Source of the DNA: Bacteroidales bacterium | GTDB taxonomy: Bacteria; Bacteroidota; Bacteroidia; Bacteroidales; WCHB1-69 | NCBI GenBank assembly: GCA_017616775.1 | Contig: JAFZXM010000059.1 | Location: 1-64,000, forward strand | Direction: 5' to 3' | DNA length: 64,000 bases | Shown: positions 1 through 64,000 of the stretch, in pieces | How positions within the stretch are numbered: the first letter of the stretch is position 1 | Layout of the letters: each line of letters starts with the position of its first letter | Made by a program: the position numbers and the translations under genes | The notes under the pieces: model-generated | The model's database searches: none | Told to the model about the DNA's origin: nothing | What the model saw: the letters and a program-made list of their open reading frames with translations, nothing else

Positions 1-278
1 AGTTTAAACCGGAATATGAAGGACAAATGCTGCTTTATTTGCGATACTTGAACCAAAATGAACGGAGAAATGTCGAAAACACCCCTATTGGGTTGATTTT
101 GTGCAGCGAAGGAAACACGGAACATATAGAATACCTGATGCTTGATGAAGACAGCCCGATAAAGTTTGCACAATATTACACACAATTACCCGACAAGAAA
201 TTGCTTGCCGAAAAACTGCAACGAGCCATAGCAATAGCTCGAGAACATTTTATAGAACAAAATTTAAACCAAAAATAA
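1..278 (+). CDS. YhcG/DUF1016-type PDDEXK nuclease, C-terminal end (5' truncated by window)
   Basis: The frame is open from the window edge (first full codon at base 3) and ends at 278, so only the last 91 or so residues are visible. The segment FKPEYEGQMLLYLRYLN followed by PIGLILCSEG matches the end of the DUF1016 C-terminal domain, a PDDEXK-fold nuclease-like domain where the Q-x3-Y helix and the strand GLILC are typical. Members are often found in accessory and defence regions and beside restriction-modification genes, but their cellular role is not well established. The internal ATG at 27 is not the true start because the family match continues upstream of it. The catalytic acidic residues would lie outside the window, so activity cannot be judged. 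Confidence 0.75.
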   Translation, partial: FKPEYEGQMLLYLRYLNQNERRNVENTPIGLILCSEGNTEHIEYLMLDEDSPIKFAQYYTQLPDKKLLAEKLQRAIAIAREHFIEQNLNQK

Positions 279-401
279 CTGAACGAAAAGAGAAAATTAA
301 ACTGACATATTACAAACCATAGCGTTTGCTATTTATTCAGCACTGCTTCAAAACCTAGGAAATTTTGAAAATGCAAAAGTCTCGAATAAGTTGTAAACGT
401 C

Positions 402-547
402 TGCGTACGGCGTGGGCGGCGGCTTATCAACTTTTGCGGGCAATTCCTAGGGCCTTGAAGCGTGGGTAAGACAAAGTCCACGCTTCTTTTGTGCTCCGAA
501 GTGATTGCCCGCATGCTGGAACAATAAGCCAAACGCCAATAAACGCA
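402..547. repeat. Long imperfect palindrome with five nested stems
   Basis: Five paired segments share nearly one centre: 402-406/543-547, 415-418/534-537, 421-427/524-530 (GGCTTAT/ATAAGCC), 436-444/504-512 (GCGGGCAAT/ATTGCCCGC) and 457-465/478-486 (GAAGCGTGG/CCACGCTTC). The inner hairpin is followed by TTTT, so it could end transcription of the upstream nuclease gene. The whole element could fold as one hairpin of about 146 bases and lies directly before the HTH gene at 554. It may be a structured RNA, a miniature mobile element or a recombination site; the sequence does not decide. The rest of 279-553 shows nothing else. Confidence 0.55.
457..490 (+). terminator. Putative terminator, core of the long palindrome
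   Basis: A perfect 9-bp stem (457-465 with 478-486) and a 12-base loop are followed by TTTT. It lies 180 bases past the stop of the nuclease gene, so it could serve that transcript or attenuate transcription into the HTH gene. Confidence 0.4.
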
Positions 548-553
548 AGAATT

Positions 554-799
554 ATGCAAATATTTATTGGACATTTGATACGCAATGAACTGCGGCGGCA
601 GGGACATACCAACGCCTGGCTGGCAGAGCGGATTGGACTCACTCCGCGGGCATTGCAGAAAATCTACAACAAACATTCCTTGGACACCCAGCAATTGCTG
701 CTTATCAGCCGCGCCCTGCACCATGATTTCTTCCGCCACTATTCTTTACAGGTAAATGAAAAACAAGAACAACCGGAAGATAATCCTGTTGATCCGTAA
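554..799 (+). CDS. Small helix-turn-helix (XRE-like) regulator
   Basis: The protein has 81 residues. The ATG at 554 is preferred over the longer frame from 491 because the family-like sequence begins at MQIFIGHLIRNELRRQG and the upstream part overlaps the palindrome. The pattern is IGxLIxxxLxxQGxTxAWLAExIGxTxRxLQKIYNKxSLDTxxLLLISRALxHDFFxxYS. This is the form of a Bacteroidota family of short Cro/C1-type DNA-binding proteins, with the HTH over about residues 10-50 and a conserved end of the FFxxYS type. Such proteins often follow mobile or accessory loci. No partner toxin is visible next to it. The regulated promoter is unknown; the adjacent palindrome is a candidate target but this is only inferred from position. 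Confidence 0.75.
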   Translation: MQIFIGHLIRNELRRQGHTNAWLAERIGLTPRALQKIYNKHSLDTQQLLLISRALHHDFFRHYSLQVNEKQEQPEDNPVDP

Positions 800-906
800 T
801 TGTTTCACACATGCCCGATACGGACATGTGAACTGATTGGACATGCCGAATTGGCTAATTATTTGGATTTTTTTTCTTTTTTTGCAAAATTTTTTATTTA
901 AAATTC

Positions 907-1425
907 ATGACAAATAAAGTTAGAGTTTACGGTAAAGCACAAAACCGGACAGCATTAGGTATTATCAACGCATACCAAGTAATATTCCCCCATGCTACCT
1001 ATGAGGATTTTAAAAAATCATTTCCCGATGAGTTAAATCCTGATTGTGGCAGCAAACACATTTTTATGACTGAAGCAGAAATCGAACAAAAGGTTGCCGA
1101 AGGTCAAGAATGGTATAAACAAGGACAAGGCTATTTTGTGGAAAACGATGAATGGATGCACTCCAGCGATGACGTAAAATTTACTGTCGTAAAAATGTGG
1201 ACAAAACCAAGTTTTGAACGGCTGGTAAGCCACGCGCTGCAATATGGTATCGAAGTTGCCAAGTTTGAGGAATCGGAAGGCGGTGGCAAGAAAGGCAGTT
1301 TCCGTCTCGAGTACCTTAACGGTTATGTGCCGCCCGCACCAAAGAAGAAGATTCCGATGTGGATATGGATTGCTCTCATAGTTGTCGCTATTGCGGTTAT
1401 TGTCATCTTTGTACTCTGCGTTTAG
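907..1425 (+). CDS. Uncharacterised tail-anchored membrane protein
   Basis: This 172-residue protein has a soluble N-terminal part of about 145 residues, then a basic-proline linker (PPAPKKK) and one strongly hydrophobic C-terminal helix (about residues 150-171, MWIWIALIVVAIAVIVIFVL). It has no N-terminal signal, which is the layout of a tail-anchored inner membrane protein with a cytoplasmic domain. I do not recognise the soluble domain. It is the first gene of a co-directional run of unusual genes reaching 5436, and the next gene starts 15 bases after its stop, so the two are probably cotranscribed. An AT-rich tract with T runs lies just upstream (870-905) without a clear promoter box. Confidence 0.7.
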   Translation: MTNKVRVYGKAQNRTALGIINAYQVIFPHATYEDFKKSFPDELNPDCGSKHIFMTEAEIEQKVAEGQEWYKQGQGYFVENDEWMHSSDDVKFTVVKMWTKPSFERLVSHALQYGIEVAKFEESEGGGKKGSFRLEYLNGYVPPAPKKKIPMWIWIALIVVAIAVIVIFVLCV

Positions 1426-1439
1426 CAAATTAGAATATT

Positions 1440-2114
1440 ATGAAAAAAGATTTATATAATGATGCCCAAAAGGCATTGAAAGCTTACGACAAAATGGAGT
1501 CGTATCGCATACAGGAAGACATCTTGCAACGACTTGTGCATGACTATCCCAACCACAAGAATAAAGCTGCCGTAGAAGTAAAGGTAAAATTGCTGAATCT
1601 GCTTTACTCAACTTATATACTCGCTACCAACCGTATGACGGAACACATTTTCGGCATAAAGAACATAGATGCTCGGCTAAAAAAAGGAGAAAATACTTTG
1701 GTGAAAGAGATAGCCTTACTATCGATAGATGGCAAAAGTTACGATTTCTATTCGTTTGCCACAAAGTATTGTGCATACCACAATCCTACATCATTCCCAA
1801 TTTACGACAACATTGTGGCTAATGTTCTTACCAAACTATTTGAGGATGGTAACCTGTCACCATACACATATACCACAAAGAAAAATGTTGCCAATGGCTA
1901 CAGCAAGGCGTTATTTCAAGAAAAATTGCGCGATTACGATTTCTTCTTGAAAGTATATGATACCTTTATGAAAGAATATGGATTGTGGGGAAAACTCACA
2001 TATCGCGAAGTTGACGCGTATTTGTGGGGTGCATACAAAATTGCAGGGAAAGATTTTGAAATAGAAAAGATCGCCCCAATAGACAAACGAAAGATTATTG
2101 AGGTAGAAATATAA
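1440..2114 (+). CDS. Uncharacterised protein, possibly of the 8-oxoguanine glycosylase OGG-like family
   Basis: The protein has 224 residues, is soluble and mostly helical in appearance. The stretch around residues 100-127 reads SFATKYCAYHNPTSFPIYDN, and the C-terminal part has LTYREVDAYLWGAYK. From memory, proteins named 8-oxoguanine DNA glycosylase OGG-like carry a similar FASKY-x-HFHNP-x-x-FPIYD signature, and the D-A-Y-LW-x-x-YK ending is also typical. That link is tentative and the catalytic lysine and aspartate of true glycosylases were not identified. These proteins occur in accessory and defence-like islands. The gene follows the tail-anchored protein by 14 bases. It could instead be a helical scaffold without enzymatic function. 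Confidence 0.65.
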   Translation: MKKDLYNDAQKALKAYDKMESYRIQEDILQRLVHDYPNHKNKAAVEVKVKLLNLLYSTYILATNRMTEHIFGIKNIDARLKKGENTLVKEIALLSIDGKSYDFYSFATKYCAYHNPTSFPIYDNIVANVLTKLFEDGNLSPYTYTTKKNVANGYSKALFQEKLRDYDFFLKVYDTFMKEYGLWGKLTYREVDAYLWGAYKIAGKDFEIEKIAPIDKRKIIEVEI

Positions 2115-2171
2115 AAGAGGATGCTGAAAATCTTATAGAATAGAGTAAGCTTATTTTAAATTTAAACTAAA

Positions 2172-2537
2172 ATGACAAAAAAAACATTAGCTGCAGCAAT
2201 GAGAGCTGCTTATTACGTTGCAGAAGTCGATGACTTAGAGAAAGATGAAGCGAAGATCTTGTTAAAAGAATTAAAGAGTTTCGGATTATCAGAAGAAGAT
2301 GAAACTGATGTTATAAAAACATATCAAGAAATGGATTGTTTTGAAGCAGTAAATATTCTTCGTGTAGCTTCACAAAATGATAAGAAAGAAGCTAGTGCAT
2401 TAATTTTTGCTACCATAAGTGCAGATGGAGAAATTAGCGAAAGGGAAATGGGAGCAACTATTTTAATGATTCGTTTATGCCAATTAGAAGTAGTTTCACC
2501 AGAAGAAGGTAGAAAAATTCTTGGATTCGGAGTTTAA
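2172..2537 (+). CDS. TerB-like small acidic protein
   Basis: This 121-residue acidic, helical protein has two related halves. The second half carries ATISADGEISEREMGA, matching the D-G-x-I-S-x-x-E signature that recurs in TerB and TerB-like domains; the first half has VAEVDDLEKDEAKIL in the equivalent place. TerB is part of the tellurite and stress-resistance (Ter) network, where metal-binding proteins associate with membranes and phage defence. No TerC, TerD or TerZ gene is visible nearby, so this is a lone TerB-like protein beside unfamiliar partners. It is AT-rich relative to the housekeeping genes. The start at 2172 follows an AT-rich leader typical of Bacteroidota, which often lack a Shine-Dalgarno. 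Confidence 0.6.
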   Translation: MTKKTLAAAMRAAYYVAEVDDLEKDEAKILLKELKSFGLSEEDETDVIKTYQEMDCFEAVNILRVASQNDKKEASALIFATISADGEISEREMGATILMIRLCQLEVVSPEEGRKILGFGV

Positions 2538-2581
2538 GAAAATAAATAAAAATTATCATCAATATATTAAAAATTAAAAGT

Positions 2582-2896
2582 ATGGCAGAATTAAAAATTA
2601 GTGGTCGTACAACAGTACGCAAGTTAAAGGAAGATTTTAAAAAAGCATTTGGCAGCACATTGCGTGTATATCAAAATGTTAGTTGCAAAGGTCGTTATGC
2701 CGATGATACGGCAACATTGGCAAGTATTCGTGCCGAAGGAGCAAAAGGTGGCGAATTGGTTGTTGGTGGAGCAAAACGCGTTGGAAATTTTGAAGAAGAA
2801 TTTGCAGCCATGTGGGGCATTGGAGTCCAAGTGGCAAATGCCGATGATTCTAAATTGGCAGATAACGAAGCAACGCTTGTTCAAGCAGGTAAGTAA
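2582..2896 (+). CDS. Two-module small protein, paralogue 1 of 3
   Basis: The 104-residue protein consists of two copies of an alpha/beta module of about 50 residues. Copy 1 (residues 3-55) reads LKISGRTTVRKLKEDFKKAF then LRVY and a DDTATLASIR ending; copy 2 (56-104) reads LVVGGAKRVGNFEEEFAAMW, then IGVQVANADD and ADNEATL. The shared pattern is a beta strand, G-x-x-(K/T)-hydrophobic-x-x-(L/F), a helix ending F-x-x-x-(F/W)-G, a second strand and an acidic (A)D-x-x-TL turn. The next two genes contain the same pair. I do not recognise a named family; the fold might be a beta-grasp-like unit, which is only a guess. It lies 44 bases after the TerB-like gene. Confidence 0.65.
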   Translation: MAELKISGRTTVRKLKEDFKKAFGSTLRVYQNVSCKGRYADDTATLASIRAEGAKGGELVVGGAKRVGNFEEEFAAMWGIGVQVANADDSKLADNEATLVQAGK

Positions 2897-2905
2897 TCAT
2901 TATTT

Positions 2906-2939
2906 TAAGAAGAGGCAAACAATGGTTCGCCTCTTCTTA
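2906..2939 (+). terminator. Hairpin between two paralogous genes
   Basis: An 11-bp perfect stem, TAAGAAGAGGC at 2906-2916 with GCCTCTTCTTA at 2929-2939, begins 10 bases after the stop of the first paralogue. The right arm is T-rich but no clear T run follows, so it may be a partial terminator or an RNA-stability hairpin. Confidence 0.45.
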
Positions 2940-3000
2940 TTAACTACGGAAAAACTTAAATTGCAAAAAGAGCAGACAAGACAAAGAAAACTAATAAATT

Positions 3001-3591
3001 ATGGTAGCAACAAAGAAACCGGCAGTAAAAACTGCTACTAAGAAAAACACAACCACCAAACCAACAGCAAAGAAGACAACAACGATAAAACCGGCCGCTA
3101 AAAAGACAACAACAGCAAAGCCGGCCGCAAAGAAAACAACCGTAGCAAAAACCACGACGACAAAGCCAGCAGCAAAGAAAGTTGCTCCAGCAAAGACCAT
3201 AGTTGAAATTTCGGTAAATGGCAACAAGAAGATCGGAACACTGATGAAGGAGTTCAACAAGCAGTTCCCATACATCCGTCTGGGCATTTTCTACAGTTAC
3301 GCTCGTCAGGAAGTGGCAAAGGGCGGCACAATATACAACATCGACGCCGACAAGACGCTTGCATCTGTACGCCGTGCCGATTCAGGTGGCGACATATCCA
3401 TCAGTGGCAACAAGAAAATCAAGACTTTGGAGCAAGAATTTGACAAAGTTTTCGGTCTTTACGCTCAAGTATGCTATACCACTAAGGACGGCCATCGCTA
3501 CTACACCAGCGGTTCTGCCGACGAGATGACACTTTCCGCCTTCAACAAAAAGTGTGAAGCAGACGGCTGCAAGAAAGGAGAATGGAAGTAA
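3001..3591 (+). CDS. Two-module protein with histone H1-like Lys/Ala/Thr tail, paralogue 2 of 3
   Basis: The protein has 196 residues. Residues 1-65 are a low-complexity basic tail with units of the form KPAAKKTTTA at a 10-residue period (about 20-49, another partial unit at 55-60). It resembles the C-terminal tails of histone H1 and of some bacterial H1-like or HU-like DNA-binding proteins. Residues 66-196 hold two copies of the module seen in the neighbouring genes: VEISVNGNKKIGTLMKEFNK and ISISGNKKIKTLEQEFDKVF, each followed by a strand and a TLAS or TLSA turn. The tail may bind nucleic acid or another polyanion; this is inference from composition. No signal peptide is present, so a cytoplasmic site is likely. 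Confidence 0.65.
   Translation: MVATKKPAVKTATKKNTTTKPTAKKTTTIKPAAKKTTTAKPAAKKTTVAKTTTTKPAAKKVAPAKTIVEISVNGNKKIGTLMKEFNKQFPYIRLGIFYSYARQEVAKGGTIYNIDADKTLASVRRADSGGDISISGNKKIKTLEQEFDKVFGLYAQVCYTTKDGHRYYTSGSADEMTLSAFNKKCEADGCKKGEWK
3058..3147 (+). repeat. Tandem 30-bp repeat encoding the KPAAKKTTTA tail
   Basis: Three successive 10-codon units (codons 20-49 of the gene starting at 3001) encode KP(T/A)AKKTT-type decapeptides and are similar at DNA level. Such repeats can expand or contract by slippage. Confidence 0.6.
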
Positions 3592-3621
3592 TTTAAGTAT
3601 TAACAATAAAATTTAAAGGAA

Positions 3622-3984
3622 ATGGGATTATTAGACAATTTAAAGGATCATTTCAACAAGGCAGAATTTACAGTAGCACCGAACAAAAAATTGAAGACCA
3701 TCTCGGCCGATTTCAAGAAGACTTTCGACCTGACATTGGCATTCTATAAGGGCGCAGTTCTGGCAGATCCAGAGATGACTCTCGCTGCCTTGAACAAGAA
3801 GACAACCAAGGATGTGAACACCAAAGCCGACGGCTTGAAAATCAAGGGTAGCACCAAGGTAAGCGAAGCAGAGAAAATGTTCGACCAGCAGTTTGGCGTA
3901 ACCGTACAGGTAAAGGACAAGGCAGGAAAAGTGTGCGTTCCGAACAATATCACCATCGGACAGGCCGCAAGAGGTGAATATTAA
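3622..3984 (+). CDS. Two-module small protein, paralogue 3 of 3
   Basis: The 120-residue protein has a short leader (MGLLDNLKDHFNK) and two copies of the same module as the genes at 2582 and 3001. Copy 1 is FTVAPNKKLKTISADFKKTF with a DPEMTLAAL turn; copy 2 is LKIKGSTKVSEAEKMFDQQF with FGVTVQV and a final strand. The N-terminal leader could be a short amphipathic helix. The gene begins 30 bases after the second paralogue and is followed by palindromic repeats. Codon use is more GC-rich than in the TerB-like gene. Function unknown; the three genes look like products of local duplication, and divergence between copies is large, so the duplication is old. Confidence 0.65.
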   Translation: MGLLDNLKDHFNKAEFTVAPNKKLKTISADFKKTFDLTLAFYKGAVLADPEMTLAALNKKTTKDVNTKADGLKIKGSTKVSEAEKMFDQQFGVTVQVKDKAGKVCVPNNITIGQAARGEY

Positions 3985-4095
3985 TGTAGAAACGTTGCGT
4001 GCAATATCTAAAAACGTGTAATGGCAAAAATGCGTGCAACGTCTGGACGGACCGCCAGTTGCGATTATTATTGTAGCGACGTTGCGTGCAACGTC
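3985..4095. repeat. REP-like palindromes, three degenerate copies
   Basis: The best copy is a perfect palindrome, GACGTTGCGTGCAACGTC, at 4078-4095. Weaker copies are TGTAGAAACGTTGCGTGCAA starting at 3985 and TGCGTGCAACGTC at 4031-4043. From memory, similar TAGAGACGTTGCATGCAACG-type elements are dispersed in Bacteroidota intergenic regions. They separate the repeat-module genes from the channel operon. Confidence 0.6.
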
Positions 4096-4118
4096 CGAAA
4101 TGAAATTTTTAAAACGTT

Positions 4119-4373
4119 ATGAGTAAGGAATATTACAAGAAGAAAATCATTGACCTTCGTGCAAGCATGCAGAAGGAAAAGGAAGCCAAGAAACGCGACA
4201 ACGAATATTATGCGAGAATGATAAAAAGCGCTTCAACGCCATCGTCAAAGGCATCGTACCGCAAATCTAAGATTGACCGCGCCGCCTATCATGATCGTCG
4301 CATTGAGAGTTTGAAACGGGAGATTGAAAATACCAGAGAAGCATTAAAACGGGAGAGAGCAAGGAATAAATAA
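4119..4373 (+). CDS. Short basic coiled-coil protein
   Basis: This 84-residue protein is rich in Lys, Arg and Glu (MSKEYYKKKIIDLRASMQKE at the start, SLKREIENTREALKRERARN at the end). Two helical heptad-like stretches are separated by a serine-rich hinge near residues 38-46. It has no membrane segment. It lies 8 bases before the channel gene and is probably cotranscribed with it and with the small membrane protein at 5143. A cytoplasmic adaptor or nucleic-acid-binding role is possible, but nothing in the sequence fixes it. Confidence 0.6.
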   Translation: MSKEYYKKKIIDLRASMQKEKEAKKRDNEYYARMIKSASTPSSKASYRKSKIDRAAYHDRRIESLKREIENTREALKRERARNK

Positions 4374-4381
4374 TTTTTGTC

Positions 4382-5140
4382 ATGAAAAAATTACTATTGC
4401 ACGAAAAGTTTATGATGGGCTTAGTATTGCTCAATGTTGCCGCAATCTTCATTCAGGAATGTGGTATTGACAACATTATTTTAACCATCATTGACATCGT
4501 CTGCTCTGCGTTTTTTGTGGCAGAGATGATTGTCAAGCATTTAGAATATGGTCTTAAAGGCTATTGGCAAAATGGATGGAACATGCTTGACGGTATAGTT
4601 ACCTTAATTACTCTACCTGCTCTAACCGCCTATTTTGTTCCCAATGTAGCAGATTATGGTTTTATTATCGCCTTGCGGGCCTTGCGTGTATTTAAATTAT
4701 TCCGTACAGCCCGACGCTTTCCTAACATCAAAGAAATATGGAATGGTTTCACACTTGCCCTACGACAATCAGCAGCTTTCTTATTGGCATATTTCATAAT
4801 AATTATAATAATTGCAATGTTTAATAGTGCATTGTTCAGCCATGCTGCGCCCGAATATTTCAAAACCCCACTTGACGGCATCTATTCCATGTTCCAGATG
4901 TTTACCATTGAAGGGTGGTACGATATTCCTAATACCGTAGTAGGCAACATGCCTTCTGTATGGGTACACGTTATACGCATATATTTCTGCTTGCTTCTTA
5001 TCGGGGGTGGTATAATTGGCATGTCGCTCATCAACTCTATCTTTGTAGATGCATTGGCAGCTGACAATAATGATGACGTAAAGAAAAAACTTGATTCACT
5101 TGAAGAAAAAATAAACATATTGATTAAAAACAAACAATAA
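4382..5140 (+). CDS. Single-domain voltage-gated cation channel (BacNav/CavMr type)
   Basis: The 252-residue protein is a one-repeat member of the voltage-gated Na+/Ca2+ channel superfamily and should assemble as a tetramer in the inner membrane. Six membrane segments are visible. S3 has WNMLD (66-70). S4 has positive residues at every third position: R99, R102, K105, R108 and R111. S5 is at about 131-152. The pore helix and filter read FTIEGWYD (174-181), with the key glutamate at 177. The C-terminus is a short coiled coil (about 233-252), as in BacNav tetramers. NavAb has TLESWSM at the same place; here Gly178 and Asp181 instead recall calcium-selective filters. It lies 2 bases before a small membrane protein gene. 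Selectivity is predicted, not shown. Confidence 0.9.
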   Translation: MKKLLLHEKFMMGLVLLNVAAIFIQECGIDNIILTIIDIVCSAFFVAEMIVKHLEYGLKGYWQNGWNMLDGIVTLITLPALTAYFVPNVADYGFIIALRALRVFKLFRTARRFPNIKEIWNGFTLALRQSAAFLLAYFIIIIIIAMFNSALFSHAAPEYFKTPLDGIYSMFQMFTIEGWYDIPNTVVGNMPSVWVHVIRIYFCLLLIGGGIIGMSLINSIFVDALAADNNDDVKKKLDSLEEKINILIKNKQ

Positions 5141-5142
5141 TT

Positions 5143-5436
5143 ATGGCAATCTTTCTTTGGCTATTTCAATTCATAAGTCCTATCGCTTTTATTCTTGGCG
5201 GACTTTATTTACTTGAAGGTCCATCACCGGTATCTCTTATCGTAGGAGCTATATGTGCATTCTTCGGTCTCATCATTGGTATTGTAGGTTGGGCAGACAC
5301 CGTACCTCCTCGATGGTTTTGGATAAAGAGCAGCATGGATTTAGCAGGAAGCCGTTTTATGACAGCTATAGGTTATGCTATTCAATTCTTTTTCCTAGCC
5401 CTTTCCATTTTCGGTTTGGTAGAATATTTCGGATAA
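5143..5436 (+). CDS. Small three-helix membrane protein, partner of the channel gene
   Basis: This 97-residue protein has three predicted membrane helices (about 3-24, 30-51 and 72-96) and a short charged loop with PPRWFWIKSSMD. It starts 2 bases after the channel stop codon, so the two are translationally coupled or nearly so, suggesting an auxiliary subunit or a shared stress function. I do not recognise a family. No signal peptidase or lipobox motif is present. Confidence 0.65.
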   Translation: MAIFLWLFQFISPIAFILGGLYLLEGPSPVSLIVGAICAFFGLIIGIVGWADTVPPRWFWIKSSMDLAGSRFMTAIGYAIQFFFLALSIFGLVEYFG

Positions 5437-5493
5437 ATAATCTTATTTAATTAACCTAATCGCATAAAACCAAATAAGGGGAAAAATAAGATT

Positions 5494-5523
5494 CTAACCT
5501 TATTATCTTCAGGTTAGGTTTTT
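5494..5523 (+). terminator. Terminator after the channel operon
   Basis: The stem CTAACCT (5494-5500) pairs with AGGTTAG (5511-5517) around a 10-base loop and is followed by GTTTTT. It lies 58 bases past the stop of the small membrane protein, fitting the end of the operon. Confidence 0.6.
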
Positions 5524-5565
5524 CAGTGTGACACATAAAAATTATCAAATCACTCATTACAATAT

Positions 5566-5787
5566 TTGCATATTTATAACGGAATTGACCTCGGACTACG
5601 CTTTGAACAAGGACGCACTTCTGCCAACACAGCTGCTGTCGGTGGCGTATTTTTCGTTGTGCTGCTCATCGCACAATTGATTTTTGCCTTTGTGCAGTTC
5701 AGCACACCGGCATACGTCATTACCAACGGCATGCTGTTGCTGGTGTTTTTGTTGTGTGTTTATGCCATTGCCAAGGCAAAACAATAA
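5566..5787 (+). CDS. Possible small membrane protein or gene remnant
   Basis: An open frame of 73 codons begins only with TTG (5566); the in-frame stop at 5536 and the absence of ATG make the start doubtful. The product would have two hydrophobic helices (about 24-46 and 51-68) and a short hydrophilic start with FEQGRTSANTAA. It might be the intact 3' part of a gene whose 5' end was lost, or a real short protein with a rare start codon. Nothing identifies a family. Confidence 0.35.
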   Translation: MHIYNGIDLGLRFEQGRTSANTAAVGGVFFVVLLIAQLIFAFVQFSTPAYVITNGMLLLVFLLCVYAIAKAKQ

Positions 5788-5803
5788 GCATAAGCATAAC
5801 AAG

Positions 5804-5840
5804 CAAACAAAAGACCGGACGATGTCCGGTCTTTTGTTTG
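5804..5840. terminator. Perfect 17-bp bidirectional terminator hairpin
   Basis: The left arm (5804-5820) and right arm (5824-5840) are exact reverse complements with the 3-base loop GAT. Both arms end in runs that give a U-rich 3' side on either strand. It separates the plus-strand accessory region from minus-strand mutS, whose stop is at 5897. Confidence 0.85.
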
Positions 5841-5896
5841 TATATGAGCTATTAATGCATTCCGCCATGGCTGATATGAAATTATGAACAATCCGT

Positions 5897-8509
5897 CTAT
5901 TTCAGCAGTTTTTTAATCTCATTGAGTTTCATAAGGGCCTCCACGGGAGTCAGGGTATCTATATCCGTGTTGAGTATGTCGTCTTTGATTTGATGCAGCA
6001 AGGGGTCATCCAACTGAATAAAACTCAACTGATAAGCATTGTCACCGGTGTTGCTTTTCGACAACACTTTATTCAGATTCTCATGCTGGGAATTTTCCAA
6101 ATTTTTAAGTATTTCATTGGCTCTTTTGAGTACTGAGGCAGGCATACCGGCCATACGAGCCACATGAATGCCGAAACTGTGTTCTGTTCCTCCATGAACC
6201 AATTTTCTTAAAAACAACACTTTATTGTTTATTTCCTTGACCGTAACATGATAATTTTTAATACGTTTGAACGTATCCGCCATTTGATTGAGCTCATGAT
6301 AATGCGTGGCAAACAGCACTTTTGGCCTAAACATCTTGTGTTCATGCAAATATTCGGTTATCGCCCATGCAATGGACACTCCGTCATACGTACTGGTTCC
6401 TCTTCCTATTTCATCCAACAATACCAAACTCCTGTTGGAAATATTATTCAGAATATTGGCCGTTTCGTTCATTTCCACCATAAAAGTGGATTCCCCGGAG
6501 GAAATATTGTCAGATGCCCCCACACGGGTAAAAATACGGTCCACTATGCCTATCTCAGCCTTGTCGGCAGGAACAAACGAACCTATTTGTGCCAACAACA
6601 CTATCAAGGCTGTTTGTCGTAACAAGGCGGATTTACCCGACATGTTCGGTCCGGTTATAATAAGTATCTGTTGCTTTTCATTATCCAAATATACATCGTT
6701 GGCAATATATTTTTCCCCTACAGGCAACTGTTTTTCTATCACAGGGTGCCTTCCGTTGACTATATTAATAGCATAACTTTCATTAATGGAAGGACATACA
6801 TAATGATTGTTTTGTGCCAAATCGGCAAAATTGAGCAACACATCCAATTGAGCTGTCAGCTGGGCATCGGTTTGCACAGGCTGTATATAATCTAAAGCCA
6901 ACACCAACAACTCATTGTAAATACGCTGTTCTATGGATAATATTTTTTCTTCGGCACCCAATATTTTGTTTTCATATTCTTTGAGTTCCTCTGTGATATA
7001 ACGTTCGGCATTGGTAAGCGTTTGTTTGCGTATCCACTCCTGCGGAACCTTGTCTTTATGGGCATTGGTTACTTCCAAATAATAGCCGAACACATTGTTA
7101 TATCCCACTTTAAGCGATGATATGCCTGTCCGTTCCGTTTCCTTACGCTGCATATCCAGCAAATAATCCTTACCGCTGGTGGCTATATACCGCAATTCAT
7201 CCAATTGGGCGTCCACACCGCTTTTGATTACTCCGCCTTTTAATATATTCATAGGGGCATCGTCCGATATGGTGTCTTCAATGCGATTACGCAAGTTGAC
7301 AACTGTATTAAGCTGCCCTCCTATGCTTTGTAAAAAATTATCATCAACACCCTCTGTCAAATGTTTTATTTCTTCCACTGCATATAAAGCCCGTTTTACC
7401 TGCAACAGTTCCTTGGGATTTGCCCTCGAAACCGATACTTTGGATATCAAGCGCTCCAAATCTCCTATTTGCGTGATATATGTCTTCAGCCGGGATGAAA
7501 ATTGCGGATTGTCTATCAAATATTGCACTATGTGCAAACGGCGTTCTATGCCCGTTTTATCTTTTAGCGGCAAAAGTATCCATTTTTTCAGCATACGCGC
7601 TCCCATGGGAGATATGGTGTGGTCAATTACATCCAATAAGGTAACGGCTTTGTCGTTAGGCGTATCCATCAATTCCAAATTTCGTATGGTAAATTTGTCC
7701 AACCACACATATTTGTTTTCTTCCAAACGGGACAACTTGGTAATATGCGAAACCTTGTCATGCTGTGTTTCAAACAAATAATGCATACAAGCACCTGCCG
7801 CTATCAAACCGAAAGGCAATTCCTCCACGCCAAAACCTTTAAAAGAGCTCACCTGAAAATGTTTAAGCAACAATTCGTGCGCAAAATCGGTGGTGAAAAC
7901 CCAATCTTCAAAAGTAGAGCAAAAGAATTTATCGCCAAAAGCGGTTTTGAAAAAAGGCAATTTTGACTTTTCCACTATCACCTCATTAGGGGAAAAACTT
8001 TGCAAAAGTTTTTCTATATAGTTGAATTTGCCCTGAGCCACATAGAATTCGCCTGTTGACACATCCAAAAGGGCTATCCCCGCTTCATTGGCTTCCATGT
8101 GTATGCCTGCCAAAAAATTATTTTGGCGGGTATCCAATATCTGGTCATTATACGACACCCCGGGTGTTACCAATTCGGTAACGCCTCTTTTTACCAATGT
8201 TTTGGTTAATTTAGGATCTTCCAATTGGTCACAAATAGCCACCTTGAACCCAGCCCGTACCAATTTGGGCAAATAGGTGTCTATGGCATGATGAGGAAAT
8301 CCCGCCAAATCCATATCGGCAGCCGCCCCGTTGCTGCGTTTGGTGAGTACTATCCCCAATATTTTGGATGCTTTTACGGCATCCTCTCCGAATGTTTCAT
8401 AAAAATCACCCACCCTGAACAATAATAATGCATCGGGATATTGCGCCTTGAAAGCATTATATTGTTTCATCAAAGGGGTGTCTTGAGTATTTTTTTCTTT
8501 TTGTGCCAA
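5897..8509 (-). CDS. mutS: DNA mismatch repair protein MutS
   Basis: The 870-residue ATPase recognises base mismatches and small loops and starts methyl-independent mismatch repair. The mismatch-reading motif is intact as GDFYETF, with Phe36 and Glu38 at the same positions as in E. coli MutS. The P-loop GPNMSGKS is near residues 617-624 and the Walker B/signature [12 protein letters not shown] near 697-708. Connector, lever and clamp regions fill the centre, and the length is normal for the family. The start at 8509 is supported by a TATCTTTG promoter element 21 bases upstream. The gene is apparently monocistronic: the next gene upstream ends 83 bases away and a strong hairpin lies downstream. 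Confidence 0.98.
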
Positions 8510-8529
8510 TTGAATTATATATTAAAATG

Positions 8530-8537
8530 CAAAGATA
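8530..8537 (-). promoter_or_regulatory. Bacteroidota -7 promoter element of mutS
   Basis: The minus strand reads TATCTTTG, an exact match to TAnnTTTG, 21 bases before the mutS start. Confidence 0.65.
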
Positions 8538-8592
8538 TCAATATTTGTTGAAATTATCCCCTTTGACAAAAATAAAATTTCAACATTCGCGC

Positions 8593-9507
8593 TTAATGCA
8601 AATGTGATACGATAAGATGTATTTTATCCTGCAACGGAAGCTCATACGGAACCGCCACCATTTCCAAACCCGACCTCCTCATACGATTCAACCATGTTTG
8701 TTGCCGTTTTGCAAACTGTCCTATTGCAATGCAAAGCTGATTTTTCATGTCATCATACGATAATTCATGGTTCAAATACATGGTAATATACTTATATTCC
8801 AAACCGTAATATTTTAAGCTTTCCGCACTTAAGCCCTGCAACAGAAGCCTGTTCACTTCGTCAATCATTCCCGCCTGCAGCCGCTCTTCCAAGCGTTTTG
8901 CTATATTGGAACGCAAGCGTTCCCGCTCTATATCTATATAAAAAATACGGTAATCATATGTGATATGCTCACTTTTGTCAGGATGCGACATATAATAAGT
9001 TTCTATTTCCAAAGCACGTATCAGCCGGTTTCTGTCCGAAGTGTCACTTATATTGTGCAATGTTTTGCACCGTGCCAGTTCCTTTGCCAGTTCTTCATCA
9101 CTTTGTTGCATACATCTTGCTCTGAACGCTTCATTAACGGGAACTTTTTCCAAACGATAATCCTTTAAAACGGCCTCCACATACATTCCGCTTCCGCCGC
9201 AACATATTGCCAAATGATTGCCTGCTTTTATTTTGGCGTATGCCTCATGAAAATCCCTTTGATATTCAAACACACTGTATTGATATCCCGCCTCCACAAT
9301 ATCTATCAAATGGTATGGAACGGCAATGCCGTTGACTGTATATTCGTTCAAATCTTTACCTGTTCCTATATCCATGTGCCGATACACTTGCCGGGAATCG
9401 GCACTGATAATTTCCGCATTGAGCAAACATGCCAAATGCACGGCCAAACGGGTTTTTCCGCAAGCGGTAGGGCCTATAATGCAAATCAAAGGATTATTGG
9501 TTGGCAC
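8593..9507 (-). CDS. miaA: tRNA dimethylallyltransferase MiaA
   Basis: The 304-residue enzyme transfers a dimethylallyl group to the N6 of A37 in tRNAs that read codons starting with U. The P-loop GPTACGKT is at residues 12-19, followed by SADSRQVY (36-43), where the aspartate acts in catalysis, and DIGTGKDL. The central region and the segment RLEERLQAGMIDEV are typical of the family, and the length is normal. The ATG at 9507 lies inside the 3' end of the upstream gene (14-base overlap), suggesting translational coupling to the outer-membrane-type protein before it. Confidence 0.96.
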   Translation of the reverse strand: MPTNNPLICIIGPTACGKTRLAVHLACLLNAEIISADSRQVYRHMDIGTGKDLNEYTVNGIAVPYHLIDIVEAGYQYSVFEYQRDFHEAYAKIKAGNHLAICCGGSGMYVEAVLKDYRLEKVPVNEAFRARCMQQSDEELAKELARCKTLHNISDTSDRNRLIRALEIETYYMSHPDKSEHITYDYRIFYIDIERERLRSNIAKRLEERLQAGMIDEVNRLLLQGLSAESLKYYGLEYKYITMYLNHELSYDDMKNQLCIAIGQFAKRQQTWLNRMRRSGLEMVAVPYELPLQDKIHLIVSHLH

Positions 9508-10276
9508 TTTTATATTGTTTATATTCCATGTATTTTTTGGCTATCATTTGTTCTATCTCCACATCGGTTGACATGGCTATAGTATAATAGGAAAATCCGC
9601 AAAACAGCATAAATTCATCCACTTCGCTGCCACTGAGGCGGGTAATTCGTTTTACCACTTCCGCATTGTATTTTTCTGCCATGCGCATTACCTCATCCTG
9701 ATTCGACACCAATTCTTTATACGTACGCTGCAAACGGGCCTTGCGGCTGAATTTTTCATATAAAAAACTTATAGGATGAGCCAACGGCGTATTTGCCAAC
9801 AAGTTACCCCTATCCGAATGGGGCACCGACTGGGATTTTTCTTCTTCCGAAAGTGTGACTCCGGGCACCTCCACCTTATCGTATGCTGTTTTTTTTGCCA
9901 AATCTTTCACAAAAAGAGGATAAGGTTTCATGGCATATACCGTGAAGTTCTTTAACATTATGGATTTCATTAGCAGGCGGATAAAAAAATGACCGCGATT
10001 GTTGATTACACTATCGCTTACCACCAACACCTCCACATTAAACCCCACCCTGGATATGGCTATAGTATCGTTTAACCGTACCATAAGGGCATAATTTCCC
10101 TGTGCATCCGAAAAAACCATCAGCCCCGAGGACATATTATGAACACATGCGTTCTCCAAAGGCTGAACGGTAAGAAAATCCACTATTTTGCCTTTGAGAA
10201 CATACCTCTCTTGTGCTTGCAGGTATACGAAAGAAAACAATAATAAAATTATGCCGATATAATGCCGTATACTCAT
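9494..10276 (-). CDS. Secreted carboxypeptidase-regulatory-like domain protein
   Basis: The 260-residue protein has an N-terminal signal peptide (hydrophobic residues 7-20, then LQAQ) and a CarboxypepD_reg-like (CNA-B/transthyretin-like) domain at about residues 24-110, with the pattern LKGKIVDFLTVQPLENACVH and DAQGNYALMV. This domain is common at the N-terminus of TonB receptors, but no barrel follows here. The remaining 150 residues are hydrophilic and lack membrane helices. Bacteroidota carry many such periplasmic or envelope proteins of unknown role. A TATCTTTG element lies 21 bases upstream. It overlaps miaA by 14 bases. Confidence 0.75.
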   Translation of the reverse strand: MSIRHYIGIILLLFSFVYLQAQERYVLKGKIVDFLTVQPLENACVHNMSSGLMVFSDAQGNYALMVRLNDTIAISRVGFNVEVLVVSDSVINNRGHFFIRLLMKSIMLKNFTVYAMKPYPLFVKDLAKKTAYDKVEVPGVTLSEEEKSQSVPHSDRGNLLANTPLAHPISFLYEKFSRKARLQRTYKELVSNQDEVMRMAEKYNAEVVKRITRLSGSEVDEFMLFCGFSYYTIAMSTDVEIEQMIAKKYMEYKQYKSANQ

Positions 10277-10296
10277 ACAATTATTCTATTAAAATG

Positions 10297-10304
10297 CAAA
10301 GATA
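10297..10304 (-). promoter_or_regulatory. -7 promoter element of the gene at 9494-10276
   Basis: The minus strand reads TATCTTTG, an exact TAnnTTTG match, 21 bases before the start at 10276, the same spacing as for mutS. Confidence 0.6.
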
Positions 10305-10562
10305 GCATTTTTTTGCCTTCCAACACCAATTCCGGCATGCAAGCGAAAAATACGCTTCCCTCCGAAATGCAAGAAATGCCTGTTAACAGCGCACATGCTC
10401 CGTTTTATCATGTTTTTTGCCCCTTTGGTTTGTATATTCTGCCGGAACACTATCCCAATTCAACGGTTAGGCTGTTCCCGCAATTTTTATCTGCGGCATC
10501 ACTCAAAAATGTCCGCATGGCAACAAAAAAAACGGCACGACTGCTGTTTTAAGGCAACATGC
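10305..10562. other. Intergenic stretch without a recognised gene
   Basis: Open frames on the plus strand here have no family features and no promoter. Apart from the flanking promoter box and the terminator at 10563, I see nothing functional. Confidence 0.5.
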
Positions 10563-10599
10563 AATAAAAATGACCAAGCGATGCTTGGTCATTTTTATT
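10563..10599. terminator. 17-bp terminator hairpin
   Basis: AATAAAAATGACCAAGC at 10563-10579 pairs exactly with 10583-10599 around the loop GAT. It lies 6 bases beyond the stop of the GlsB-like gene and has a U-rich 3' arm on the minus transcript. Confidence 0.85.
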
Positions 10600-10604
10600 A
10601 AAAA

Positions 10605-10847
10605 CTATTTTCTTTTTATCAGTGAAAGTATCCACAAAAACAATATGGCACCCACTGTGGCGCTAATCAATTGCCACAAAAGGCTATTGCCGCCTATACC
10701 CAATAATCCGAAAACCCAACCGCCTAAAAAACCGCCTATTACCCCGACTATCAGATTGACCAACAAACCGTTTCCGCTTCCGCTGAATATTTTACCGCCC
10801 AAAAATCCGGCTAATACGCCAATTACTAAAGAAAGAATAATTCCCAT
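10605..10847 (-). CDS. GlsB/YeaQ/YmgE family small membrane protein
   Basis: This 80-residue protein has three hydrophobic glycine-rich helices with the pattern IGVLAGFLGGKIFSGSG, LIVGVIGGFLGGWVFGLLGI and a final helix ending in the basic LIKRK. This is the form of the transglycosylase-associated / YeaQ-YmgE-GlsB family, which is widespread and stress-induced in several bacteria, with an unknown molecular function. It is alone on its strand between a terminator and the thioesterase gene, so it is probably monocistronic. Confidence 0.9.
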   Translation of the reverse strand: MGIILSLVIGVLAGFLGGKIFSGSGNGLLVNLIVGVIGGFLGGWVFGLLGIGGNSLLWQLISATVGAILFLWILSLIKRK

Positions 10848-10930
10848 ATCTTTGTATCTGTTTAATAAGGCAAATTATAATATTAAAATCATCATTATAG
10901 CCCAATTTGCCACAAGACTACAACGATTGT

Positions 10931-11374
10931 TTATTTTTTGACTGTTTGCTTGCGCTCGTATGCCATCACCTGCCGCTTGAATTCTTCTTTTATGGGCGCC
11001 GAACTGTCGCGCTCGTGATCATATCCGGCCAATACGGAATAACATGTACAATAACATTTATTGGTAGAGGTATTGACGATACGCTGTATCATTTTAACGC
11101 TTTTTGACCCGAATTCCAATATAGCGGTATCTACCGCTATGGTGTCATTGAACCGGATGGAGGCCATAAAATCGTATTCGGTGTGAACCAAAACTATATC
11201 TATGTCTTTCAACTCAAACTTCCCGCTTACATCTTTCATATAATTGAGCCTGCCCAAATCGAAATAGGAGCATATCACACCGTTATTGACATGGTGCAAA
11301 GCATCCACATCGGTCATCCTCAATTGTATGGGAAGTCTGTTTTTGAAATTGATGTTATTGATATCTATTATCAT
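10931..11374 (-). CDS. Hotdog-fold acyl-CoA thioesterase (4HBT family)
   Basis: The protein resembles YbgC/4-hydroxybenzoyl-CoA thioesterase-type enzymes that hydrolyse acyl-CoA. The active-site region reads MTDVDALHHVNNGVICSYFD, with the aspartate and the H-H-V-N-N stretch expected in this family. The frame is open from 11407, but the ATG at 11374 (giving MIIDINNINFKNRLPIQ, 147 residues) fits family length better, and the extra 11 residues are nondescript. It follows the ribonucleotide reductase gene by 9 to 42 bases and may be cotranscribed with it. Substrate is unknown. Confidence 0.85.
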   Translation of the reverse strand: MIIDINNINFKNRLPIQLRMTDVDALHHVNNGVICSYFDLGRLNYMKDVSGKFELKDIDIVLVHTEYDFMASIRFNDTIAVDTAILEFGSKSVKMIQRIVNTSTNKCYCTCYSVLAGYDHERDSSAPIKEEFKRQVMAYERKQTVKK

Positions 11375-11416
11375 ATTTGCAACTATTGTCAATACGGCTG
11401 ACAACACCGTTATTTA

Positions 11417-14242
11417 TCAGCCGCATTTGGAATGGCCGCAATTTACACAAGTAACACAACCGTCTTTATATACCAATGATTCCTGACCGCATTCCGGACA
11501 TGCCTGTTTCACCTTGGTGCCGTCTTTAATATAATTTTTCAACGCACGGGTAACACCGTTTTTCCATGTCATGATATTATCATCGTCAAAATGGAGCTTG
11601 GATACCAGATTTACCACATTGGGCAGAGGCATACCATAGCGCAATACTCCGGATATCAATTTGGCATAGTTCCAATATTCTTCGTTGAACATACGGGACA
11701 AACCGCACACACTTCCTTCGTAACCTTGTTTGTCTATAAAGGTGAAATCGTAACGTGCAGGCTCATTTCCGTGTTTCACTCTTTTTACCCATCCTTTTTT
11801 TATGGCAGGATGAAGATAAAAAGCATCGGCTTTTCCTGTGAATATTTCATAAGGACGGCCATCGAGCAGACCTACCACGGCTATCCATTCTTCTTCTTTA
11901 TTGCGAAATCTTATCACGTCTGCTTCCAATTGTTCCGGACGCTTGGGAACCAATGCCTCGCCAAACGAAGCACTGTTGGCATGACTCTTTTTCTTTTCGC
12001 TTTCGCTTATCAGCACACCGTCACGGGAACCTTCCCTATAAATGGTCATGCCTTTACATCCGCATTCCCAAGCCGTTTTGTACACATCGCTCACCACCGA
12101 TTCGCTGACATTTTCGGGAACGTTTACGGTTACGCTTATTGAATGGTCCACCCATTTTTGAACAGCTCCTTGCAAACGCACTTTCATTGTCCAGTCAATA
12201 TCATGGGCGGTGGCTTTATAATAAGGTGATTTTTCTATGATTTTATTCAACTCATCACTTTTCATGGCTTTGAGCTTTTCCACATCATAACCGTTGAGTT
12301 GGGCCCATACGGCAAATTTGGGATGAAGCACTTGGTATTCTTCAAACGAATCCCCGTTCTTATCCACAAAATCCACTCTCACATTGTTATCGTTAGGATT
12401 TACTTTACGACGGCGGGTGTAAGCTATCATAAACACGGGTTCTATTCCGGAGGTGGTTTGCGTACACATACTTACACTTCCGGTAGGAGCTATGGTAAGC
12501 AGGGCGATATTTCTACGGCCATATGTGCACATATCCTGATACAATGCCGGATCAGCCTCTCTGATACGGCGAATAAACGGATTGTAACTTTCTTTTGAAG
12601 AATTGTATATGGAGAATTTGCCTCTTTCTTTTGCCATTTCAACGGAACTGCGATATGCTGCCAACGCCAATTGCTTGTGCACTTCCGTAGAAAAATTGAT
12701 GGCCTCTTCCGAACCGTAACGTATTCCCAAGGCTGCCAACATATCCCCTTCGGCGGTAATGCCCAATCCTGTCCGGCGACCTTTGGATGATTTTTCTTTT
12801 ATTTTATTCCACAATTCTTCTTCAACACGTTTAATATGCTCACTTTCAGGATCATGATGGATTTTGTCCAAAATCAAATCTATCTTCTCCATTTCCAAAT
12901 CTATCAAGTCATCCATCAAACGTTGGGCAATGCTTACATGTTTTTTGAATTTTTCAAAGTTAAACGAAGCATTGGCCGTAAACGGATGATCCACATAGCT
13001 GTATAAGTTGATGGCTATTAAACGACAACTGTCGTAAGGACACAACGGAATTTCACCGCACGGATTGGTAGATACGGTTTCAAAACCATATTCCGCATAA
13101 CAATCGGGAATAGATTCTTTAAGGATGGTATCCCAGAACAATACGCCGGGCTCTGCGGCTTTCCATGCATTATGAATGATTTTGTTCCAAAGTTTTTTGG
13201 CGTCAATTTCTTTTCTTACCAAAGGGCTGTGTGTATAGATGGGATATTGTTGTATATAGGGCGCTCCCGATTTTACACATTTCATGAATTCATCGTCCAA
13301 TTTCACCGAAACATTGGCACCCGTAATTTTTCCTTGTTCCAATTTTGCATCTATAAACTTTTCCGCATCGGGATGTTTTACCGAAATACTCAACATAAGA
13401 GCACCTCTGCGCCCGCCTTGCGCCACCTCGCGGGTGGAATTGGAATAACGTTCCATAAAAGGCACTATACCCGTAGATGTGAGTGCACTGTTGTGCACCA
13501 GACTGCCTTCGGGACGTATATGGGACAAATCATGACCCACTCCGCCGCGACGTTTCATCAATTGCACCTGCTCCTCGTCAATTTTCATAATAGAACCGTA
13601 GGAATCGGAATTGCTTCCGTTACCTATCACAAAACAATTGGAAAGAGATGCTATCTGAAAAGGATTGCCTATTCCGAACATAGGGCTGCCCTGCGGTACT
13701 ATGTATTGAAAATTTTTCAAAAGCTGATTAATCTGAGCTTCGCTCAAAGGATTCGGATATTTTTGCTCTATGCGGGCGAATTCTTTTGACAAACGCTTAT
13801 GCATGTCGTCGGGAGTAAGCTCATATAAATTACCATTGCCGTCTCTTAAAGCATATTTATTAATCCAAACATTGGCCACCATGAGATCTCCGTCAAAATA
13901 TTTCGTAGCCTCTGCCTGCACTTCTTCCACCGAATATTTGCGCATATTTTCACCTATGCCTCTGCTATAAAATTGATTGGACGTCTCTTCTGTAACTTCT
14001 TTTTCTGTATGTTGTTCCATTGGTTGCGGTTCTTGTTGCTGTGATTGTTGAACATTAACGGTATTATCTACAACATTCGGCACTGCCTGCGGACGATTAT
14101 TGGCACGCGCATTCACCAAATGCGGTTTGTTTTTTGCACCTGCCATTACGGCCGATACCTTGTCAAAATTTTCAGTATCCAACAATTCTCCCTCAATATT
14201 GTCGCTGCTGTTTAAATTAAAAAGTTCTTTAAAAAAATCCAT
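11417..14242 (-). CDS. nrdJ: Adenosylcobalamin-dependent (class II) ribonucleoside-diphosphate reductase
   Basis: The 941-residue enzyme reduces ribonucleotides to deoxyribonucleotides using a radical from coenzyme B12, so it works with or without oxygen. Visible features are the catalytic region STNPCGEIPLCPYDSCRL near residue 395, the GRRTGLGITAEGD segment, and the TSCPD-type C-terminal region. The extreme C-terminus is a cysteine-rich tail, CPECG then CVTCVNCGHSKCG, which resembles a zinc ribbon and may carry the reducing cysteines. Residues 40-85 form a Gln-rich, low-complexity linker. No NrdB-like radical subunit is needed. It is preceded by a 337-base leader/intergenic region and followed by the thioesterase gene. 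Confidence 0.93.
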   Translation of the reverse strand: MDFFKELFNLNSSDNIEGELLDTENFDKVSAVMAGAKNKPHLVNARANNRPQAVPNVVDNTVNVQQSQQQEPQPMEQHTEKEVTEETSNQFYSRGIGENMRKYSVEEVQAEATKYFDGDLMVANVWINKYALRDGNGNLYELTPDDMHKRLSKEFARIEQKYPNPLSEAQINQLLKNFQYIVPQGSPMFGIGNPFQIASLSNCFVIGNGSNSDSYGSIMKIDEEQVQLMKRRGGVGHDLSHIRPEGSLVHNSALTSTGIVPFMERYSNSTREVAQGGRRGALMLSISVKHPDAEKFIDAKLEQGKITGANVSVKLDDEFMKCVKSGAPYIQQYPIYTHSPLVRKEIDAKKLWNKIIHNAWKAAEPGVLFWDTILKESIPDCYAEYGFETVSTNPCGEIPLCPYDSCRLIAINLYSYVDHPFTANASFNFEKFKKHVSIAQRLMDDLIDLEMEKIDLILDKIHHDPESEHIKRVEEELWNKIKEKSSKGRRTGLGITAEGDMLAALGIRYGSEEAINFSTEVHKQLALAAYRSSVEMAKERGKFSIYNSSKESYNPFIRRIREADPALYQDMCTYGRRNIALLTIAPTGSVSMCTQTTSGIEPVFMIAYTRRRKVNPNDNNVRVDFVDKNGDSFEEYQVLHPKFAVWAQLNGYDVEKLKAMKSDELNKIIEKSPYYKATAHDIDWTMKVRLQGAVQKWVDHSISVTVNVPENVSESVVSDVYKTAWECGCKGMTIYREGSRDGVLISESEKKKSHANSASFGEALVPKRPEQLEADVIRFRNKEEEWIAVVGLLDGRPYEIFTGKADAFYLHPAIKKGWVKRVKHGNEPARYDFTFIDKQGYEGSVCGLSRMFNEEYWNYAKLISGVLRYGMPLPNVVNLVSKLHFDDDNIMTWKNGVTRALKNYIKDGTKVKQACPECGQESLVYKDGCVTCVNCGHSKCG

Positions 14243-14351
14243 GGTTCTATATCTAAAAATACAAAATTGTTATCAAAATCTTTACTTGACACCCTCACCT
14301 GTTTTGTTTTCAGGATGTTTGCAAAAAAAGTATGCTTGGGTAATCCACTTA

Positions 14352-14359
14352 CAAAATTA
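14352..14359 (-). promoter_or_regulatory. Possible -7 promoter element of nrdJ
   Basis: The minus strand reads TAATTTTG, fitting TAnnTTTG. It would give a leader of about 100 bases before the start at 14242. Confidence 0.3.
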
Positions 14360-14579
14360 ATCGTATTGGACATATTATTTTTTTATTGCTGAAATAAATA
14401 ATTAACAAATTTCGGTTATTAACTTATTTACCTAATATACAGATTAATAGATAATTATTTTCACAATTGCGGCTTTTGGCACCGTTTTTTTTGCTAACAA
14501 TTGCACCCGTATCCGCACCCTGCAAAGTATTCAAAAATACAGATGATAAGACAGTCTTTTTTTTACAAAAATAAAGTTG
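14360..14579. other. Intergenic region upstream of nrdJ
   Basis: AT-rich sequence without a convincing open frame. I looked for a cobalamin riboswitch on the minus strand and did not find the conserved B12-box core. A GC-richer segment with repeated GGTGC on the minus strand (about 14470-14525) remains unexplained. Confidence 0.4.
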
Positions 14580-15410
14580 TTACAGGCTGATCAGATGCAT
14601 CTTGCCGTGATTTATCCCCACTACTTCCCTGTATCCCGCTTCCCGTATGCAATTCAAGGCGGGTTCAAAACCCAAAGATATTTCTTCGGGAGCATGCGCA
14701 TCCATGCTGACAGTAACGGGAATATGCCGTTGATACAATAGCTTGATTATTTCGGCGGAAGGATAAAAATCGGGGCAGCGTTTTTTATAGATACCCCTTG
14801 TATTTATTTCCACCGCCATGCCTTTTTGCTGAACCAATTCTAAGGTTTGGAAAATATAATTTTTATACCAGGCTTCATCTTCGGTAAAATAACGATTGTG
14901 ATTATGCATCTTTATTTTGTCAAAATGCGCCAGTATTTCAAAATGTTCCCGCTCTATCATTTCAAATAGCTGATAAAAATACGTTTTTACCGCCAACCGT
15001 ATATCGTTATGAAATATTTGTTGCAAACCGCGGTCGTAAACTTCCTGTTCCGGTCCGTCTATAAACCACAATTGTCCTTGGTAAGCCACCAAATGCACTC
15101 CGCCTATGATATATTGAATATGGTAATTTTGCCGGAAATAGTCAAAAGCAAAAGTAATTTGCGGTATATAATCGCATTCTAATCCGCAAGAGAGCGGCAA
15201 TTGCGGATATTGACGCTCCAATTCCCGGATTTCGTCCACATATTGGGGCAAATCCTCTTCTTTGACGGCAAAATTGTTTGCTATGGGAATAGGGGCATGC
15301 GAAGAAAAACCGAAAGAATGAAAATTCAGTCGTATAGCCTCATTTACAAATTCTTCCGGTTTCCCTTTGCCGTCACAATAATGACAATGCGTATGATAAT
15401 TATATAACAT
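14580..15410 (-). CDS. PHP-family histidinol-phosphatase-like phosphoesterase
   Basis: The 276-residue protein begins with NYHTHCHYCDGKGKPEEFV, the H-x-H...D metal-binding start of the PHP (polymerase and histidinol phosphatase) domain, and continues with FSSHAP, GLECDYI, GGVHLV, LAHFDKIK and VSMDAHAP, the successive metal ligands of the HisK type. It most likely dephosphorylates histidinol phosphate in histidine synthesis, though related PHP enzymes act on other phosphoesters. No other his gene is present. It follows pepE by 30 bases and belongs to the lpd-fabD-pepE run. Confidence 0.88.
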   Translation of the reverse strand: MLYNYHTHCHYCDGKGKPEEFVNEAIRLNFHSFGFSSHAPIPIANNFAVKEEDLPQYVDEIRELERQYPQLPLSCGLECDYIPQITFAFDYFRQNYHIQYIIGGVHLVAYQGQLWFIDGPEQEVYDRGLQQIFHNDIRLAVKTYFYQLFEMIEREHFEILAHFDKIKMHNHNRYFTEDEAWYKNYIFQTLELVQQKGMAVEINTRGIYKKRCPDFYPSAEIIKLLYQRHIPVTVSMDAHAPEEISLGFEPALNCIREAGYREVVGINHGKMHLISL

Positions 15411-15440
15411 ATATTTAATATGTCATCAATATGAACAACA

Positions 15441-16205
15441 TTACTGTTTCAAAAGCCGGCTTACATCACTTCCCGGTTCTTCTTCATAAGGTTCTTTACC
15501 ATATTGAAACACTATCATTTTTTTGCCGCCTCTGAGTATCATTTTTTTGCCGTTCACCCATAAAGCACAGGCTTCTCTCAAACCCACCACGGTCTTTTTT
15601 TGATTAACGGCCATATACTCATTAAGTCTGTCTTGACGGGTTTCTCCGCCATGTTTTACCATTTTGTCTATTTCGGGTGTGGGGTCCAAATAATGGGGAT
15701 TGATTTGAAAAGGAACCAAATTCAATGTGTCAAAACTTTTGGGCTGCACTATAGGCATGTCGTTGGTGGTGCACAAGGTGGGGCAGGCTACATTGCTGCC
15801 GGCGCTCCAACCTATATACGGTATTCCCTTTTTAACCTTATCGGCTATCACATTCATAAGGGAATAATTATGCAATTCCGCCACCAAATGAAAGGTGTTG
15901 CCACCTCCTACTATAATACAATCGGCTTTTTCTATTGCCGCTTTCTTATCTTTTGCATGATGTATGGAATGCAAATTTTTAAAACCCCATTTTTTAAATA
16001 CATTTTGTACCCTTTGTTCATATGCATCGTAGCTTTGGGGATAAACATTACCCCCTATGTTAACGCCGGCAAAAGGAACAAATGCTATACGGCTGTCGGC
16101 TTTGATATTGTTTTGAAGGCAAAACATTTCTATTTGAGCTTGACACCAAGCCAAATAAGGTTCGCCGAAATTAGTGGAATTGCTGATTAATAAGAGTTTC
16201 ATCAT
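15441..16205 (-). CDS. pepE: Dipeptidase E (alpha-aspartyl dipeptidase, family S51)
   Basis: This 254-residue serine peptidase cleaves dipeptides with an N-terminal aspartate. The nucleophile Ser134 sits in IGWSAGSN, preceded by the glycine-rich IIVGGGNTFHL (97-107), and His171 lies in INPHYLD (168-174). These are the expected catalytic elements. The second of the two starting methionines (16202) may be the real start, as MKLLLISNS is the normal beginning. The gene is 11 bases after fabD and 30 bases before the PHP phosphatase. Confidence 0.9.
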   Translation of the reverse strand: MMKLLLISNSTNFGEPYLAWCQAQIEMFCLQNNIKADSRIAFVPFAGVNIGGNVYPQSYDAYEQRVQNVFKKWGFKNLHSIHHAKDKKAAIEKADCIIVGGGNTFHLVAELHNYSLMNVIADKVKKGIPYIGWSAGSNVACPTLCTTNDMPIVQPKSFDTLNLVPFQINPHYLDPTPEIDKMVKHGGETRQDRLNEYMAVNQKKTVVGLREACALWVNGKKMILRGGKKMIVFQYGKEPYEEEPGSDVSRLLKQ

Positions 16206-16216
16206 GATTATATGTG

Positions 16217-17113
16217 TTAGGTTATATTTATTGTAGATATGCTGTCTGCTTCAATTGTTATATCTATTTTTTTTATAATGCTTTTTAATATTTCACCGGG
16301 ACCTATCTCCAAAAAACTGGTGGCTCCGTCACATATCATATTCCGGACAGTTTGCATCCATTTCACGGGAGCGGTAAGTTGGGCTATAAGATTGTCTTTT
16401 ATCTCTTCCCCGTCCATGGAGGGCATAGCCGTATAGTTTTGATATACAGGACATACAGGCGTATAAAAATGAGTATGCTCTATGGCTGTAGCCAGAGAGT
16501 TCTTCGCTTTTTCCATCAAAGGGGAATGAAAAGCTCCTCCCACTTTGAGAGGGAGCACTCTTCTTGCTCCTTTTGCCAGCAACAAACCGGTAGCCTGCTC
16601 TATGCCTTTTAAAGTCCCCGATATCACCGTTTGGTTAGGATGATTATAATTGGCCGCCACCACTATTTCACCGGTAATGCTTTTGCATACATCATTAACG
16701 GCATCACTGTTTAAATTGGTTACGGCCGCCATGCCCGATTGTTGTTCTTCGCATGCCTTCTGCATGGCCATTGCTCTTTGAGCTACCAAATTAAGTCCGT
16801 CTTCAAATTTTAAACACTTATTGGCTACCAAGGCTGAAAATTCCCCCAAAGAATGACCTGCCACCATATCGGGACAAAAACGCTCTCCCATACAAATGGT
16901 TAATATGGTGGAATGCAGATATATGGCCGGCTGAGTGACTTTGGTCTGCGTTAAATCTTCTTCCGTTCCGTAAAACATAATGTCGGCGATGTTGAATCCG
17001 AGTATTTCATTGGCTTGCTCAAATAAATATTTGGCCTTGGGAATACTTTGATACAAAGATAATCCCATACCCGCATACTGAGATCCCTGCCCCGGAAAAA
17101 CACAGGCCTTCAT
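16217..17113 (-). CDS. fabD: Malonyl-CoA:ACP transacylase FabD
   Basis: The 298-residue enzyme moves malonyl from CoA to acyl carrier protein to supply fatty acid synthesis. GQGSQ is at residues 8-12, the nucleophile Ser88 is in AGHSLGEFSAL, and the catalytic His196 is in GGAFHSPLM. The C-terminal part ends with FLEIGPGEILKSIIKKI, typical of FabD. Length is normal. It lies 18 bases after lpd and 11 bases before pepE, in a four-gene minus-strand unit of mixed metabolic functions. Confidence 0.96.
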   Translation of the reverse strand: MKACVFPGQGSQYAGMGLSLYQSIPKAKYLFEQANEILGFNIADIMFYGTEEDLTQTKVTQPAIYLHSTILTICMGERFCPDMVAGHSLGEFSALVANKCLKFEDGLNLVAQRAMAMQKACEEQQSGMAAVTNLNSDAVNDVCKSITGEIVVAANYNHPNQTVISGTLKGIEQATGLLLAKGARRVLPLKVGGAFHSPLMEKAKNSLATAIEHTHFYTPVCPVYQNYTAMPSMDGEEIKDNLIAQLTAPVKWMQTVRNMICDGATSFLEIGPGEILKSIIKKIDITIEADSISTINIT

Positions 17114-17131
17114 TGCTCTTTCATGAAATGT

Positions 17132-18529
17132 TTACAAATGTATAGGCTTGTCTATGGCTGCCTCCACGGCTTCCATTACCCCTTCGCTCATGGTGGGATG
17201 CGGATGCACGGCTGACAATATTTGCTCTGCGCTGAGATTATTCTGACGGGCCACCACACATTCCGCTATCATTTCGGTAACATTATCCCCTACCATATGA
17301 CATCCCAACAGCCGGTTGGTTCCGGCATCGAAAATCATTTTCACCATGCCGTCCCTATTGCCTGCTGCAGTAGCTTTGCCTGATGCAGTAAAAGGAAACC
17401 TCCCTATTTTTAATTCATAACCGGCCTCCAAAGCCTTTTTCTCTGTCATCCCGACGGAAGCCACTTCCGGCGTGGTATAAGTGCAGCCCGGAATATTGTT
17501 ATAATCTATAGGATGCGGATTGGCTCCCGCCAATTTTTCAACACATATTACCGCCTCTTTGGAAGCCACATGCGCCAAAGCCGGACCATGCACTATATCT
17601 CCTATAGCATACACTCCTTCCACATTGGTACGATAATAATCATCCACCACCACCTTTCCGCGTTCCACTTGCACTCCGCATTCTTCCAAACCGATATTTT
17701 CTATGTTGGTTTGCACGCCTACGGCTGAAAGTACTACATCCGCCTCTATCTCAAGAAGATTTCCGCGTTTGTCTTTTACTTTTACCACACATTTTTCTTT
17801 GGAAGTATCCACCGCTTCCACTACCGCTTCCGTCATCACCTTCATGCCCTGTTTGCGAAAAGCTCTGTCCACATGTTTGGCTATTTCTTCATCTTCCACA
17901 GGCAATATCTGCGGTAACAATTCTATTAAAGTAACCTTGGTGCCTAAGCTGTTATAGAAAAAAGCCAACTCACTGCCTATGGCACCGCTGCCTACCACCA
18001 CCATGCTTTCCGGCAATGCCGGTAATGTCAAAGCTTGCCTGTATCCTATTATTTTTTTACCGTCTTGCGGCAAATTGGGCAAAACACGGGAACGCGCCCC
18101 CGTTGCCAAAATAATATGAGAAGCGGAATATTGCGTCACTTTACCATCATTATCAGTTACTTCCACTATTTTGCCGGGTTTGATGCTTCCATGACCCGCA
18201 ATCACTTCTATATTATTTTTTTTGAACAAAAACTGTATGCCTTTGCTCATGGTTTCCGCCACATTACGACTTCGGGCGACTATGGCGCCGAAATCGGGCT
18301 TCACCTCATCACATACCATACCGTATTCTGCTCCGTGCTTCATATATCGGTACACTTGCGCCGATTTCATCAAAGCTTTAGTGGGAATACAACCCCAATT
18401 CAAACATATTCCGCCCAATTCGGCACGCTCTACAACTGCTGTTTTGAATCCCATTTGTGACGCTTTTATCGCAGCCACATAGCCTCCGGGACCGCTTCCT
18501 ATTACTATTAAATCAAAATTTGTCATCAA
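17132..18529 (-). CDS. lpdA: Dihydrolipoamide dehydrogenase
   Basis: The 465-residue flavoprotein reoxidises lipoyl groups of 2-oxoacid dehydrogenase complexes or the glycine cleavage system. An FAD-binding GSGPGG is at 11-16, the redox-active cysteines Cys42 and Cys47 are in GGICLNWGCIPTKAL, the NAD-binding GSGAIGSE occurs mid-protein, GVYAIGDI marks the second FAD motif, and the C-terminal active-site His444 is in HPHPTMSE. No complex subunits are adjacent, so its partner is encoded elsewhere. Translation probably begins at the second methionine (18526). A TACATTTG element lies 15 bases upstream. Confidence 0.96.
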   Translation of the reverse strand: MMTNFDLIVIGSGPGGYVAAIKASQMGFKTAVVERAELGGICLNWGCIPTKALMKSAQVYRYMKHGAEYGMVCDEVKPDFGAIVARSRNVAETMSKGIQFLFKKNNIEVIAGHGSIKPGKIVEVTDNDGKVTQYSASHIILATGARSRVLPNLPQDGKKIIGYRQALTLPALPESMVVVGSGAIGSELAFFYNSLGTKVTLIELLPQILPVEDEEIAKHVDRAFRKQGMKVMTEAVVEAVDTSKEKCVVKVKDKRGNLLEIEADVVLSAVGVQTNIENIGLEECGVQVERGKVVVDDYYRTNVEGVYAIGDIVHGPALAHVASKEAVICVEKLAGANPHPIDYNNIPGCTYTTPEVASVGMTEKKALEAGYELKIGRFPFTASGKATAAGNRDGMVKMIFDAGTNRLLGCHMVGDNVTEMIAECVVARQNNLSAEQILSAVHPHPTMSEGVMEAVEAAIDKPIHL

Positions 18530-18543
18530 AATAATTTTTTTTG

Positions 18544-18551
18544 CAAATGTA
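18544..18551 (-). promoter_or_regulatory. -7 promoter element of the lpd operon
   Basis: The minus strand reads TACATTTG, an exact TAnnTTTG match 15 bases before the lpd start. Confidence 0.5.
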
Positions 18552-18675
18552 CACTATTTTTTTTTACCATGGAACACCCAAAAAAGAAAAAACCTATTTT
18601 GCCTCCCTTGCCGCATGTTTACAAACCTCTGCCAAACACCTCTGCAACCGATGGCACCGCCTGTTCCGGCAAAAA

Positions 18676-20262
18676 CTATGCCGGTTCCCTTTCCGTGCCG
18701 TCTGCAAAAATATACAAAGCATAAAAAAAAGCAAAAAGGGTTGCCCCGTCCTGTTGGTCCAAAGAATCTTCCGTAAGCATGGACAACAACATGATTATCA
18801 TAAAAACTGAGAACACAAAAGCTGAAGGCCGCTTGTGCACAACAGGATAAAATACGGCTATCAGGCATATTATAAAGCCCACACAACCGAAAGCCATCAA
18901 TAAACTCAAATATTCATTGTGACTTTTCATATTGCTATATTTGATAGGGGAATTGCTGTTGACAAGTTCCTGACAAAGTGCATAACGGGTATTGCCGGTG
19001 CCCACTCCCAAGGGATGCCGGCGTATAACACGCAAAGAAGCATTCCACAATTCAAACCGCTGGGGCAATGAATATCCTGCAATATATCCCGTGTGACAAT
19101 AATCGTTCATTTCCCACAATACACTATAATAACGGCCGACAAGCCCCCACGAATGCCGGTAATTATAATTGGCCGTCCCGTTTTCTATATTGTGTATATC
19201 TTGCTCCGTCAAGGCTTCCACTCCCAGACGGTCTTTTTTCAAATGCTTGGAATTGAGATACCGAATAAGGGTGGATTGCACCGAAAAACCATTGGCAACC
19301 GTATCCTTGTAATTGATGTGGCTCCTTTTGTTCCACGCCTGCTCCAATTCTTCCTCACACACATAGGTAAATATATAACTGCCGTTTTCCAATTCCTGAG
19401 GCCTTACCTGATGAGTGTAAACATGCCCGTCCGCCGTGTAAACCGCCGCGGTATCCATATTGAAAGAAGAAGAAAAATAGCGATATGTGACTATCGTAAA
19501 ATAAACACCCACCCCCGATACGAATAAAAACACCAGCGAATATATCATGATTTTAACCGTTTTATTACGGCAACGGTAAGCATGCATTACCGAAAAAACC
19601 ATCACAATAACCAATAGCAATATCAGCCCTGTAAGAAATCCCGAATAAATCAAAAACACAAGAAAAACGGCGGACAATACTCCGTAAACCGCTTTTTGTG
19701 CAGCCGGCACAGCCTTCCATGCTAAATATAAACTCACAAAAAAGGCAAAACAGATATTTATTTCCAACCGGGCATAGGAAATGAACAATGCCATCATCCG
19801 CTTTTCCATCCAATGGTGAGCAATATAGGCTATCCACCCCCATGCAATACTTACCAGTGTGGCCATGACATATACTTTTAACAAACCGTTCACCTCTTTT
19901 TTAGTCAATGGGGAGGATGAAGCCATAATAACAGGAAGATACAGCAAGGGTATTTTAATCCAAATATCCTTTATGCTGTCTTTGAAACGGGGGGCAAATA
20001 TCAAAAACACCACATGAACGGCCATTAACAATAAAAACACCCGTAAGGGTTTATTGTGCAATAAAATATCCGCTTTCTGCCTCCATTTCCCTTCCATCAC
20101 CCAATTCAACACCAACAACACACCGCCCAATGACATCAAAAAACGGGAAAACGGAATTCCCGCCGCTATTACTGACAATGCAAACAAATAGCACATGCGA
20201 TGCACTTGCTCTCGGGATGAAACTCTATTCTGCAATTCCAATATCATATCTTGTGACGACAA
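18676..20262 (-). CDS. O-antigen ligase/polymerase-like membrane protein (Wzy/WaaL type)
   Basis: The protein has up to 528 residues and about 10-12 membrane helices. A large periplasmic loop lies at about residues 265-410, followed by HPLGVGTGNTRYAL and SHNEYLSLLMAFG, the conserved signature of the Wzy_C/O-antigen ligase family that joins or polymerises surface sugars. No glycosyltransferases are adjacent, so it is an isolated member. The start is doubtful: the TATCTTTG promoter box ends 5 bases before the ATG at 20262, so the transcript would be almost leaderless; the ATG at 20247 (MILELQNRV) would leave a short leader and may be the true start. Confidence 0.88.
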   Translation of the reverse strand: MSSQDMILELQNRVSSREQVHRMCYLFALSVIAAGIPFSRFLMSLGGVLLVLNWVMEGKWRQKADILLHNKPLRVFLLLMAVHVVFLIFAPRFKDSIKDIWIKIPLLYLPVIMASSSPLTKKEVNGLLKVYVMATLVSIAWGWIAYIAHHWMEKRMMALFISYARLEINICFAFFVSLYLAWKAVPAAQKAVYGVLSAVFLVFLIYSGFLTGLILLLVIVMVFSVMHAYRCRNKTVKIMIYSLVFLFVSGVGVYFTIVTYRYFSSSFNMDTAAVYTADGHVYTHQVRPQELENGSYIFTYVCEEELEQAWNKRSHINYKDTVANGFSVQSTLIRYLNSKHLKKDRLGVEALTEQDIHNIENGTANYNYRHSWGLVGRYYSVLWEMNDYCHTGYIAGYSLPQRFELWNASLRVIRRHPLGVGTGNTRYALCQELVNSNSPIKYSNMKSHNEYLSLLMAFGCVGFIICLIAVFYPVVHKRPSAFVFSVFMIIMLLSMLTEDSLDQQDGATLFAFFYALYIFADGTEREPA

Positions 20263-20266
20263 AACG

Positions 20267-20274
20267 CAAAGATA
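20267..20274 (-). promoter_or_regulatory. -7 promoter element of the O-antigen ligase-like gene
   Basis: The minus strand reads TATCTTTG, 5 bases from the first ATG (20262), which suggests a leaderless transcript or use of the ATG at 20247. Confidence 0.55.
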
Positions 20275-20435
20275 ACATTTTTATCTCTAAATAGCGATAA
20301 AAACACATGACGTTTTTTTTTGTGAAAAAAATATCCTTTTTTGCCCTCGTATTAATTTTTTTTGTATTTTTGCAAAAAAATAGTTTAACAAATTTGCATT
20401 TATTTGTTGAATTTAGCTTATAAAATTGAATACCT

Positions 20436-20963
20436 ATGTATAAATTAATAATCATCTTCCTTTTCTCTCTTTGGTTCATCACTATTGGTTGTCATAGAGA
20501 AAATATTCATGATGAAAAAATAATTTCCAATTCTGATTTTTCTTTAGAAAAAGATATTTTCAAATTTTCCGAAACGATGAACAACGAGGATACCATATTC
20601 GTATGTGCAGATTTATCTGTTTGTATGGTAAGACTAAAATATTATAATTGCATAACCAAAAGTCATGATACTGTATTTATAGAAACAAAAACCATAGAGA
20701 CATTAGAATCAGGGAATGAAACGATAGATTTGGGAAAAGTTGTTTATAAGAAAGATTCAGCGGATACTTTGAATTTTGAAGATATGTTTCTGTATATGCA
20801 ACAATATGCTGATAGTACGGACAAAACTCGTTTTACAACACTGCAGATTACATATAAAGCAGATACTATATCTTATAAACTAAACGGTATAGTAAAAATT
20901 TTAGATTTCACAAAATACTATGTGGATATTATGTATAAATATTATTCTGGTGAAAAACTATAA
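20436..20963 (+). CDS. Small lipoprotein of unknown function
   Basis: The 175-residue protein has a signal peptide with a lipobox-like end (FSLWFITIGCHRE, cysteine at residue 19), so it is probably anchored in the envelope. The mature part is polar and beta-rich with many Asp, Thr and Lys residues and no recognised domain. Base composition is clearly more AT-rich than in neighbouring genes, and it stands alone on the plus strand between two minus-strand genes, which suggests a lineage-specific or acquired gene. Confidence 0.65.
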   Translation: MYKLIIIFLFSLWFITIGCHRENIHDEKIISNSDFSLEKDIFKFSETMNNEDTIFVCADLSVCMVRLKYYNCITKSHDTVFIETKTIETLESGNETIDLGKVVYKKDSADTLNFEDMFLYMQQYADSTDKTRFTTLQITYKADTISYKLNGIVKILDFTKYYVDIMYKYYSGEKL

Positions 20964-21082
20964 TATGACAGATATATCAACCATTAAAACACAATAAACG
21001 AAGCCGGCAAACGTTATGAAATAGCATATTATCCCAAACGATGCCTTTCAATCGTACAATGATGCATTCGCAATAATTGCGG

Positions 21083-22741
21083 CTATTTTTTGCCTCCGGG
21101 CTTTAATATATTGTAATACTGCTTGTTGTCTGCAAATATTTCTATGGATTTTGCTATATCGGGATCTATGCTTAAAGAACTTTCTATTCTTCCTTTTTGT
21201 GCATAATAGCGTGACACTATTTCCATCTGCAACAATTGGGAAATTTCTTTTTTATATTTATCCATGTCCGCTTCTTTTTCTTTTTGCACGGCCATTTCCA
21301 ATTGTTGTATCTGATTTTCTATTGCAACGGAAAACTTATCGTCCTTACAACTGTTTTTTAATACCTTTATTTGTTTTTCCGTATAAGTTTCATAAGAAAG
21401 ATTTTTTGCTTTTACATAATTGGTAAAATCCCGATACACATCATCGGATATGGTAAATTCTTTTGCCGGCACCATGTGTTTATGTTTGAGTTTATACTCA
21501 TTGGCATAATTAAAAATAAGTTTCTTTTCAAACATGGCTAACAACACGGTGCTGTATGGAGGAATATCCACTTTTATATCGGGTTCTATTCCGCCATAAT
21601 CATATACTACCCGCCCGTTTTTGGTTTTAAAGGCGGTAGCCGATGAATCGGCCTTGCGTTTGGACAAGCCTTTTTCGTCTTTATCTCCGTAATCTATGCC
21701 TTGAATACATCTGCCTGACGGAATATAATATTTCGATACCGTTATTTTTACACGGGTATTGTAACTCAAAGGCATGATATTCTGCACCAATCCTTTACCA
21801 AATGTACGTTGGCCTATTATCACGGCACGGTCAAAATCCTGCAAAGCCCCTGACACTATTTCCGATGCGGAAGCACTTGCTCCGTCAACCAACACTATTA
21901 TGGGAATTTTGGTATCCAAAGGTGCGTTGTGAGTGGCAAACACCTGCGTTTTATCACTGCTTTTGCCCTTGGTACTCACCACCACATTGTCGGGATTTAC
22001 AAACAAATTGACAATGTCCACAGCCTCATTCAGCAAACCGCCGCCATTGCCTCTAAGGTCAAACACCAAATGATTCATACCCTGGTTTTTCAGCCGGATA
22101 AAAGCATTCTTCACATCATTGGCGGCATTTTCGGTAAATTGGTCCAAGCGGATGTAGCCTACGGTGTCATTAAGCATTCCGCTATAGCTTACATTAGGGA
22201 ATTTTATCTCCTGTCTGGTTATTTCTTTACGTACAGCCTTGCTGCTTCCGTAAGGCATTATACTTAAATGTATGGTGGTGCCGGGCTGACCCTTGAGCAA
22301 ATTACTGACATCCGAAACCGTTTTCCCTTTTACACTTTTATGCTCTATTTCCAATATTTTATCTCCCGGCTGTAAGCCCGCATTGTATGCAGGAAAACCT
22401 TCGTAAGGCTCCGATATGAGAACATAATCGCTGTCTTGCTGTATGGTGGCCCCTATTCCTCCGTATTGGCCGGTGGTCATCAACTTGAATTCCTCCAATT
22501 CCGATTCCGGATAAAATACAGTATATGGATCCAATTTCTCCAACATGGCATTGATGGATGCCGTCACCAAATCGTTCACATTGATTTCATCTACATAGTT
22601 TTCATCCAACTGCCGCAAAAGAGAAGAATAAATATCCAAATTTTTGGCCAACTCAAAATCATTGTGTACAAATCCGGCACATACCACCGTCAATATACCT
22701 ATGACTATACCTGTAAAAATATTTCGTTTAGTGTGTTTCAT
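21083..22741 (-). CDS. C-terminal processing peptidase (CtpA/Prc, family S41)
   Basis: This periplasmic serine protease has one N-terminal membrane anchor or signal (ITGIVIGILTVVCAGF-like), a PDZ domain (residues about 75-165, with YGGIGATI and AGLQPGDKIL) and an S41 peptidase domain. The catalytic serine is in VDGASASASEIVSGA and the general-base lysine in QRTFGKGLVQ. A C-terminal helical extension of about 130 residues follows. The frame is open from 22834, but the ATG at 22741 (MKHTKRNIFTG, 552 residues) is the better start because it puts the hydrophobic segment at the N-terminus. CtpA-type proteases trim envelope proteins. Confidence 0.92.
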   Translation of the reverse strand: MKHTKRNIFTGIVIGILTVVCAGFVHNDFELAKNLDIYSSLLRQLDENYVDEINVNDLVTASINAMLEKLDPYTVFYPESELEEFKLMTTGQYGGIGATIQQDSDYVLISEPYEGFPAYNAGLQPGDKILEIEHKSVKGKTVSDVSNLLKGQPGTTIHLSIMPYGSSKAVRKEITRQEIKFPNVSYSGMLNDTVGYIRLDQFTENAANDVKNAFIRLKNQGMNHLVFDLRGNGGGLLNEAVDIVNLFVNPDNVVVSTKGKSSDKTQVFATHNAPLDTKIPIIVLVDGASASASEIVSGALQDFDRAVIIGQRTFGKGLVQNIMPLSYNTRVKITVSKYYIPSGRCIQGIDYGDKDEKGLSKRKADSSATAFKTKNGRVVYDYGGIEPDIKVDIPPYSTVLLAMFEKKLIFNYANEYKLKHKHMVPAKEFTISDDVYRDFTNYVKAKNLSYETYTEKQIKVLKNSCKDDKFSVAIENQIQQLEMAVQKEKEADMDKYKKEISQLLQMEIVSRYYAQKGRIESSLSIDPDIAKSIEIFADNKQYYNILKPGGKK

Positions 22742-22872
22742 CAGTATAATATTAAATTTTAAAAACGGCAAATGATAAGAATTTATTGTATGAAAAAGGA
22801 TGAAAAATTTATTGTGCTTTATTTTTCTCATCAATTAGGACAACTCCTCCTCCATGTCAAAAAAAATAATGC

Positions 22873-22880
22873 TATCTTTG
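22873..22880 (+). promoter_or_regulatory. -7 promoter element of the gene at 22903
   Basis: TATCTTTG, an exact TAnnTTTG match, 22 bases before the ATG at 22903. Confidence 0.65.
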
Positions 22881-22902
22881 CATGTATTAAAAGTAATAAT
22901 AA

Positions 22903-23541
22903 ATGATAAAAAAATCAGCAATCGTTTTATTGGCCGTATGCCTTGTGCAGAATGCCCTGATGGGGCAAAATCCGGAAGAGCCGATATTCTCATCCAATGA
23001 GAATTATTTGGAATATCATCATGATTTGGGTATCAGCGCAGGAAGCTTTTCTGCAGAAGGCCTTTTTGTCATGATATTTGCAAAAGGAATCCCTCTTGCC
23101 ATAGTCAGCAGCATTAATAAACACGCTTACGATTTCAACTGGCTGGGAACTTACGGCTTTCATTATTATTACAGAATTAAACCCTGGTGCGAATTAGGCT
23201 GCAAAGTTGTTTACGAAGGAATATATAACACTGTCTATACCGACAGCACCCGCTCGGTAAAAGAAAAAACATACACCACCTCTTCTATTGCATTAATGCC
23301 AAGTGTCCGTTTTATTTATTTAAACAAACCCGTTGTAAAATTATATGCAGGCATAGATATAGGCATCAATGTTATGTGGGACGGTAAAAAAGCGGGAGAA
23401 AATGCCTATCACCAATGTTTGTTCGCTTTTGACATCACGCCTGTAGGACTGATGGTGGGCAAAAAATGGTATGGCTTGCTGGAAGCCAATATAGGTGTGG
23501 ATGCTCTTTTGAAAATAGGCGTGGGCTACCGATTTAAATAA
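22903..23541 (+). CDS. Outer membrane beta-barrel-like protein, unknown
   Basis: The 212-residue protein has a clear signal peptide (MIKKSAIVLLAVCLVQNALMG, cleavage near QN) and alternating hydrophobic/polar strands rich in Tyr and Gly, ending in IGVGYRFK with the C-terminal aromatic pattern of small outer membrane barrels. No named family is recognised. It has its own promoter box and precedes upp by 74 bases. Confidence 0.7.
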   Translation: MIKKSAIVLLAVCLVQNALMGQNPEEPIFSSNENYLEYHHDLGISAGSFSAEGLFVMIFAKGIPLAIVSSINKHAYDFNWLGTYGFHYYYRIKPWCELGCKVVYEGIYNTVYTDSTRSVKEKTYTTSSIALMPSVRFIYLNKPVVKLYAGIDIGINVMWDGKKAGENAYHQCLFAFDITPVGLMVGKKWYGLLEANIGVDALLKIGVGYRFK

Positions 23542-23615
23542 AACGGCTTGCCAACAGATTTTGAATATTATAACAAGGTATATATCTTTTTAGTGATTAG
23601 TGCAACAAATAGTTT

Positions 23616-24269
23616 ATGGTTACAGTTTTACAATTACAGAATTCATTGGCTAACACATTTTTAGCCGAATTAAGAAACATCAACATACAGCAAGACAGCC
23701 TCAGATTTCGTAAGAATTTGGAGCGATTGGGAGAAGTTTTTGCCTATGAAATAAGCAAAAAATTAGCATATACATCTCAAAATATAGATTCTCCCCTGGG
23801 CATAGCTCCCATGATGCTGCCGTCCCAACCCTTGGTGATTGCCACTATCTTGCGGGCAGGATTGCCTTTTCACCAAGGTATTCTGAATTTTTTCGACCAC
23901 GCGGAAAGTGCTTTTGTTTCAGCATATCGCAAAACCGAAAAAGACGGTTCGTTTGAAATACAATTGGACTATATTTCCGCTCCGGATTTGAATGACAAAG
24001 TGCTTATTCTGGCAGACCCCATGCTGGCTACAGGCCAATCGGTGGATGTATCGCTCAAAGGTCTGTTTCATTATGGTATGCCAAGCAAAATACATGTGGT
24101 ATCGGTGATATCCACTATACAAGGTATCAACTATTTAAAATCCAAACTACCGCACAATGCGGATATATGGACAGTCGCAATAGACGAAGAACTTACCGCA
24201 CAATCCTATATAGTGCCGGGATTGGGAGATGCCGGTGATTTGGCTTTTGGTGAAAAAATGAGTTTTTAA
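23616..24269 (+). CDS. upp: Uracil phosphoribosyltransferase
   Basis: The 217-residue salvage enzyme makes UMP from uracil and PRPP. The PRPP-binding motif is DPMLATGQSVDVSL (about 133-146), ILRAGLPFHQG precedes it, and the uracil-binding C-terminal segment ends with YIVPGLGDAGDLAFG. These are all typical of Upp. Its stop codon overlaps the start of maf by one base (TAATG), so the two are cotranslated. Confidence 0.96.
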   Translation: MVTVLQLQNSLANTFLAELRNINIQQDSLRFRKNLERLGEVFAYEISKKLAYTSQNIDSPLGIAPMMLPSQPLVIATILRAGLPFHQGILNFFDHAESAFVSAYRKTEKDGSFEIQLDYISAPDLNDKVLILADPMLATGQSVDVSLKGLFHYGMPSKIHVVSVISTIQGINYLKSKLPHNADIWTVAIDEELTAQSYIVPGLGDAGDLAFGEKMSF

Positions 24270-24856
24270 TGTTACCTCACAATTTTGACAATATAAAAAT
24301 AGTATTGGCTTCCCAATCACCCCGCAGGGCGGAACTGCTTAAAAATTTAGGCCTGAATTTTACAACATGCGCCGCACAAGTGGATGAAACCATTAATTTA
24401 GGCCTGCCTCACAACCAAATAGTGCAAACCATAGCGTTGAAAAAAGTAAAAGCCGTACAACCGACCTTTCCTCCCGATACTTTGATAATAGGAGGAGATA
24501 CCATCGTCTGCTGCGGAGAACAAATATTCGGCAAGCCCAAAACCCCGCAAGAAGCCACTTATATGCTGCAATGCCTGTCCAACCGGTACCACAGCGTGAT
24601 GTCGTCCGTATGCGTTTGCTACAAAGGCTCTTTTTGGCTTGACTACGATACGGCATACATCCATTTTTTACCGCTATCACAACAGGATATCGCATATTAT
24701 ACAGATACATATGCACCTTACGACAAGGCAGGTGCCTATGGCATACAAGAATGGATAGGCATGCGGGCAATTGATAAAATAGAAGGATCGTTCTATACCG
24801 TGATGGGGTTCCCCACTCATTTGTTATGTAATATTTTGGAAAAAATCAAATTGTAA
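24269..24856 (+). CDS. maf: Maf-like nucleotide pyrophosphatase
   Basis: The 195-residue protein has the Maf signature LASQSPRRAELLKNLGL near the start and GGDTIVCCGEQIFGKPKTPQEA in the middle. YDKAGAYGIQEW and IEGSFYTVMGFP follow, all typical of this house-cleaning nucleoside triphosphate pyrophosphatase family, which removes non-canonical or excess dNTP/UTP. It overlaps the upp stop by one base and is followed 10 bases later by a secreted-protein gene. Confidence 0.94.
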   Translation: MLPHNFDNIKIVLASQSPRRAELLKNLGLNFTTCAAQVDETINLGLPHNQIVQTIALKKVKAVQPTFPPDTLIIGGDTIVCCGEQIFGKPKTPQEATYMLQCLSNRYHSVMSSVCVCYKGSFWLDYDTAYIHFLPLSQQDIAYYTDTYAPYDKAGAYGIQEWIGMRAIDKIEGSFYTVMGFPTHLLCNILEKIKL

Positions 24857-24866
24857 ACCGCTCTGT

Positions 24867-26597
24867 ATGAAAAATATATTCAAACACACTTTGTTATTGC
24901 TGCTGCTATCGGGATTGCAACATGCGCAAGCGCAAGATTCACATGCCATACCCAATTTCAGTTTTGAAAATTGGTCCACAGCCCCGGGAGACACCCTGTC
25001 TGCCATGGGCGGTTTTATTACCTTGCCGCTTTACAACGCCTATCAATATCCCGCTTCATGGGATTATATCACCTATCACATTAACAGAAGTGTCAACCTC
25101 GGATTTCAAACTATCAATGTAAACACCACCTTGCCCCTGCTGAAAGCCGCTTTCGAAACAGGCAATTCCGTGCCTGATGGCAACAAGGCCCTGTCGTTAC
25201 AAACCTTTCAGCTTTCCGATATCATACCGGCAAGCACTTACAATACGGTAAGCGGATATATCGACACTTTTTATACCAATATGATATTCCCTTCGGTGCT
25301 GACCACCGGAGCCATTGATGCAGACCATTTTCTCACTTTGTTTACCGATATGCTGGACAGTGTCAACACCTTTGAAGCCGACCAAGTGATAGCCGCATTC
25401 TCACAGCTGGATATGAATGACTATTTTTCAGGCGGTTTGGCTCTCAATGGTTTTGAACCCTCCAGACTGCACGGATATTACAAATACACCTCCGCCGTAA
25501 CCGGCAACGACAACGGGGGCATTATGCTTCTGGGCACACATTACAATACTGCTACCGGCATGAGGGAAGTGGTAGGAGGCGGATTTAACAGGAATTTTAC
25601 CGACACCAATTTTTATCAGCCGTTTGATGTCCTGTATTCCGCTTTGCCGTTTGCCGATTCCGTCAATACCGCACCTTTAGCCGACTCATTGATTATACTC
25701 ATCATTTCTTCGGCAAACAACAACCGCCAAACCGGCTCCGCATTTTATTTGGACAGCTTGATATTATATCACGATTCCATTCCTGAACCCGACACCTGCC
25801 ATGCCATACAAAATATGCATCTTGCCGCAAAAGATACATTCAACATCACAATAGCATGGACGGATACCTCCGCCTTATGCTGGCAAATGGAATACGGAGA
25901 GCACGGATATGTTTTGGGCAGCGACACCTGCCACATGCTCACCGATACCGTGGCCGTTCTTGCCCGGTTAAAGCCCTCCACCGTATATGACATCTATGTG
26001 CGGGCCGTTTGCAACGACACCCTGCTCAGCGACTGGAGTATGACAAGTGTCTGCACCGACGCCCTTACCGATACCTGCGGAGGAATTGTCAATATGCAAC
26101 ATACGGATATCACCCCCTGCTCCGCCACCATAACATGGCAATATTACGCCATGCCGCTATTTTGGCAAATGGAATACGGAGAGCACGGATATGTTTTGGG
26201 CAGCGACACCTGCCACATGCTCACCGATACCGTGACCGTTCTTGCCCGGTTAAAGCCCTCCACCGTATATGACATCTATGTGCGGGCCGTTTGCAACGAC
26301 ACCCTGTTCAGCGACTGGGTATATGACACTTTTACCACCATGGAAGATTCCGTGCTGACCAAAGAAACAGCCATGGAGCACTCCGTGCTTTATCCCAACC
26401 CGTTTCATGGAAAAATGGAAATACAAAATGCCGAGGTTCCTTATACCATAGAAATCTATACCCCTGACGGAAAATGTATTGAAACACATACCTGTTTTGA
26501 ACCCATAACGGAAATACATGTATCGGCAAAAGGAATATTGCTTATCAAACTCCTGACAAAACGCGGGGAAAAAATATTCAAAGCAATTAATCAATAA
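24867..26597 (+). CDS. Secreted protein with duplicated FN3-like modules and type IX secretion sorting tail
   Basis: The 576-residue protein has a signal peptide (MKNIFKHTLLLLLLSGLQ, then QAQ). Residues 24-300 form an N-terminal domain of a type often seen in Bacteroidota extracellular proteins (carbohydrate-binding-like start IPNFSFENWS). Two fibronectin type III-like modules with the CWQMEYGEHGY and STVYDIYVRAVCND pattern follow at about 308-390 and 400-492. The C-terminal 75 residues (VLYPNPFHGKMEIQN, then IYTPDGK and IKLLTKRGEKIFKAI) match a type A T9SS sorting domain, implying export and surface attachment through PorU/PorV. Two 156-bp internal segments are almost identical. Function beyond that is unknown. 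Confidence 0.85.
   Translation: MKNIFKHTLLLLLLSGLQHAQAQDSHAIPNFSFENWSTAPGDTLSAMGGFITLPLYNAYQYPASWDYITYHINRSVNLGFQTINVNTTLPLLKAAFETGNSVPDGNKALSLQTFQLSDIIPASTYNTVSGYIDTFYTNMIFPSVLTTGAIDADHFLTLFTDMLDSVNTFEADQVIAAFSQLDMNDYFSGGLALNGFEPSRLHGYYKYTSAVTGNDNGGIMLLGTHYNTATGMREVVGGGFNRNFTDTNFYQPFDVLYSALPFADSVNTAPLADSLIILIISSANNNRQTGSAFYLDSLILYHDSIPEPDTCHAIQNMHLAAKDTFNITIAWTDTSALCWQMEYGEHGYVLGSDTCHMLTDTVAVLARLKPSTVYDIYVRAVCNDTLLSDWSMTSVCTDALTDTCGGIVNMQHTDITPCSATITWQYYAMPLFWQMEYGEHGYVLGSDTCHMLTDTVTVLARLKPSTVYDIYVRAVCNDTLFSDWVYDTFTTMEDSVLTKETAMEHSVLYPNPFHGKMEIQNAEVPYTIEIYTPDGKCIETHTCFEPITEIHVSAKGILLIKLLTKRGEKIFKAINQ
25881..26036 (+). repeat. Intragenic direct repeat, copy 1 (156 bp)
   Basis: This segment matches 26163-26318 at all but two positions by eye (a GCC/ACC codon and a CTC/TTC codon), with a period of 282 bp or 94 codons. 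Confidence 0.9.
26163..26318 (+). repeat. Intragenic direct repeat, copy 2 (156 bp)
   Basis: Near-identical partner of 25881-26036. Sequences flanking the repeats inside the two modules are much more diverged, so recent gene conversion or duplication of this part alone is likely. Confidence 0.9.
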
Positions 26598-26714
26598 AAT
26601 TGCACACACCAGGAAAATATGGTAAAAATTTCTGCCAATAATTTATAAATTTGACAGTTGAATCCGCTTTATAATTTTTTTTCTCAAAAGGAATATCATG
26701 TCAAATATTTTTAC

Positions 26715-26722
26715 TACTTTTG
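26715..26722 (+). promoter_or_regulatory. -7 promoter element of prs
   Basis: TACTTTTG fits TAnnTTTG, 32 bases before the prs start. Confidence 0.6.
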
Positions 26723-26754
26723 CGAAATAGAAATAAGTTTTAAAAAAGTCAGAT

Positions 26755-27717
26755 ATGCCTACTATAAAAATTGCCGCCGGCCGTTGTTCCCGGGAATTAG
26801 CAGCGAGAATAGCCCAAATATGTGGTCAAAAACTGGTTGATGTGGAAATCATGCAGTTCAGTGATGGTGAATTTCAGCCTTCATTTTCAGAAACATTGCG
26901 TGGATGTGAAGTATTTATTGTACAATCCACATTTCCTCCTGCAGAAAATTTAATGGAATTGCTATACATGGTAGATGCTGCCAAAAGAGCATCCGCACAT
27001 AAAATTGTAGCGGTTATGCCTTATTTCGGTTGCGCCCGTCAAGACAGAAAAGACAAGCCCCGTGTTCCCATAGGAGCCAAGTTGGTTGCCAATTTGCTTA
27101 CAGCAGCCGGTGTGGACAGAATCATCACCATGGATTTGCATGCCGATCAAATTCAAGGATTTTTTGATGTTCCGGTAGATCATTTATATGCTTCCCGCAT
27201 ATTTTTACCTTATTTGAAAAAGCGTAACTTTGAAAATCTTTGCATGGCCTCGCCCGATACGGGAGGCACCCGCAGAGCCGCCACCTATGCCAAATATCTG
27301 GAAGCCGATTTGGCCATCGGTTATAAACAACGCCCCCGTCCGAATGTAATAGGATCATTGCAAATAATAGGTGACGTGAAAGATAAAAATGTGGTGTTGG
27401 TGGACGATATTATCGATACCGCAGGCACTATCTGCAAAGCCGCCAATGCTATCAAAGAAATGGGTGCCAAATCGGTAAGAGCCATGTGCGTACACCCTGT
27501 ATTGTCGGGCAAAGCATATGAAAATTTGGAAAATTCGGCATTGGAAGAAATCATTACCACCGACAGTATTCCTTTAAAACAAAAATGCGATAAAATCACC
27601 GTCTTATCTGTTGACAAACTGTTTGCAACAGTAATTGACAGTGTGGTATCACACAAATCCATCAATTCGCTTTTCGATTTTGACCATTTTTTACATTTGG
27701 AAGACATCAGTTTGTAA
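26755..27717 (+). CDS. prs: Ribose-phosphate pyrophosphokinase (PRPP synthetase)
   Basis: The 320-residue enzyme makes PRPP from ribose-5-phosphate and ATP, feeding nucleotide, histidine and tryptophan synthesis as well as upp nearby. Motifs are DGEFQPSFSE, YFGCARQDRK (ATP-binding loop), DLHADQIQGFF with the metal/ATP ligands, and the PRPP-binding VVLVDDIIDTAGT at about 213-225. Length and order are normal. It has its own promoter box and a good terminator downstream. Confidence 0.97.
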   Translation: MPTIKIAAGRCSRELAARIAQICGQKLVDVEIMQFSDGEFQPSFSETLRGCEVFIVQSTFPPAENLMELLYMVDAAKRASAHKIVAVMPYFGCARQDRKDKPRVPIGAKLVANLLTAAGVDRIITMDLHADQIQGFFDVPVDHLYASRIFLPYLKKRNFENLCMASPDTGGTRRAATYAKYLEADLAIGYKQRPRPNVIGSLQIIGDVKDKNVVLVDDIIDTAGTICKAANAIKEMGAKSVRAMCVHPVLSGKAYENLENSALEEIITTDSIPLKQKCDKITVLSVDKLFATVIDSVVSHKSINSLFDFDHFLHLEDISL

Positions 27718-27737
27718 ATATATAAACCAACTTACAG

Positions 27738-27764
27738 GGCAACATGAAATATGTTGCCTTTTTT
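27738..27764 (+). terminator. Terminator after prs
   Basis: GGCAACAT (27738-27745) pairs with ATGTTGCC (27751-27758) around GAAAT and is followed by a run of six T. Confidence 0.85.
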
Positions 27765-27778
27765 AAATATTACAACGC

Positions 27779-28732
27779 ATGAAAATAGTAGCAGTGGAAC
27801 CCATAGGTATAGAACAATCCCTGGCAGAAGAAATAAAAGGGAAATACCAGAACATGGGTCATGAGTTTACATTACACACCGACAGACAAGAAGACGAAAA
27901 CGCATTGATAGAGCGCATGAAAGATGCAGATATCGCCATTGTTTCAAATATCAAACTCAGCAAAAATGTATTATCGGAATGTACTCATCTAAAAATGCTG
28001 GATATCGCTTTTACGGGAGTGGACCATGTGGATTTGGACTATTGCTGCAATCATAATATCACCGTATGCAACGCTTCGGGCTATGCCACCGAAGCCGTAA
28101 GCGAATTGGCCATAGGGCTCATGCTGGATGTATATCGCAATATTACGCCCTTGGATGCAAAAACCCGCCAAGGCGGCACCCGTAACAATTTTTTAGGAAA
28201 ACAATTGTCCGGCAAAACAGCAGGCATAGTGGGCACCGGTGCCATAGGATGCCGCACAGCACTATTGCTGCAACAATTCGGATGCAAAGTATATGCATGG
28301 AACCGCAGTCAAAAAAAAGAACTTTCCAATGCCGGTATTCAATATATCACACTGGACGAATTGCTGGGCATTTCAGATATTATTTCCCTACATGTGCCTC
28401 TTACTCCCGAAACCACCCACCTTATCAATAAAGAAAATTTATGCAAATGCAAGCCCTCTGCCATTCTTATCAATACCGCCAGAGGCAATGTGGTGGATTT
28501 ACAAGCCCTGGTCCTGGCTTTGGAAGCCAAAACCATCGCCGCTGCCGCTTTCGATGTTTTTGATATAGAACCGCCCCTCCCCAAAAACCATATTTTGTTT
28601 TCCGCCCCCAACCTATGGATTACTCCCCATATAGGTTATGCCACCAGAGAATCGTTTGACAAAAGAATAGAAATTGTATTTCAAAATATTGACGCCTATC
28701 TTAACGGTAAAGTTATCAACAACGTTATGTAG
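27779..28732 (+). CDS. D-isomer-specific 2-hydroxyacid dehydrogenase
   Basis: This 317-residue NAD-dependent enzyme of the D-2-hydroxyacid dehydrogenase family has the Rossmann motif GTGAIG (near residue 151), the catalytic arginine in INTARGNVVD, the glutamate in FDVFDIEPPLP and the histidine in TPHIGYATRES. The substrate could be glycerate, lactate, phosphoglycerate or another 2-oxoacid, and the sequence alone does not settle it. It begins 15 bases after the prs terminator and stands alone before the dcw cluster. The start at 27779 gives a normal N-terminal MKIVAVEPIGI. Confidence 0.9.
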   Translation: MKIVAVEPIGIEQSLAEEIKGKYQNMGHEFTLHTDRQEDENALIERMKDADIAIVSNIKLSKNVLSECTHLKMLDIAFTGVDHVDLDYCCNHNITVCNASGYATEAVSELAIGLMLDVYRNITPLDAKTRQGGTRNNFLGKQLSGKTAGIVGTGAIGCRTALLLQQFGCKVYAWNRSQKKELSNAGIQYITLDELLGISDIISLHVPLTPETTHLINKENLCKCKPSAILINTARGNVVDLQALVLALEAKTIAAAAFDVFDIEPPLPKNHILFSAPNLWITPHIGYATRESFDKRIEIVFQNIDAYLNGKVINNVM

Positions 28733-28789
28733 AAAATTTTTTATTTTTTACAACTAATTATCAATATTTTAACAGCATTATTAACAATA

Positions 28790-28822
28790 TTAACAAGTCG
28801 GCATCCCGCCGATTTTTGTTAA
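28790..28822 (+). terminator. Terminator after the hydroxyacid dehydrogenase
   Basis: TCGGC (28798-28802) pairs with GCCGA (28808-28812) around ATCCC and is followed by TTTTTG. The outer TTAACAA/TTGTTAA segments extend the pairing. Confidence 0.65.
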
Positions 28823-28865
28823 TAAATCTATGGTCTGTATGCATACATTGTGAATAAATATTTAG

Positions 28866-28873
28866 TATTTTTG
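28866..28873 (+). promoter_or_regulatory. Candidate promoter of the dcw cluster
   Basis: TATTTTTG fits TAnnTTTG. It would give an mraZ leader of about 215 bases. Confidence 0.5.
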
Positions 28874-29092
28874 CATGGTTAGTGTGATTAGATTTGCTTA
28901 TTGCATATCAATGATACATATTCAATCCGAACTAATCACCCTAATACGTTCTATTAGTTGTAATTATACTCACCCTTATATATCCGGGGCTAATCAAAAG
29001 AAGGCATAAATTTTATGTTTTTTTTTCAACACTGCGGGGAAAATATGGGAAAAATGATGTAATAAATGGGAAATTATAGGTAATATATATAT
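28874..29092 (+). other. Long mraZ leader with inverted repeats
   Basis: This 219-base stretch has no gene. GTGATTAG (28884-28891) is complementary to CTAATCAC (28932-28939), and AACTAAT (28930-28936) to ATTAGTT (28953-28959), so the leader can fold in alternative ways. The downstream part holds GGGA repeats described separately. Confidence 0.45.
29036..29071 (+). promoter_or_regulatory. Candidate MraZ-box direct repeats
   Basis: GGGGA (29036-29040), TGGGA (29046-29050) and TGGGA (29067-29071) are spaced by 10 and 21 bases, that is one and two helical turns. In other bacteria MraZ binds TGGGN direct repeats with a 10-bp period upstream of its own gene and represses the cluster. The site lies 21 bases before the start of mraZ. 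Confidence 0.5.
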
Positions 29093-29560
29093 ATGACGCT
29101 TAAGGGAACAGTAAAATTAGATGACAGAGGACGATTTGTTCTTCCTTCCGATATCTTTCGTGACATTAACACGAAAGCAGGCGGCCGCTATGTGCTTACC
29201 CGCAGCACCGACAAATGTATTACCCTGTATCCGGGCCATATATGGGATATAGTGAGCGAACGTTTGAATCGCATTAATGTTTTTGACCCTAAAAAAAGAG
29301 CGCTGGTCCGCTATTTTTTAGGCAATGCAACAGAAATTTCCCTTGACGGCAAAAACCGTATCCCCCTGCCCAAAGACCTGAAAAATTATGCCGGTATTGA
29401 CAAAGAATTACTGGTGATAAAGCTCAACCCGTTTATAGAACTTTGGGACCCTGAATGCTACAACAAGCAAATGGAAAACACCCTCAAATTCAGTTCTGAC
29501 GATATATCCGTAATTGCAAACGAAATTTTCAATGAAGGAAACGGATTTAACATACCATAA
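29093..29560 (+). CDS. mraZ: MraZ, transcriptional regulator of the dcw cluster
   Basis: The 155-residue protein has two SpoVT/AbrB-like halves, with GTVKLDDRGRFVLPSDIF at residues 4-21 and ISLDGKNRIPLPKDLKNY near 82-99. MraZ proteins form ring-shaped oligomers and bind direct repeats before their own gene. It is the usual first gene of the cell division and wall cluster. The 3' end overlaps the start of rsmH by 29 bases. Confidence 0.95.
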   Translation: MTLKGTVKLDDRGRFVLPSDIFRDINTKAGGRYVLTRSTDKCITLYPGHIWDIVSERLNRINVFDPKKRALVRYFLGNATEISLDGKNRIPLPKDLKNYAGIDKELLVIKLNPFIELWDPECYNKQMENTLKFSSDDISVIANEIFNEGNGFNIP

Positions 29561-30461
29561 AGCAGTTATGCTCCAAGAGAGCATACAGGGAATGAACATC
29601 CGGCCGGAAGGCACCTACGTGGATGCAACCTTTGGCGCCGGCGGTCATTCCGGTGCTATTTTGAATCGTTTGAACGAAAAAGGGCGCTTGTTCGCCTTTG
29701 ACCAGGATGCAGATGCATTGGCCAACTCCATAGATGATCCTCGTTTTGTATTGATAAACAGCAATTTTAAATTTATCAAAAATTATTTAAAAACTTATGG
29801 CGTCAGTCAGGTGGACGGTATTTTAGCCGATTTGGGCGTATCGTCCCACCAATTCGACAGCGAAGAAAGAGGCTTTTCCATCCGCGGCAACGGAGAACTG
29901 GACATGCGTATGAATACGCAAAAACAAATAAAAGCCTGCGATATTGTTAATACTTATTCTCCCGAAAAATTACAAAGCATATTCTCACTTTACGGAGAAA
30001 TAAGCAATGCCAAAAAATTGGCCGACACTATAGTGCAAGAACGTGAAAACAAATTGTTTCTGCACTCTTTGGATTTTCAACAACGCATAGCGCCCTGCAT
30101 TCCCCTGCATAAAGAATATAAATATTTGGCACAAGTATATCAAGCTCTCCGCATAGAAGTGAACAACGAATTGGAAGCTTTGGAAATGCTGCTGTTACAA
30201 AGCACGGATTTGATACGTGCCGGAGGCAGGCTTGTGGTAATATCCTATCATTCATTAGAAGACAGAATGGTAAAGAAATTCATGCGCAGCGGCAATATGG
30301 ACGATAAAATAGAAAAAGACTTTTACGGCAATATCTTATCGCCTTTTATACCGGTTAACCGCAAAGCCATCACCCCGGGCGAAAGCGAATTGAATGACAA
30401 CAATCGCTCTCGCAGCGCAAAATTGCGTATAGCAGAAAGGAGGCTGAATGGAACAAAATAA
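29532..30461 (+). CDS. rsmH: 16S rRNA (cytosine1402-N4)-methyltransferase RsmH
   Basis: The enzyme methylates N4 of C1402 in 16S rRNA using SAM. The SAM-binding motif VDATFGAGGHSGAIL, the segment ILADLGVSSHQFD, and the C-terminal NRSRSAKLRIAERR are all characteristic. The frame is open from 29514, but ATG 29532 (MKETDLTYHKAVMLQES, 309 residues) begins at the usual family start. It overlaps mraZ by 29 bases and ftsL by 14, so the three are a coupled unit. Confidence 0.96.
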   Translation: MKETDLTYHKAVMLQESIQGMNIRPEGTYVDATFGAGGHSGAILNRLNEKGRLFAFDQDADALANSIDDPRFVLINSNFKFIKNYLKTYGVSQVDGILADLGVSSHQFDSEERGFSIRGNGELDMRMNTQKQIKACDIVNTYSPEKLQSIFSLYGEISNAKKLADTIVQERENKLFLHSLDFQQRIAPCIPLHKEYKYLAQVYQALRIEVNNELEALEMLLLQSTDLIRAGGRLVVISYHSLEDRMVKKFMRSGNMDDKIEKDFYGNILSPFIPVNRKAITPGESELNDNNRSRSAKLRIAERRLNGTK

Positions 30462-30816
30462 ACAATCCCGCAAACAAACCGTAAAACGATATATCCGATA
30501 CGTTTTCAACGGAAAAATACTCAAAGATATCGCCTGGAAAGAAAATTTGGGCTTTATACTTTTTATCCTGGTGCTGGTGATTATAGTCATTAACAGGCAA
30601 CTCAGCTATATGGATAAAATAACAACCATAGAAAAACTCAACAAAGCCATTATGTTTAGCCGCGACAAGGCCATGGATATAAAAGAAGAGACTTTTAATT
30701 TGGGCTTAAACATAGAAAACTCTTTGCTTGAAAATGCCGAAACGGACAATTTTAACACCAGCGGTTATTTACCGTTTATTGTACCTAAAATAGAAGAGAA
30801 AGGAGACAGTAAATGA
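30448..30816 (+). CDS. ftsL: FtsL-like division protein
   Basis: This 122-residue bitopic membrane protein occupies the ftsL slot between rsmH and ftsI. It has a basic cytoplasmic N-terminus of about 38 residues, one membrane helix (about 41-58, LGFILFILVLVIIVINRQ), and a periplasmic helical part with YMDKITTIEKLNKA. FtsL is poorly conserved, so the call rests on position, topology and size. Its last four bases (ATGA) overlap the start of ftsI. Confidence 0.8.
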   Translation: MEQNKQSRKQTVKRYIRYVFNGKILKDIAWKENLGFILFILVLVIIVINRQLSYMDKITTIEKLNKAIMFSRDKAMDIKEETFNLGLNIENSLLENAETDNFNTSGYLPFIVPKIEEKGDSK

Positions 30817-33071
30817 ACCCGACCGACAACAAGACAGGAATGGTCCGCAATATATTTCGTTTTAAAGCACGGTTTATCTATATATTGTTCGTAATTATAG
30901 GGATAATTGCCATTATCCGCATGGTTACCATCAAAACCACCTTGGGCAAATATTATCGCGGAATGAATATTCCGGCCGACAGCAGTATCACCACCCGGCA
31001 CCGCACATTTTCGTTTGAATATTCTTATGAAAACGGAAAAAGAGGGAATATATGCTCCGAAGACGGCACTGTTTTGCTGACCGACATATATATTTATGAC
31101 CTTTATTGGTATCCTGCCAAGGTCTCCTTCAACGATTCCGCCCTTTTTATGCAAAAAGCGGACAGCCTGATACAAATTTTTTATAGTATCAACCCTCAAA
31201 ACTCCATAGAGTTTTACAATAAAAATATCAAAGAAAAATATTCGGACTTCCGCAAACGCTTGGCTGCCGCCAAAGAACAAGAAGCCAGCAAAGACAAAAA
31301 AGTAGCTGCCAAGGGAAGGGAAGAACGTTTAAAACTGAATGCCGAAAAAGTACAAATATTGGTCTCCAACATTAACAATCCCAACCGCTGGGTACGACAA
31401 CGGCAAATAGACGCCATCGATTCATTGTTTGCACAATGGCACGGAGACAAACGTTTTAGAGGAGGATGTCAAAAAGACAGCCGCTTTGTACGTCGCCAGC
31501 TGTCCGGCGGTTTTCCTTCATCGGTGTTAGGCAAAGTAAGCACCTGTATCAGCCGCACCGGTACAGACAGCATGGTGTTTAACAACGGCATAGAAGGATA
31601 TTACGATACCGTTTTGGCAGGAGAACAAATACCCAAACGCATATTAAAGGTAAACGGTAAAACCATACGATTGCGTGAAAACAGGAATATACAGCCCAAC
31701 AACGGAAAAAATATCATCACCACCATCAATACCGATATACAGCGTATCACCAAATCGGCATTGGAACACCAAATGTTGAAAGGAAACGTGGAAAGCGGCT
31801 GTGCAATAGTGATGGAAGTGGCTACAGGAGAAATTAAAGCCATAGTCAACCTTGACTATGACCAAGCCACAGGCAGCTATGTTGAACGCAACGACCATAG
31901 TGCCACCGAAAGTTTTGAACCCGGTTCCACATTTAAAGTCATCACCCTTATGGCAGCATTGGAAACAGGAAAAATAGACACGGGCGATATTGTAAAATGT
32001 GAAAAAGGGCAGTTTTCTTTGGCCCGCGCCTTTGAAATATCCGACAATGAGGGATTGTTTGAAGCCGCCCAAAGAAGCTACGGAAATATCTCCGCCTTCG
32101 GATTGGGCATAGAAAAAATGGGATTACAAAAAGATTTGGACATTGAAATGAAGCATGCCAAAAGACCCATGCTGCAAAGTTTAACCAAAACCAACAGAGA
32201 CTTTAAAAACATCACCCACGGCTATAGTGTCAGCATCCCTCCCATTTATATGCTGGCCTTTTACAATGCTATAGCCAACAACGGAGTTTATGTTAAACCC
32301 CGTTTGATCAAAGCCATAGTGGACCCCAACAAAGAACGTGACAACAAAATTATTATCGAACCCATTATTGTGAAACAACGCATTTGTTCCCAACGGACCA
32401 TCAACAGGGTAAAAGCATGTCTGGAAGGTGTGGTTACCCATGGAACCGCCCGCAGAATAAGAGACGAACACTATTTTATCCAACTCAAAGACACCAACGC
32501 CACAGCCCGCCCGCTTATTGCGGGCAAAACCGGCACCGCTTTCATTTATGATGAAAAAGCCAAAGGGTATTCAAAAAAGAAAAACTCTTCGTTTATAGGC
32601 TATTTCCCCGCAGAAGCACCCAAATACACCTGTCTGGTGCTCACCAGAGGAACCACCTTGGATGCAGGCTATATAGCCGCTCCCGTGTGCAAAGAAATTG
32701 CCGAAAAACTGATTACCAATTTAAATGAATTCGACATCACCAACAAACATTTGGCCAAACAATTACCTTCCTGCAAATTGGGCTATTGCAATGATTTGAT
32801 CACCATATACAAAGAATTCGGCATCAAAGCCCAATACAATCAACACGGAGATTACGTCACTATAGAAAACGCCGACAACAACAAAGTGATATTCAACGAT
32901 GCCCAAACAGGTAAAGACAAATATCCCAATCTTATAGGTGCTAATGCAAAAGACGCTGTATATATATTGGAAAAAAGGGGATTCCATACCATAGTAAAAG
33001 GAAGAGGTAAAGTAAGCAATATAAGTTTTAACGGCAAAACAGCCTGCATATATTTAAATAACAATATATGA
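30813..33071 (+). CDS. ftsI: Division-specific penicillin-binding protein (FtsI/PBP3)
   Basis: The 752-residue septal transpeptidase has a short cytoplasmic N-terminus, one membrane helix (about 22-40), a non-catalytic domain and a transpeptidase domain. The three active-site motifs are STFK (Ser372-Lys375), SDN (410-412) and KTGT (572-575). A PASTA-like module with YPNLIGANAKDAVYILEKRG lies near the C-terminus. A Lys/Glu/Ala-rich, probably helical insertion (about residues 145-185) interrupts the pedestal region. It overlaps ftsL by 4 bases and murE by 4 bases (ATGA). Confidence 0.95.
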   Translation: MNPTDNKTGMVRNIFRFKARFIYILFVIIGIIAIIRMVTIKTTLGKYYRGMNIPADSSITTRHRTFSFEYSYENGKRGNICSEDGTVLLTDIYIYDLYWYPAKVSFNDSALFMQKADSLIQIFYSINPQNSIEFYNKNIKEKYSDFRKRLAAAKEQEASKDKKVAAKGREERLKLNAEKVQILVSNINNPNRWVRQRQIDAIDSLFAQWHGDKRFRGGCQKDSRFVRRQLSGGFPSSVLGKVSTCISRTGTDSMVFNNGIEGYYDTVLAGEQIPKRILKVNGKTIRLRENRNIQPNNGKNIITTINTDIQRITKSALEHQMLKGNVESGCAIVMEVATGEIKAIVNLDYDQATGSYVERNDHSATESFEPGSTFKVITLMAALETGKIDTGDIVKCEKGQFSLARAFEISDNEGLFEAAQRSYGNISAFGLGIEKMGLQKDLDIEMKHAKRPMLQSLTKTNRDFKNITHGYSVSIPPIYMLAFYNAIANNGVYVKPRLIKAIVDPNKERDNKIIIEPIIVKQRICSQRTINRVKACLEGVVTHGTARRIRDEHYFIQLKDTNATARPLIAGKTGTAFIYDEKAKGYSKKKNSSFIGYFPAEAPKYTCLVLTRGTTLDAGYIAAPVCKEIAEKLITNLNEFDITNKHLAKQLPSCKLGYCNDLITIYKEFGIKAQYNQHGDYVTIENADNNKVIFNDAQTGKDKYPNLIGANAKDAVYILEKRGFHTIVKGRGKVSNISFNGKTACIYLNNNI

Positions 33072-34522
33072 AACAAATAGAAGATATATTAAAAGGAGTA
33101 CAAACGCTTAAAATTGAGCAAATACAGCACTATCCCGTGTCAAAAATATGCTTTGATACGCGGCAGGTGGAAAACAATTGCGTATTTGTGGCTCAAAAAG
33201 GCACCAAAACAGACGGACATCAATTTATACCGCAAGCCATAGAAAACGGAGCCCGCTATATAGTATTGGAAGACATGCCTCCGCATCTTTGTCCTGAAAT
33301 ATGCTATATTCAGGTTGCCGACTCTTCGTTGGCTTTAGCTTTGATGGCTGCTAATTTTTTTGACCACCCGTCAAAAAAATTAAAATTGGTGGGCATTACC
33401 GGCACCAACGGCAAAACCACTACCGTCACCCTGCTCTACCGTTTGTTCCGCCTGCTGGGCAAAAAAACGGGGCTGCTCAGCACTATAGAAAACCGCATTA
33501 ACGACACCGTCATTCCCAGCACCCACACCACCGCCGACAGTGTCAAACTTAATGAGTTGATGGCAAAAATGGTGGAAGAAGAATGTGAATATTGTTTTAT
33601 GGAAGTAAGCTCGCATTCCATTGTGCAAAACCGTATAGCAGGTTTGCATTTTACCGGAGGCATATTTAGCAATCTTACGCACGACCACCTGGATTATCAC
33701 AAAACATTTGCCGAATATAGAAATGCTAAAAAAAGGTTTTTTGACCATTTGCCCGATACCGCTTTCGCCTTAACCAACATAGACGACCCCAACGGCAATA
33801 TCATGCTGCAAGAAACCAAAGCCCGCAAATACAGCTATAGCCTGCAAAACGGAAATTGCGATTTTAAAGCAAAAATGCTGGAATGCAATTTAGACGGAAT
33901 ACTCCTTTTGATTGACGGTAAAGAAGTGTGGTTTAAGTTGGTAGGCCGATTCAACGCTTACAATTTGCTGTGCATATACGGAACAGGGGTGCTGCTGGGC
34001 CTAAACAAAGAAGAATGCCTGATTAAAATGAGCATGCTGGATGCTGCAGAAGGAAGATTTTATACCATTAAAGGCAATAAGGTGAGTGTGATTGTGGATT
34101 ATGCCCACACCCCCGATGCTTTGCAAAATGTGTTGGAAACCATCAATCATGCCAGCGACAAATCACAAACTATCATCACCGTGGTGGGCTGCGGTGGCGA
34201 CAGAGATAAAAGCAAACGTCCCGAAATGGCGGAAATAGCATGCAAACTAAGCAACAGGGTAATACTCACTTCCGACAATCCCCGCAGCGAAGAACCCGAA
34301 GCCATACTGGCTGATATGGAAAAAGGCGTGAGCTCCGCCTACACCGCCACCACCCTGATTATCGCCGACAGGCGTCAAGCCATAAAAGCGGCTATTACAC
34401 AGGCCCCTGCTAACAGTATAATACTTATTGCAGGAAAAGGTCATGAAAAATACCAAGAAATTAAAGGAATCAAACATCATTTCGACGATGTGGAAGAAGC
34501 TGAAAAATATATCAATATGTAA
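33068..34522 (+). CDS. murE: UDP-MurNAc-tripeptide synthetase MurE (meso-DAP type)
   Basis: The 484-residue ligase adds the third amino acid to UDP-MurNAc-L-Ala-D-Glu. The ATP-binding GTNGKTT is at 112-118, HTTADSVKL lies after the substrate domain, and DNPR (403-406) is the signature of the meso-diaminopimelate-adding enzyme, in contrast to lysine-adding MurE. The C-terminal LIAGKGHEKYQEI is intact. So all three Mur domains are present here, unlike in the murD slot downstream. It overlaps ftsI by 4 bases and precedes mraY by 61 bases. Confidence 0.97.
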   Translation: MKQIEDILKGVQTLKIEQIQHYPVSKICFDTRQVENNCVFVAQKGTKTDGHQFIPQAIENGARYIVLEDMPPHLCPEICYIQVADSSLALALMAANFFDHPSKKLKLVGITGTNGKTTTVTLLYRLFRLLGKKTGLLSTIENRINDTVIPSTHTTADSVKLNELMAKMVEEECEYCFMEVSSHSIVQNRIAGLHFTGGIFSNLTHDHLDYHKTFAEYRNAKKRFFDHLPDTAFALTNIDDPNGNIMLQETKARKYSYSLQNGNCDFKAKMLECNLDGILLLIDGKEVWFKLVGRFNAYNLLCIYGTGVLLGLNKEECLIKMSMLDAAEGRFYTIKGNKVSVIVDYAHTPDALQNVLETINHASDKSQTIITVVGCGGDRDKSKRPEMAEIACKLSNRVILTSDNPRSEEPEAILADMEKGVSSAYTATTLIIADRRQAIKAAITQAPANSIILIAGKGHEKYQEIKGIKHHFDDVEEAEKYINM

Positions 34523-34583
34523 ACATAAACAATTATAACTTATTAACAATTAACATTTTAAACTTTTTAACAATTTTGTATTT

Positions 34584-35843
34584 ATGCTATACTATCTTTT
34601 CAATTGGTTAGATAAAGTCACCCATATACCCGGAGCAGGTGTATTCAAATACATATCGTTCCGAACCGCCATGGCCGGTCTGTTATCATTATTTTTATCA
34701 ATGATAATAGGAAAATATATTATCAACATACTGCGAAAAAACCAAATAGGAGAAGATATCCGGGATTTGGGTCTGCAAGGTCAGTTGGAGAAAAAAGGAA
34801 CTCCCACCATGGGCGGCATTATCATATTATTCAGCATACTTATTCCCGTATTGCTATTCAACAAACTTGACAACATATATATCATTTTAATGATCATCAC
34901 TACAGCATGGCTGGGGTTGTTGGGATTTTTGGATGATTATATAAAAGTCAAAAAACACGATAAGGCAGGTCTTTCGGCCAAAGCCAAACTTTGCGGTCAG
35001 GCATTATTGGGTTTGTGCGTAGCTTTGGTGCTTTTCTTTCATCCCGATGTGGTAATAAAAGAAAAATGCAGCAAACCCGACTATGTGAACACCGAAAATG
35101 TATTCAAAATAGAAAACAATCCCAATGAAGGGACTACAGGTTATGAATGTGTGAATGCGGAAAAATCAACCAAAACCACCATTCCGTTTTTTAAAAACAA
35201 TGAATTGGACTATGCCGTGTTGCTCAAATGGATGGGTCCTGACTATGAAAAATGGGCATGGCTGATATACATTCCCATAATCATATTTATTATTATGGCT
35301 GTCAGCAACGGTGCCAATCTCACCGACGGACTTGACGGTTTGGCCATATCCGTAACCGCCATCATCGGGGCCACTTTGGGTGTGCTGGCATATGTTTCGG
35401 GTAATACCATCTTTGCGGACTATTTAAACATCATGTATATTCCCAACAGCGGGGAGTTGATGATATTCACGGGAGCCCTTGTGGGTGCTTGCCTTGGATT
35501 TATGTGGTGGAATTGCTTTCCGGCACAAATATTCATGGGAGATACAGGAAGCCTTGCCTTGGGTGGTATAGTTGCCGTTTTTGCCATTATCATCCGGAAA
35601 GAATTGCTCATACCCATACTTTGCGGCATCTATTTAGCCGAAAGTGTATCGGTATTGCTACAACGCGGCTATTTCAAATACACCCGGAAAAAATACGGGG
35701 AAGGAAAAAGATTGTTCCGCATGGCTCCTCTGCATCATCATTACCAACGTGCCGGCATGCATGAAACCAAAATAGTTCAACGATTTGTAATCATAGGGCT
35801 TATGTTGGCCGTTCTTACCATAGTAACTCTGAAATTACGCTAA
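34584..35843 (+). CDS. mraY: Phospho-N-acetylmuramoyl-pentapeptide-transferase MraY
   Basis: The 419-residue inner membrane enzyme makes lipid I by moving phospho-MurNAc-pentapeptide to undecaprenyl phosphate. Motifs are [43 protein letters not shown] and [14 protein letters not shown] loop of about 60 residues (around 155-210, rich in Lys, Asn and Glu) makes it longer than the E. coli enzyme, which is usual in Bacteroidota. The murD-like gene follows after 28 bases. Confidence 0.97.
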
Positions 35844-35871
35844 TGCTTAAACTCATTTAACAATCAACATT

Positions 35872-36417
35872 ATGAAATTTGAAGATTTAATAATTGACAA
35901 CGCCCAAACCTACAGCCAAAAAGCGAAACTGTTAGAACAAAAACTAATAGCCATACGCCAACGCAACAGGGGCGAGATATTAAGTAAAATTGACACCGAA
36001 ACACATAGAATGGAACATATCACTACTTTCAGAGGCGTGGATTTTGTTAACGATTCCAAATCGGAAAATGTCAATGCCACCTATTATTGCTTGGAACAAA
36101 TGAAAAGCAATGTGATATGGATAGTGGGCGGTGATGACAGCCTTACCAATTATGCCGACCTTACCGAAGTGGTGAAAAACAAAGTAACGGCCATAGTATG
36201 CATGAGTGAACATTGTGAAAAGATAAAACAAACTTTCAACGGATATGTTCCTGTAATATTAGAATGCAACAATATGGAAACAGCTGTACGCCAAGGTTTT
36301 TACGCCGCACAAAAAGGTGACATCGTGCTACTTTCCACAGCATGCAAATGCGATTCGCAATTTAAAGATTACAAACAACGCGGACTCGCATTTAGAAAAG
36401 CTATTGCCCAATTGTAA
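35872..36417 (+). CDS. murD: Isolated, diverged MurD C-terminal domain (no ATP-binding domain)
   Basis: This 181-residue protein occupies the murD position, but normal MurD has about 440-450 residues. Residues 42-181 align with the C-terminal domain of MurD: HRMEHITTFRGVDFVNDSKS, VIWIVGGDD and GDIVLLSTACKCDSQF. The D-Glu-binding lysine (Lys63 in NDSK) is kept. The usual SPxxASxDxF loop is changed to S155-T-A-C-K-C-D-S-Q-F164, losing the expected Ser and following hydrophobic residue. The N-terminal UDP-binding and central GTNGKT domains are absent: mraY ends only 28 bases upstream, so no hidden exon or frameshift can supply them. Residues 1-41 are unrelated and helical. It cannot be a functional ligase alone; a different role or a separate full MurD must exist. 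Confidence 0.85.
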   Translation: MKFEDLIIDNAQTYSQKAKLLEQKLIAIRQRNRGEILSKIDTETHRMEHITTFRGVDFVNDSKSENVNATYYCLEQMKSNVIWIVGGDDSLTNYADLTEVVKNKVTAIVCMSEHCEKIKQTFNGYVPVILECNNMETAVRQGFYAAQKGDIVLLSTACKCDSQFKDYKQRGLAFRKAIAQL

Positions 36418-36436
36418 ACCTTATTTGATAATTGCA

Positions 36437-37678
36437 ATGAAACTAAAGCAGATACTTCAATCGTTGGCCCGACAAAACTACGGAGACACCAGAATATGGA
36501 TAGTTGTCTTTATATTGGCCGCTTTTTCCATTATGGCAGTTTACAGCACCGGTGCCAAACTCAGCTATGGCAACCGCAACAGCCTGGGTTTTCTGTTTTC
36601 GGGGCATGTGATGTTTATCTTGTTGAGTTTTGTTGTGATTTTCATATTTCAAAAAATGAATTACAGAATATGGGGCAGATTATCCAACATTGGCCTCATT
36701 ATCGGTATTACAATGCTGGTGGCCACTTTGTTTTTAGGAGTATCCGAAGGGGGGTCAAAACGCAGTATAGAAATTTTCGGACATAAAATTCAAACCATAC
36801 ACTTTATAGAATTTTGTGTGGTGATATATCTTTCCGCATGGATCAGCAAAGCAAAAGACAAAATTAACGACATCAAGCATGTTTATTTACCCATGTTGGC
36901 CTATGTGCTGTTCTTCTGTGTGGTTATTATGACACAAAAAACATCGGCCAGCCTTATATTGGGATGTACCTGCATGGCCATGATATTTGTATCCCAACTC
37001 AAAAGCAAATATTTGTTTGCAACCTTCGGCATTGCTATTGTAATATTCAGTATAGGCATCGCTTTTCTTATGTCCGACGCCATTAACACTCAGGCTGAAA
37101 ACAAAATATTCAAACGGTTAACAACAGCCAAAGTGCGTATAGAAAATTTCAGCAACAAAGAAAACGTGCACAAAGACATACTTACTACCGAAGCGGCTAT
37201 AGCCTGTAGCGGACTGCTGCCCCACCCCGGCACCACCATCCACAGCAACAGCGTACAGGAAAGTTATTCCGACTATATATTCGCCTTCTTTGTAGAAGAA
37301 TATGGAATTCTTTTCGGCACATTATTGATATTGATGTATTTAATACTATTCTACAGGGCTGTTACCATAGCCAGAATGATGCCTACAGGCTTCGGTTCGT
37401 ATTTAGCCATAAGTATAGGATTTTTGATTACTTTCCAAGCATTTACCCATATTTGCGTGTGTTTGGGAATAGCTCCCGCTACAGGTGAAACACTTCCTCT
37501 GTTCAGCAAAGGAGGGGTATCCATACTCACTACAGCGGCAGAAATAGGCATATTGATCAATATTAGCAAAGAAGCTGACCGTATCAACAAAGAACGGCTG
37601 AAAAACAGCAGAAAAAAACAAACAACAGGAATAGAAAACAATATAGTTGAAGAAACAAACAATATACAACATGAATAA
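36437..37678 (+). CDS. ftsW: FtsW, peptidoglycan glycosyltransferase/lipid II polymerase of the divisome
   Basis: The SEDS-family membrane protein has about 10 helices. Recognisable segments include GGSKRSIEIFG after the third helix, the DYIFAFFVEEYGILFGTLL motif, and LPLFSKGGVSILTTAAEIG. The frame is open upstream to 36317, but the ATG at 36437 (MKLKQILQSLARQNYG, 413 residues) begins the normal sequence and follows the stop of the murD-like gene by 19 bases. The C-terminus is a Lys/Asn-rich cytoplasmic tail. The stop overlaps the start of murG by 8 bases. Confidence 0.95.
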   Translation: MKLKQILQSLARQNYGDTRIWIVVFILAAFSIMAVYSTGAKLSYGNRNSLGFLFSGHVMFILLSFVVIFIFQKMNYRIWGRLSNIGLIIGITMLVATLFLGVSEGGSKRSIEIFGHKIQTIHFIEFCVVIYLSAWISKAKDKINDIKHVYLPMLAYVLFFCVVIMTQKTSASLILGCTCMAMIFVSQLKSKYLFATFGIAIVIFSIGIAFLMSDAINTQAENKIFKRLTTAKVRIENFSNKENVHKDILTTEAAIACSGLLPHPGTTIHSNSVQESYSDYIFAFFVEEYGILFGTLLILMYLILFYRAVTIARMMPTGFGSYLAISIGFLITFQAFTHICVCLGIAPATGETLPLFSKGGVSILTTAAEIGILINISKEADRINKERLKNSRKKQTTGIENNIVEETNNIQHE

Positions 37679-38783
37679 AAAAATAATCATTTCCGGAGGT
37701 GGCACGGGAGGTCATATTTTTCCTGCCATAGCCATAGCCAATGCGGCAAAAAACCGTTGGCCCGATGCCGAAATATTATTTATTGGCGCCGAAGGCAGAA
37801 TGGAAATGGAAAAAGTACCGGCGGCAGGTTATGCCATTAAAGGTCTTCCCATTGCAGGACTTCAACGTCAACTGTCCATAGCCAATATCGTCAAAAATTT
37901 ACAACTGCCTTTTAAACTGATAAAAAGCCACAAAATGGTGAAGAATATACTAAAAGAATTTCAACCCGATATTGTGGTGGGTGTAGGCGGATTTGCAAGT
38001 GAGCCTACACTCAAAACGGCTGCTTCCATGGGTTTCCATACTCTTTTGCAGGAACAAAATTCCTATGCCGGTCTCACCAACAAAATATTAGCCGGTCACG
38101 CTGACACCATCTGTGTGGCTTACGAAGGAATGGAACGCTTTTTCCCGAAAGAAAAGATAGTCTTTACCGGCAATCCCGTCAGAAAAGATATAGAACAAAT
38201 GAACGGTTCCCGGGAAGAAGGAATAGCCCATTTCAACCTTAACGGTGACAAAAAGATTGTGCTTGTAGTGGGAGGTAGCCTTGGTGCCCGCAGCATCAAC
38301 AACATGATGCTGAACAGTTTCGGTTTTGCAAAAACCAACTCCGTGCAATTTATATGGCAAACAGGCCGCCATATGTATGATATAGCTGCAGAAGCAGTGA
38401 AAAAAAACAATATGGAAGACTATATCAAAGTGCATCAATTCATTTCCCGCATGGACCTTGCCTACGCTGCGGCAGATATTGTTATTTCAAGAGCCGGAGC
38501 TATCGCCATTTCCGAACTTTGTCTGGTGGGAAAACCTGTGGTGCTTATTCCTTCACCCAATGTGGCTGAAGACCACCAAACCAAAAACGCCATGGCCCTG
38601 GTAAACAAAGGAGCTGCCGTGATGGTGAAAGATGTGGAATGCGACACACAATGCCTTCCTCTATTAGAACAACTGTTGAACGACGCTCAACGCCAAACAA
38701 CCATGCGTGAAGCTATCAGCGCTCTGGCAATGAAAGGTGCTGCAGATAAGATTGTGGATCAAATAGCTAAAATTATAGAATGA
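37671..38783 (+). CDS. murG: MurG, lipid I N-acetylglucosaminyltransferase
   Basis: The 370-residue enzyme adds GlcNAc to lipid I to make lipid II at the inner membrane face. Motifs are GGGTGGHIFPAIAIA near the start, GVGGFASEPTL, GGSLGARSIN, and ISRAGAIAISELCLVGKPVVLIPSPN followed by DHQTKNA. The start at 37671 (MNKKIIISGGGTGG) overlaps ftsW by 8 bases; the longer frame from 37647 would need a TTG start. Its stop overlaps murC by 4 bases. Confidence 0.97.
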   Translation: MNKKIIISGGGTGGHIFPAIAIANAAKNRWPDAEILFIGAEGRMEMEKVPAAGYAIKGLPIAGLQRQLSIANIVKNLQLPFKLIKSHKMVKNILKEFQPDIVVGVGGFASEPTLKTAASMGFHTLLQEQNSYAGLTNKILAGHADTICVAYEGMERFFPKEKIVFTGNPVRKDIEQMNGSREEGIAHFNLNGDKKIVLVVGGSLGARSINNMMLNSFGFAKTNSVQFIWQTGRHMYDIAAEAVKKNNMEDYIKVHQFISRMDLAYAAADIVISRAGAIAISELCLVGKPVVLIPSPNVAEDHQTKNAMALVNKGAAVMVKDVECDTQCLPLLEQLLNDAQRQTTMREAISALAMKGAADKIVDQIAKIIE

Positions 38784-40123
38784 GATATTATTTTTTAGGT
38801 ATAGGAGGCATAGGTATGAGCGCTCTCGCACGCTATTTTCACCAACAAGGAATGATGGTGAGCGGCTATGACCGTACCCCTTCCCCCCTTACCGAAACTT
38901 TGATTGGCGAAGGTATTGCCGTTCATTATCAAGACAATCCTGAACTGATACCCGAAAATATTGATACGGTTATATACACCCCGGCCATTCCTGCCGATAA
39001 CCGGGAATTCCGATATCTGCAACAAAAAGGTATTCCCATGTACAAACGCTCGCAAATATTAGGGCATATTTGTACCAACGATTTTAACCGCACCCTTGCG
39101 GTTGCCGGCAGTCATGGAAAAACATCCACTTCCTCTATTCTGACACATCTGCTCAGCGGAGACAGACCCGTTTCGGCATTTATAGGCGGTATAGCCAATA
39201 ATTTTAATGCCAACTATATTTTCCGGTCAGGAGCCGATGACGTGGTGGTGGAAGCTGATGAATACGACAGATCTTTTCTTACCCTTCATCCTTATCTGGC
39301 CATTATAACATCCATGGATGCCGACCATTTGGATATCTACGGCTCTCAAAATTCACTTATAGACGCATTCAACCATTTCGCTTCACAAATACACAAACAA
39401 GGATACCTTATCACAAAACCCCATCTGATGCCGTTGCTTCATCCGCAATGTAAAATTATCAGCTACTCCCTCCATGACAATACATGCCTGTATCACGCCG
39501 ATAATATCTGCATAAGCAACGGAAAACAATATTTTGACATTATATGCCCTTCGCATAAAATAAAAGATGTTTCCATGGAAACAGCGGGAAACTATTATAT
39601 AGAAAATGCCGTTGCCGCTGTTGCGGCAGCAGAAATCCTGGGGGTGAACGATGACGTTATCCGAAAACAACTGGCCTCTTTTACCGGCGTAAAACGCCGT
39701 TTTGACTATATTGTCAAACAAGCTGACTTTATATATATAGACGACTATGCCCATCATCCCAACGAGATAAAAGCCTGCATCTCTTCAGCCCGGATGATGC
39801 ATCCCGACAAACATATCTGCGGCATTTTTCAACCGCACCTTTATACACGCACCCGCGATTTTGCCGATGAATTTGCTCAAGCTTTGAGCATGCTGGACAG
39901 TGTGGCTTTATTAGACATTTATCCCGCAAGAGAATTGCCTATTGAAGGTATCAACTCTCAATTTTTGTTGGATAAAATCACCTTGAAAGACAAAATATTG
40001 CTACAAAAGAATGAAATAACCGACTATATTGCCTCCCGTAAACCCGAAGTGCTGCTTACCATGGGTGCCGGCGATATAGACAGAATGGTGAATATGATTA
40101 AAGAAAGGTTTGCCCATGAATAA
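38780..40123 (+). CDS. murC: UDP-N-acetylmuramate--L-alanine ligase MurC
   Basis: This 447-residue ligase adds L-Ala to UDP-MurNAc. It has the complete Mur architecture: GIGGIGMSALAR (7-18), AGSHGKTSTSS for ATP binding, VVEADEYDRSFL in the central domain, and DDYAHHPNEIKA with the start of the C-terminal domain. Length is normal. Because MurC and MurE are both intact, loss of domains in the murD slot is specific. The ATG overlaps the murG stop by 4 bases, and the 3' end overlaps ftsQ by 8. Confidence 0.97.
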   Translation: MRYYFLGIGGIGMSALARYFHQQGMMVSGYDRTPSPLTETLIGEGIAVHYQDNPELIPENIDTVIYTPAIPADNREFRYLQQKGIPMYKRSQILGHICTNDFNRTLAVAGSHGKTSTSSILTHLLSGDRPVSAFIGGIANNFNANYIFRSGADDVVVEADEYDRSFLTLHPYLAIITSMDADHLDIYGSQNSLIDAFNHFASQIHKQGYLITKPHLMPLLHPQCKIISYSLHDNTCLYHADNICISNGKQYFDIICPSHKIKDVSMETAGNYYIENAVAAVAAAEILGVNDDVIRKQLASFTGVKRRFDYIVKQADFIYIDDYAHHPNEIKACISSARMMHPDKHICGIFQPHLYTRTRDFADEFAQALSMLDSVALLDIYPARELPIEGINSQFLLDKITLKDKILLQKNEITDYIASRKPEVLLTMGAGDIDRMVNMIKERFAHE

Positions 40124-40925
40124 AAAATTAGTACTCTTCGGCATATTTTTGATATTGTTTATTGTCTCTATCCTGATTATACATCATATAGTGGCCAAAG
40201 AAAAAACTTTTGCCAAAATAGAATACCGGATTGCTTTTTTATCCGATTCCCTATTCTCTATCAATACTTTGGATAGCTTTATAAATACTCATTGCGAAAA
40301 AATTCTCAACCAAAAAATAGATAGTGTAAACCGCTTGAAAATACAACACAGCATAGAACATTTTCCTTACCTGAAAAATGTAAACGTTATCTATCACGGA
40401 CACACCCTCACCATCAAAGCGGAACAAGAAAAAGCCATAGCAAGAGTATTCAACAATGATGATGAATCCTATTTAATCGCCGCTTCCGGCCGTTTAATGC
40501 CCGTTAACCAATATTGCCCCAACCGTATTCTTATTGCCAACGGCAATATAAACCTGCATTACGACAGCACCCTTTATGTATGCACCGACAGTGTGTTCAA
40601 AAAGAAAAGCATTTCCGCCCAACTCTTTAATTTATATAGCATATGGAAATTGGCCGACTATATTTATAATGATGATTTTTGGCGAGCTCAAATATGCCAA
40701 ATGTTTATCACCGATAACAACGAAATAGAATTAGTGCCTGCAGTAGGCCAACATGTGGTGCAATTCGGAAAATTGGACAATAAAACCCATTCCGATGAAA
40801 TCATACACAATAAATTTCAAAATTTAAAAAGCATATATATTAACGGTTTAAGCATCAGAGGCTGGAACCGTTATCAATCAATAAATTTAAAATACGGTAG
40901 CGAAATACCTTGTCAAAAACGATAA
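40116..40925 (+). CDS. ftsQ: FtsQ-like division protein
   Basis: This 269-residue protein has a very short cytoplasmic N-terminus, one membrane helix (MNKKLVLFGIFLILFIVSIL-like, residues 5-24), and a periplasmic domain with a POTRA-like region (HFPYLKNVNVIYHGHTLTI) and a C-terminal beta part. It sits in the ftsQ slot between murC and ftsA. Conservation is low, as is normal for FtsQ. The ATG at 40116 is chosen instead of the TTG at 40110. It overlaps murC by 8 bases. Confidence 0.85.
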   Translation: MNKKLVLFGIFLILFIVSILIIHHIVAKEKTFAKIEYRIAFLSDSLFSINTLDSFINTHCEKILNQKIDSVNRLKIQHSIEHFPYLKNVNVIYHGHTLTIKAEQEKAIARVFNNDDESYLIAASGRLMPVNQYCPNRILIANGNINLHYDSTLYVCTDSVFKKKSISAQLFNLYSIWKLADYIYNDDFWRAQICQMFITDNNEIELVPAVGQHVVQFGKLDNKTHSDEIIHNKFQNLKSIYINGLSIRGWNRYQSINLKYGSEIPCQKR

Positions 40926-40937
40926 ATTTAACACTCT

Positions 40938-42428
40938 ATGGGATTTTTTGATAAATTTACGAAAAAAAATAATGAAGAGGAGTTGTTAACTCCTGAAGAA
41001 GAACGTGCGCAACAACATAACAACATCGCTGTCGGTTTGGATATCGGCACCACCAAAATTGTTTCCTTTGCCGGCAAACGCAATCAAAACGGAGAGGTGG
41101 AAATATTAGGGCATAGTTTGCGGGAATCCATAGGCGTACAAAGAGGTCAGGTGATCAATATTACCGAAACTTCCAATGCCATCAATTTCGTGATGGGCGA
41201 TTTGAATAAAAAACTAAATATGAACCTGAAGGATGTGATGGTGGGAATAGCCGGCCAACATATACATTCACAACGTATTTACGGTGATATCAAACGCAAC
41301 AATCCTGATGATGTGATAACACAAGACGATATCAATCATCTGTTGGAAGAAATGTTCAAAACCCCTATTGATGCCGGCAAACAAGTATTGGATGTGATTC
41401 CTCAAGAATATATTATCAATACCGATATACGGATTTTGGAACCCAAAGGAATTACCGGTAGAAAATTGGGCTCGGAATTTAATATCATCACCGGAGATAT
41501 CAATCACATACGCAATATAGGAAGATGCGTAAAAAATTGCAATCTCAATATGGACAGCCTCATATTAGAGCCTATCGCTTCTTCAAAAGTGGTGCTGGAT
41601 GAAGATGAAAAAGAAATAGGAGTGGCTTTGGTTGACATTGGCGGCGGCACCACCGATGTCATAGTCTTTTCCGACGGTGTAATGCGGCATAGTGCCGTTA
41701 TTCCTATTGCCAGCAACGTAATATCGGATGATATTTATACTGTTTTCGGCGGTATTACACGCGATAAAGCTGAAATATTGAAAATAAAACACGGCTCCTG
41801 CATGCCGGACGATTCCACACAAAACCACCTTATTTCCATTCCCGGCGTTCACGGCAGACCTCCAAAAACAATATCGGAACTGGAATTGGCAAAAGTGATT
41901 CACAGCCGTATGTCGGAAATAATAGAACGCGTAGTAGCCGAACTCAAAAATGCCAAATGCTTTGATATGCTCGGTTGCGGTATAGTATTCACCGGCGGCG
42001 GCTCCCAACTTAAAGGACTCAAAGAATTAGCCGAATTCAAAACAGGACTTACCGTCCGTATAGGATATCCTGAAGAAAAAATAAAAATATCCGACAGTGA
42101 ATACAAAAATCCTTCTTTCTCTACAGGTCTTGGACTGATGCTCTTAGGCATAGAACGCAATGAGGCTTTATACGGCTATCCTTCTTTCAATAGCCCGGAA
42201 CAGCCTGTGGATGATTTTGAAGAAGAAACAGAACCTGCCGAAGAAGTTGAAATCAACAAACCGGACAATGAAGAGCAAAAGAAAAAAGATAAAAAAAGAC
42301 CGAAAGATCCGGATAAAAAACCCTGGTTATGGGATCAATTAGGAAAAATTTTAGACTCCCTCCTGACAGAAGATGATTCTTTAGAGGACGACAACTTAGA
42401 TGATGACGAATATGACAAAGAATTGTAA
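40938..42428 (+). CDS. ftsA: FtsA, actin-like membrane tether of FtsZ
   Basis: The 496-residue protein carries the actin-fold motifs VGLDIGTTKIVSFAG (about 32-46), VALVDIGGGTTDVIVFSDG and GIVFTGGGSQLKGL, with the SHS2/1C domain between them. It is longer than E. coli FtsA owing to a charged C-terminal linker (about 420-465, Glu/Lys rich), then a likely membrane-binding amphipathic helix (KPWLWDQLGKILDSLL) and a final acidic tail. This arrangement is usual in Bacteroidota. It follows ftsQ by 12 bases and precedes ftsZ by 33. Confidence 0.96.
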   Translation: MGFFDKFTKKNNEEELLTPEEERAQQHNNIAVGLDIGTTKIVSFAGKRNQNGEVEILGHSLRESIGVQRGQVINITETSNAINFVMGDLNKKLNMNLKDVMVGIAGQHIHSQRIYGDIKRNNPDDVITQDDINHLLEEMFKTPIDAGKQVLDVIPQEYIINTDIRILEPKGITGRKLGSEFNIITGDINHIRNIGRCVKNCNLNMDSLILEPIASSKVVLDEDEKEIGVALVDIGGGTTDVIVFSDGVMRHSAVIPIASNVISDDIYTVFGGITRDKAEILKIKHGSCMPDDSTQNHLISIPGVHGRPPKTISELELAKVIHSRMSEIIERVVAELKNAKCFDMLGCGIVFTGGGSQLKGLKELAEFKTGLTVRIGYPEEKIKISDSEYKNPSFSTGLGLMLLGIERNEALYGYPSFNSPEQPVDDFEEETEPAEEVEINKPDNEEQKKKDKKRPKDPDKKPWLWDQLGKILDSLLTEDDSLEDDNLDDDEYDKEL

Positions 42429-42461
42429 ATTAATAGTATAAACCATATAACATTCATTACC

Positions 42462-43784
42462 ATGACAAATTTAGATATAGATAATATTTCCGTTGATTTC
42501 ACTCCGGAAGTGGATAATACAAAAGCGCCGATGAAGTCGGTAATTAAAGTGATAGGTGTTGGCGGTGGCGGCTGCAATGCCGTAAAACACATGTATAACA
42601 TGGGCATACACGATGTAGAGTTCATTATATGCAATACCGACCGGCAAGCATTGGACAGCAGTCCCATTCCCATAAAAATTCAATTGGGAAAAGAAGGGTT
42701 GGGTGCCGGGGCCGTACCTGAAAAAGCAAGAGAAGCCGCTTTAGAAAGTGAAGAAGAAATAAAAGCTGCCATAGAAGATGCCAACATGGTATTTGTTACT
42801 GCCGGCATGGGGGGCGGCACCGGCACAGGAGCTTCTCCTATAGTGGCGAGCATAGCTCGCGAAATGGGAATACTCACTGTGGGTATAGTTACATTTCCTT
42901 TTGAATTTGAACGTGATGAAAAATTTGTTACCGCCCAAAAAGGAATAGAGGAATTACACCAAAATGTAGATGCCCTCATTGTTATCAAAAATGAAACACT
43001 CAAAACCTTTTATCCGGATTTGAAATTAAGCCAAGCCTTTGCAAAAGCCGATGACGTGCTTTTGATAGCTGCCAAAAGTATTGCCGAACTCATTACAGTG
43101 GAAGCCATTATCAACGTGGACTTCCGCGATGTGGATACCATATTGCGCAATAGCGGCACCGCTATCATCGGAAGCGGGTCTGCACGTGGTGAAAACAGAG
43201 CATTGGAAGCCGTACAACAAGCCATAGAAAGCCCTCTGCTGGATAACAATTCCATCTACGGTGCTGAAAAAATGTTACTCTTTATATCTTATAGCACCGA
43301 ATTTGAAGCCAGCGTAGCCGAATTGGATATTATCACTCAGGAATTGCAAAACAAAACTTGCAATATGAGCAAAAAATTTATCTGGGGACACGGCGTGGAT
43401 GAATCTCTCGGCGAAAATATCCGCGTTACCATTATTGCCACCGAATTGCACAATCATGCTGACACCCCCAAACAAAAAACCACTGTTATCTCCGATGATG
43501 ATGACTACAAACACAAACCGACCATCATAGAATTTGATGCCAATAACGGTCAGCCTGATCATCATGATACAACAGAAGATCAAAAAAATATCAATAACGA
43601 TGAATTGCGTAACATGTCCGAAGAGGAAATCAACAACTATTTGAGTATGCCCTCTTATTTGCGAAAAAATATGAATCGCCAACAAACGCTTAATTTTGAA
43701 CAACAAAATGAAGTATCGGACTATTCCGTTGACAAAGACGGCATTAAAAACCAACCTTCCTATTTACGCAATGTAATAGATTAA
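42462..43784 (+). CDS. ftsZ: FtsZ, tubulin-like division GTPase
   Basis: The 440-residue GTPase forms the Z ring. The nucleotide-binding region has GVGGGGCNAVKHMY, the tubulin signature GGGTGTGASP, and the T7-like region with NVDFRDVDTILRNSG. After the GTPase core (to about residue 335) comes a 60-residue disordered linker and two copies of a PSYLR motif (397-401 and 432-436, the latter at the C-terminal end QPSYLRNVID). The C-terminal copy is the expected FtsA-binding peptide. It is the last gene of the cluster, with a terminator 18 bases downstream. Confidence 0.97.
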   Translation: MTNLDIDNISVDFTPEVDNTKAPMKSVIKVIGVGGGGCNAVKHMYNMGIHDVEFIICNTDRQALDSSPIPIKIQLGKEGLGAGAVPEKAREAALESEEEIKAAIEDANMVFVTAGMGGGTGTGASPIVASIAREMGILTVGIVTFPFEFERDEKFVTAQKGIEELHQNVDALIVIKNETLKTFYPDLKLSQAFAKADDVLLIAAKSIAELITVEAIINVDFRDVDTILRNSGTAIIGSGSARGENRALEAVQQAIESPLLDNNSIYGAEKMLLFISYSTEFEASVAELDIITQELQNKTCNMSKKFIWGHGVDESLGENIRVTIIATELHNHADTPKQKTTVISDDDDYKHKPTIIEFDANNGQPDHHDTTEDQKNINNDELRNMSEEEINNYLSMPSYLRKNMNRQQTLNFEQQNEVSDYSVDKDGIKNQPSYLRNVID

Positions 43785-43801
43785 AGGGGGGTATCCACCT
43801 G

Positions 43802-43835
43802 ACACAAAGGCTGCAAATGCAGCCTTTGTGTTTTT
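43802..43835 (+). terminator. Terminator of the dcw cluster
   Basis: A 13-bp perfect stem (43802-43814 with 43819-43831, loop AAAT) is followed by TTTT, 18 bases past the ftsZ stop. Confidence 0.9.
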
Positions 43836-43963
43836 ATTCCCTCCGAAAAACACGGATATCACCCGCTTAAAAAACTTACGGAATTAAGCATCCTGCTTTT
43901 TTCAGATAAAGATATCCCGCTATTCCTAAAAACCGGACTAAGATTTATTTTTCAGAATACACT

Positions 43964-44524
43964 TTACAACTTTAAATTCAAAAGCAACCCTGCCATGTGA
44001 ATATGCGGTACCTTAAGGTAAGACCGTTCAAACGCATGTGCATATTCATAGTAAATGCCAATATCCAGTTTCTGACAAACATTAAAAGCCAATTCCCCTT
44101 TGGCTGCCACATTCCATCCAAACATATCCAAAGAATGAATTTTCGTCATCCCCCTGTAATCAGTATACATTCCTATTCGACCGGATAATTTGAATGAACA
44201 GATTTTTAAAAAATCAACATAGGTTCTCACTCCGAAATCAAAAAAATTCAAATAAGAGATAAAGGTAATAGGACTGTACGTGTCACTTACAATGAATAAT
44301 TCGGTGTTTTTATCAAACACATTGACAAAAGAAACCGATGCCAACACATCCAAATGAGGACAAACCCCCAACGCATATTGACATTGTAAACTCATACCGT
44401 GCATATGCGAACGGTTGGCATAGCCCGTGTAAATACCCACACTGTGCGACAAATTGCTGTTCTGACCCAATAACAGCAACGGCATCATAACAACTACTGA
44501 CAATACAAAAATTCTTGTTTTCAT
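43964..44524 (-). CDS. Small outer membrane protein, unknown
   Basis: The 186-residue protein has a signal peptide (MKTRIFVLSVVVMMPLLLLG, then QNS) and beta-strand-like alternation with aromatic residues, ending in MAGLLLNLKL. It resembles other small Bacteroidota barrels. A TATCTTTG element is 66 bases upstream. It is convergent with ftsZ, with the cluster terminator between them. Confidence 0.65.
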   Translation of the reverse strand: MKTRIFVLSVVVMMPLLLLGQNSNLSHSVGIYTGYANRSHMHGMSLQCQYALGVCPHLDVLASVSFVNVFDKNTELFIVSDTYSPITFISYLNFFDFGVRTYVDFLKICSFKLSGRIGMYTDYRGMTKIHSLDMFGWNVAAKGELAFNVCQKLDIGIYYEYAHAFERSYLKVPHIHMAGLLLNLKL

Positions 44525-44581
44525 AATAACTCCTATTTTTTAAACCACATTCAAGTCACAAATGCTAATTTGTTAAACTAA

Positions 44582-44597
44582 TATTTTTGCAAAGATA
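44582..44597. promoter_or_regulatory. Two abutting -7 elements on opposite strands
   Basis: TATTTTTG on plus (44582-44589) abuts TATCTTTG on minus (44590-44597). The minus one can drive the gene ending at 43964. No gene follows the plus one before the minus-strand HIT gene. Confidence 0.45.
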
Positions 44598-44719
44598 ATA
44601 AAAAAATACGAAAATATGTTTATCTGAAACATTTTTTTATCTTGTCTGTCGGATTTAAGCATTCTTTTTTCGGGACAATGTGTATCCGTCATTTATTTCT
44701 GACCTTGTTTTTATAAACA

Positions 44720-44752
44720 ATAGCGGGAATATGTTGAACATATTCCCGCTAT
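44720..44752 (-). terminator. Terminator after the greA-HIT pair
   Basis: ATAGCGGGAATATGT (44720-44734) pairs perfectly with 44738-44752 around the loop TGA; a T-rich stretch follows on the minus strand. It lies 21 bases past the HIT stop codon. Confidence 0.8.
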
Positions 44753-44773
44753 AAACATTCATTGTCTTTTGAA

Positions 44774-45169
44774 CTATTCTATACTTGCAGCCAATCTGGC
44801 GGCTATGGACTTGTATTCTTTATCAGAGAGTTTTACCTTTTCACGACGGAAATCAATATCGTTAACACCATTAATGGGCACCAAATGTATGTGTGCATGG
44901 GGCACTTCCAATCCTATTACCGTCATACCTACTTTGGCACAAGGATAATTGGCTTTTATGGCTTTTGCCACCTTTTTTGCAAAAACTATCATATCGCCCA
45001 ATTCCTTATCCTCCATATCGAATATATAATCCGTTACTTTTTTAGGCACCACCAGGGTGTGTCCCACTGCTAAAGGATTAATATCCAAAAAGGCAAAAAA
45101 ATTGTCATCTTCCGCCACTTTATAACAAGGAATTTCCCCTTGAATGATTTTCGAAAAAATTGTATCCAT
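44774..45169 (-). CDS. HIT family nucleotide hydrolase
   Basis: The 131-residue protein has the C-terminal signature EVPHAHIHLVPI, the histidine triad of HIT hydrolases/transferases (HINT branch, which cleaves nucleoside phosphoramidates). The N-terminal DTIFSKIIQGEIPCYKVAED and NPLAVGHTLVVPKK are typical. It lies 1 base after the greA stop, so the two are cotranscribed, an arrangement seen in many Bacteroidota. Confidence 0.94.
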   Translation of the reverse strand: MDTIFSKIIQGEIPCYKVAEDDNFFAFLDINPLAVGHTLVVPKKVTDYIFDMEDKELGDMIVFAKKVAKAIKANYPCAKVGMTVIGLEVPHAHIHLVPINGVNDIDFRREKVKLSDKEYKSIAARLAASIE

Positions 45170-45170
45170 A

Positions 45171-45647
45171 TCAAATTCTTTTTATTTCCAATATTTCCAC
45201 TTCCAATTTACCGGCAGGAATTTTAATTTCCACCACATCCCCCACTCCTTTTCCGAGTAAACCCTTTGCTATAGGTGAAGTGATTGATATTTTCATGGTC
45301 TTGATATCGGCCTCTGTTTCAGGAACAATATTATAAGTGACTATGGCATTGTTTTTTTTGTTTTTTACCTTTACGGCAGAAAAAAGCAATACCTTAGACA
45401 TATCCAATTTAGACTCATCCAATATTCTGGCATTATACACCAAATCCTGCATTTTGGCAATTTTCATTTCCAACAAGCCCTGCTTTTCTTTTGCCGCATC
45501 GTATTCTGCATTTTCACTTAAATCACCTTTATCTCTGGCCTCTGCTATTTCTTGAGACACTTTCTTGCGTTCCACTGTCATCAAATAATCCAGTTCTTCC
45601 TTTAATGCGGCCAAACCTTCTTCTGTATAATATTTTATTTCTCCCAT
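45171..45647 (-). CDS. greA: Transcription elongation factor GreA
   Basis: This 158-residue factor rescues backtracked RNA polymerase by stimulating transcript cleavage. The N-terminal coiled coil carries the conserved tip IAEARDKGDLSENAEYDAAK (about 34-53), with the acidic D-x-x-E pair needed for cleavage. The C-terminal FKBP-like domain ends with ISITSPIAKGLLGKGVGDVV. Length is normal. It is directly followed by the HIT gene. Confidence 0.96.
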   Translation of the reverse strand: MGEIKYYTEEGLAALKEELDYLMTVERKKVSQEIAEARDKGDLSENAEYDAAKEKQGLLEMKIAKMQDLVYNARILDESKLDMSKVLLFSAVKVKNKKNNAIVTYNIVPETEADIKTMKISITSPIAKGLLGKGVGDVVEIKIPAGKLEVEILEIKRI

Positions 45648-45674
45648 ATCTTTTAATTACAAAAAACATAGAGA

Positions 45675-45692
45675 CGCCCTTAATCAAGGGCG
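45675..45692 (-). terminator. Terminator after the surface-protein operon
   Basis: CGCCCTT (45675-45681) pairs with AAGGGCG (45686-45692) around AATC; the minus strand then has a T-rich run (plus ACAAAAAACA). It ends the operon 55206-45732. Confidence 0.75.
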
Positions 45693-45731
45693 GCTCCATT
45701 AAATTTTACTTAATATTAATTTATTCTTCTT

Positions 45732-46886
45732 TTAGAGAATTATACGAACTCCTATTGCGTGACAACCTTTATACTCCCTGGTAAATCTGTAAGAATAATC
45801 TATCGCCAGACGAGACGAAGGATTAACCGATTTTTTTGCCAAAGGAGCCAATAATGAAACACCTGCCGTAGGACCCCAAGCATTGGAAGTGGCTGTTGAT
45901 TCTTTAAACATTCCGCCTTCAAATATATAACCTGCTCTTATTTGGAAATAATCCATTAAGCTGTATTCTGCCCCGAATATGAATTGGTCACGTGAATAAG
46001 CATTGGCTACAAACGCACCGGCTAATGTCAAACGATGTGCTGCCGTTGCCCTGGTTACCCTTGCTTTTGTGCCCGATTCGGTGGAAGAAGCGGATTGTTT
46101 GCCTGCAAACAAGAAATCATAAGAAAAACCTAATGCCAACAAAGCGGGCATTTCAGCCGATTCCGAAGCTACCACCAAGGAACGCAGAATGCTGTTTTTG
46201 TCTTTGGAACCGGTTCCTCTGATAGTCATACCGCTGCCTTTGTAAGCCATAGGTGTTCCTATGTTTTTCAACACCACGCCCAACTGCAATTGGTCGTTTC
46301 TGCCTGCCACATACTGCACACCTGCATCTATTGCAAAACCGGTGGACGTTACATTTGATGTGGTACCATTGGCTATTTTAACCGTAACACCTGCATGTAC
46401 GTTATCGGAAAACGAACGTGCATAAGACAAACCCAACACCAAATTGGTATTTTTAAAATATCCCTGGCCTCCTTCAGGCTGATCTACAGAAGTGATAGGC
46501 ATATCGCCAAAGGTCATGATAGAGGCTGTAACACCCAAATTGCCGGCATAGCCGTCTTTACCTAAGGCTTGTACTATACCAAAAGCATTCAACTGTATTT
46601 TTGCCCCCACATTGTAAATGGTATTGGTGTAGGCTATTTCCGTTTTGCGAACAAAGGCCATACCTGCCACATTGGTAAATGTGGCTTGTATCCCTTTGGT
46701 TGAAGAAATGCCCACTCCTGCCCAACCATTGGTGCCTGCCCAGGGATTGATTAATACATAACTGGCTGCAGCCTGACCGGAACGGTCTTTATTACCTGCT
46801 TGCGCTGATTGCGATGCAAACGCCATTATTATCATTAATGATACTGCCAAGATTGTTCTGTATATATTTTTCATCTTTATCATCAT
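45732..46886 (-). CDS. PorV/UPF0164-type outer membrane barrel protein
   Basis: The 384-residue protein has a signal peptide (hydrophobic segment to about residue 30, with cleavage near AQAG) and a long series of amphipathic strands. Segments such as INPWAGTNGWAGVGISSTKG, FTNVAGMAFVRKTEIAYTNT, AGVTVKIANG and YSLMDYFQIRAGYIFEGG resemble the PorV/PorQ (UPF0164) family of T9SS-associated barrels. It is the last gene of a three-gene unit with the 1503-residue surface protein and the TonB-type receptor, and probably helps to export or anchor that surface protein. It is unlikely to be the housekeeping PorV because of its context. Confidence 0.75.
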   Translation of the reverse strand: MMIKMKNIYRTILAVSLMIIMAFASQSAQAGNKDRSGQAAASYVLINPWAGTNGWAGVGISSTKGIQATFTNVAGMAFVRKTEIAYTNTIYNVGAKIQLNAFGIVQALGKDGYAGNLGVTASIMTFGDMPITSVDQPEGGQGYFKNTNLVLGLSYARSFSDNVHAGVTVKIANGTTSNVTSTGFAIDAGVQYVAGRNDQLQLGVVLKNIGTPMAYKGSGMTIRGTGSKDKNSILRSLVVASESAEMPALLALGFSYDFLFAGKQSASSTESGTKARVTRATAAHRLTLAGAFVANAYSRDQFIFGAEYSLMDYFQIRAGYIFEGGMFKESTATSNAWGPTAGVSLLAPLAKKSVNPSSRLAIDYSYRFTREYKGCHAIGVRIIL

Positions 46887-46912
46887 TTTAAATTACTACT
46901 ATTACGTTAGAA

Positions 46913-49900
46913 TTAGAATGCGTTAACATCGAATGGACGTTGTATACATAAGAATTTAACAGTTTTTTCTGTATTATATTTATTATCTCTTATATGAATA
47001 ATATACATTCCGCTTGCAATAGGTATGTTCGCCGAGTTTTTCAAATCCCATTCCAATAAAGTAGTACCATCGTCTGGCTTATCAAATGAACGTATCAAAG
47101 TTCCGTCCAAAGTGAATATTTTGATTTTACAACTCTTGGGCAAATTGACTAATTTAACCCTTGTATCCACCTGTGATGTTTCATAACCGCCAAAAGCAAC
47201 TCCGTAATAAGGATTGGGCACTATAAAAATGCTATCCATATGTTCTTCCGCCACTTTTTGCTGATTGTACAATGTGGCTATGTTTTTGGTGGTGAACTTG
47301 TACATAGGCATATTATCATTGGTAGGATTATTCACCCCTGTATTCTTTGTTGACGACCAACGTTGGTACGGTCTGCTTACACGTATGGAAATCTTATATT
47401 CCGAACCTGCAGGCAGCCAATTTTCACCATAAATAATAGGAATAGATGTCCACATAGCATTTTTGTACAGATAATTCTTTCTGATATTACGAACATTGCC
47501 GGGAGCCATTCCTTCTATGGTCTTCAATTCACTGTATAACCAAGCACCTTTGTCGTATGCAGGGCATATTCTGTTGGCAGCGGCTTCTTCGTACTCATAA
47601 CTGTTTACACCTTTATCTTTGTACAAATCCCTATGACCCATAATATAGATATAATGTCCGCCGCCGGCTATATATCCGCTACCGGCATTATAGGTTACAT
47701 TTCGGCCCGGATTGAATATCATATCGGTTCCGTTGTATCCTTCACCACCCATACGGGAATCTTCTCCGAACATAATGTTTAAACGCTCTCCCGTTTCTAT
47801 ACAAATGGCATATCCGGGGAACCAACTCATACCATAACCGCTACCGTCGGGTTTGCCGTCTTTGCCTACTGACGGACTCTTCCTCAAATTGTGACGTTTG
47901 GCATTGCCTATAGTAGCATTGGAATCGCTTCCTATTTCCACCACAGGACATCTTGTCCATAAATTGGTATCGGGTGTGAACACTATATCCACACTGTACA
48001 ATTCCGTCATGAGAGGATAAGTGGTTTGGAACGGATTTTCGTTGATTCTAACGCTATCCAATAAATTGCCGTATGCATCTCTGTATTCCGGTGATTCAAA
48101 ACCGTAACCGGGACAATTGTCATAAATGGAAGCCAATGCATAAGGAGCCCATGTTGCGTTCAATAGTTTTTCAAATTGTTTGTCCTTATCCATCCAACAA
48201 GTATATGTGGATGCTCCGTTTGTTGTAATTCCTTTGGCGTCAGAATTGATTAATTTGATATAATAATCTTCCTGACGTGCCTGTTCGTATATTTGGGTGC
48301 TCAAAGCCCAGTCTCCCGAACGGGTTTGACCGGAACGTATCCAATTGTAAATTCCTTCACTGCCTTGGTCCGACAAGAAAGTAAGCAATACATTGCCTTT
48401 CATTTCAGCAGTGGTTGAGATATGTTGTACCGATGAATATAAATAATAGGCATTTTCACTCTCTTGGGATATAAAATCGCACAAAGGCTGGAATTTCGCA
48501 TTATTGATAGAGATAGAAATACCCAATTCGGTAAATAATTGTTCGTTTTGAACCGAAATAGGTTTATCCGAATAAATTATCGTATCAGAACCCTCAGGAG
48601 TGGTATATTCCAACTGCCACATTGTTTCATCATAAACATTGTCCTGATGAGTGTCCATGTTAAAGAATCTTACTATATAATCTGAACCCACCACTTGTAA
48701 GGGGTCTATCACTTTAACACCTATAGGTCCCGCATTGATTTCAAATACCAAACTGTCGGCTTTGCCGTTAGCCAATATTTCATCTATGGTAGCCTTGGTA
48801 AGTCTCAATGCATTACCGCCGTTACCTTGACCTTCCAATTGTGTGATTTGAGGTTGTGTACCATATACCGAATTGGCTATGGTTCCGTTTTCTTCTATAG
48901 CATTCTTGTGAGGAATAACGGTATATATTTTTACATTTTTATTACCAGCCAAATAAGGAGCTTTTTGACCGAACAATCCGTCCGGATTATCAGAGCTGGT
49001 ACCGTATGGCTCATAATTGTTATAAGCATACGCTATTGCCATGTAATAATATTTTTGATGGTTAATAAGTCTTTCTCCGAATTTATCTTCCGTGAGTTCA
49101 AAACTGTGTGATATACCATTATCGGCACCTTCCACTTTAGACCTCGGCACCTCTGTGCTTACCGTTGCATCGTATTCATAATTGATGATGGTGGCCACAC
49201 CGTTTCTGATATCACATTGGAATGCCAAACGTGCCTTGCTGGCATCGGTCAATTCGGCTGCACCTACATTGGCATCTACCAATTGATAAATTTGATATCC
49301 CTCAAATTTATAAAAGTTGTCGTGATAAATGGTGTCTGATTTTTCTATGGCTCTTGTATAAGTGGTGTCATATACATTATATACTAACGAATCTTTACCG
49401 TTCATGTCTATTAATGTATCTATTCTTACCACCTGCAAGGTATCCACTTGTGTGTCTATGGAAGTTTTCACTCTATATTTTGGAATGGAAGGATCTTCTT
49501 CTGCATAAAGTTCCTTATAGTTGTTTGAAGATACGGAATTGGAAATATAGCATATCACTTTTTGGTCCATTTCCTGGAACACCAAATCCGGTGCATCAGG
49601 ACCGTCCACTACTTTGAAGCAGCTTTCAAACAAAGTTTGGGCTTTATCGTCCACTGCTTTCAAAAGCAAAACAGAAGCCCAAGGAGTTCCTGTAGCCCTT
49701 GCCCAAGGAATACCTACGGTGATATAGTTGATAGAACCGGCTTTTAAGGTGAAAGGACCTGCAGATTGCATAAAACGACGGTCTTCGGGAGCATTTCCGA
49801 CTTTTTCTTCCGTCCACAACAATCCCGGAAATTCTCCTCTGGTACCCCAATTACACGGGTCTGTTTCACCGGGGAACATAAAGTCGCACTGAGGAGCACC

Positions 49901-51424
49901 CGTACCTGTTTGGCTATAGTGACCGTTAGCGCCATAACGCATAGGTGTATTGTCTTTCCAAATACCTCTTAACATATTATAATAGTCAACAGCTACACTC
50001 GGGTCACCGGTATTGGAATTGTCATTGTTGTGATATACAAAACGTCTCATACCAAAACGTTCGTTATCCACTATACCGTCACCGAAGTTAACACCGTTGA
50101 TAGCTTCAGCTCTTACGGGTACATAAGCTGTGGTATCTATCCACACTCCGCTTGCGGTATCATATTTGAGATGCCATGTAAACTCTCTCATGGTTTCATG
50201 AGCGGTTACTATTTCACATACATTACCGTAATTTACTGCAAATGAAGGACCATAAAAATTATCTCCTTTATAAGAAGGGTTGTCATAACCGTCTGCATCC
50301 AAATAAGGACCTTGGAAAAAGTCCACACCTACTGCAGGAGGATTGGCGCCGTATTCGGTATTCAAACCGTTACCATCCACTGCTGTTCCGTTGTAGCAAT
50401 ATCCCAAACCTCTTTCCACATCACAACCTACATAGTCGTCTTTGGCATATCCCAAATCAGGGTCCACCCACTGACTGAAATAGGTTTCTGTCAATTCATA
50501 AGTGGAACGGTTGATAATTTCATAAGAATAGAATGTCATATTATTCAATTCGTCGGTGGTAGCAAAGCCGAAGGCTTGAGCTCTGATTTCCAAACCTATA
50601 GACGGGCCCTTACTTTCAGTATGGGCAGCACCTTTGTCGTTGAATATCCACCATAAAGTGGCGTCTCCTTTCAACACTTGGTCTGCCATAATACCTCCCG
50701 AGGAAATATTATTTTGTGTTTCCATGGTTTGAGGCAAACGTCCTTCTGCTGCCAGAGCTCTGTTTTTTTCAGTCCAAGGACACAAATCGTTATTGAAATC
50801 ATAATAAGGATAGTCACCATTATCAGGATTATAACTGCCGTCACCGTCAACATCCACATAAGGAGCAATATACCAACTTTGCTTGGAATTACCGTCTATG
50901 GGGTTACCCGGCCATTCTCTAATTTCCCTAGGTGCGGAATATCCCGGAATATTAAAACTATCCCTATGGTTTCTGGCCATCACTTTGGTCATGTAAAAAT
51001 GTTTATCGTACATTGAACATGTAGCCTGGTCTATTGTTGCATCACTCAACAACAGCGGCCCCGGCCAGAAGTCGTTACCTATCTGTTTGAAACGCAATGC
51101 AGCCAATTTTAACTGGCCGGCAACGTCCATACCACCAATCCACAATGCTGCGGCAAACATAGAAGCGGCATTTCCGGACTTAGGAATGAAATACTGTGCC
51201 TTACTGCTTTGAAACCACATAGAACCACTGGTTTCAATATAAGCACGAACATTGTTCACACTTAATTGACTTGAACCGGATGCAGGTACACATTCGGCAG
51301 CTTTTCTACTCATAACAGTAGCTTTTCGTACAGGATCACCAACAAACAGCTCAGCCTTTGCTGTACCCATAGTCATCAATGATGCTACTATAACAATACT
51401 AAATAGTTTTACGATATTTTTCAT
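46913..51424 (-). CDS. Very large surface protein (1503 aa), probably exported with the adjacent barrel
   Basis: The protein has a signal peptide (MKNIVKLFSIVIVASLMTMG, then AKA) and no other membrane segment. It is rich in Asp, Asn, Gly and Tyr, with several Asp/Asn-rich loops (DVDGDGSYNPDNGDYPYYD) that look like calcium-binding sites. The C-terminal 110 residues (IFIVPNPYYG, CKIKIFTLDGTLIRSFD, SGMYIIHIRD) resemble a T9SS-type sorting domain, though they end in an unusual IQRPFDVNAF. Large proteins of this sort between a TonB receptor and a PorV-like barrel are common in Bacteroidota, and the function is unknown. Confidence 0.75.
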   Translation of the reverse strand: MKNIVKLFSIVIVASLMTMGTAKAELFVGDPVRKATVMSRKAAECVPASGSSQLSVNNVRAYIETSGSMWFQSSKAQYFIPKSGNAASMFAAALWIGGMDVAGQLKLAALRFKQIGNDFWPGPLLLSDATIDQATCSMYDKHFYMTKVMARNHRDSFNIPGYSAPREIREWPGNPIDGNSKQSWYIAPYVDVDGDGSYNPDNGDYPYYDFNNDLCPWTEKNRALAAEGRLPQTMETQNNISSGGIMADQVLKGDATLWWIFNDKGAAHTESKGPSIGLEIRAQAFGFATTDELNNMTFYSYEIINRSTYELTETYFSQWVDPDLGYAKDDYVGCDVERGLGYCYNGTAVDGNGLNTEYGANPPAVGVDFFQGPYLDADGYDNPSYKGDNFYGPSFAVNYGNVCEIVTAHETMREFTWHLKYDTASGVWIDTTAYVPVRAEAINGVNFGDGIVDNERFGMRRFVYHNNDNSNTGDPSVAVDYYNMLRGIWKDNTPMRYGANGHYSQTGTGAPQCDFMFPGETDPCNWGTRGEFPGLLWTEEKVGNAPEDRRFMQSAGPFTLKAGSINYITVGIPWARATGTPWASVLLLKAVDDKAQTLFESCFKVVDGPDAPDLVFQEMDQKVICYISNSVSSNNYKELYAEEDPSIPKYRVKTSIDTQVDTLQVVRIDTLIDMNGKDSLVYNVYDTTYTRAIEKSDTIYHDNFYKFEGYQIYQLVDANVGAAELTDASKARLAFQCDIRNGVATIINYEYDATVSTEVPRSKVEGADNGISHSFELTEDKFGERLINHQKYYYMAIAYAYNNYEPYGTSSDNPDGLFGQKAPYLAGNKNVKIYTVIPHKNAIEENGTIANSVYGTQPQITQLEGQGNGGNALRLTKATIDEILANGKADSLVFEINAGPIGVKVIDPLQVVGSDYIVRFFNMDTHQDNVYDETMWQLEYTTPEGSDTIIYSDKPISVQNEQLFTELGISISINNAKFQPLCDFISQESENAYYLYSSVQHISTTAEMKGNVLLTFLSDQGSEGIYNWIRSGQTRSGDWALSTQIYEQARQEDYYIKLINSDAKGITTNGASTYTCWMDKDKQFEKLLNATWAPYALASIYDNCPGYGFESPEYRDAYGNLLDSVRINENPFQTTYPLMTELYSVDIVFTPDTNLWTRCPVVEIGSDSNATIGNAKRHNLRKSPSVGKDGKPDGSGYGMSWFPGYAICIETGERLNIMFGEDSRMGGEGYNGTDMIFNPGRNVTYNAGSGYIAGGGHYIYIMGHRDLYKDKGVNSYEYEEAAANRICPAYDKGAWLYSELKTIEGMAPGNVRNIRKNYLYKNAMWTSIPIIYGENWLPAGSEYKISIRVSRPYQRWSSTKNTGVNNPTNDNMPMYKFTTKNIATLYNQQKVAEEHMDSIFIVPNPYYGVAFGGYETSQVDTRVKLVNLPKSCKIKIFTLDGTLIRSFDKPDDGTTLLEWDLKNSANIPIASGMYIIHIRDNKYNTEKTVKFLCIQRPFDVNAF

Positions 51425-51459
51425 TATGATATCTTTTTCTTAATTTTTTACCCTATTTA

Positions 51460-54400
51460 TTAAAAACTAAATGCAACACCCAATTCTGCCGTCATAGGAG
51501 AACCGTAAGCATTCACACCTTGTACTCTGATAGTATAATAATCTATAAATGATTGTACATTTTCTTGTGCTGCTATATATTGTTGGAAATCATTAGCTGT
51601 TAAGAAACCGTCATCAATCGGACTTCCCGTGTAGGAATAAACTGATCTTACTTTCTTAATATTAAACAAATTCATCATGGATACATATACTCTTAAATAT
51701 CCGTTCTTTTGTTTTTTGATATCCTCGTCTTTCTTTATAGTGAGAATGAAATCTTTCCATATCTTCATATTGCAGTCCACCACCCAAGGCATACGGGAAC
51801 CGTTGATAGCGCCTTCCACACTGCGGCTGCCCTGACTTACTATAGTGGAATATGCAACACTTGAACGGGTATAAGGCAATCCGCTACCCACACCTAATTG
51901 CACACTGACACCTGCTCCTTGTAACCATCTGATCTCTCTTGAACGTCCGTTGCCCAAATCTTTGGCTGAAATGGGTCCGTTATAGTCAGGACCGAAACCG
52001 AATGAATATTCAAAATTGAAATTGATTTTATGACGTTGGTCATAATCCAATGTGGTTAAAGTACGCAAGTTGGGTTGGCCTGAACGGATTAAAGCCAAAG
52101 TGGAACTGGCGTCTGAACCGGTACCTTTTGCAAATTGTAAAGTATAACTTGCTCTGAACGATACATTCTTCACTCTACGCATGGTCAAACCGAATAAGAA
52201 ACCTTGCGTGGTACCGAAGTCCATATTGGTATAAGAATAATAACTTGTAGGATAAGCCTGATTATAGTGATAAACCACTATCTGATCACGTTTTTCACTA
52301 TAATATGCTTTAAATTCAACTTTTAAATCTTTGGTGATACCTTGTTGGAAACCGACTTCATAATCTATACTTCTTTCAGGTTTTAAGCCCGGATTGGAAA
52401 ATACGGAAGATGAATTTGCATATTTTTCAAAATAGAGATATGAAAGCGGATTCAACCGTTGGGATGCGGTGTTGGTTACTATATTATAACTGGCGGAAAA
52501 TACAGAACTTTCACCCACAACGAATGAGAAAGAAATACGGGGCGAAAGAGTGATACCTCCATTGGAGAAGGTGGGGGTATAATCCGCAAAAGCTTTATAA
52601 TTTACTTTTGACACATCCGATGCTCCCGGAAGTTCTTTCAACAAAGGCATCAAGTTGGTTTGGTTGGCAGAGGCTGCCAGTGTGGCGGCATCGGTTACCT
52701 CATTACCGTCGGAATCGTACCATGTCAAACCCTTACGATAAGCCGTAATAGTTACATCCTGAGATGCCGCATCCTGTACATATACATAATAATCATCGCT
52801 GCCGGAGATAAAATCCGGAACATATGTTTCTTTAGAAATCAAACCGGCATTTTGAGCTTCTTTAACCGTGTATGCTTCTCTGTATAAGAAAAGGTCTTTT
52901 ACATAAGGTTGATTGTTGTCAAATATGTCCAAACGCAAACCCAAACTGAAATACAAACTCTTGATAGCAAATTTATCCTGAATATAGGCTGCCATACGAA
53001 TAGGCTTGGAAGCACCTATGTTGGAGAAATCTCTTTTGGAAGTTTTGTCACTTTCATTAAACCAATTCTGCATATCCGACATGGTAATGGCTTTGTTGAT
53101 TTTCTTATTTCCGGTATAATTATAACCGTAATAAGATACTATATTGTTACCACCGTTAAACAATTCTTCTGCACTGAACATATCCAAAGAATAGGTAGAA
53201 GGATCGTAAGCATCCACATCTATCCATTCGTCTTCGGCAGCACCTAATTTGGCCCTTAAATTTTTGTCAAATGTACTTTGTGCATCCACACTGACCAAAC
53301 GTTTGTAGTCCACCGTATCTATCATCAAACCATTTTCATCATAATAGAATATAGGATTGTTTTTATCCAACTCTTGAATGTGCGAATTGGCATTCTGACG
53401 CATTAATGTCCACAATCCGACAGGAGAAATGGAATAACTGCGCGATGTTGTTTGTATATATTCAAAACCGAATTCTATATTGTGGTCTTTTCCTTCTTTA
53501 CCTTTTATATCAAACGATACCATTGCTTTTGCACCTATTCGGTCGCTGGAAGAATATCCGTTACCGTTGTAAGGAAGACCCGGTGCCGTAAACAAACCAT
53601 AGGCTGCCGCACTTGGAAAATCTCCGTTACGCAAACCTTTGTATGTTTGAATATATTCATCGTTTATCATAGTGCCGCCTGCACGCTCATAAGCTCCCAA
53701 TGTATATTGGGCCAAAGCGTAATTCTGGGTGCCGGGCGTGAATTTTACATCTGAAATATAATAGGTGGAAAGAGCATTGGTGTTAATGATTTCACCGTTC
53801 TCAAGCTCCACATCTGCCTTCTGATAATATTTGGACATTGTATGTTCAAATTTACCGACATAACCATAATCAAACAAATTATCTTTATGAATATGACTAT
53901 AGGAATGACTGTTTGATTGAATATAGTATGCCTGTAAACGATAGAATGCATTTTGGATTTTGGATTCTTTGCTGGAATTAAACCGTTGGGTAAAACGTGC
54001 ATTCACATTCCAAGACAAAGAATTGGACATGCCGTTGTTGGCTGAATTAAACAATGAATTGCTGAAATTATAACTTCTGCCCCGTCCATAGGAAACGTTT
54101 CCTGTGAACATTAAATCTATATTCTTGGAAGTACGGATATCTATTTTACCTGCCAACTGTCCGGAATAAGACCAGGCGTTTTGCAAACGATGTGCTCTTT
54201 TTTCTTCCAAAGAAAGAATTTCCCCTTCCTGATAGAAAGTGACATAGTTTGCATTCATTGCCACAGCTGCCGCCGACGATGCATCCGCTGCACGCAACGG
54301 ATTATGAATTAAATAATCTATCGTTTCCTGACTGGCTCTGTATGATCCGCCCCTTACTGCACCTCCGGTGCTGTATCCTGCTTCACCGGATATCAAATAT

Positions 54401-55206
54401 CCGACTTTGGTGCCGCCATCCTTTTGCTTGCCGATAGGACCAGAAAAGTCAAATTGCAAACCAAAAGAATTATAACCGTCTATACTTCCCGTTGCTTCCA
54501 CATTACCATGATGTTCACGGGAAGGACCTTTGGTTTCGATTTCCACTACAGAAGTAGCATCACCGTATTTGGCGGGAAGTGCACCCATCAAAAGGGCCAT
54601 TTCTCCGATAGCTCCCTGCGGAATTGAAGAAGTTTTAACACCATCCACATAATATGCCGTTTGACCGTCACGATTACCACGTACATTCATGCCGCCGCCG
54701 GAACTTACCGTTACACCGGCCATGGTGGACAATACGTTTGATACGGATTTACCTGCCATGTTGTTCATTTCATCAGAGGTAACCCTGTCTTCTGTAACTG
54801 TTTGATCCTTAGAAAACAACGGACGTTCTGCAACCACCTTCACTTCTCCTTTTACTATGGCAGATGAACTCATGGACACATCCTGAATCTTAATTTCACT
54901 ACCATGCACCTCCAAACCTTCTAAGGTATATTTGGCATATCCGGTAAAAGATACAATTAGGTCATATTTACCAGCCGATATAGGCTTTAATGTATATTGA
55001 CCATCTTCATCCGTAACAGCTCCCATCACCAACGAGCCCTCCTGCATCAACTGCACATTCGCAAACTCGATGGGAGTTTTTCCGTCCGTTTCGGTAACTT
55101 TTCCTTTAATCGTAGCATTCTGCCCTAAAGCCATGCTACCCATAAATAACACTATTACAAGTGTAAAAAGTATTTTTCTAAGCATATTCATAAAAATTTT
55201 ATCCAT
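51460..55206 (-). CDS. SusC/RagA-like TonB-dependent outer membrane receptor
   Basis: This 1248-residue receptor has a signal peptide (hydrophobic residues 10-27), a CarboxypepD_reg-like domain (about 30-115, ATIKGKVTETDGKTPIEFAN), a plug (GVTVSSGGGMNVRGNRDGQTAYYVDGVK), and a 22-strand barrel ending in ELGVAFSF. It should import a large solute across the outer membrane using TonB. No SusD lipoprotein is next to it; instead the operon contains the 1503-residue protein and the PorV-like barrel. The start may be any of the ATGs at 55206, 55191 or 55185. A TATTTTTG box lies 16 bases upstream of the first. Confidence 0.85.
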   Translation of the reverse strand: MDKIFMNMLRKILFTLVIVLFMGSMALGQNATIKGKVTETDGKTPIEFANVQLMQEGSLVMGAVTDEDGQYTLKPISAGKYDLIVSFTGYAKYTLEGLEVHGSEIKIQDVSMSSSAIVKGEVKVVAERPLFSKDQTVTEDRVTSDEMNNMAGKSVSNVLSTMAGVTVSSGGGMNVRGNRDGQTAYYVDGVKTSSIPQGAIGEMALLMGALPAKYGDATSVVEIETKGPSREHHGNVEATGSIDGYNSFGLQFDFSGPIGKQKDGGTKVGYLISGEAGYSTGGAVRGGSYRASQETIDYLIHNPLRAADASSAAAVAMNANYVTFYQEGEILSLEEKRAHRLQNAWSYSGQLAGKIDIRTSKNIDLMFTGNVSYGRGRSYNFSNSLFNSANNGMSNSLSWNVNARFTQRFNSSKESKIQNAFYRLQAYYIQSNSHSYSHIHKDNLFDYGYVGKFEHTMSKYYQKADVELENGEIINTNALSTYYISDVKFTPGTQNYALAQYTLGAYERAGGTMINDEYIQTYKGLRNGDFPSAAAYGLFTAPGLPYNGNGYSSSDRIGAKAMVSFDIKGKEGKDHNIEFGFEYIQTTSRSYSISPVGLWTLMRQNANSHIQELDKNNPIFYYDENGLMIDTVDYKRLVSVDAQSTFDKNLRAKLGAAEDEWIDVDAYDPSTYSLDMFSAEELFNGGNNIVSYYGYNYTGNKKINKAITMSDMQNWFNESDKTSKRDFSNIGASKPIRMAAYIQDKFAIKSLYFSLGLRLDIFDNNQPYVKDLFLYREAYTVKEAQNAGLISKETYVPDFISGSDDYYVYVQDAASQDVTITAYRKGLTWYDSDGNEVTDAATLAASANQTNLMPLLKELPGASDVSKVNYKAFADYTPTFSNGGITLSPRISFSFVVGESSVFSASYNIVTNTASQRLNPLSYLYFEKYANSSSVFSNPGLKPERSIDYEVGFQQGITKDLKVEFKAYYSEKRDQIVVYHYNQAYPTSYYSYTNMDFGTTQGFLFGLTMRRVKNVSFRASYTLQFAKGTGSDASSTLALIRSGQPNLRTLTTLDYDQRHKINFNFEYSFGFGPDYNGPISAKDLGNGRSREIRWLQGAGVSVQLGVGSGLPYTRSSVAYSTIVSQGSRSVEGAINGSRMPWVVDCNMKIWKDFILTIKKDEDIKKQKNGYLRVYVSMMNLFNIKKVRSVYSYTGSPIDDGFLTANDFQQYIAAQENVQSFIDYYTIRVQGVNAYGSPMTAELGVAFSF

Positions 55207-55221
55207 TACTTTTTAGACTGA

Positions 55222-55229
55222 CAAAAATA
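55222..55229 (-). promoter_or_regulatory. -7 promoter element of the surface-protein operon
   Basis: The minus strand reads TATTTTTG, an exact TAnnTTTG match, 16 bases before the ATG at 55206. Confidence 0.5.
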
Positions 55230-55356
55230 CCAATATTTTCAATACAAAATGCCTTCTTATATAGAAAACAATACTATATAAAACTCAAATAATTGAAAAA
55301 CAATGTAATAAAATTACTCTAAAATTTATTTCAACAAAAAATTGTTAAAATAAAAA

Positions 55357-55665
55357 TTAATCGGGAATACAAGCCGGCTTATACCGGCCTTTCATACCTT
55401 GTTGGCGATATTCTTTCTTTTTAGCCCTCAATTGTTTTTTGATGCGTTTGCGCGTATCCTTGCTTTGGTTTTCCAAATGCCGCTTAAACGCTTTCTTATA
55501 TTCCCTATAGCCTTCTTTCCGTTTTTGTTCTTTAGCTTTGGCCACTTGTATCTGAGCCTTTTCCCCTGCAGTGCGGCAAGACACCATGGTAATACAAACC
55601 AAGGCTGTCACCAACAATATAATACTATAATGTATGCGGAAAAATGTTCGCCGTGTGTTCATCAA
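55357..55665 (-). CDS. Small basic lipoprotein
   Basis: The 102-residue protein has a signal peptide with a lipobox-like end (VCITMVSCRTAG, cysteine near residue 30). The mature part is a Lys/Arg/Glu-rich helix (KAKEQKRKEGYREYKKAFKR). It is close behind the larger secreted protein (2-base gap), so it may be cotranscribed. Similar short basic lipoproteins are common in Bacteroidota and uncharacterised. Confidence 0.65.
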   Translation of the reverse strand: MMNTRRTFFRIHYSIILLVTALVCITMVSCRTAGEKAQIQVAKAKEQKRKEGYREYKKAFKRHLENQSKDTRKRIKKQLRAKKKEYRQQGMKGRYKPACIPD

Positions 55666-55667
55666 TA

Positions 55668-56933
55668 TCAGGTTTTGTGTTTTTCTTTTTTGGCTGCCGG
55701 GAACAATACATTGTTCAATATTAACCTGTATCCTTCTGAATTGGGATATAAATTCAAATCGGTAGGAGGGTCGCCGACAAAATGCTCATAATCTTCAGGA
55801 TCGTGCCCGCCTAAAAAAGTGAACGTGCCTTTGCCATAACTTCCGTGAATATACCGCACTTCATCCATGGCTTTGTTTTCTCCCAACACCGTAATGTTGG
55901 GTTTGATTTTATCTTTTCTGAAGGCAGTTGTCTGCCCCATAAACCCTCTGAGCACCTGATAATGGTTTTGGCATAACATGGTGGGAACGGGGTCCCATTT
56001 GGCGGAAAATTCAAATAAAGTAAAAAAATCGCTGTTCCTGTTCGTTCTGTGCACCGAAGGATCAATATCTATATCCGAAACCTCATATTCATACGGATTG
56101 GCGGAAATATGAAAATTGTAAAATGCCAATGTGTTGTCAAAATTCAACTTGTTTTGTGCATCGGGTGTCATGGGATCCCCGTCAAAAGGAACGTCACATA
56201 TATCCACACCGTCTGCCGCCAGGGCAATATCAAAGCTATCCGGAGCCGAGCACATGGCAAACATATACCCTCCGCCGGCAACAAAATCTCTTATTTTTTT
56301 GGCTACCGCCAATTTTAATAATGAAACCTTGGAAAAACCCAATTTTTTAGCCATGGCCTCCTGCTGCTGCACATCTTCTTTATACCACTGCGCATTATGG
56401 TAATTAGCCCAAAATTTGCCGTATTGACCGGTAAAATCTTCGTGATGCAGATGCAGCCAATCATAACTCGGCAACACTCCCGCATACACTTCTTCATCAT
56501 ATATCACATCGTATGGTATTTCGGCATAAGTTAACACCAAAGTAACAGCATCGTCCCACGGCAATTTGTTTTTAGGGGAATACACTGCTATACGCGGTGC
56601 CTTATTGAGTTTGATTTCACACATATTCTCATCCTGCCGTGCTATCTGACTCAAAACCGTCGCCGCCTGAACATCGGCTAACACCTGACAACTGACACCG
56701 CGAATTTTACACTCGGAAACAAAAGACTCGTTATATACACACATAAAACTTCCCCCGCGATAGTTGAGCAACCAACTCACCTCCACCTCCTGTTGTAACA
56801 ACCAATAGGCCACACCGTAAGATTTCAAATGGTTGGTTTGAGACTTATCCATGGGGATAAGCAAATAGGAAGCCTGTGTTGACACTGCCGCCAACAAACA
56901 AAATGCCAATAAAAAAACATATTTTGCTTTCAT
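55668..56933 (-). CDS. Secreted protein of the family annotated asparagine synthetase B in Bacteroidota
   Basis: The 421-residue protein has a signal peptide (MKAKYVFLLAFCLLAAVSTQA). Segments IAVYSPKNKLPWDDAVTLVL, LHLHHEDFTGQYGKFW, FVAGGGYMFAMCSAP and TVLGENKAMDEVRYIHGSYG belong to a Bacteroidota family often named asparagine synthetase B, although it lacks the N-terminal Cys nucleophile and synthetase domains. A glutamine-amidotransferase-like fold with a possible Cys in GGGYMFAMCSAPD is the likely structure. The enzymatic activity is unknown. It lies 15 bases after a DUF1573 gene and belongs to the same minus-strand unit. Confidence 0.8.
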   Translation of the reverse strand: MKAKYVFLLAFCLLAAVSTQASYLLIPMDKSQTNHLKSYGVAYWLLQQEVEVSWLLNYRGGSFMCVYNESFVSECKIRGVSCQVLADVQAATVLSQIARQDENMCEIKLNKAPRIAVYSPKNKLPWDDAVTLVLTYAEIPYDVIYDEEVYAGVLPSYDWLHLHHEDFTGQYGKFWANYHNAQWYKEDVQQQEAMAKKLGFSKVSLLKLAVAKKIRDFVAGGGYMFAMCSAPDSFDIALAADGVDICDVPFDGDPMTPDAQNKLNFDNTLAFYNFHISANPYEYEVSDIDIDPSVHRTNRNSDFFTLFEFSAKWDPVPTMLCQNHYQVLRGFMGQTTAFRKDKIKPNITVLGENKAMDEVRYIHGSYGKGTFTFLGGHDPEDYEHFVGDPPTDLNLYPNSEGYRLILNNVLFPAAKKEKHKT

Positions 56934-56948
56934 TACAAAAGCAAAATA

Positions 56949-57425
56949 TTATTTATTAACAGGCTTGGCTTGCATAGGACTCTGCGTTTTTTCAGGATAT
57001 TCGGCTTCTTCTTTAGGCTTTACGTTTCCTTTTATCAGCAATTCCACCCTCGGGGAAGCTTCGGCATTGGATATCACCGTTATTTTTTTATTGATTACCC
57101 CTATCCGGCTGGTATTGTATTTTACCCCTATCACGGCTGTTTTCCCGGGCATAATCGCCTCTTTGGGCCATGTGGGAACAGTACATCCGCAACTGGAATA
57201 TACATTGCTTAATATCAAAGGTTCTTTTCCTGTATTTTTGAATTTAAATTCACAGGTGCCGTTATCGCCTTCAAATATAGTACCGTAATCGTGCTCCATT
57301 TTATCAAACGTTATTTCGGGCACCCTTCCTTTTTTAATTTTGGAAGCTGACTTGTCTGCTTGTGCAAATGTTATGTTTACACTCAAAATACATACTATTC
57401 CGATCAATGAAAATATCTTTTTCAT
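56949..57425 (-). CDS. DUF1573 periplasmic protein, copy 1
   Basis: The 158-residue protein has a signal peptide (MKKIFSLIGIVCILSVNITFA) and a DUF1573 immunoglobulin-like fold with the hallmark SSCGCTVPTWPKEAIMPGKT (two cysteines in CGC) and NTSRIGVINKKITVISNA. These proteins are abundant in Bacteroidota envelopes and their roles are poorly known. A second DUF1573 gene lies 16 bases upstream. The C-terminus is an unstructured Pro/Lys/Gln tail. Confidence 0.9.
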   Translation of the reverse strand: MKKIFSLIGIVCILSVNITFAQADKSASKIKKGRVPEITFDKMEHDYGTIFEGDNGTCEFKFKNTGKEPLILSNVYSSCGCTVPTWPKEAIMPGKTAVIGVKYNTSRIGVINKKITVISNAEASPRVELLIKGNVKPKEEAEYPEKTQSPMQAKPVNK

Positions 57426-57441
57426 AACCCTGTGTTTTTAA

Positions 57442-57858
57442 TTATTTTTCCTCTACAAAACCTTCTATTTTTATTTCTTCCTGCTTGTTGGAAGCATTGG
57501 TATATATCATCACCACTTTATTAAACGGACCTTCTTCCGTAGGATTATAGGTGATTTTAATCACCCCCGATTTGCCGGGAGCAAAAGGATCCCGGGGCCA
57601 ATCCACCGTGGTGCATCCGCAATTGGTATACACATCCATCAAAACCAATGTTTTTTTACCTGTATTGGTGAATTTTACTTCCATGGTTTTGGCATTGCCT
57701 ACCGTAAGCTTTCCAAAAGACACCTGCCGGGTATCCAAAGAAAAATAGGCCTTTTCCGTTTGCGTTCCAGCGGCTTTTTGCACCGATGACTTATTATGCT
57801 GCGCATACAGGGCAACATTCAATACGGCACAAAACATTATCAAAACTACCTTCTTCAT
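57442..57858 (-). CDS. DUF1573 periplasmic protein, copy 2
   Basis: The 138-residue protein has a signal peptide (MKKVVLIMFCAVLNVALYA, cleavage near QHN) and the same DUF1573 pattern: VYTNCGCTTVDWPRDPFAPGKS and YNPTEEGPFNKVVMIYTNAS. It is paralogous to the gene 16 bases downstream, probably by old tandem duplication. Both lie before the large secreted protein at 55668. Confidence 0.9.
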   Translation of the reverse strand: MKKVVLIMFCAVLNVALYAQHNKSSVQKAAGTQTEKAYFSLDTRQVSFGKLTVGNAKTMEVKFTNTGKKTLVLMDVYTNCGCTTVDWPRDPFAPGKSGVIKITYNPTEEGPFNKVVMIYTNASNKQEEIKIEGFVEEK

Positions 57859-57922
57859 ATTTTTGAATTTTATCTATACTTATATGTATATACCAAAAGA
57901 ATGCCAAACCAACATCAAACAG

Positions 57923-59158
57923 CTACAACATATCGGGATTTACCTTTGCAAACTTATAGCCGAACTCAGGCAAATAAGGCTTTCCCAATATATTTGACAA
58001 AAAATTGACATAGGCATCGGTAAAGACAAAATTATCGGTATCATAATATTCGTCTTGCAACGGCCTGTTTCCTATGCAGCCCATGTCTATGGTGGAGGTG
58101 TTGTATTCCTCTACCTGTTCTTTGGGCACCATTTTATTCATCACCGGCATTTTACCGTAATCTTCCCTCAACAACAAATCCAACACCTTGTCTGCCAAAG
58201 TGGAGGTGAGCAGTTTGTCGTAATCACAACAATAGCCCGAACGGGGATAATAACCCGATATTTGCGAACGGGCCGATATGCCCAAACGATTGGATATCTC
58301 TGAAGCTATCACTCCGCTTACACCTCCGAAACGGGGATGACCGTATTCGTCTGTTTCGGAGCTGGCATATACCATACTCAATTTTTGAGAAGCCTCATCC
58401 CACCAACGGACACCTTCCGATACGGCTATTATTAAATTTTTCTTTTCCTGGTATTTTTCTTTTACCACATTGAAAAATCTTTCTTTGCGTTCGGCTGTCA
58501 TTTCATATTCGGGAACCAATGCCAATTCGGCACCGCCGAAAACGGCACTTCCGGTAAGCCAACCGGCATCTCTGCCCATTACCTCCAACACCATGATCCT
58601 TTGATGCGATTCGTTGGTAGAACGCAAATGACGGGCCATTTCACTCACTCTCAAAGCGGCGGTGGGATAGCCCGGACAAAGCACAGCCTCTATCTCCTTG
58701 CCTTGATAGGTGTGGATGGTTCTTGTACGCAAATCGTTATCTATGGTTTTGGGGAAACCTATTACTGGAATACCCTCTCTTTCGTATAAACGTTTGGCCG
58801 CCCCGTTGGTATCATCACCGCCTATGGTAATCAATACATCTATTTTATAACGCTTGAGATTGGCAACTATCTGAGGCACTCTGTCTTCAGGATTTTTTTC
58901 CGAAGGAAAAGGATTGGTACGGCTGGAACACAAGGCGGTGCCGCCATAAGCTCCGTTATACGGCTGATTGGTTAAATCCACTATATCCCCTTCGCCTAAC
59001 AAACCTTTCCATCCCTGACGTATTCCATATACCTTGAACCCTAAAATAAGAGCCCTGTTACGAATGTTTTCTATACTTGAATTAATAGCCGGTGTATCTC
59101 CTCCACCCGATAAAATGGCTACTGTTTTACCTTTGAATAATTTTTCCGTATGTTGCAT
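57923..59158 (-). CDS. 6-phosphofructokinase, probably pyrophosphate-dependent
   Basis: This enzyme of about 411 residues phosphorylates fructose-6-phosphate in glycolysis. The motifs SGGGDTPAINSSI (17-29), GGDDT (113-117) and PKTIDND (136-142) are clear, followed by EVMGRDAGWLTG. The Asp in GGDD and the Lys in PKTIDND are the residues that mark pyrophosphate-dependent enzymes, whereas ATP enzymes have Gly at both places. So PPi is the likely donor, allowing reversible flux. The frame is open from 59191, but that ATG overlaps the TATCTTTG box at 59189-59196, so 59158 (MQHTEKLFKGKTVAI) is the start. Confidence 0.92.
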   Translation of the reverse strand: MQHTEKLFKGKTVAILSGGGDTPAINSSIENIRNRALILGFKVYGIRQGWKGLLGEGDIVDLTNQPYNGAYGGTALCSSRTNPFPSEKNPEDRVPQIVANLKRYKIDVLITIGGDDTNGAAKRLYEREGIPVIGFPKTIDNDLRTRTIHTYQGKEIEAVLCPGYPTAALRVSEMARHLRSTNESHQRIMVLEVMGRDAGWLTGSAVFGGAELALVPEYEMTAERKERFFNVVKEKYQEKKNLIIAVSEGVRWWDEASQKLSMVYASSETDEYGHPRFGGVSGVIASEISNRLGISARSQISGYYPRSGYCCDYDKLLTSTLADKVLDLLLREDYGKMPVMNKMVPKEQVEEYNTSTIDMGCIGNRPLQDEYYDTDNFVFTDAYVNFLSNILGKPYLPEFGYKFAKVNPDML

Positions 59159-59188
59159 ATCTTTATTTTTTATTCTATATCCATTTTG

Positions 59189-59196
59189 CAAAGATA
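59189..59196 (-). promoter_or_regulatory. -7 promoter element of phosphofructokinase
   Basis: The minus strand reads TATCTTTG. It overlaps the distal ATG at 59191, supporting the start at 59158. Confidence 0.6.
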
Positions 59197-59311
59197 CAAA
59201 AAACTATTCACATAACATTCAAAAACTCTATTTTTGTGCATGCATTAAAAAAAAACAATACGCAAAAGAAAAAATACCGTCAACGTAAGACAGGCTTAGC
59301 GGAAAAAATGT

Positions 59312-59319
59312 TATCTTTG
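59312..59319 (+). promoter_or_regulatory. -7 promoter element of the reductase pair
   Basis: TATCTTTG, 20 bases before the ATG at 59340, divergent from the phosphofructokinase promoter. Confidence 0.6.
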
Positions 59320-59339
59320 CTTTTTTATACCAAAAAAAT

Positions 59340-60101
59340 ATGACTGTATATAATGCTTTTTTGTGTGTTATGGTGCTGATAGCCATCATAGTATTTATCT
59401 CTCTTTACTTTGTAAAAGCCAGTTACGGCATATTTACAAACAAAAAATGGGGATATGCCATTAATAATAAACTGGCATGGGTGCTGATGGAATCACCTGT
59501 GTGTATATGCATGATATTGTTATGGTTGTTCAGTGACCGGCGCAATGAACTGGTTCCGTTTGTGTTTTTGATAATTTTTGAAATACACTACATACAGCGT
59601 TCTTTCATTTTTCCGTTTTTAATACGGGGTAACAGCAAAATGTCAATAGCCACCATGCTCATGGGAATTGTTTTCAATATTGCCAACGCAGCCATGCAAG
59701 GCTTATGGCTTTTCTATTTGGCCCCTGCGGACAAATACACTCCTGAATGGTTGCTGAAACCCCAATTTATCGCAGGCACACTGCTGTTTTTCACAGGATG
59801 GATAATCAACTTGCGTTCCGACTATCGCATACGCCGTCTGCGGGCCCCCGGCGATACCAAACACTATCTGCCGCACGGAGGTCTGTTTGAATATGTTACT
59901 TCGGCCAACTATTTCGGAGAACTGATAGAATGGCTGGCATTCGCCATACTCACATGGTCTTTGCCGGCATTGGTGTTCTTTATTTGGACTTTTGCCAATT
60001 TGGTACCCCGTGCCCATGCCATATATAATAAATATAAAGTAGAATTTGCAGAAGAAATGGAAGGAAAACATCTAAAAAGAATCTTTCCGTTTATATATTA
60101 A
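59340..60101 (+). CDS. Steroid 5-alpha-reductase-like membrane oxidoreductase
   Basis: The 253-residue protein has about six membrane helices. Its C-terminal half follows the steroid 5-alpha-reductase/DUF1295 pattern: INLRSDYRIRRLR, YLPHGGLFEYVTSANYFGELIEWLAF, and ending RAHAIYNKYKVEFAEEM...RIFPFIY. This family uses NADPH to reduce C4-C5 double bonds of 3-oxo steroids or enoyl groups of lipids. The next gene, 26 bases downstream, encodes an Old Yellow Enzyme-like reductase. From memory, gut Bacteroidota that reduce bile acids or steroid hormones have 5-alpha- and 5-beta-reductases encoded together. The natural substrate here is inferred, not shown. Confidence 0.88.
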   Translation: MTVYNAFLCVMVLIAIIVFISLYFVKASYGIFTNKKWGYAINNKLAWVLMESPVCICMILLWLFSDRRNELVPFVFLIIFEIHYIQRSFIFPFLIRGNSKMSIATMLMGIVFNIANAAMQGLWLFYLAPADKYTPEWLLKPQFIAGTLLFFTGWIINLRSDYRIRRLRAPGDTKHYLPHGGLFEYVTSANYFGELIEWLAFAILTWSLPALVFFIWTFANLVPRAHAIYNKYKVEFAEEMEGKHLKRIFPFIY

Positions 60102-60127
60102 ACAATTGACAATAAAACAAAACAATA

Positions 60128-61363
60128 ATGGAATCCAAACTTTTCACCCCTTATCAATTGGGCCCCGTAACATTGAGAAACCGGATTATCCGTTCGGCGG
60201 CCTTTGAAAATATGTGTACCAACAATGAGCCGACGCAGCAATTGGAAGATTATCATGTAGAAGTAGCAAAAGGCGGCGTGGGCATGACCACGGTTGCCTA
60301 TTGTGCGGTGGAGCGTTCCGGCGCCAGTTTTGACGGACAGCTGTTTGTTCACGATGAAATAAAACCCGGTTTGAAAAAACTTACCGATGCCATACATGCA
60401 GAGGGTGCCAAAGCCAGTATTCAACTCGGACATTGCGGCAATATGACACACCGTGCCGTTTGCCAATGCACGCCTTATGGTCCCTCCGGCGGCTTTAACC
60501 TTTATTCCCCGACATTTTATCGCGGCATTACCAAAGAGGAAATACACCGCATTGTACAAAGTTTCGGCAAAGCAGTGGATTTTTGCCGTGAATGCGGCTT
60601 CGACTGTGTGGAAATACATTGCGGACATGCCTATTTGATTTCTCAATTTATCAATCCGAGCTTGAACCGCCGCCACGATGAATACGGAGGTTCTTTGGAA
60701 AACCGTATGCGTTTTATGAACGAAGTGCTCGATTGCGTGATGCAACACGCCAAAGACGATATGGCGGTGGTGGTGAAAACCAATATGACCGACGGATATA
60801 GACGGGGAATGTCCATGGAAGAAGGCATGGAAGTGGTGAAAAACATTTTGGCGCACGGTGTTCACGGAATCGTATTGTCGGCAGGTACTGTCAGCCATAC
60901 TCCCATGCTGATACTCGGCGGTGCCATGCCGCTGAAAACATTGGCATATTATATGGATATGAAAAAATTCTGGTGGCTGAAATTGGGTTTGGCCATCGGC
61001 GGCAGAATAGTTATTCCCACTGTCAAATACCACGAATTGTATTTTATGGATTGGGCTAAAAAATTCAAAAAAGAGTTTCCTGAGGCCAATTTTATCTATG
61101 TGGGAGGCATTCAAGGACGGCAAAATTGCGAAACAGTGTTGCAAGAAGGCTTTGAATTGATGCAAATAGGGCACCTGTTGGTTAACGACCCCGCTTTTGT
61201 CAATCATATGAAAGAAGGGGATGAAAATTACCGTTCGGCTTGCAAACGAAGCAATTATTGTGTAGGAAGAATGTATAGCCTGAATATGCAATGCCACCAA
61301 TGCATGAATGAACCGTTGCCGAAAAAATTACAAAAAGAAATTGACAAATTAGAAAAAGAATAG
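60128..61363 (+). CDS. Old Yellow Enzyme-like NADH:flavin oxidoreductase (possible 5-beta-reductase)
   Basis: The 411-residue protein is a TIM-barrel FMN enzyme. LFTPYQLGPVTLRNRI opens it, EIHCGHAYLISQFINPSLNR carries the two substrate-binding histidines in the usual HGAHGYL position, and DEYGGSLENRMRF follows. The end has Cys372, Cys378, Cys389 and Cys392 (C-x5-C-x10-C-x2-C), possibly for a cluster, but the FAD/NAD domain of BaiCD-type enzymes is missing. So it would use another electron donor or transfer within the barrel. It is probably cotranscribed with the 5-alpha-reductase-like gene, and the next gene begins 3 bases after its stop. Confidence 0.88.
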   Translation: MESKLFTPYQLGPVTLRNRIIRSAAFENMCTNNEPTQQLEDYHVEVAKGGVGMTTVAYCAVERSGASFDGQLFVHDEIKPGLKKLTDAIHAEGAKASIQLGHCGNMTHRAVCQCTPYGPSGGFNLYSPTFYRGITKEEIHRIVQSFGKAVDFCRECGFDCVEIHCGHAYLISQFINPSLNRRHDEYGGSLENRMRFMNEVLDCVMQHAKDDMAVVVKTNMTDGYRRGMSMEEGMEVVKNILAHGVHGIVLSAGTVSHTPMLILGGAMPLKTLAYYMDMKKFWWLKLGLAIGGRIVIPTVKYHELYFMDWAKKFKKEFPEANFIYVGGIQGRQNCETVLQEGFELMQIGHLLVNDPAFVNHMKEGDENYRSACKRSNYCVGRMYSLNMQCHQCMNEPLPKKLQKEIDKLEKE

Positions 61364-61366
61364 AAC

Positions 61367-61759
61367 ATGGAACTTGAAGTTAAAGGAAAAATAATCCAGA
61401 TATTACCCTTGCAAAGCGGCACCGGCCGCAACGGAGCCTGGAAAAAACAAAATTTTGTGATAGAAACTTTCGATAAATTTCCCAGAAAGATATGTTTTCA
61501 ATTGTGGAACGAAAAAACCGACAATTTTGAATCCCTATATCCTGTCAACAGTGCCATATCGGTATCTTTCAATTTGGAATCCAGGGAATTTAACGGCAGC
61601 TGGTACACCGATGCCCGCGCATGGAAAATATCACCTGCCAATGCCGAACCCGCCCGGACGGAAACACCGCCGGCATCTTCGGGCACCCCTTTCTCATCAT
61701 CATTGCCCGATCCTGTGGAAGAATTTCCTGCAGACAATAATGACGACCTGCCCTTTTAA
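61367..61759 (+). CDS. DUF3127 OB-fold-like protein with SSB-like C-terminal tip
   Basis: The 130-residue protein has an N-terminal domain of about 90 residues (ELEVKGKIIQILPLQSGTG, WKKQNFVIETFDKFPRKICFQ, WYTDARAWKIS) matching DUF3127, with an OB-fold-like pattern that suggests single-stranded nucleic acid binding. A Pro/Ser/Glu-rich linker follows, and the last five residues are DDLPF, like the DDIPF tip by which SSB recruits repair proteins. It is translated from the same unit as the reductases by position (3 bases), possibly only by chance. A terminator lies downstream. Confidence 0.85.
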   Translation: MELEVKGKIIQILPLQSGTGRNGAWKKQNFVIETFDKFPRKICFQLWNEKTDNFESLYPVNSAISVSFNLESREFNGSWYTDARAWKISPANAEPARTETPPASSGTPFSSSLPDPVEEFPADNNDDLPF

Positions 61760-61831
61760 GGCAAACCCCTGGTCCATAAAAATTGCCGGTATCCGCCAAA
61801 TCTGAACATTGACTAGGCTTGCCTGTGCAGT

Positions 61832-61876
61832 TAAACAAACAGAGGATGACCATATGGTTCATCCTCTGTTTGTTTA
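61832..61876. terminator. Strong 18-bp bidirectional terminator
   Basis: The left arm (61832-61849) pairs perfectly with 61859-61876 around CCATATGGT, itself palindromic. It serves the plus-strand reductase unit and minus-strand folD, whose stop is at 61891. Confidence 0.85.
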
Positions 61877-61890
61877 TGTAAATCCTTTAT

Positions 61891-62766
61891 TTAAAATTCT
61901 TTTTTGAAAGCTTTTAAGGTATTGATAAGCAAGCCCACTATGGTCATGGGACCCACTCCGCCCGGCACGGGTGTTATATATTCGCATTTGGGGGCCACCT
62001 CATCGTATTTTACGTCGCCTTTGAGACAATAGCCCGATTTTTTTGTGCTGTCTTCCACTCTATGTATTCCCACGTCTATTACAGTGGCACCTTCTTTAAT
62101 ATAATCGGCGGTAATCATTTCACATTTGCCTATTGCGGCTATCAATATATCGGCCTGACGGCATATTGCCTGCAAATTTTGCGTTTTGCTATGGCACAAG
62201 GTAACAGTGCAATTGGCAAAAGACTGATTTCTGGACATGAGTATGCTTGCCGGTGTACCCACTATATTACTACGCCCCAATACTACACAATGTTTGCCCA
62301 CGGTATCTATCCCCGACCTTTGCAAAAGCAATTGTATTCCCATGGGAGTGGCAGGCAGATAAGCAGGCTGTCCCAATACCATTTTGCCTACATTGACAGG
62401 ATGAAATCCGTCTACATCTTTTAACGGATTGATAGCGGCAATCACTTTATCCACCAATATATGCTCCGGCAAAGGCAATTGTACTATAAGCCCGTCTATT
62501 TCTTCATCGGTATTGATAAAATTGATGGTGCGGACAAGTTCTTTTTCTGAAATACGGGCATCCAACTTATACACCGATGAAGTCATCCCCACTTCCGCAC
62601 AGGATTTTTCTTTATTTGCCACATAGGTTTGACTGGCGGGGTCATCCCCGACCAATATAGCGGCCAAATGAGGAGCTCTTCCTTTGTCGCTGCGCAACTG
62701 CTCCACTTCTTTGGCTATTTCGCTTTTGATTTGATTGGCTATTAATTTTCCGTCTATAATATTCAT
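61891..62766 (-). CDS. folD: Bifunctional methylenetetrahydrofolate dehydrogenase/cyclohydrolase FolD
   Basis: The 291-residue enzyme interconverts 5,10-methylene- and 10-formyl-tetrahydrofolate with NADP. The motifs YVANKEKSCAEVGM (with the catalytic Lys), QLPLPEHI, VLGRSNIVGTPAS and PGGVGPMTI are all present. Length is normal. It follows ffh by 1 base, so they are cotranscribed. Confidence 0.97.
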   Translation of the reverse strand: MNIIDGKLIANQIKSEIAKEVEQLRSDKGRAPHLAAILVGDDPASQTYVANKEKSCAEVGMTSSVYKLDARISEKELVRTINFINTDEEIDGLIVQLPLPEHILVDKVIAAINPLKDVDGFHPVNVGKMVLGQPAYLPATPMGIQLLLQRSGIDTVGKHCVVLGRSNIVGTPASILMSRNQSFANCTVTLCHSKTQNLQAICRQADILIAAIGKCEMITADYIKEGATVIDVGIHRVEDSTKKSGYCLKGDVKYDEVAPKCEYITPVPGGVGPMTIVGLLINTLKAFKKEF

Positions 62767-62767
62767 A

Positions 62768-64000
62768 CTATCTGTGTTGAATGTTTTTGAGTGTGTTTTT
62801 TATACCGCCGGTAGCCACCATTTTCATCATTTTACGAGTGCCCTCAAATTGTTTTATCAATTTGTTCACATCCTGTATGGTGGTGCCGCTGCCTGCGGCT
62901 ATTCTTTTACGGCGACTGCCGTTGATAATGGCTGGGTTGGCTCTTTCTTCGGGAGTCATGGAGCCGATTATGGCTTCTATTCCTTTAAATGCATTTTCGT
63001 CAATATCCATATTCTCTACCGCCTTGCCCATGCCGGGAATCATACTCATGAGGTTTTTCATATTCCCCATTTTCTTTATCTGGTTGATTTGTGCCAAAAA
63101 ATCATTGAAGTTGAATTGGTCTTTGGCCAATTTTTTCTGCAACAGCTGCGCCTCTTTTTCATCATATTGTTCCTGGGCCTTTTCCACAAAACCCACAATA
63201 TCACCCATTCCGAGTATTCTGTCGGCCATACGGGCGGGATAAAACTCATCCAGATCTTCTATTTTTTCACCCACACCCACAAATTTTATGGGCTTTTGCA
63301 CCACATAACGTATGGTAAGAGCGGCACCGCCACGGGTATCACCGTCCAATTTGGTGAGTATCACACCGTCAAAATTCAATTTATCATTGAAAGCCTTGGC
63401 TGTATTAACGGCATCCTGACCTGTCATGGCATCTACTACGAACAATATTTCATGCGGATGCACGGCATCTTTGATGTTGCCTATTTCCTGCATCATTTCT
63501 TCGTCTATGGCCAAACGGCCGGCCGTATCGATAATCACCACATTATGACCCATGGTTTTGGCATATTCCACACCTTTTTTGGCCAAACTGACAGGATTAT
63601 TGTTGCCTTCTTCCGTAAATACATCCACCTGTATTTGCTCACCCAACACTTTCAACTGGTCAATAGCGGCAGGACGATATACGTCTCCTGCAACCAACAA
63701 CACTTTTTTGGAACGCCTGGTCTTGAGAAAATGAGCCAATTTGGCACTATGGGTGGTTTTACCCGAACCCTGCAAACCGGACATCAATATAATGCTCGGA
63801 TTGGCTTTGACATTCAACTCGGTATGCTCGCTGCCCATCAATTGCACCAATTCATCATGCACTATTTTTACCATCAATTGGTTGGGAGATACGGCTGTAA
63901 GCACATTTTGACCCAATGCCTTCTGCTTGATATTGTCTGTCAGCTCTTTGGCTATTTTGTAATTAACGTCTGCATCCAATAAAGACTTCCTTACTGCCTT
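62768..64000 (-). CDS. ffh: Signal recognition particle protein Ffh (5' end beyond the window)
   Basis: The GTPase binds signal sequences of nascent inner membrane proteins together with SRP RNA. The frame is open to the window edge; at the edge it reads KAVRKSLLDADVNYKIAKEL, the middle of the N domain, so about 35-40 residues are missing. GTPase motifs are GLQGSGKTTHSAKL, DTAGRLAIDE and TKLDGDTRGGAAL. The methionine-rich M domain has MIPGMGKAVENM, NGSRRKRIAAGSGTTIQDVN and KMMKMVATGG, which bind SRP RNA and signals. It sits 1 base before folD. Confidence 0.96.
   Translation of the reverse strand, partial: KAVRKSLLDADVNYKIAKELTDNIKQKALGQNVLTAVSPNQLMVKIVHDELVQLMGSEHTELNVKANPSIILMSGLQGSGKTTHSAKLAHFLKTRRSKKVLLVAGDVYRPAAIDQLKVLGEQIQVDVFTEEGNNNPVSLAKKGVEYAKTMGHNVVIIDTAGRLAIDEEMMQEIGNIKDAVHPHEILFVVDAMTGQDAVNTAKAFNDKLNFDGVILTKLDGDTRGGAALTIRYVVQKPIKFVGVGEKIEDLDEFYPARMADRILGMGDIVGFVEKAQEQYDEKEAQLLQKKLAKDQFNFNDFLAQINQIKKMGNMKNLMSMIPGMGKAVENMDIDENAFKGIEAIIGSMTPEERANPAIINGSRRKRIAAGSGTTIQDVNKLIKQFEGTRKMMKMVATGGIKNTLKNIQHR

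Follow-up and report, generated by a model that had tools for sequence, protein, structure and literature searches.

The window, the whole 64,000-nucleotide stretch analysed here, is part of one contig (C34) of a draft genome of 2.10 Mb in 60 contigs (93.5% complete, 0.08% contaminated). It carries a dcw cluster on the forward strand. Profile searches identified murE (33068..34522) and an intact mraY (34584..35843), followed further on by an intact ftsW (36437..37678) and an intact murC (38780..40123); murG (37647..38783), which lies between these two, was assigned from its dcw position and what is known of the family. The ftsW frame opens with the ATG at 36437, and the GTG start listed at 36317 is a mechanical call. 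The only open reading frame from mraY to ftsW is a gene of 181 codons (35872..36417, forward strand), which runs cleanly from ATG to TAA and is separated by 28 bp from the end of mraY and by 19 bp from the ATG of ftsW. This gene, the MurD stub, encodes a MurD C-terminal domain without the rest of the enzyme, as indicated by a partial match to TIGR01087, a match to PF02875, an AlphaFold model and a position shared with relatives. An Rfam search of the region gave no match and an RNA element was rejected.

The NCBIfam murD model (TIGR01087) matches the stub only at model positions 280-439 of 441 (E-value 2.6e-36). The score of 125.7 bits lies below the model cut-off of 211.95 bits (about 212) and the three domains of the enzyme are not all present, so the stub does not qualify as a D-Glu-adding MurD. 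It does belong to the Mur ligase C-terminal domain family PF02875 (Mur_ligase_C; 44.6 bits, gathering cut-off 28.4), in agreement with its fold. NCBIfam and Pfam profile searches detected no N-terminal or middle domain in the stub, and the domain with the GxxGKT P-loop is absent. Residues 1-44 (35872..36003) correspond approximately to a residual stretch from the middle domain's end, with the start methionine aligned to a conserved internal methionine of full-length MurD, and residues 45-181 (36004..36414) form the C-terminal domain. The AlphaFold model of the stub (32 relatives) has a mean pLDDT of 83.8, with values above 90 at nearly all of residues 50-181. The best PDB matches of this predicted model are MurD C-terminal domains (rmsd 1.6 Å over 143 columns).

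Two substrate residues of MurD, K348 and S415, are lost from this domain. The NDSK motif (36049..36060; D317 and K319 of Escherichia coli MurD) is kept, and its lysine is lost in most stubs of the window's family. The GGxDKG motif is replaced with GGDDS (36127..36141), in which serine stands in the place of K348, the D-Glu-contacting lysine of the E. coli enzyme. This lysine is present in 56/56 full-length proteins and is not among the residues listed for 34 family stubs. The SPxCASFDLF loop reads STACKCDSQF (36334..36363) and the S415 and L416 positions are lost in the alignment. The stub by itself cannot be a ligase. An earlier note made from the sequence alone had described a 181-codon gene in the murD slot holding only the C-terminal domain of MurD, without the UDP-binding and ATP-binding domains, with the changed loop and the retained NDSK motif, next to an intact MurC and a MurE of the meso-DAP type. 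The profile matches, coordinates and motifs agree with this description, including the DNPRSE motif of MurE and a MurC score above the TIGR01082 cut-off. The match to the tail of MurD was also correct, but its length is about 160 residues and not the 140 given, since the first 40 or so codons are the middle-domain remnant.

Seven Mur ligase middle domains were found in the genome. They belong to MurE, the dcw MurC, MurF (split at a contig end), a MurF-alanine racemase fusion, FolC, an Mpl-like ligase and a protein of 459 amino acids encoded on contig C31. A second MurF gene seems to be split by an assembly gap, with its N-terminal part at C32:2-868 and its Mur_ligase_C domain at C33:60-389. 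The C31 protein is full length and scores above the murD cut-off at 327 bits. Its motifs (FEEHLD, NDSIST, GGMDRG) place glutamate at the D182 position, isoleucine at K319 and arginine at K348. In Xanthomonas MurD2 the choice of L-Glu is set by E197 and R358, which occupy the D182 and K348 positions (PMC8788868), and the residues of the C31 protein at these two positions are those of MurD2. We infer that the C31 ligase uses L-Glu.

Glutamate racemase (MurI) was not found in the window genome by a search that was positive in most control genomes, and MurI was rejected as its source of D-Glu. A D-amino-acid aminotransferase was rejected as well: the sole class IV aminotransferase is a protein of 338 amino acids that reads as IlvE-type. 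A MurL homologue is encoded at C44:10011-11420. It matches NF041275 over nearly its full length (254 bits, E-value 1.9e-75), below the equivalog cut-off of 700 bits that was set for Xanthomonadales, and by sequence it is a member of the same wider family and not the Xanthomonadales equivalog. In seven relatives murD2 directly follows a gene of about 460 amino acids which NCBIfam places in the MurL family. The MurD2 switch residues, the absence of MurI and the presence of a MurL homologue together indicate that D-Glu probably enters the precursor as L-Glu and is then epimerised, as in Xanthomonas. Such a route would relieve the stub in the dcw cluster of a ligase job.

Among 148 genomes of the order, mostly drafts and metagenome-assembled genomes, MurL is present in 50, MurI in 92 and both in none, indicating that MurL stands in place of the racemase. 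Of the 50 genomes with MurL, 23 carry a stub at the mraY-ftsW site, 24 instead have murD at full length, intact or cut by a contig end, and three are unreadable (mraY is missing from the assemblies of G054 and G154, and has moved in G108). None of the 47 readable loci lacks a MurD domain between mraY and ftsW. Conversely, no stub was found in the readable genomes with MurI; the single short match there (G176) extends beyond the end of its contig. Within the window's family the stub occupies the mraY-ftsW site in 34/36 genomes, and the gene is full length in the two others, both from genus g15. The length of the stub is nearly constant at 175-194 amino acids. A scan of named genomes based on a narrow alignment found stubs in four uncultured Bacteroidales, of which two have titles that point to ruminant samples.

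Several genomes deserve separate mention. G106, G118, G145 and G152 have a full-length MurD, and neither MurI nor MurL passed the search thresholds in them. The MurL match spans one or two in-frame stops in the family genomes G005, G007, G014, G017, G029 and G033. The stub of G102 (L207:2076-2639) is very diverged, scores 50 bits with the murD model and was seen only by reading the mraY-ftsW junction, which suggests that standard searches are likely to miss short stubs.

The truncation happened repeatedly and independently. A MraY+MurE tree of 93 genomes, obtained by a quick search with LG+G4 on two genes, requires at least 15 changes between stub and full-length gene, of which at least 10 are forced by well-supported branches. 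A single ancestral truncation was rejected: constraining the MurL-containing stub genomes to a single clade lowers the log-likelihood by 299 units (p-AU 4.4e-5). Splits are visible even within genera, where G082 has a stub and G178 a full-length gene, and likewise G068 and G170. Transfer could have restored the lost two-thirds of the gene at its site, and would have had to do so many times. In an alignment of 54 stubs with 56 full-length proteins, 47/54 stubs start in one column, bearing in mind that the aligner may draw stub starts together. That column holds methionine in 49/56 full-length proteins and isoleucine in the other 7/56. Some stubs read MTLEELAQTGTQ or MTLEKLALQGKQ against MTLEELALQGKHN at the start, so this homology is visible by eye. 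An internal translation start used in all full-length genes was considered and is weak as a proposal, because of those 7/56 isoleucines.

The stub has not pseudogenized. Frames are open in the stubs that were read, and dN/dS (Nei-Gojobori) ranges from 0.02 to 0.12. In two close pairs from the window's own genus the stub values are 0.019 and 0.025, next to 0.023 and 0.017 for mraY and lower than those of murE, ftsW, murG and murC. Four other pairs gave 0.038, 0.056, 0.10 and 0.12, and two close pairs showed faster evolution of the stub than of mraY. Purifying selection together with repeated retention means that the stub has some role. The earlier note had held that the gene is not simple decay, and these values and its recurrence at the same place in relatives bear this out. 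The note had also named an assembly deletion, or a full-length gene in all relatives, as reasons to abandon its reading. The comparison of dcw loci disposes of both, as the same short gene lies at the same place in relatives and is the norm in the family. It had further left a choice between another full MurD elsewhere, with a new role for the domain, and a different way of adding D-Glu. The genome-wide search for a second Mur ligase uncovered the full-length MurD-family protein on C31 with its MurD2-type residues, and these residues, the lack of MurI and the MurL homologue support the different route, so both options appear to hold together.

The conserved residues of the stubs are not those of the active site. 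The family stubs have another residue in place of K348 and mostly lack the S415 loop, but retain D317, W83, K104-V105, A138-V139, F174 and L181. The family has also gained residues that are not fixed in full-length MurD, namely L25, E136, Y144 and a C-terminal AQL (28/34). By its sequence this is the picture of a protein probably kept for its fold and surface and not for its active site. Decay of the catalytic motifs was looked for in the full-length MurDs of genomes with MurL and was not seen. With their motifs intact these proteins may still be enzymes, acting for example on salvaged D-Glu, and a full-length MurD is thus not useless to lineages that lack MurI.

The best explanation of these observations, and a fairly probable one, is that the MurD role passed to MurD2 and MurL, and that the stub serves the precursor complex as a structural or regulatory subunit without a catalytic role. 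An ancestor would have gained a murL-murD2 pair and lost glutamate racemase, leaving the canonical MurD without an enzymatic job. The MurD2-type ligase encoded on C31 would add L-Glu to UDP-MurNAc-L-Ala, and the MurL encoded on C44 would convert the added residue into D-Glu. Loss of the UDP- and ATP-binding domains from the dcw murD could then have occurred in many independent events, each leaving a C-terminal domain protein, usually from the same internal methionine. The domain would have been retained because of a second, non-catalytic function, in which the stub would dock in a membrane-proximal precursor complex with MraY, MurG, FtsW and perhaps MreB.

Docking with these partners is the most likely form of such a role. 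In Thermotoga maritima MurD binds MurG and MreB, as do MurE and MurF, and MurG was proposed as the scaffold (PMC6420597; PMC4929429). For mycobacterial Mur ligases, interactions with FtsW, FtsZ and FtsQ have been reported (PMC3605390). The Thermotoga work concerns whole MurD; these reports and the location of the stub gene, flanked by mraY and ftsW with murG one gene further on, point to docking or regulation. Within the window murG, which has orthologues in the relatives, is a candidate partner. Several points count against the best explanation: gene fusions and co-variation singled out no partner, other lineages with MurL retain a full-length MurD whose catalytic motifs are intact, the stub outpaces mraY in two close pairs, and the family MurL scores far below its equivalog cut-off.

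Alternatively, the stub could belong to the new enzymes as a subunit or activate them, binding MurD2 or MurL and tuning L-Glu ligation or epimerisation. Stubs are found almost only in genomes with MurL, and new conserved positions arose in the family, both as expected from such a partnership. However, about half of the genomes with MurL use a full-length MurD instead, and murD2 and murL sit elsewhere in the genome. One genome (G049) carries a diverged stub, yet neither MurL nor MurD2 was found in it: its Mur ligases are an Mpl-like protein, MurE and MurF only, and searches for MurC, a full MurD and MurI were likewise negative. A stub without MurL supports the independence of the stub from the new enzymes, and this alternative is rather unlikely. 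The G049 genome (L212-L215; contigs C3, C4 and C5) is 2.1 Mb in size and 98% complete, with two ftsZ-like genes in tandem after ftsA; the organism may live on salvaged murein tripeptide.

There is only a slim chance that the stub is a slowly dying remnant whose loss would upset translation or transcription from mraY to ftsW. The tight operon with its short gaps and the strong divergence of some stubs (25-30% identity) would fit this. The low dN/dS in six pairs, the core residues conserved in 54 stubs, the newly gained conserved residues, the constant length and the lack of any complete loss in readable loci with MurL instead indicate that selection acts on the stub protein. A retained ligand-binding or catalytic role, such as sensing of D-Glu, the dipeptide product or a nucleotide, is equally improbable. 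D317 is present in 54/54 stubs, and many stubs outside the family hold K319 and GGxDKG. Against this, neither the UDP nor the ATP domain is present, the family stubs and 13/20 others no longer have K348, and most family stubs also lack the S415 loop. Finally, a full-length murD concealed by an assembly or annotation artefact could be imagined in a draft of 60 contigs, but dozens of separate assemblies share the gene and its junctions, and the relatives refute it almost completely.

The stub resembles full-length MurD in identity (about 35-45% to the domain of full-length relatives), in fold (Foldseek E-value 1e-12) and in its position between mraY and ftsW, but lacks two of the three domains and the D-Glu contacts. 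The surrounding pathway resembles MurD2/MurL of Xanthomonas oryzae (PMC8788868), where MurI is likewise missing, the ligase is changed in the same way at D182 and K348, and a MurL-family protein is present. Adjacent murL and murD2 genes in several relatives add to the likeness, as do fusion-length frames in two. In these two the MurL match lies in frames of 885 and 949 amino acids (G110:C12:31041-32399; G135:C329:5508-6875), the length of a MurL-MurD2 fusion. The present case differs in that the organisms are Bacteroidales, MurL falls under the Xanthomonadales cut-off and the original MurD persists, either entire or as a single domain. A review of the MurD2/MurL pathway does not list Bacteroidales (PMC8788868).

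Other Mur ligase relatives outside the canonical pathway offer looser parallels. PAP11, the MurE-like subunit of the plastid RNA polymerase, is also a Mur ligase relative retained in a complex. Plastid polymerase chains 8qma_O and 9epc_Q, which we take to be PAP11, are among the fold matches of the stub, though PAP11 is MurE-like, belongs to a different complex and matches weakly (E-value 8e-4). MurT of GatD/MurT is a further fold match with the Mur ligase fold outside MurC-F; it is ligase-like, with an ATP domain and a catalytic role, whereas the stub has no ATP domain. Searches of a set of open-access papers found neither a standalone MurD C-terminal-domain protein nor MurD2 in Bacteroidetes. 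MurD, MurD2 and MurL are already known; a lone MurD C-terminal domain, repeatedly kept and under selection, appears to be new.

The MurD2/MurL wall pathway is hereby extended to about a third (50/148) of the sampled genomes of one Bacteroidota order. Whether Mur ligases join MurG, MraY and the division machinery in a complex has long been debated, and the case for it rested mainly on pull-downs, two-hybrid assays and co-localisation. That the catalytic domains were lost repeatedly and a protein of about 180 residues kept is independent evolutionary evidence for a non-catalytic role of MurD, suggests that its tail domain does a second job, and names the piece of MurD to test, the C-terminal domain. 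A broader proposal, plausible but a little short of an even chance, is that MurD of Bacteroidales always had two jobs, as a ligase and in an essential docking or regulatory function of its C-terminal domain, and was stripped repeatedly once MurD2 and MurL took over the first. If this is true, the stub would amount to a naturally occurring separation-of-function version of an enzyme targeted by antibiotics, and the debated Mur complex could be approached through it.
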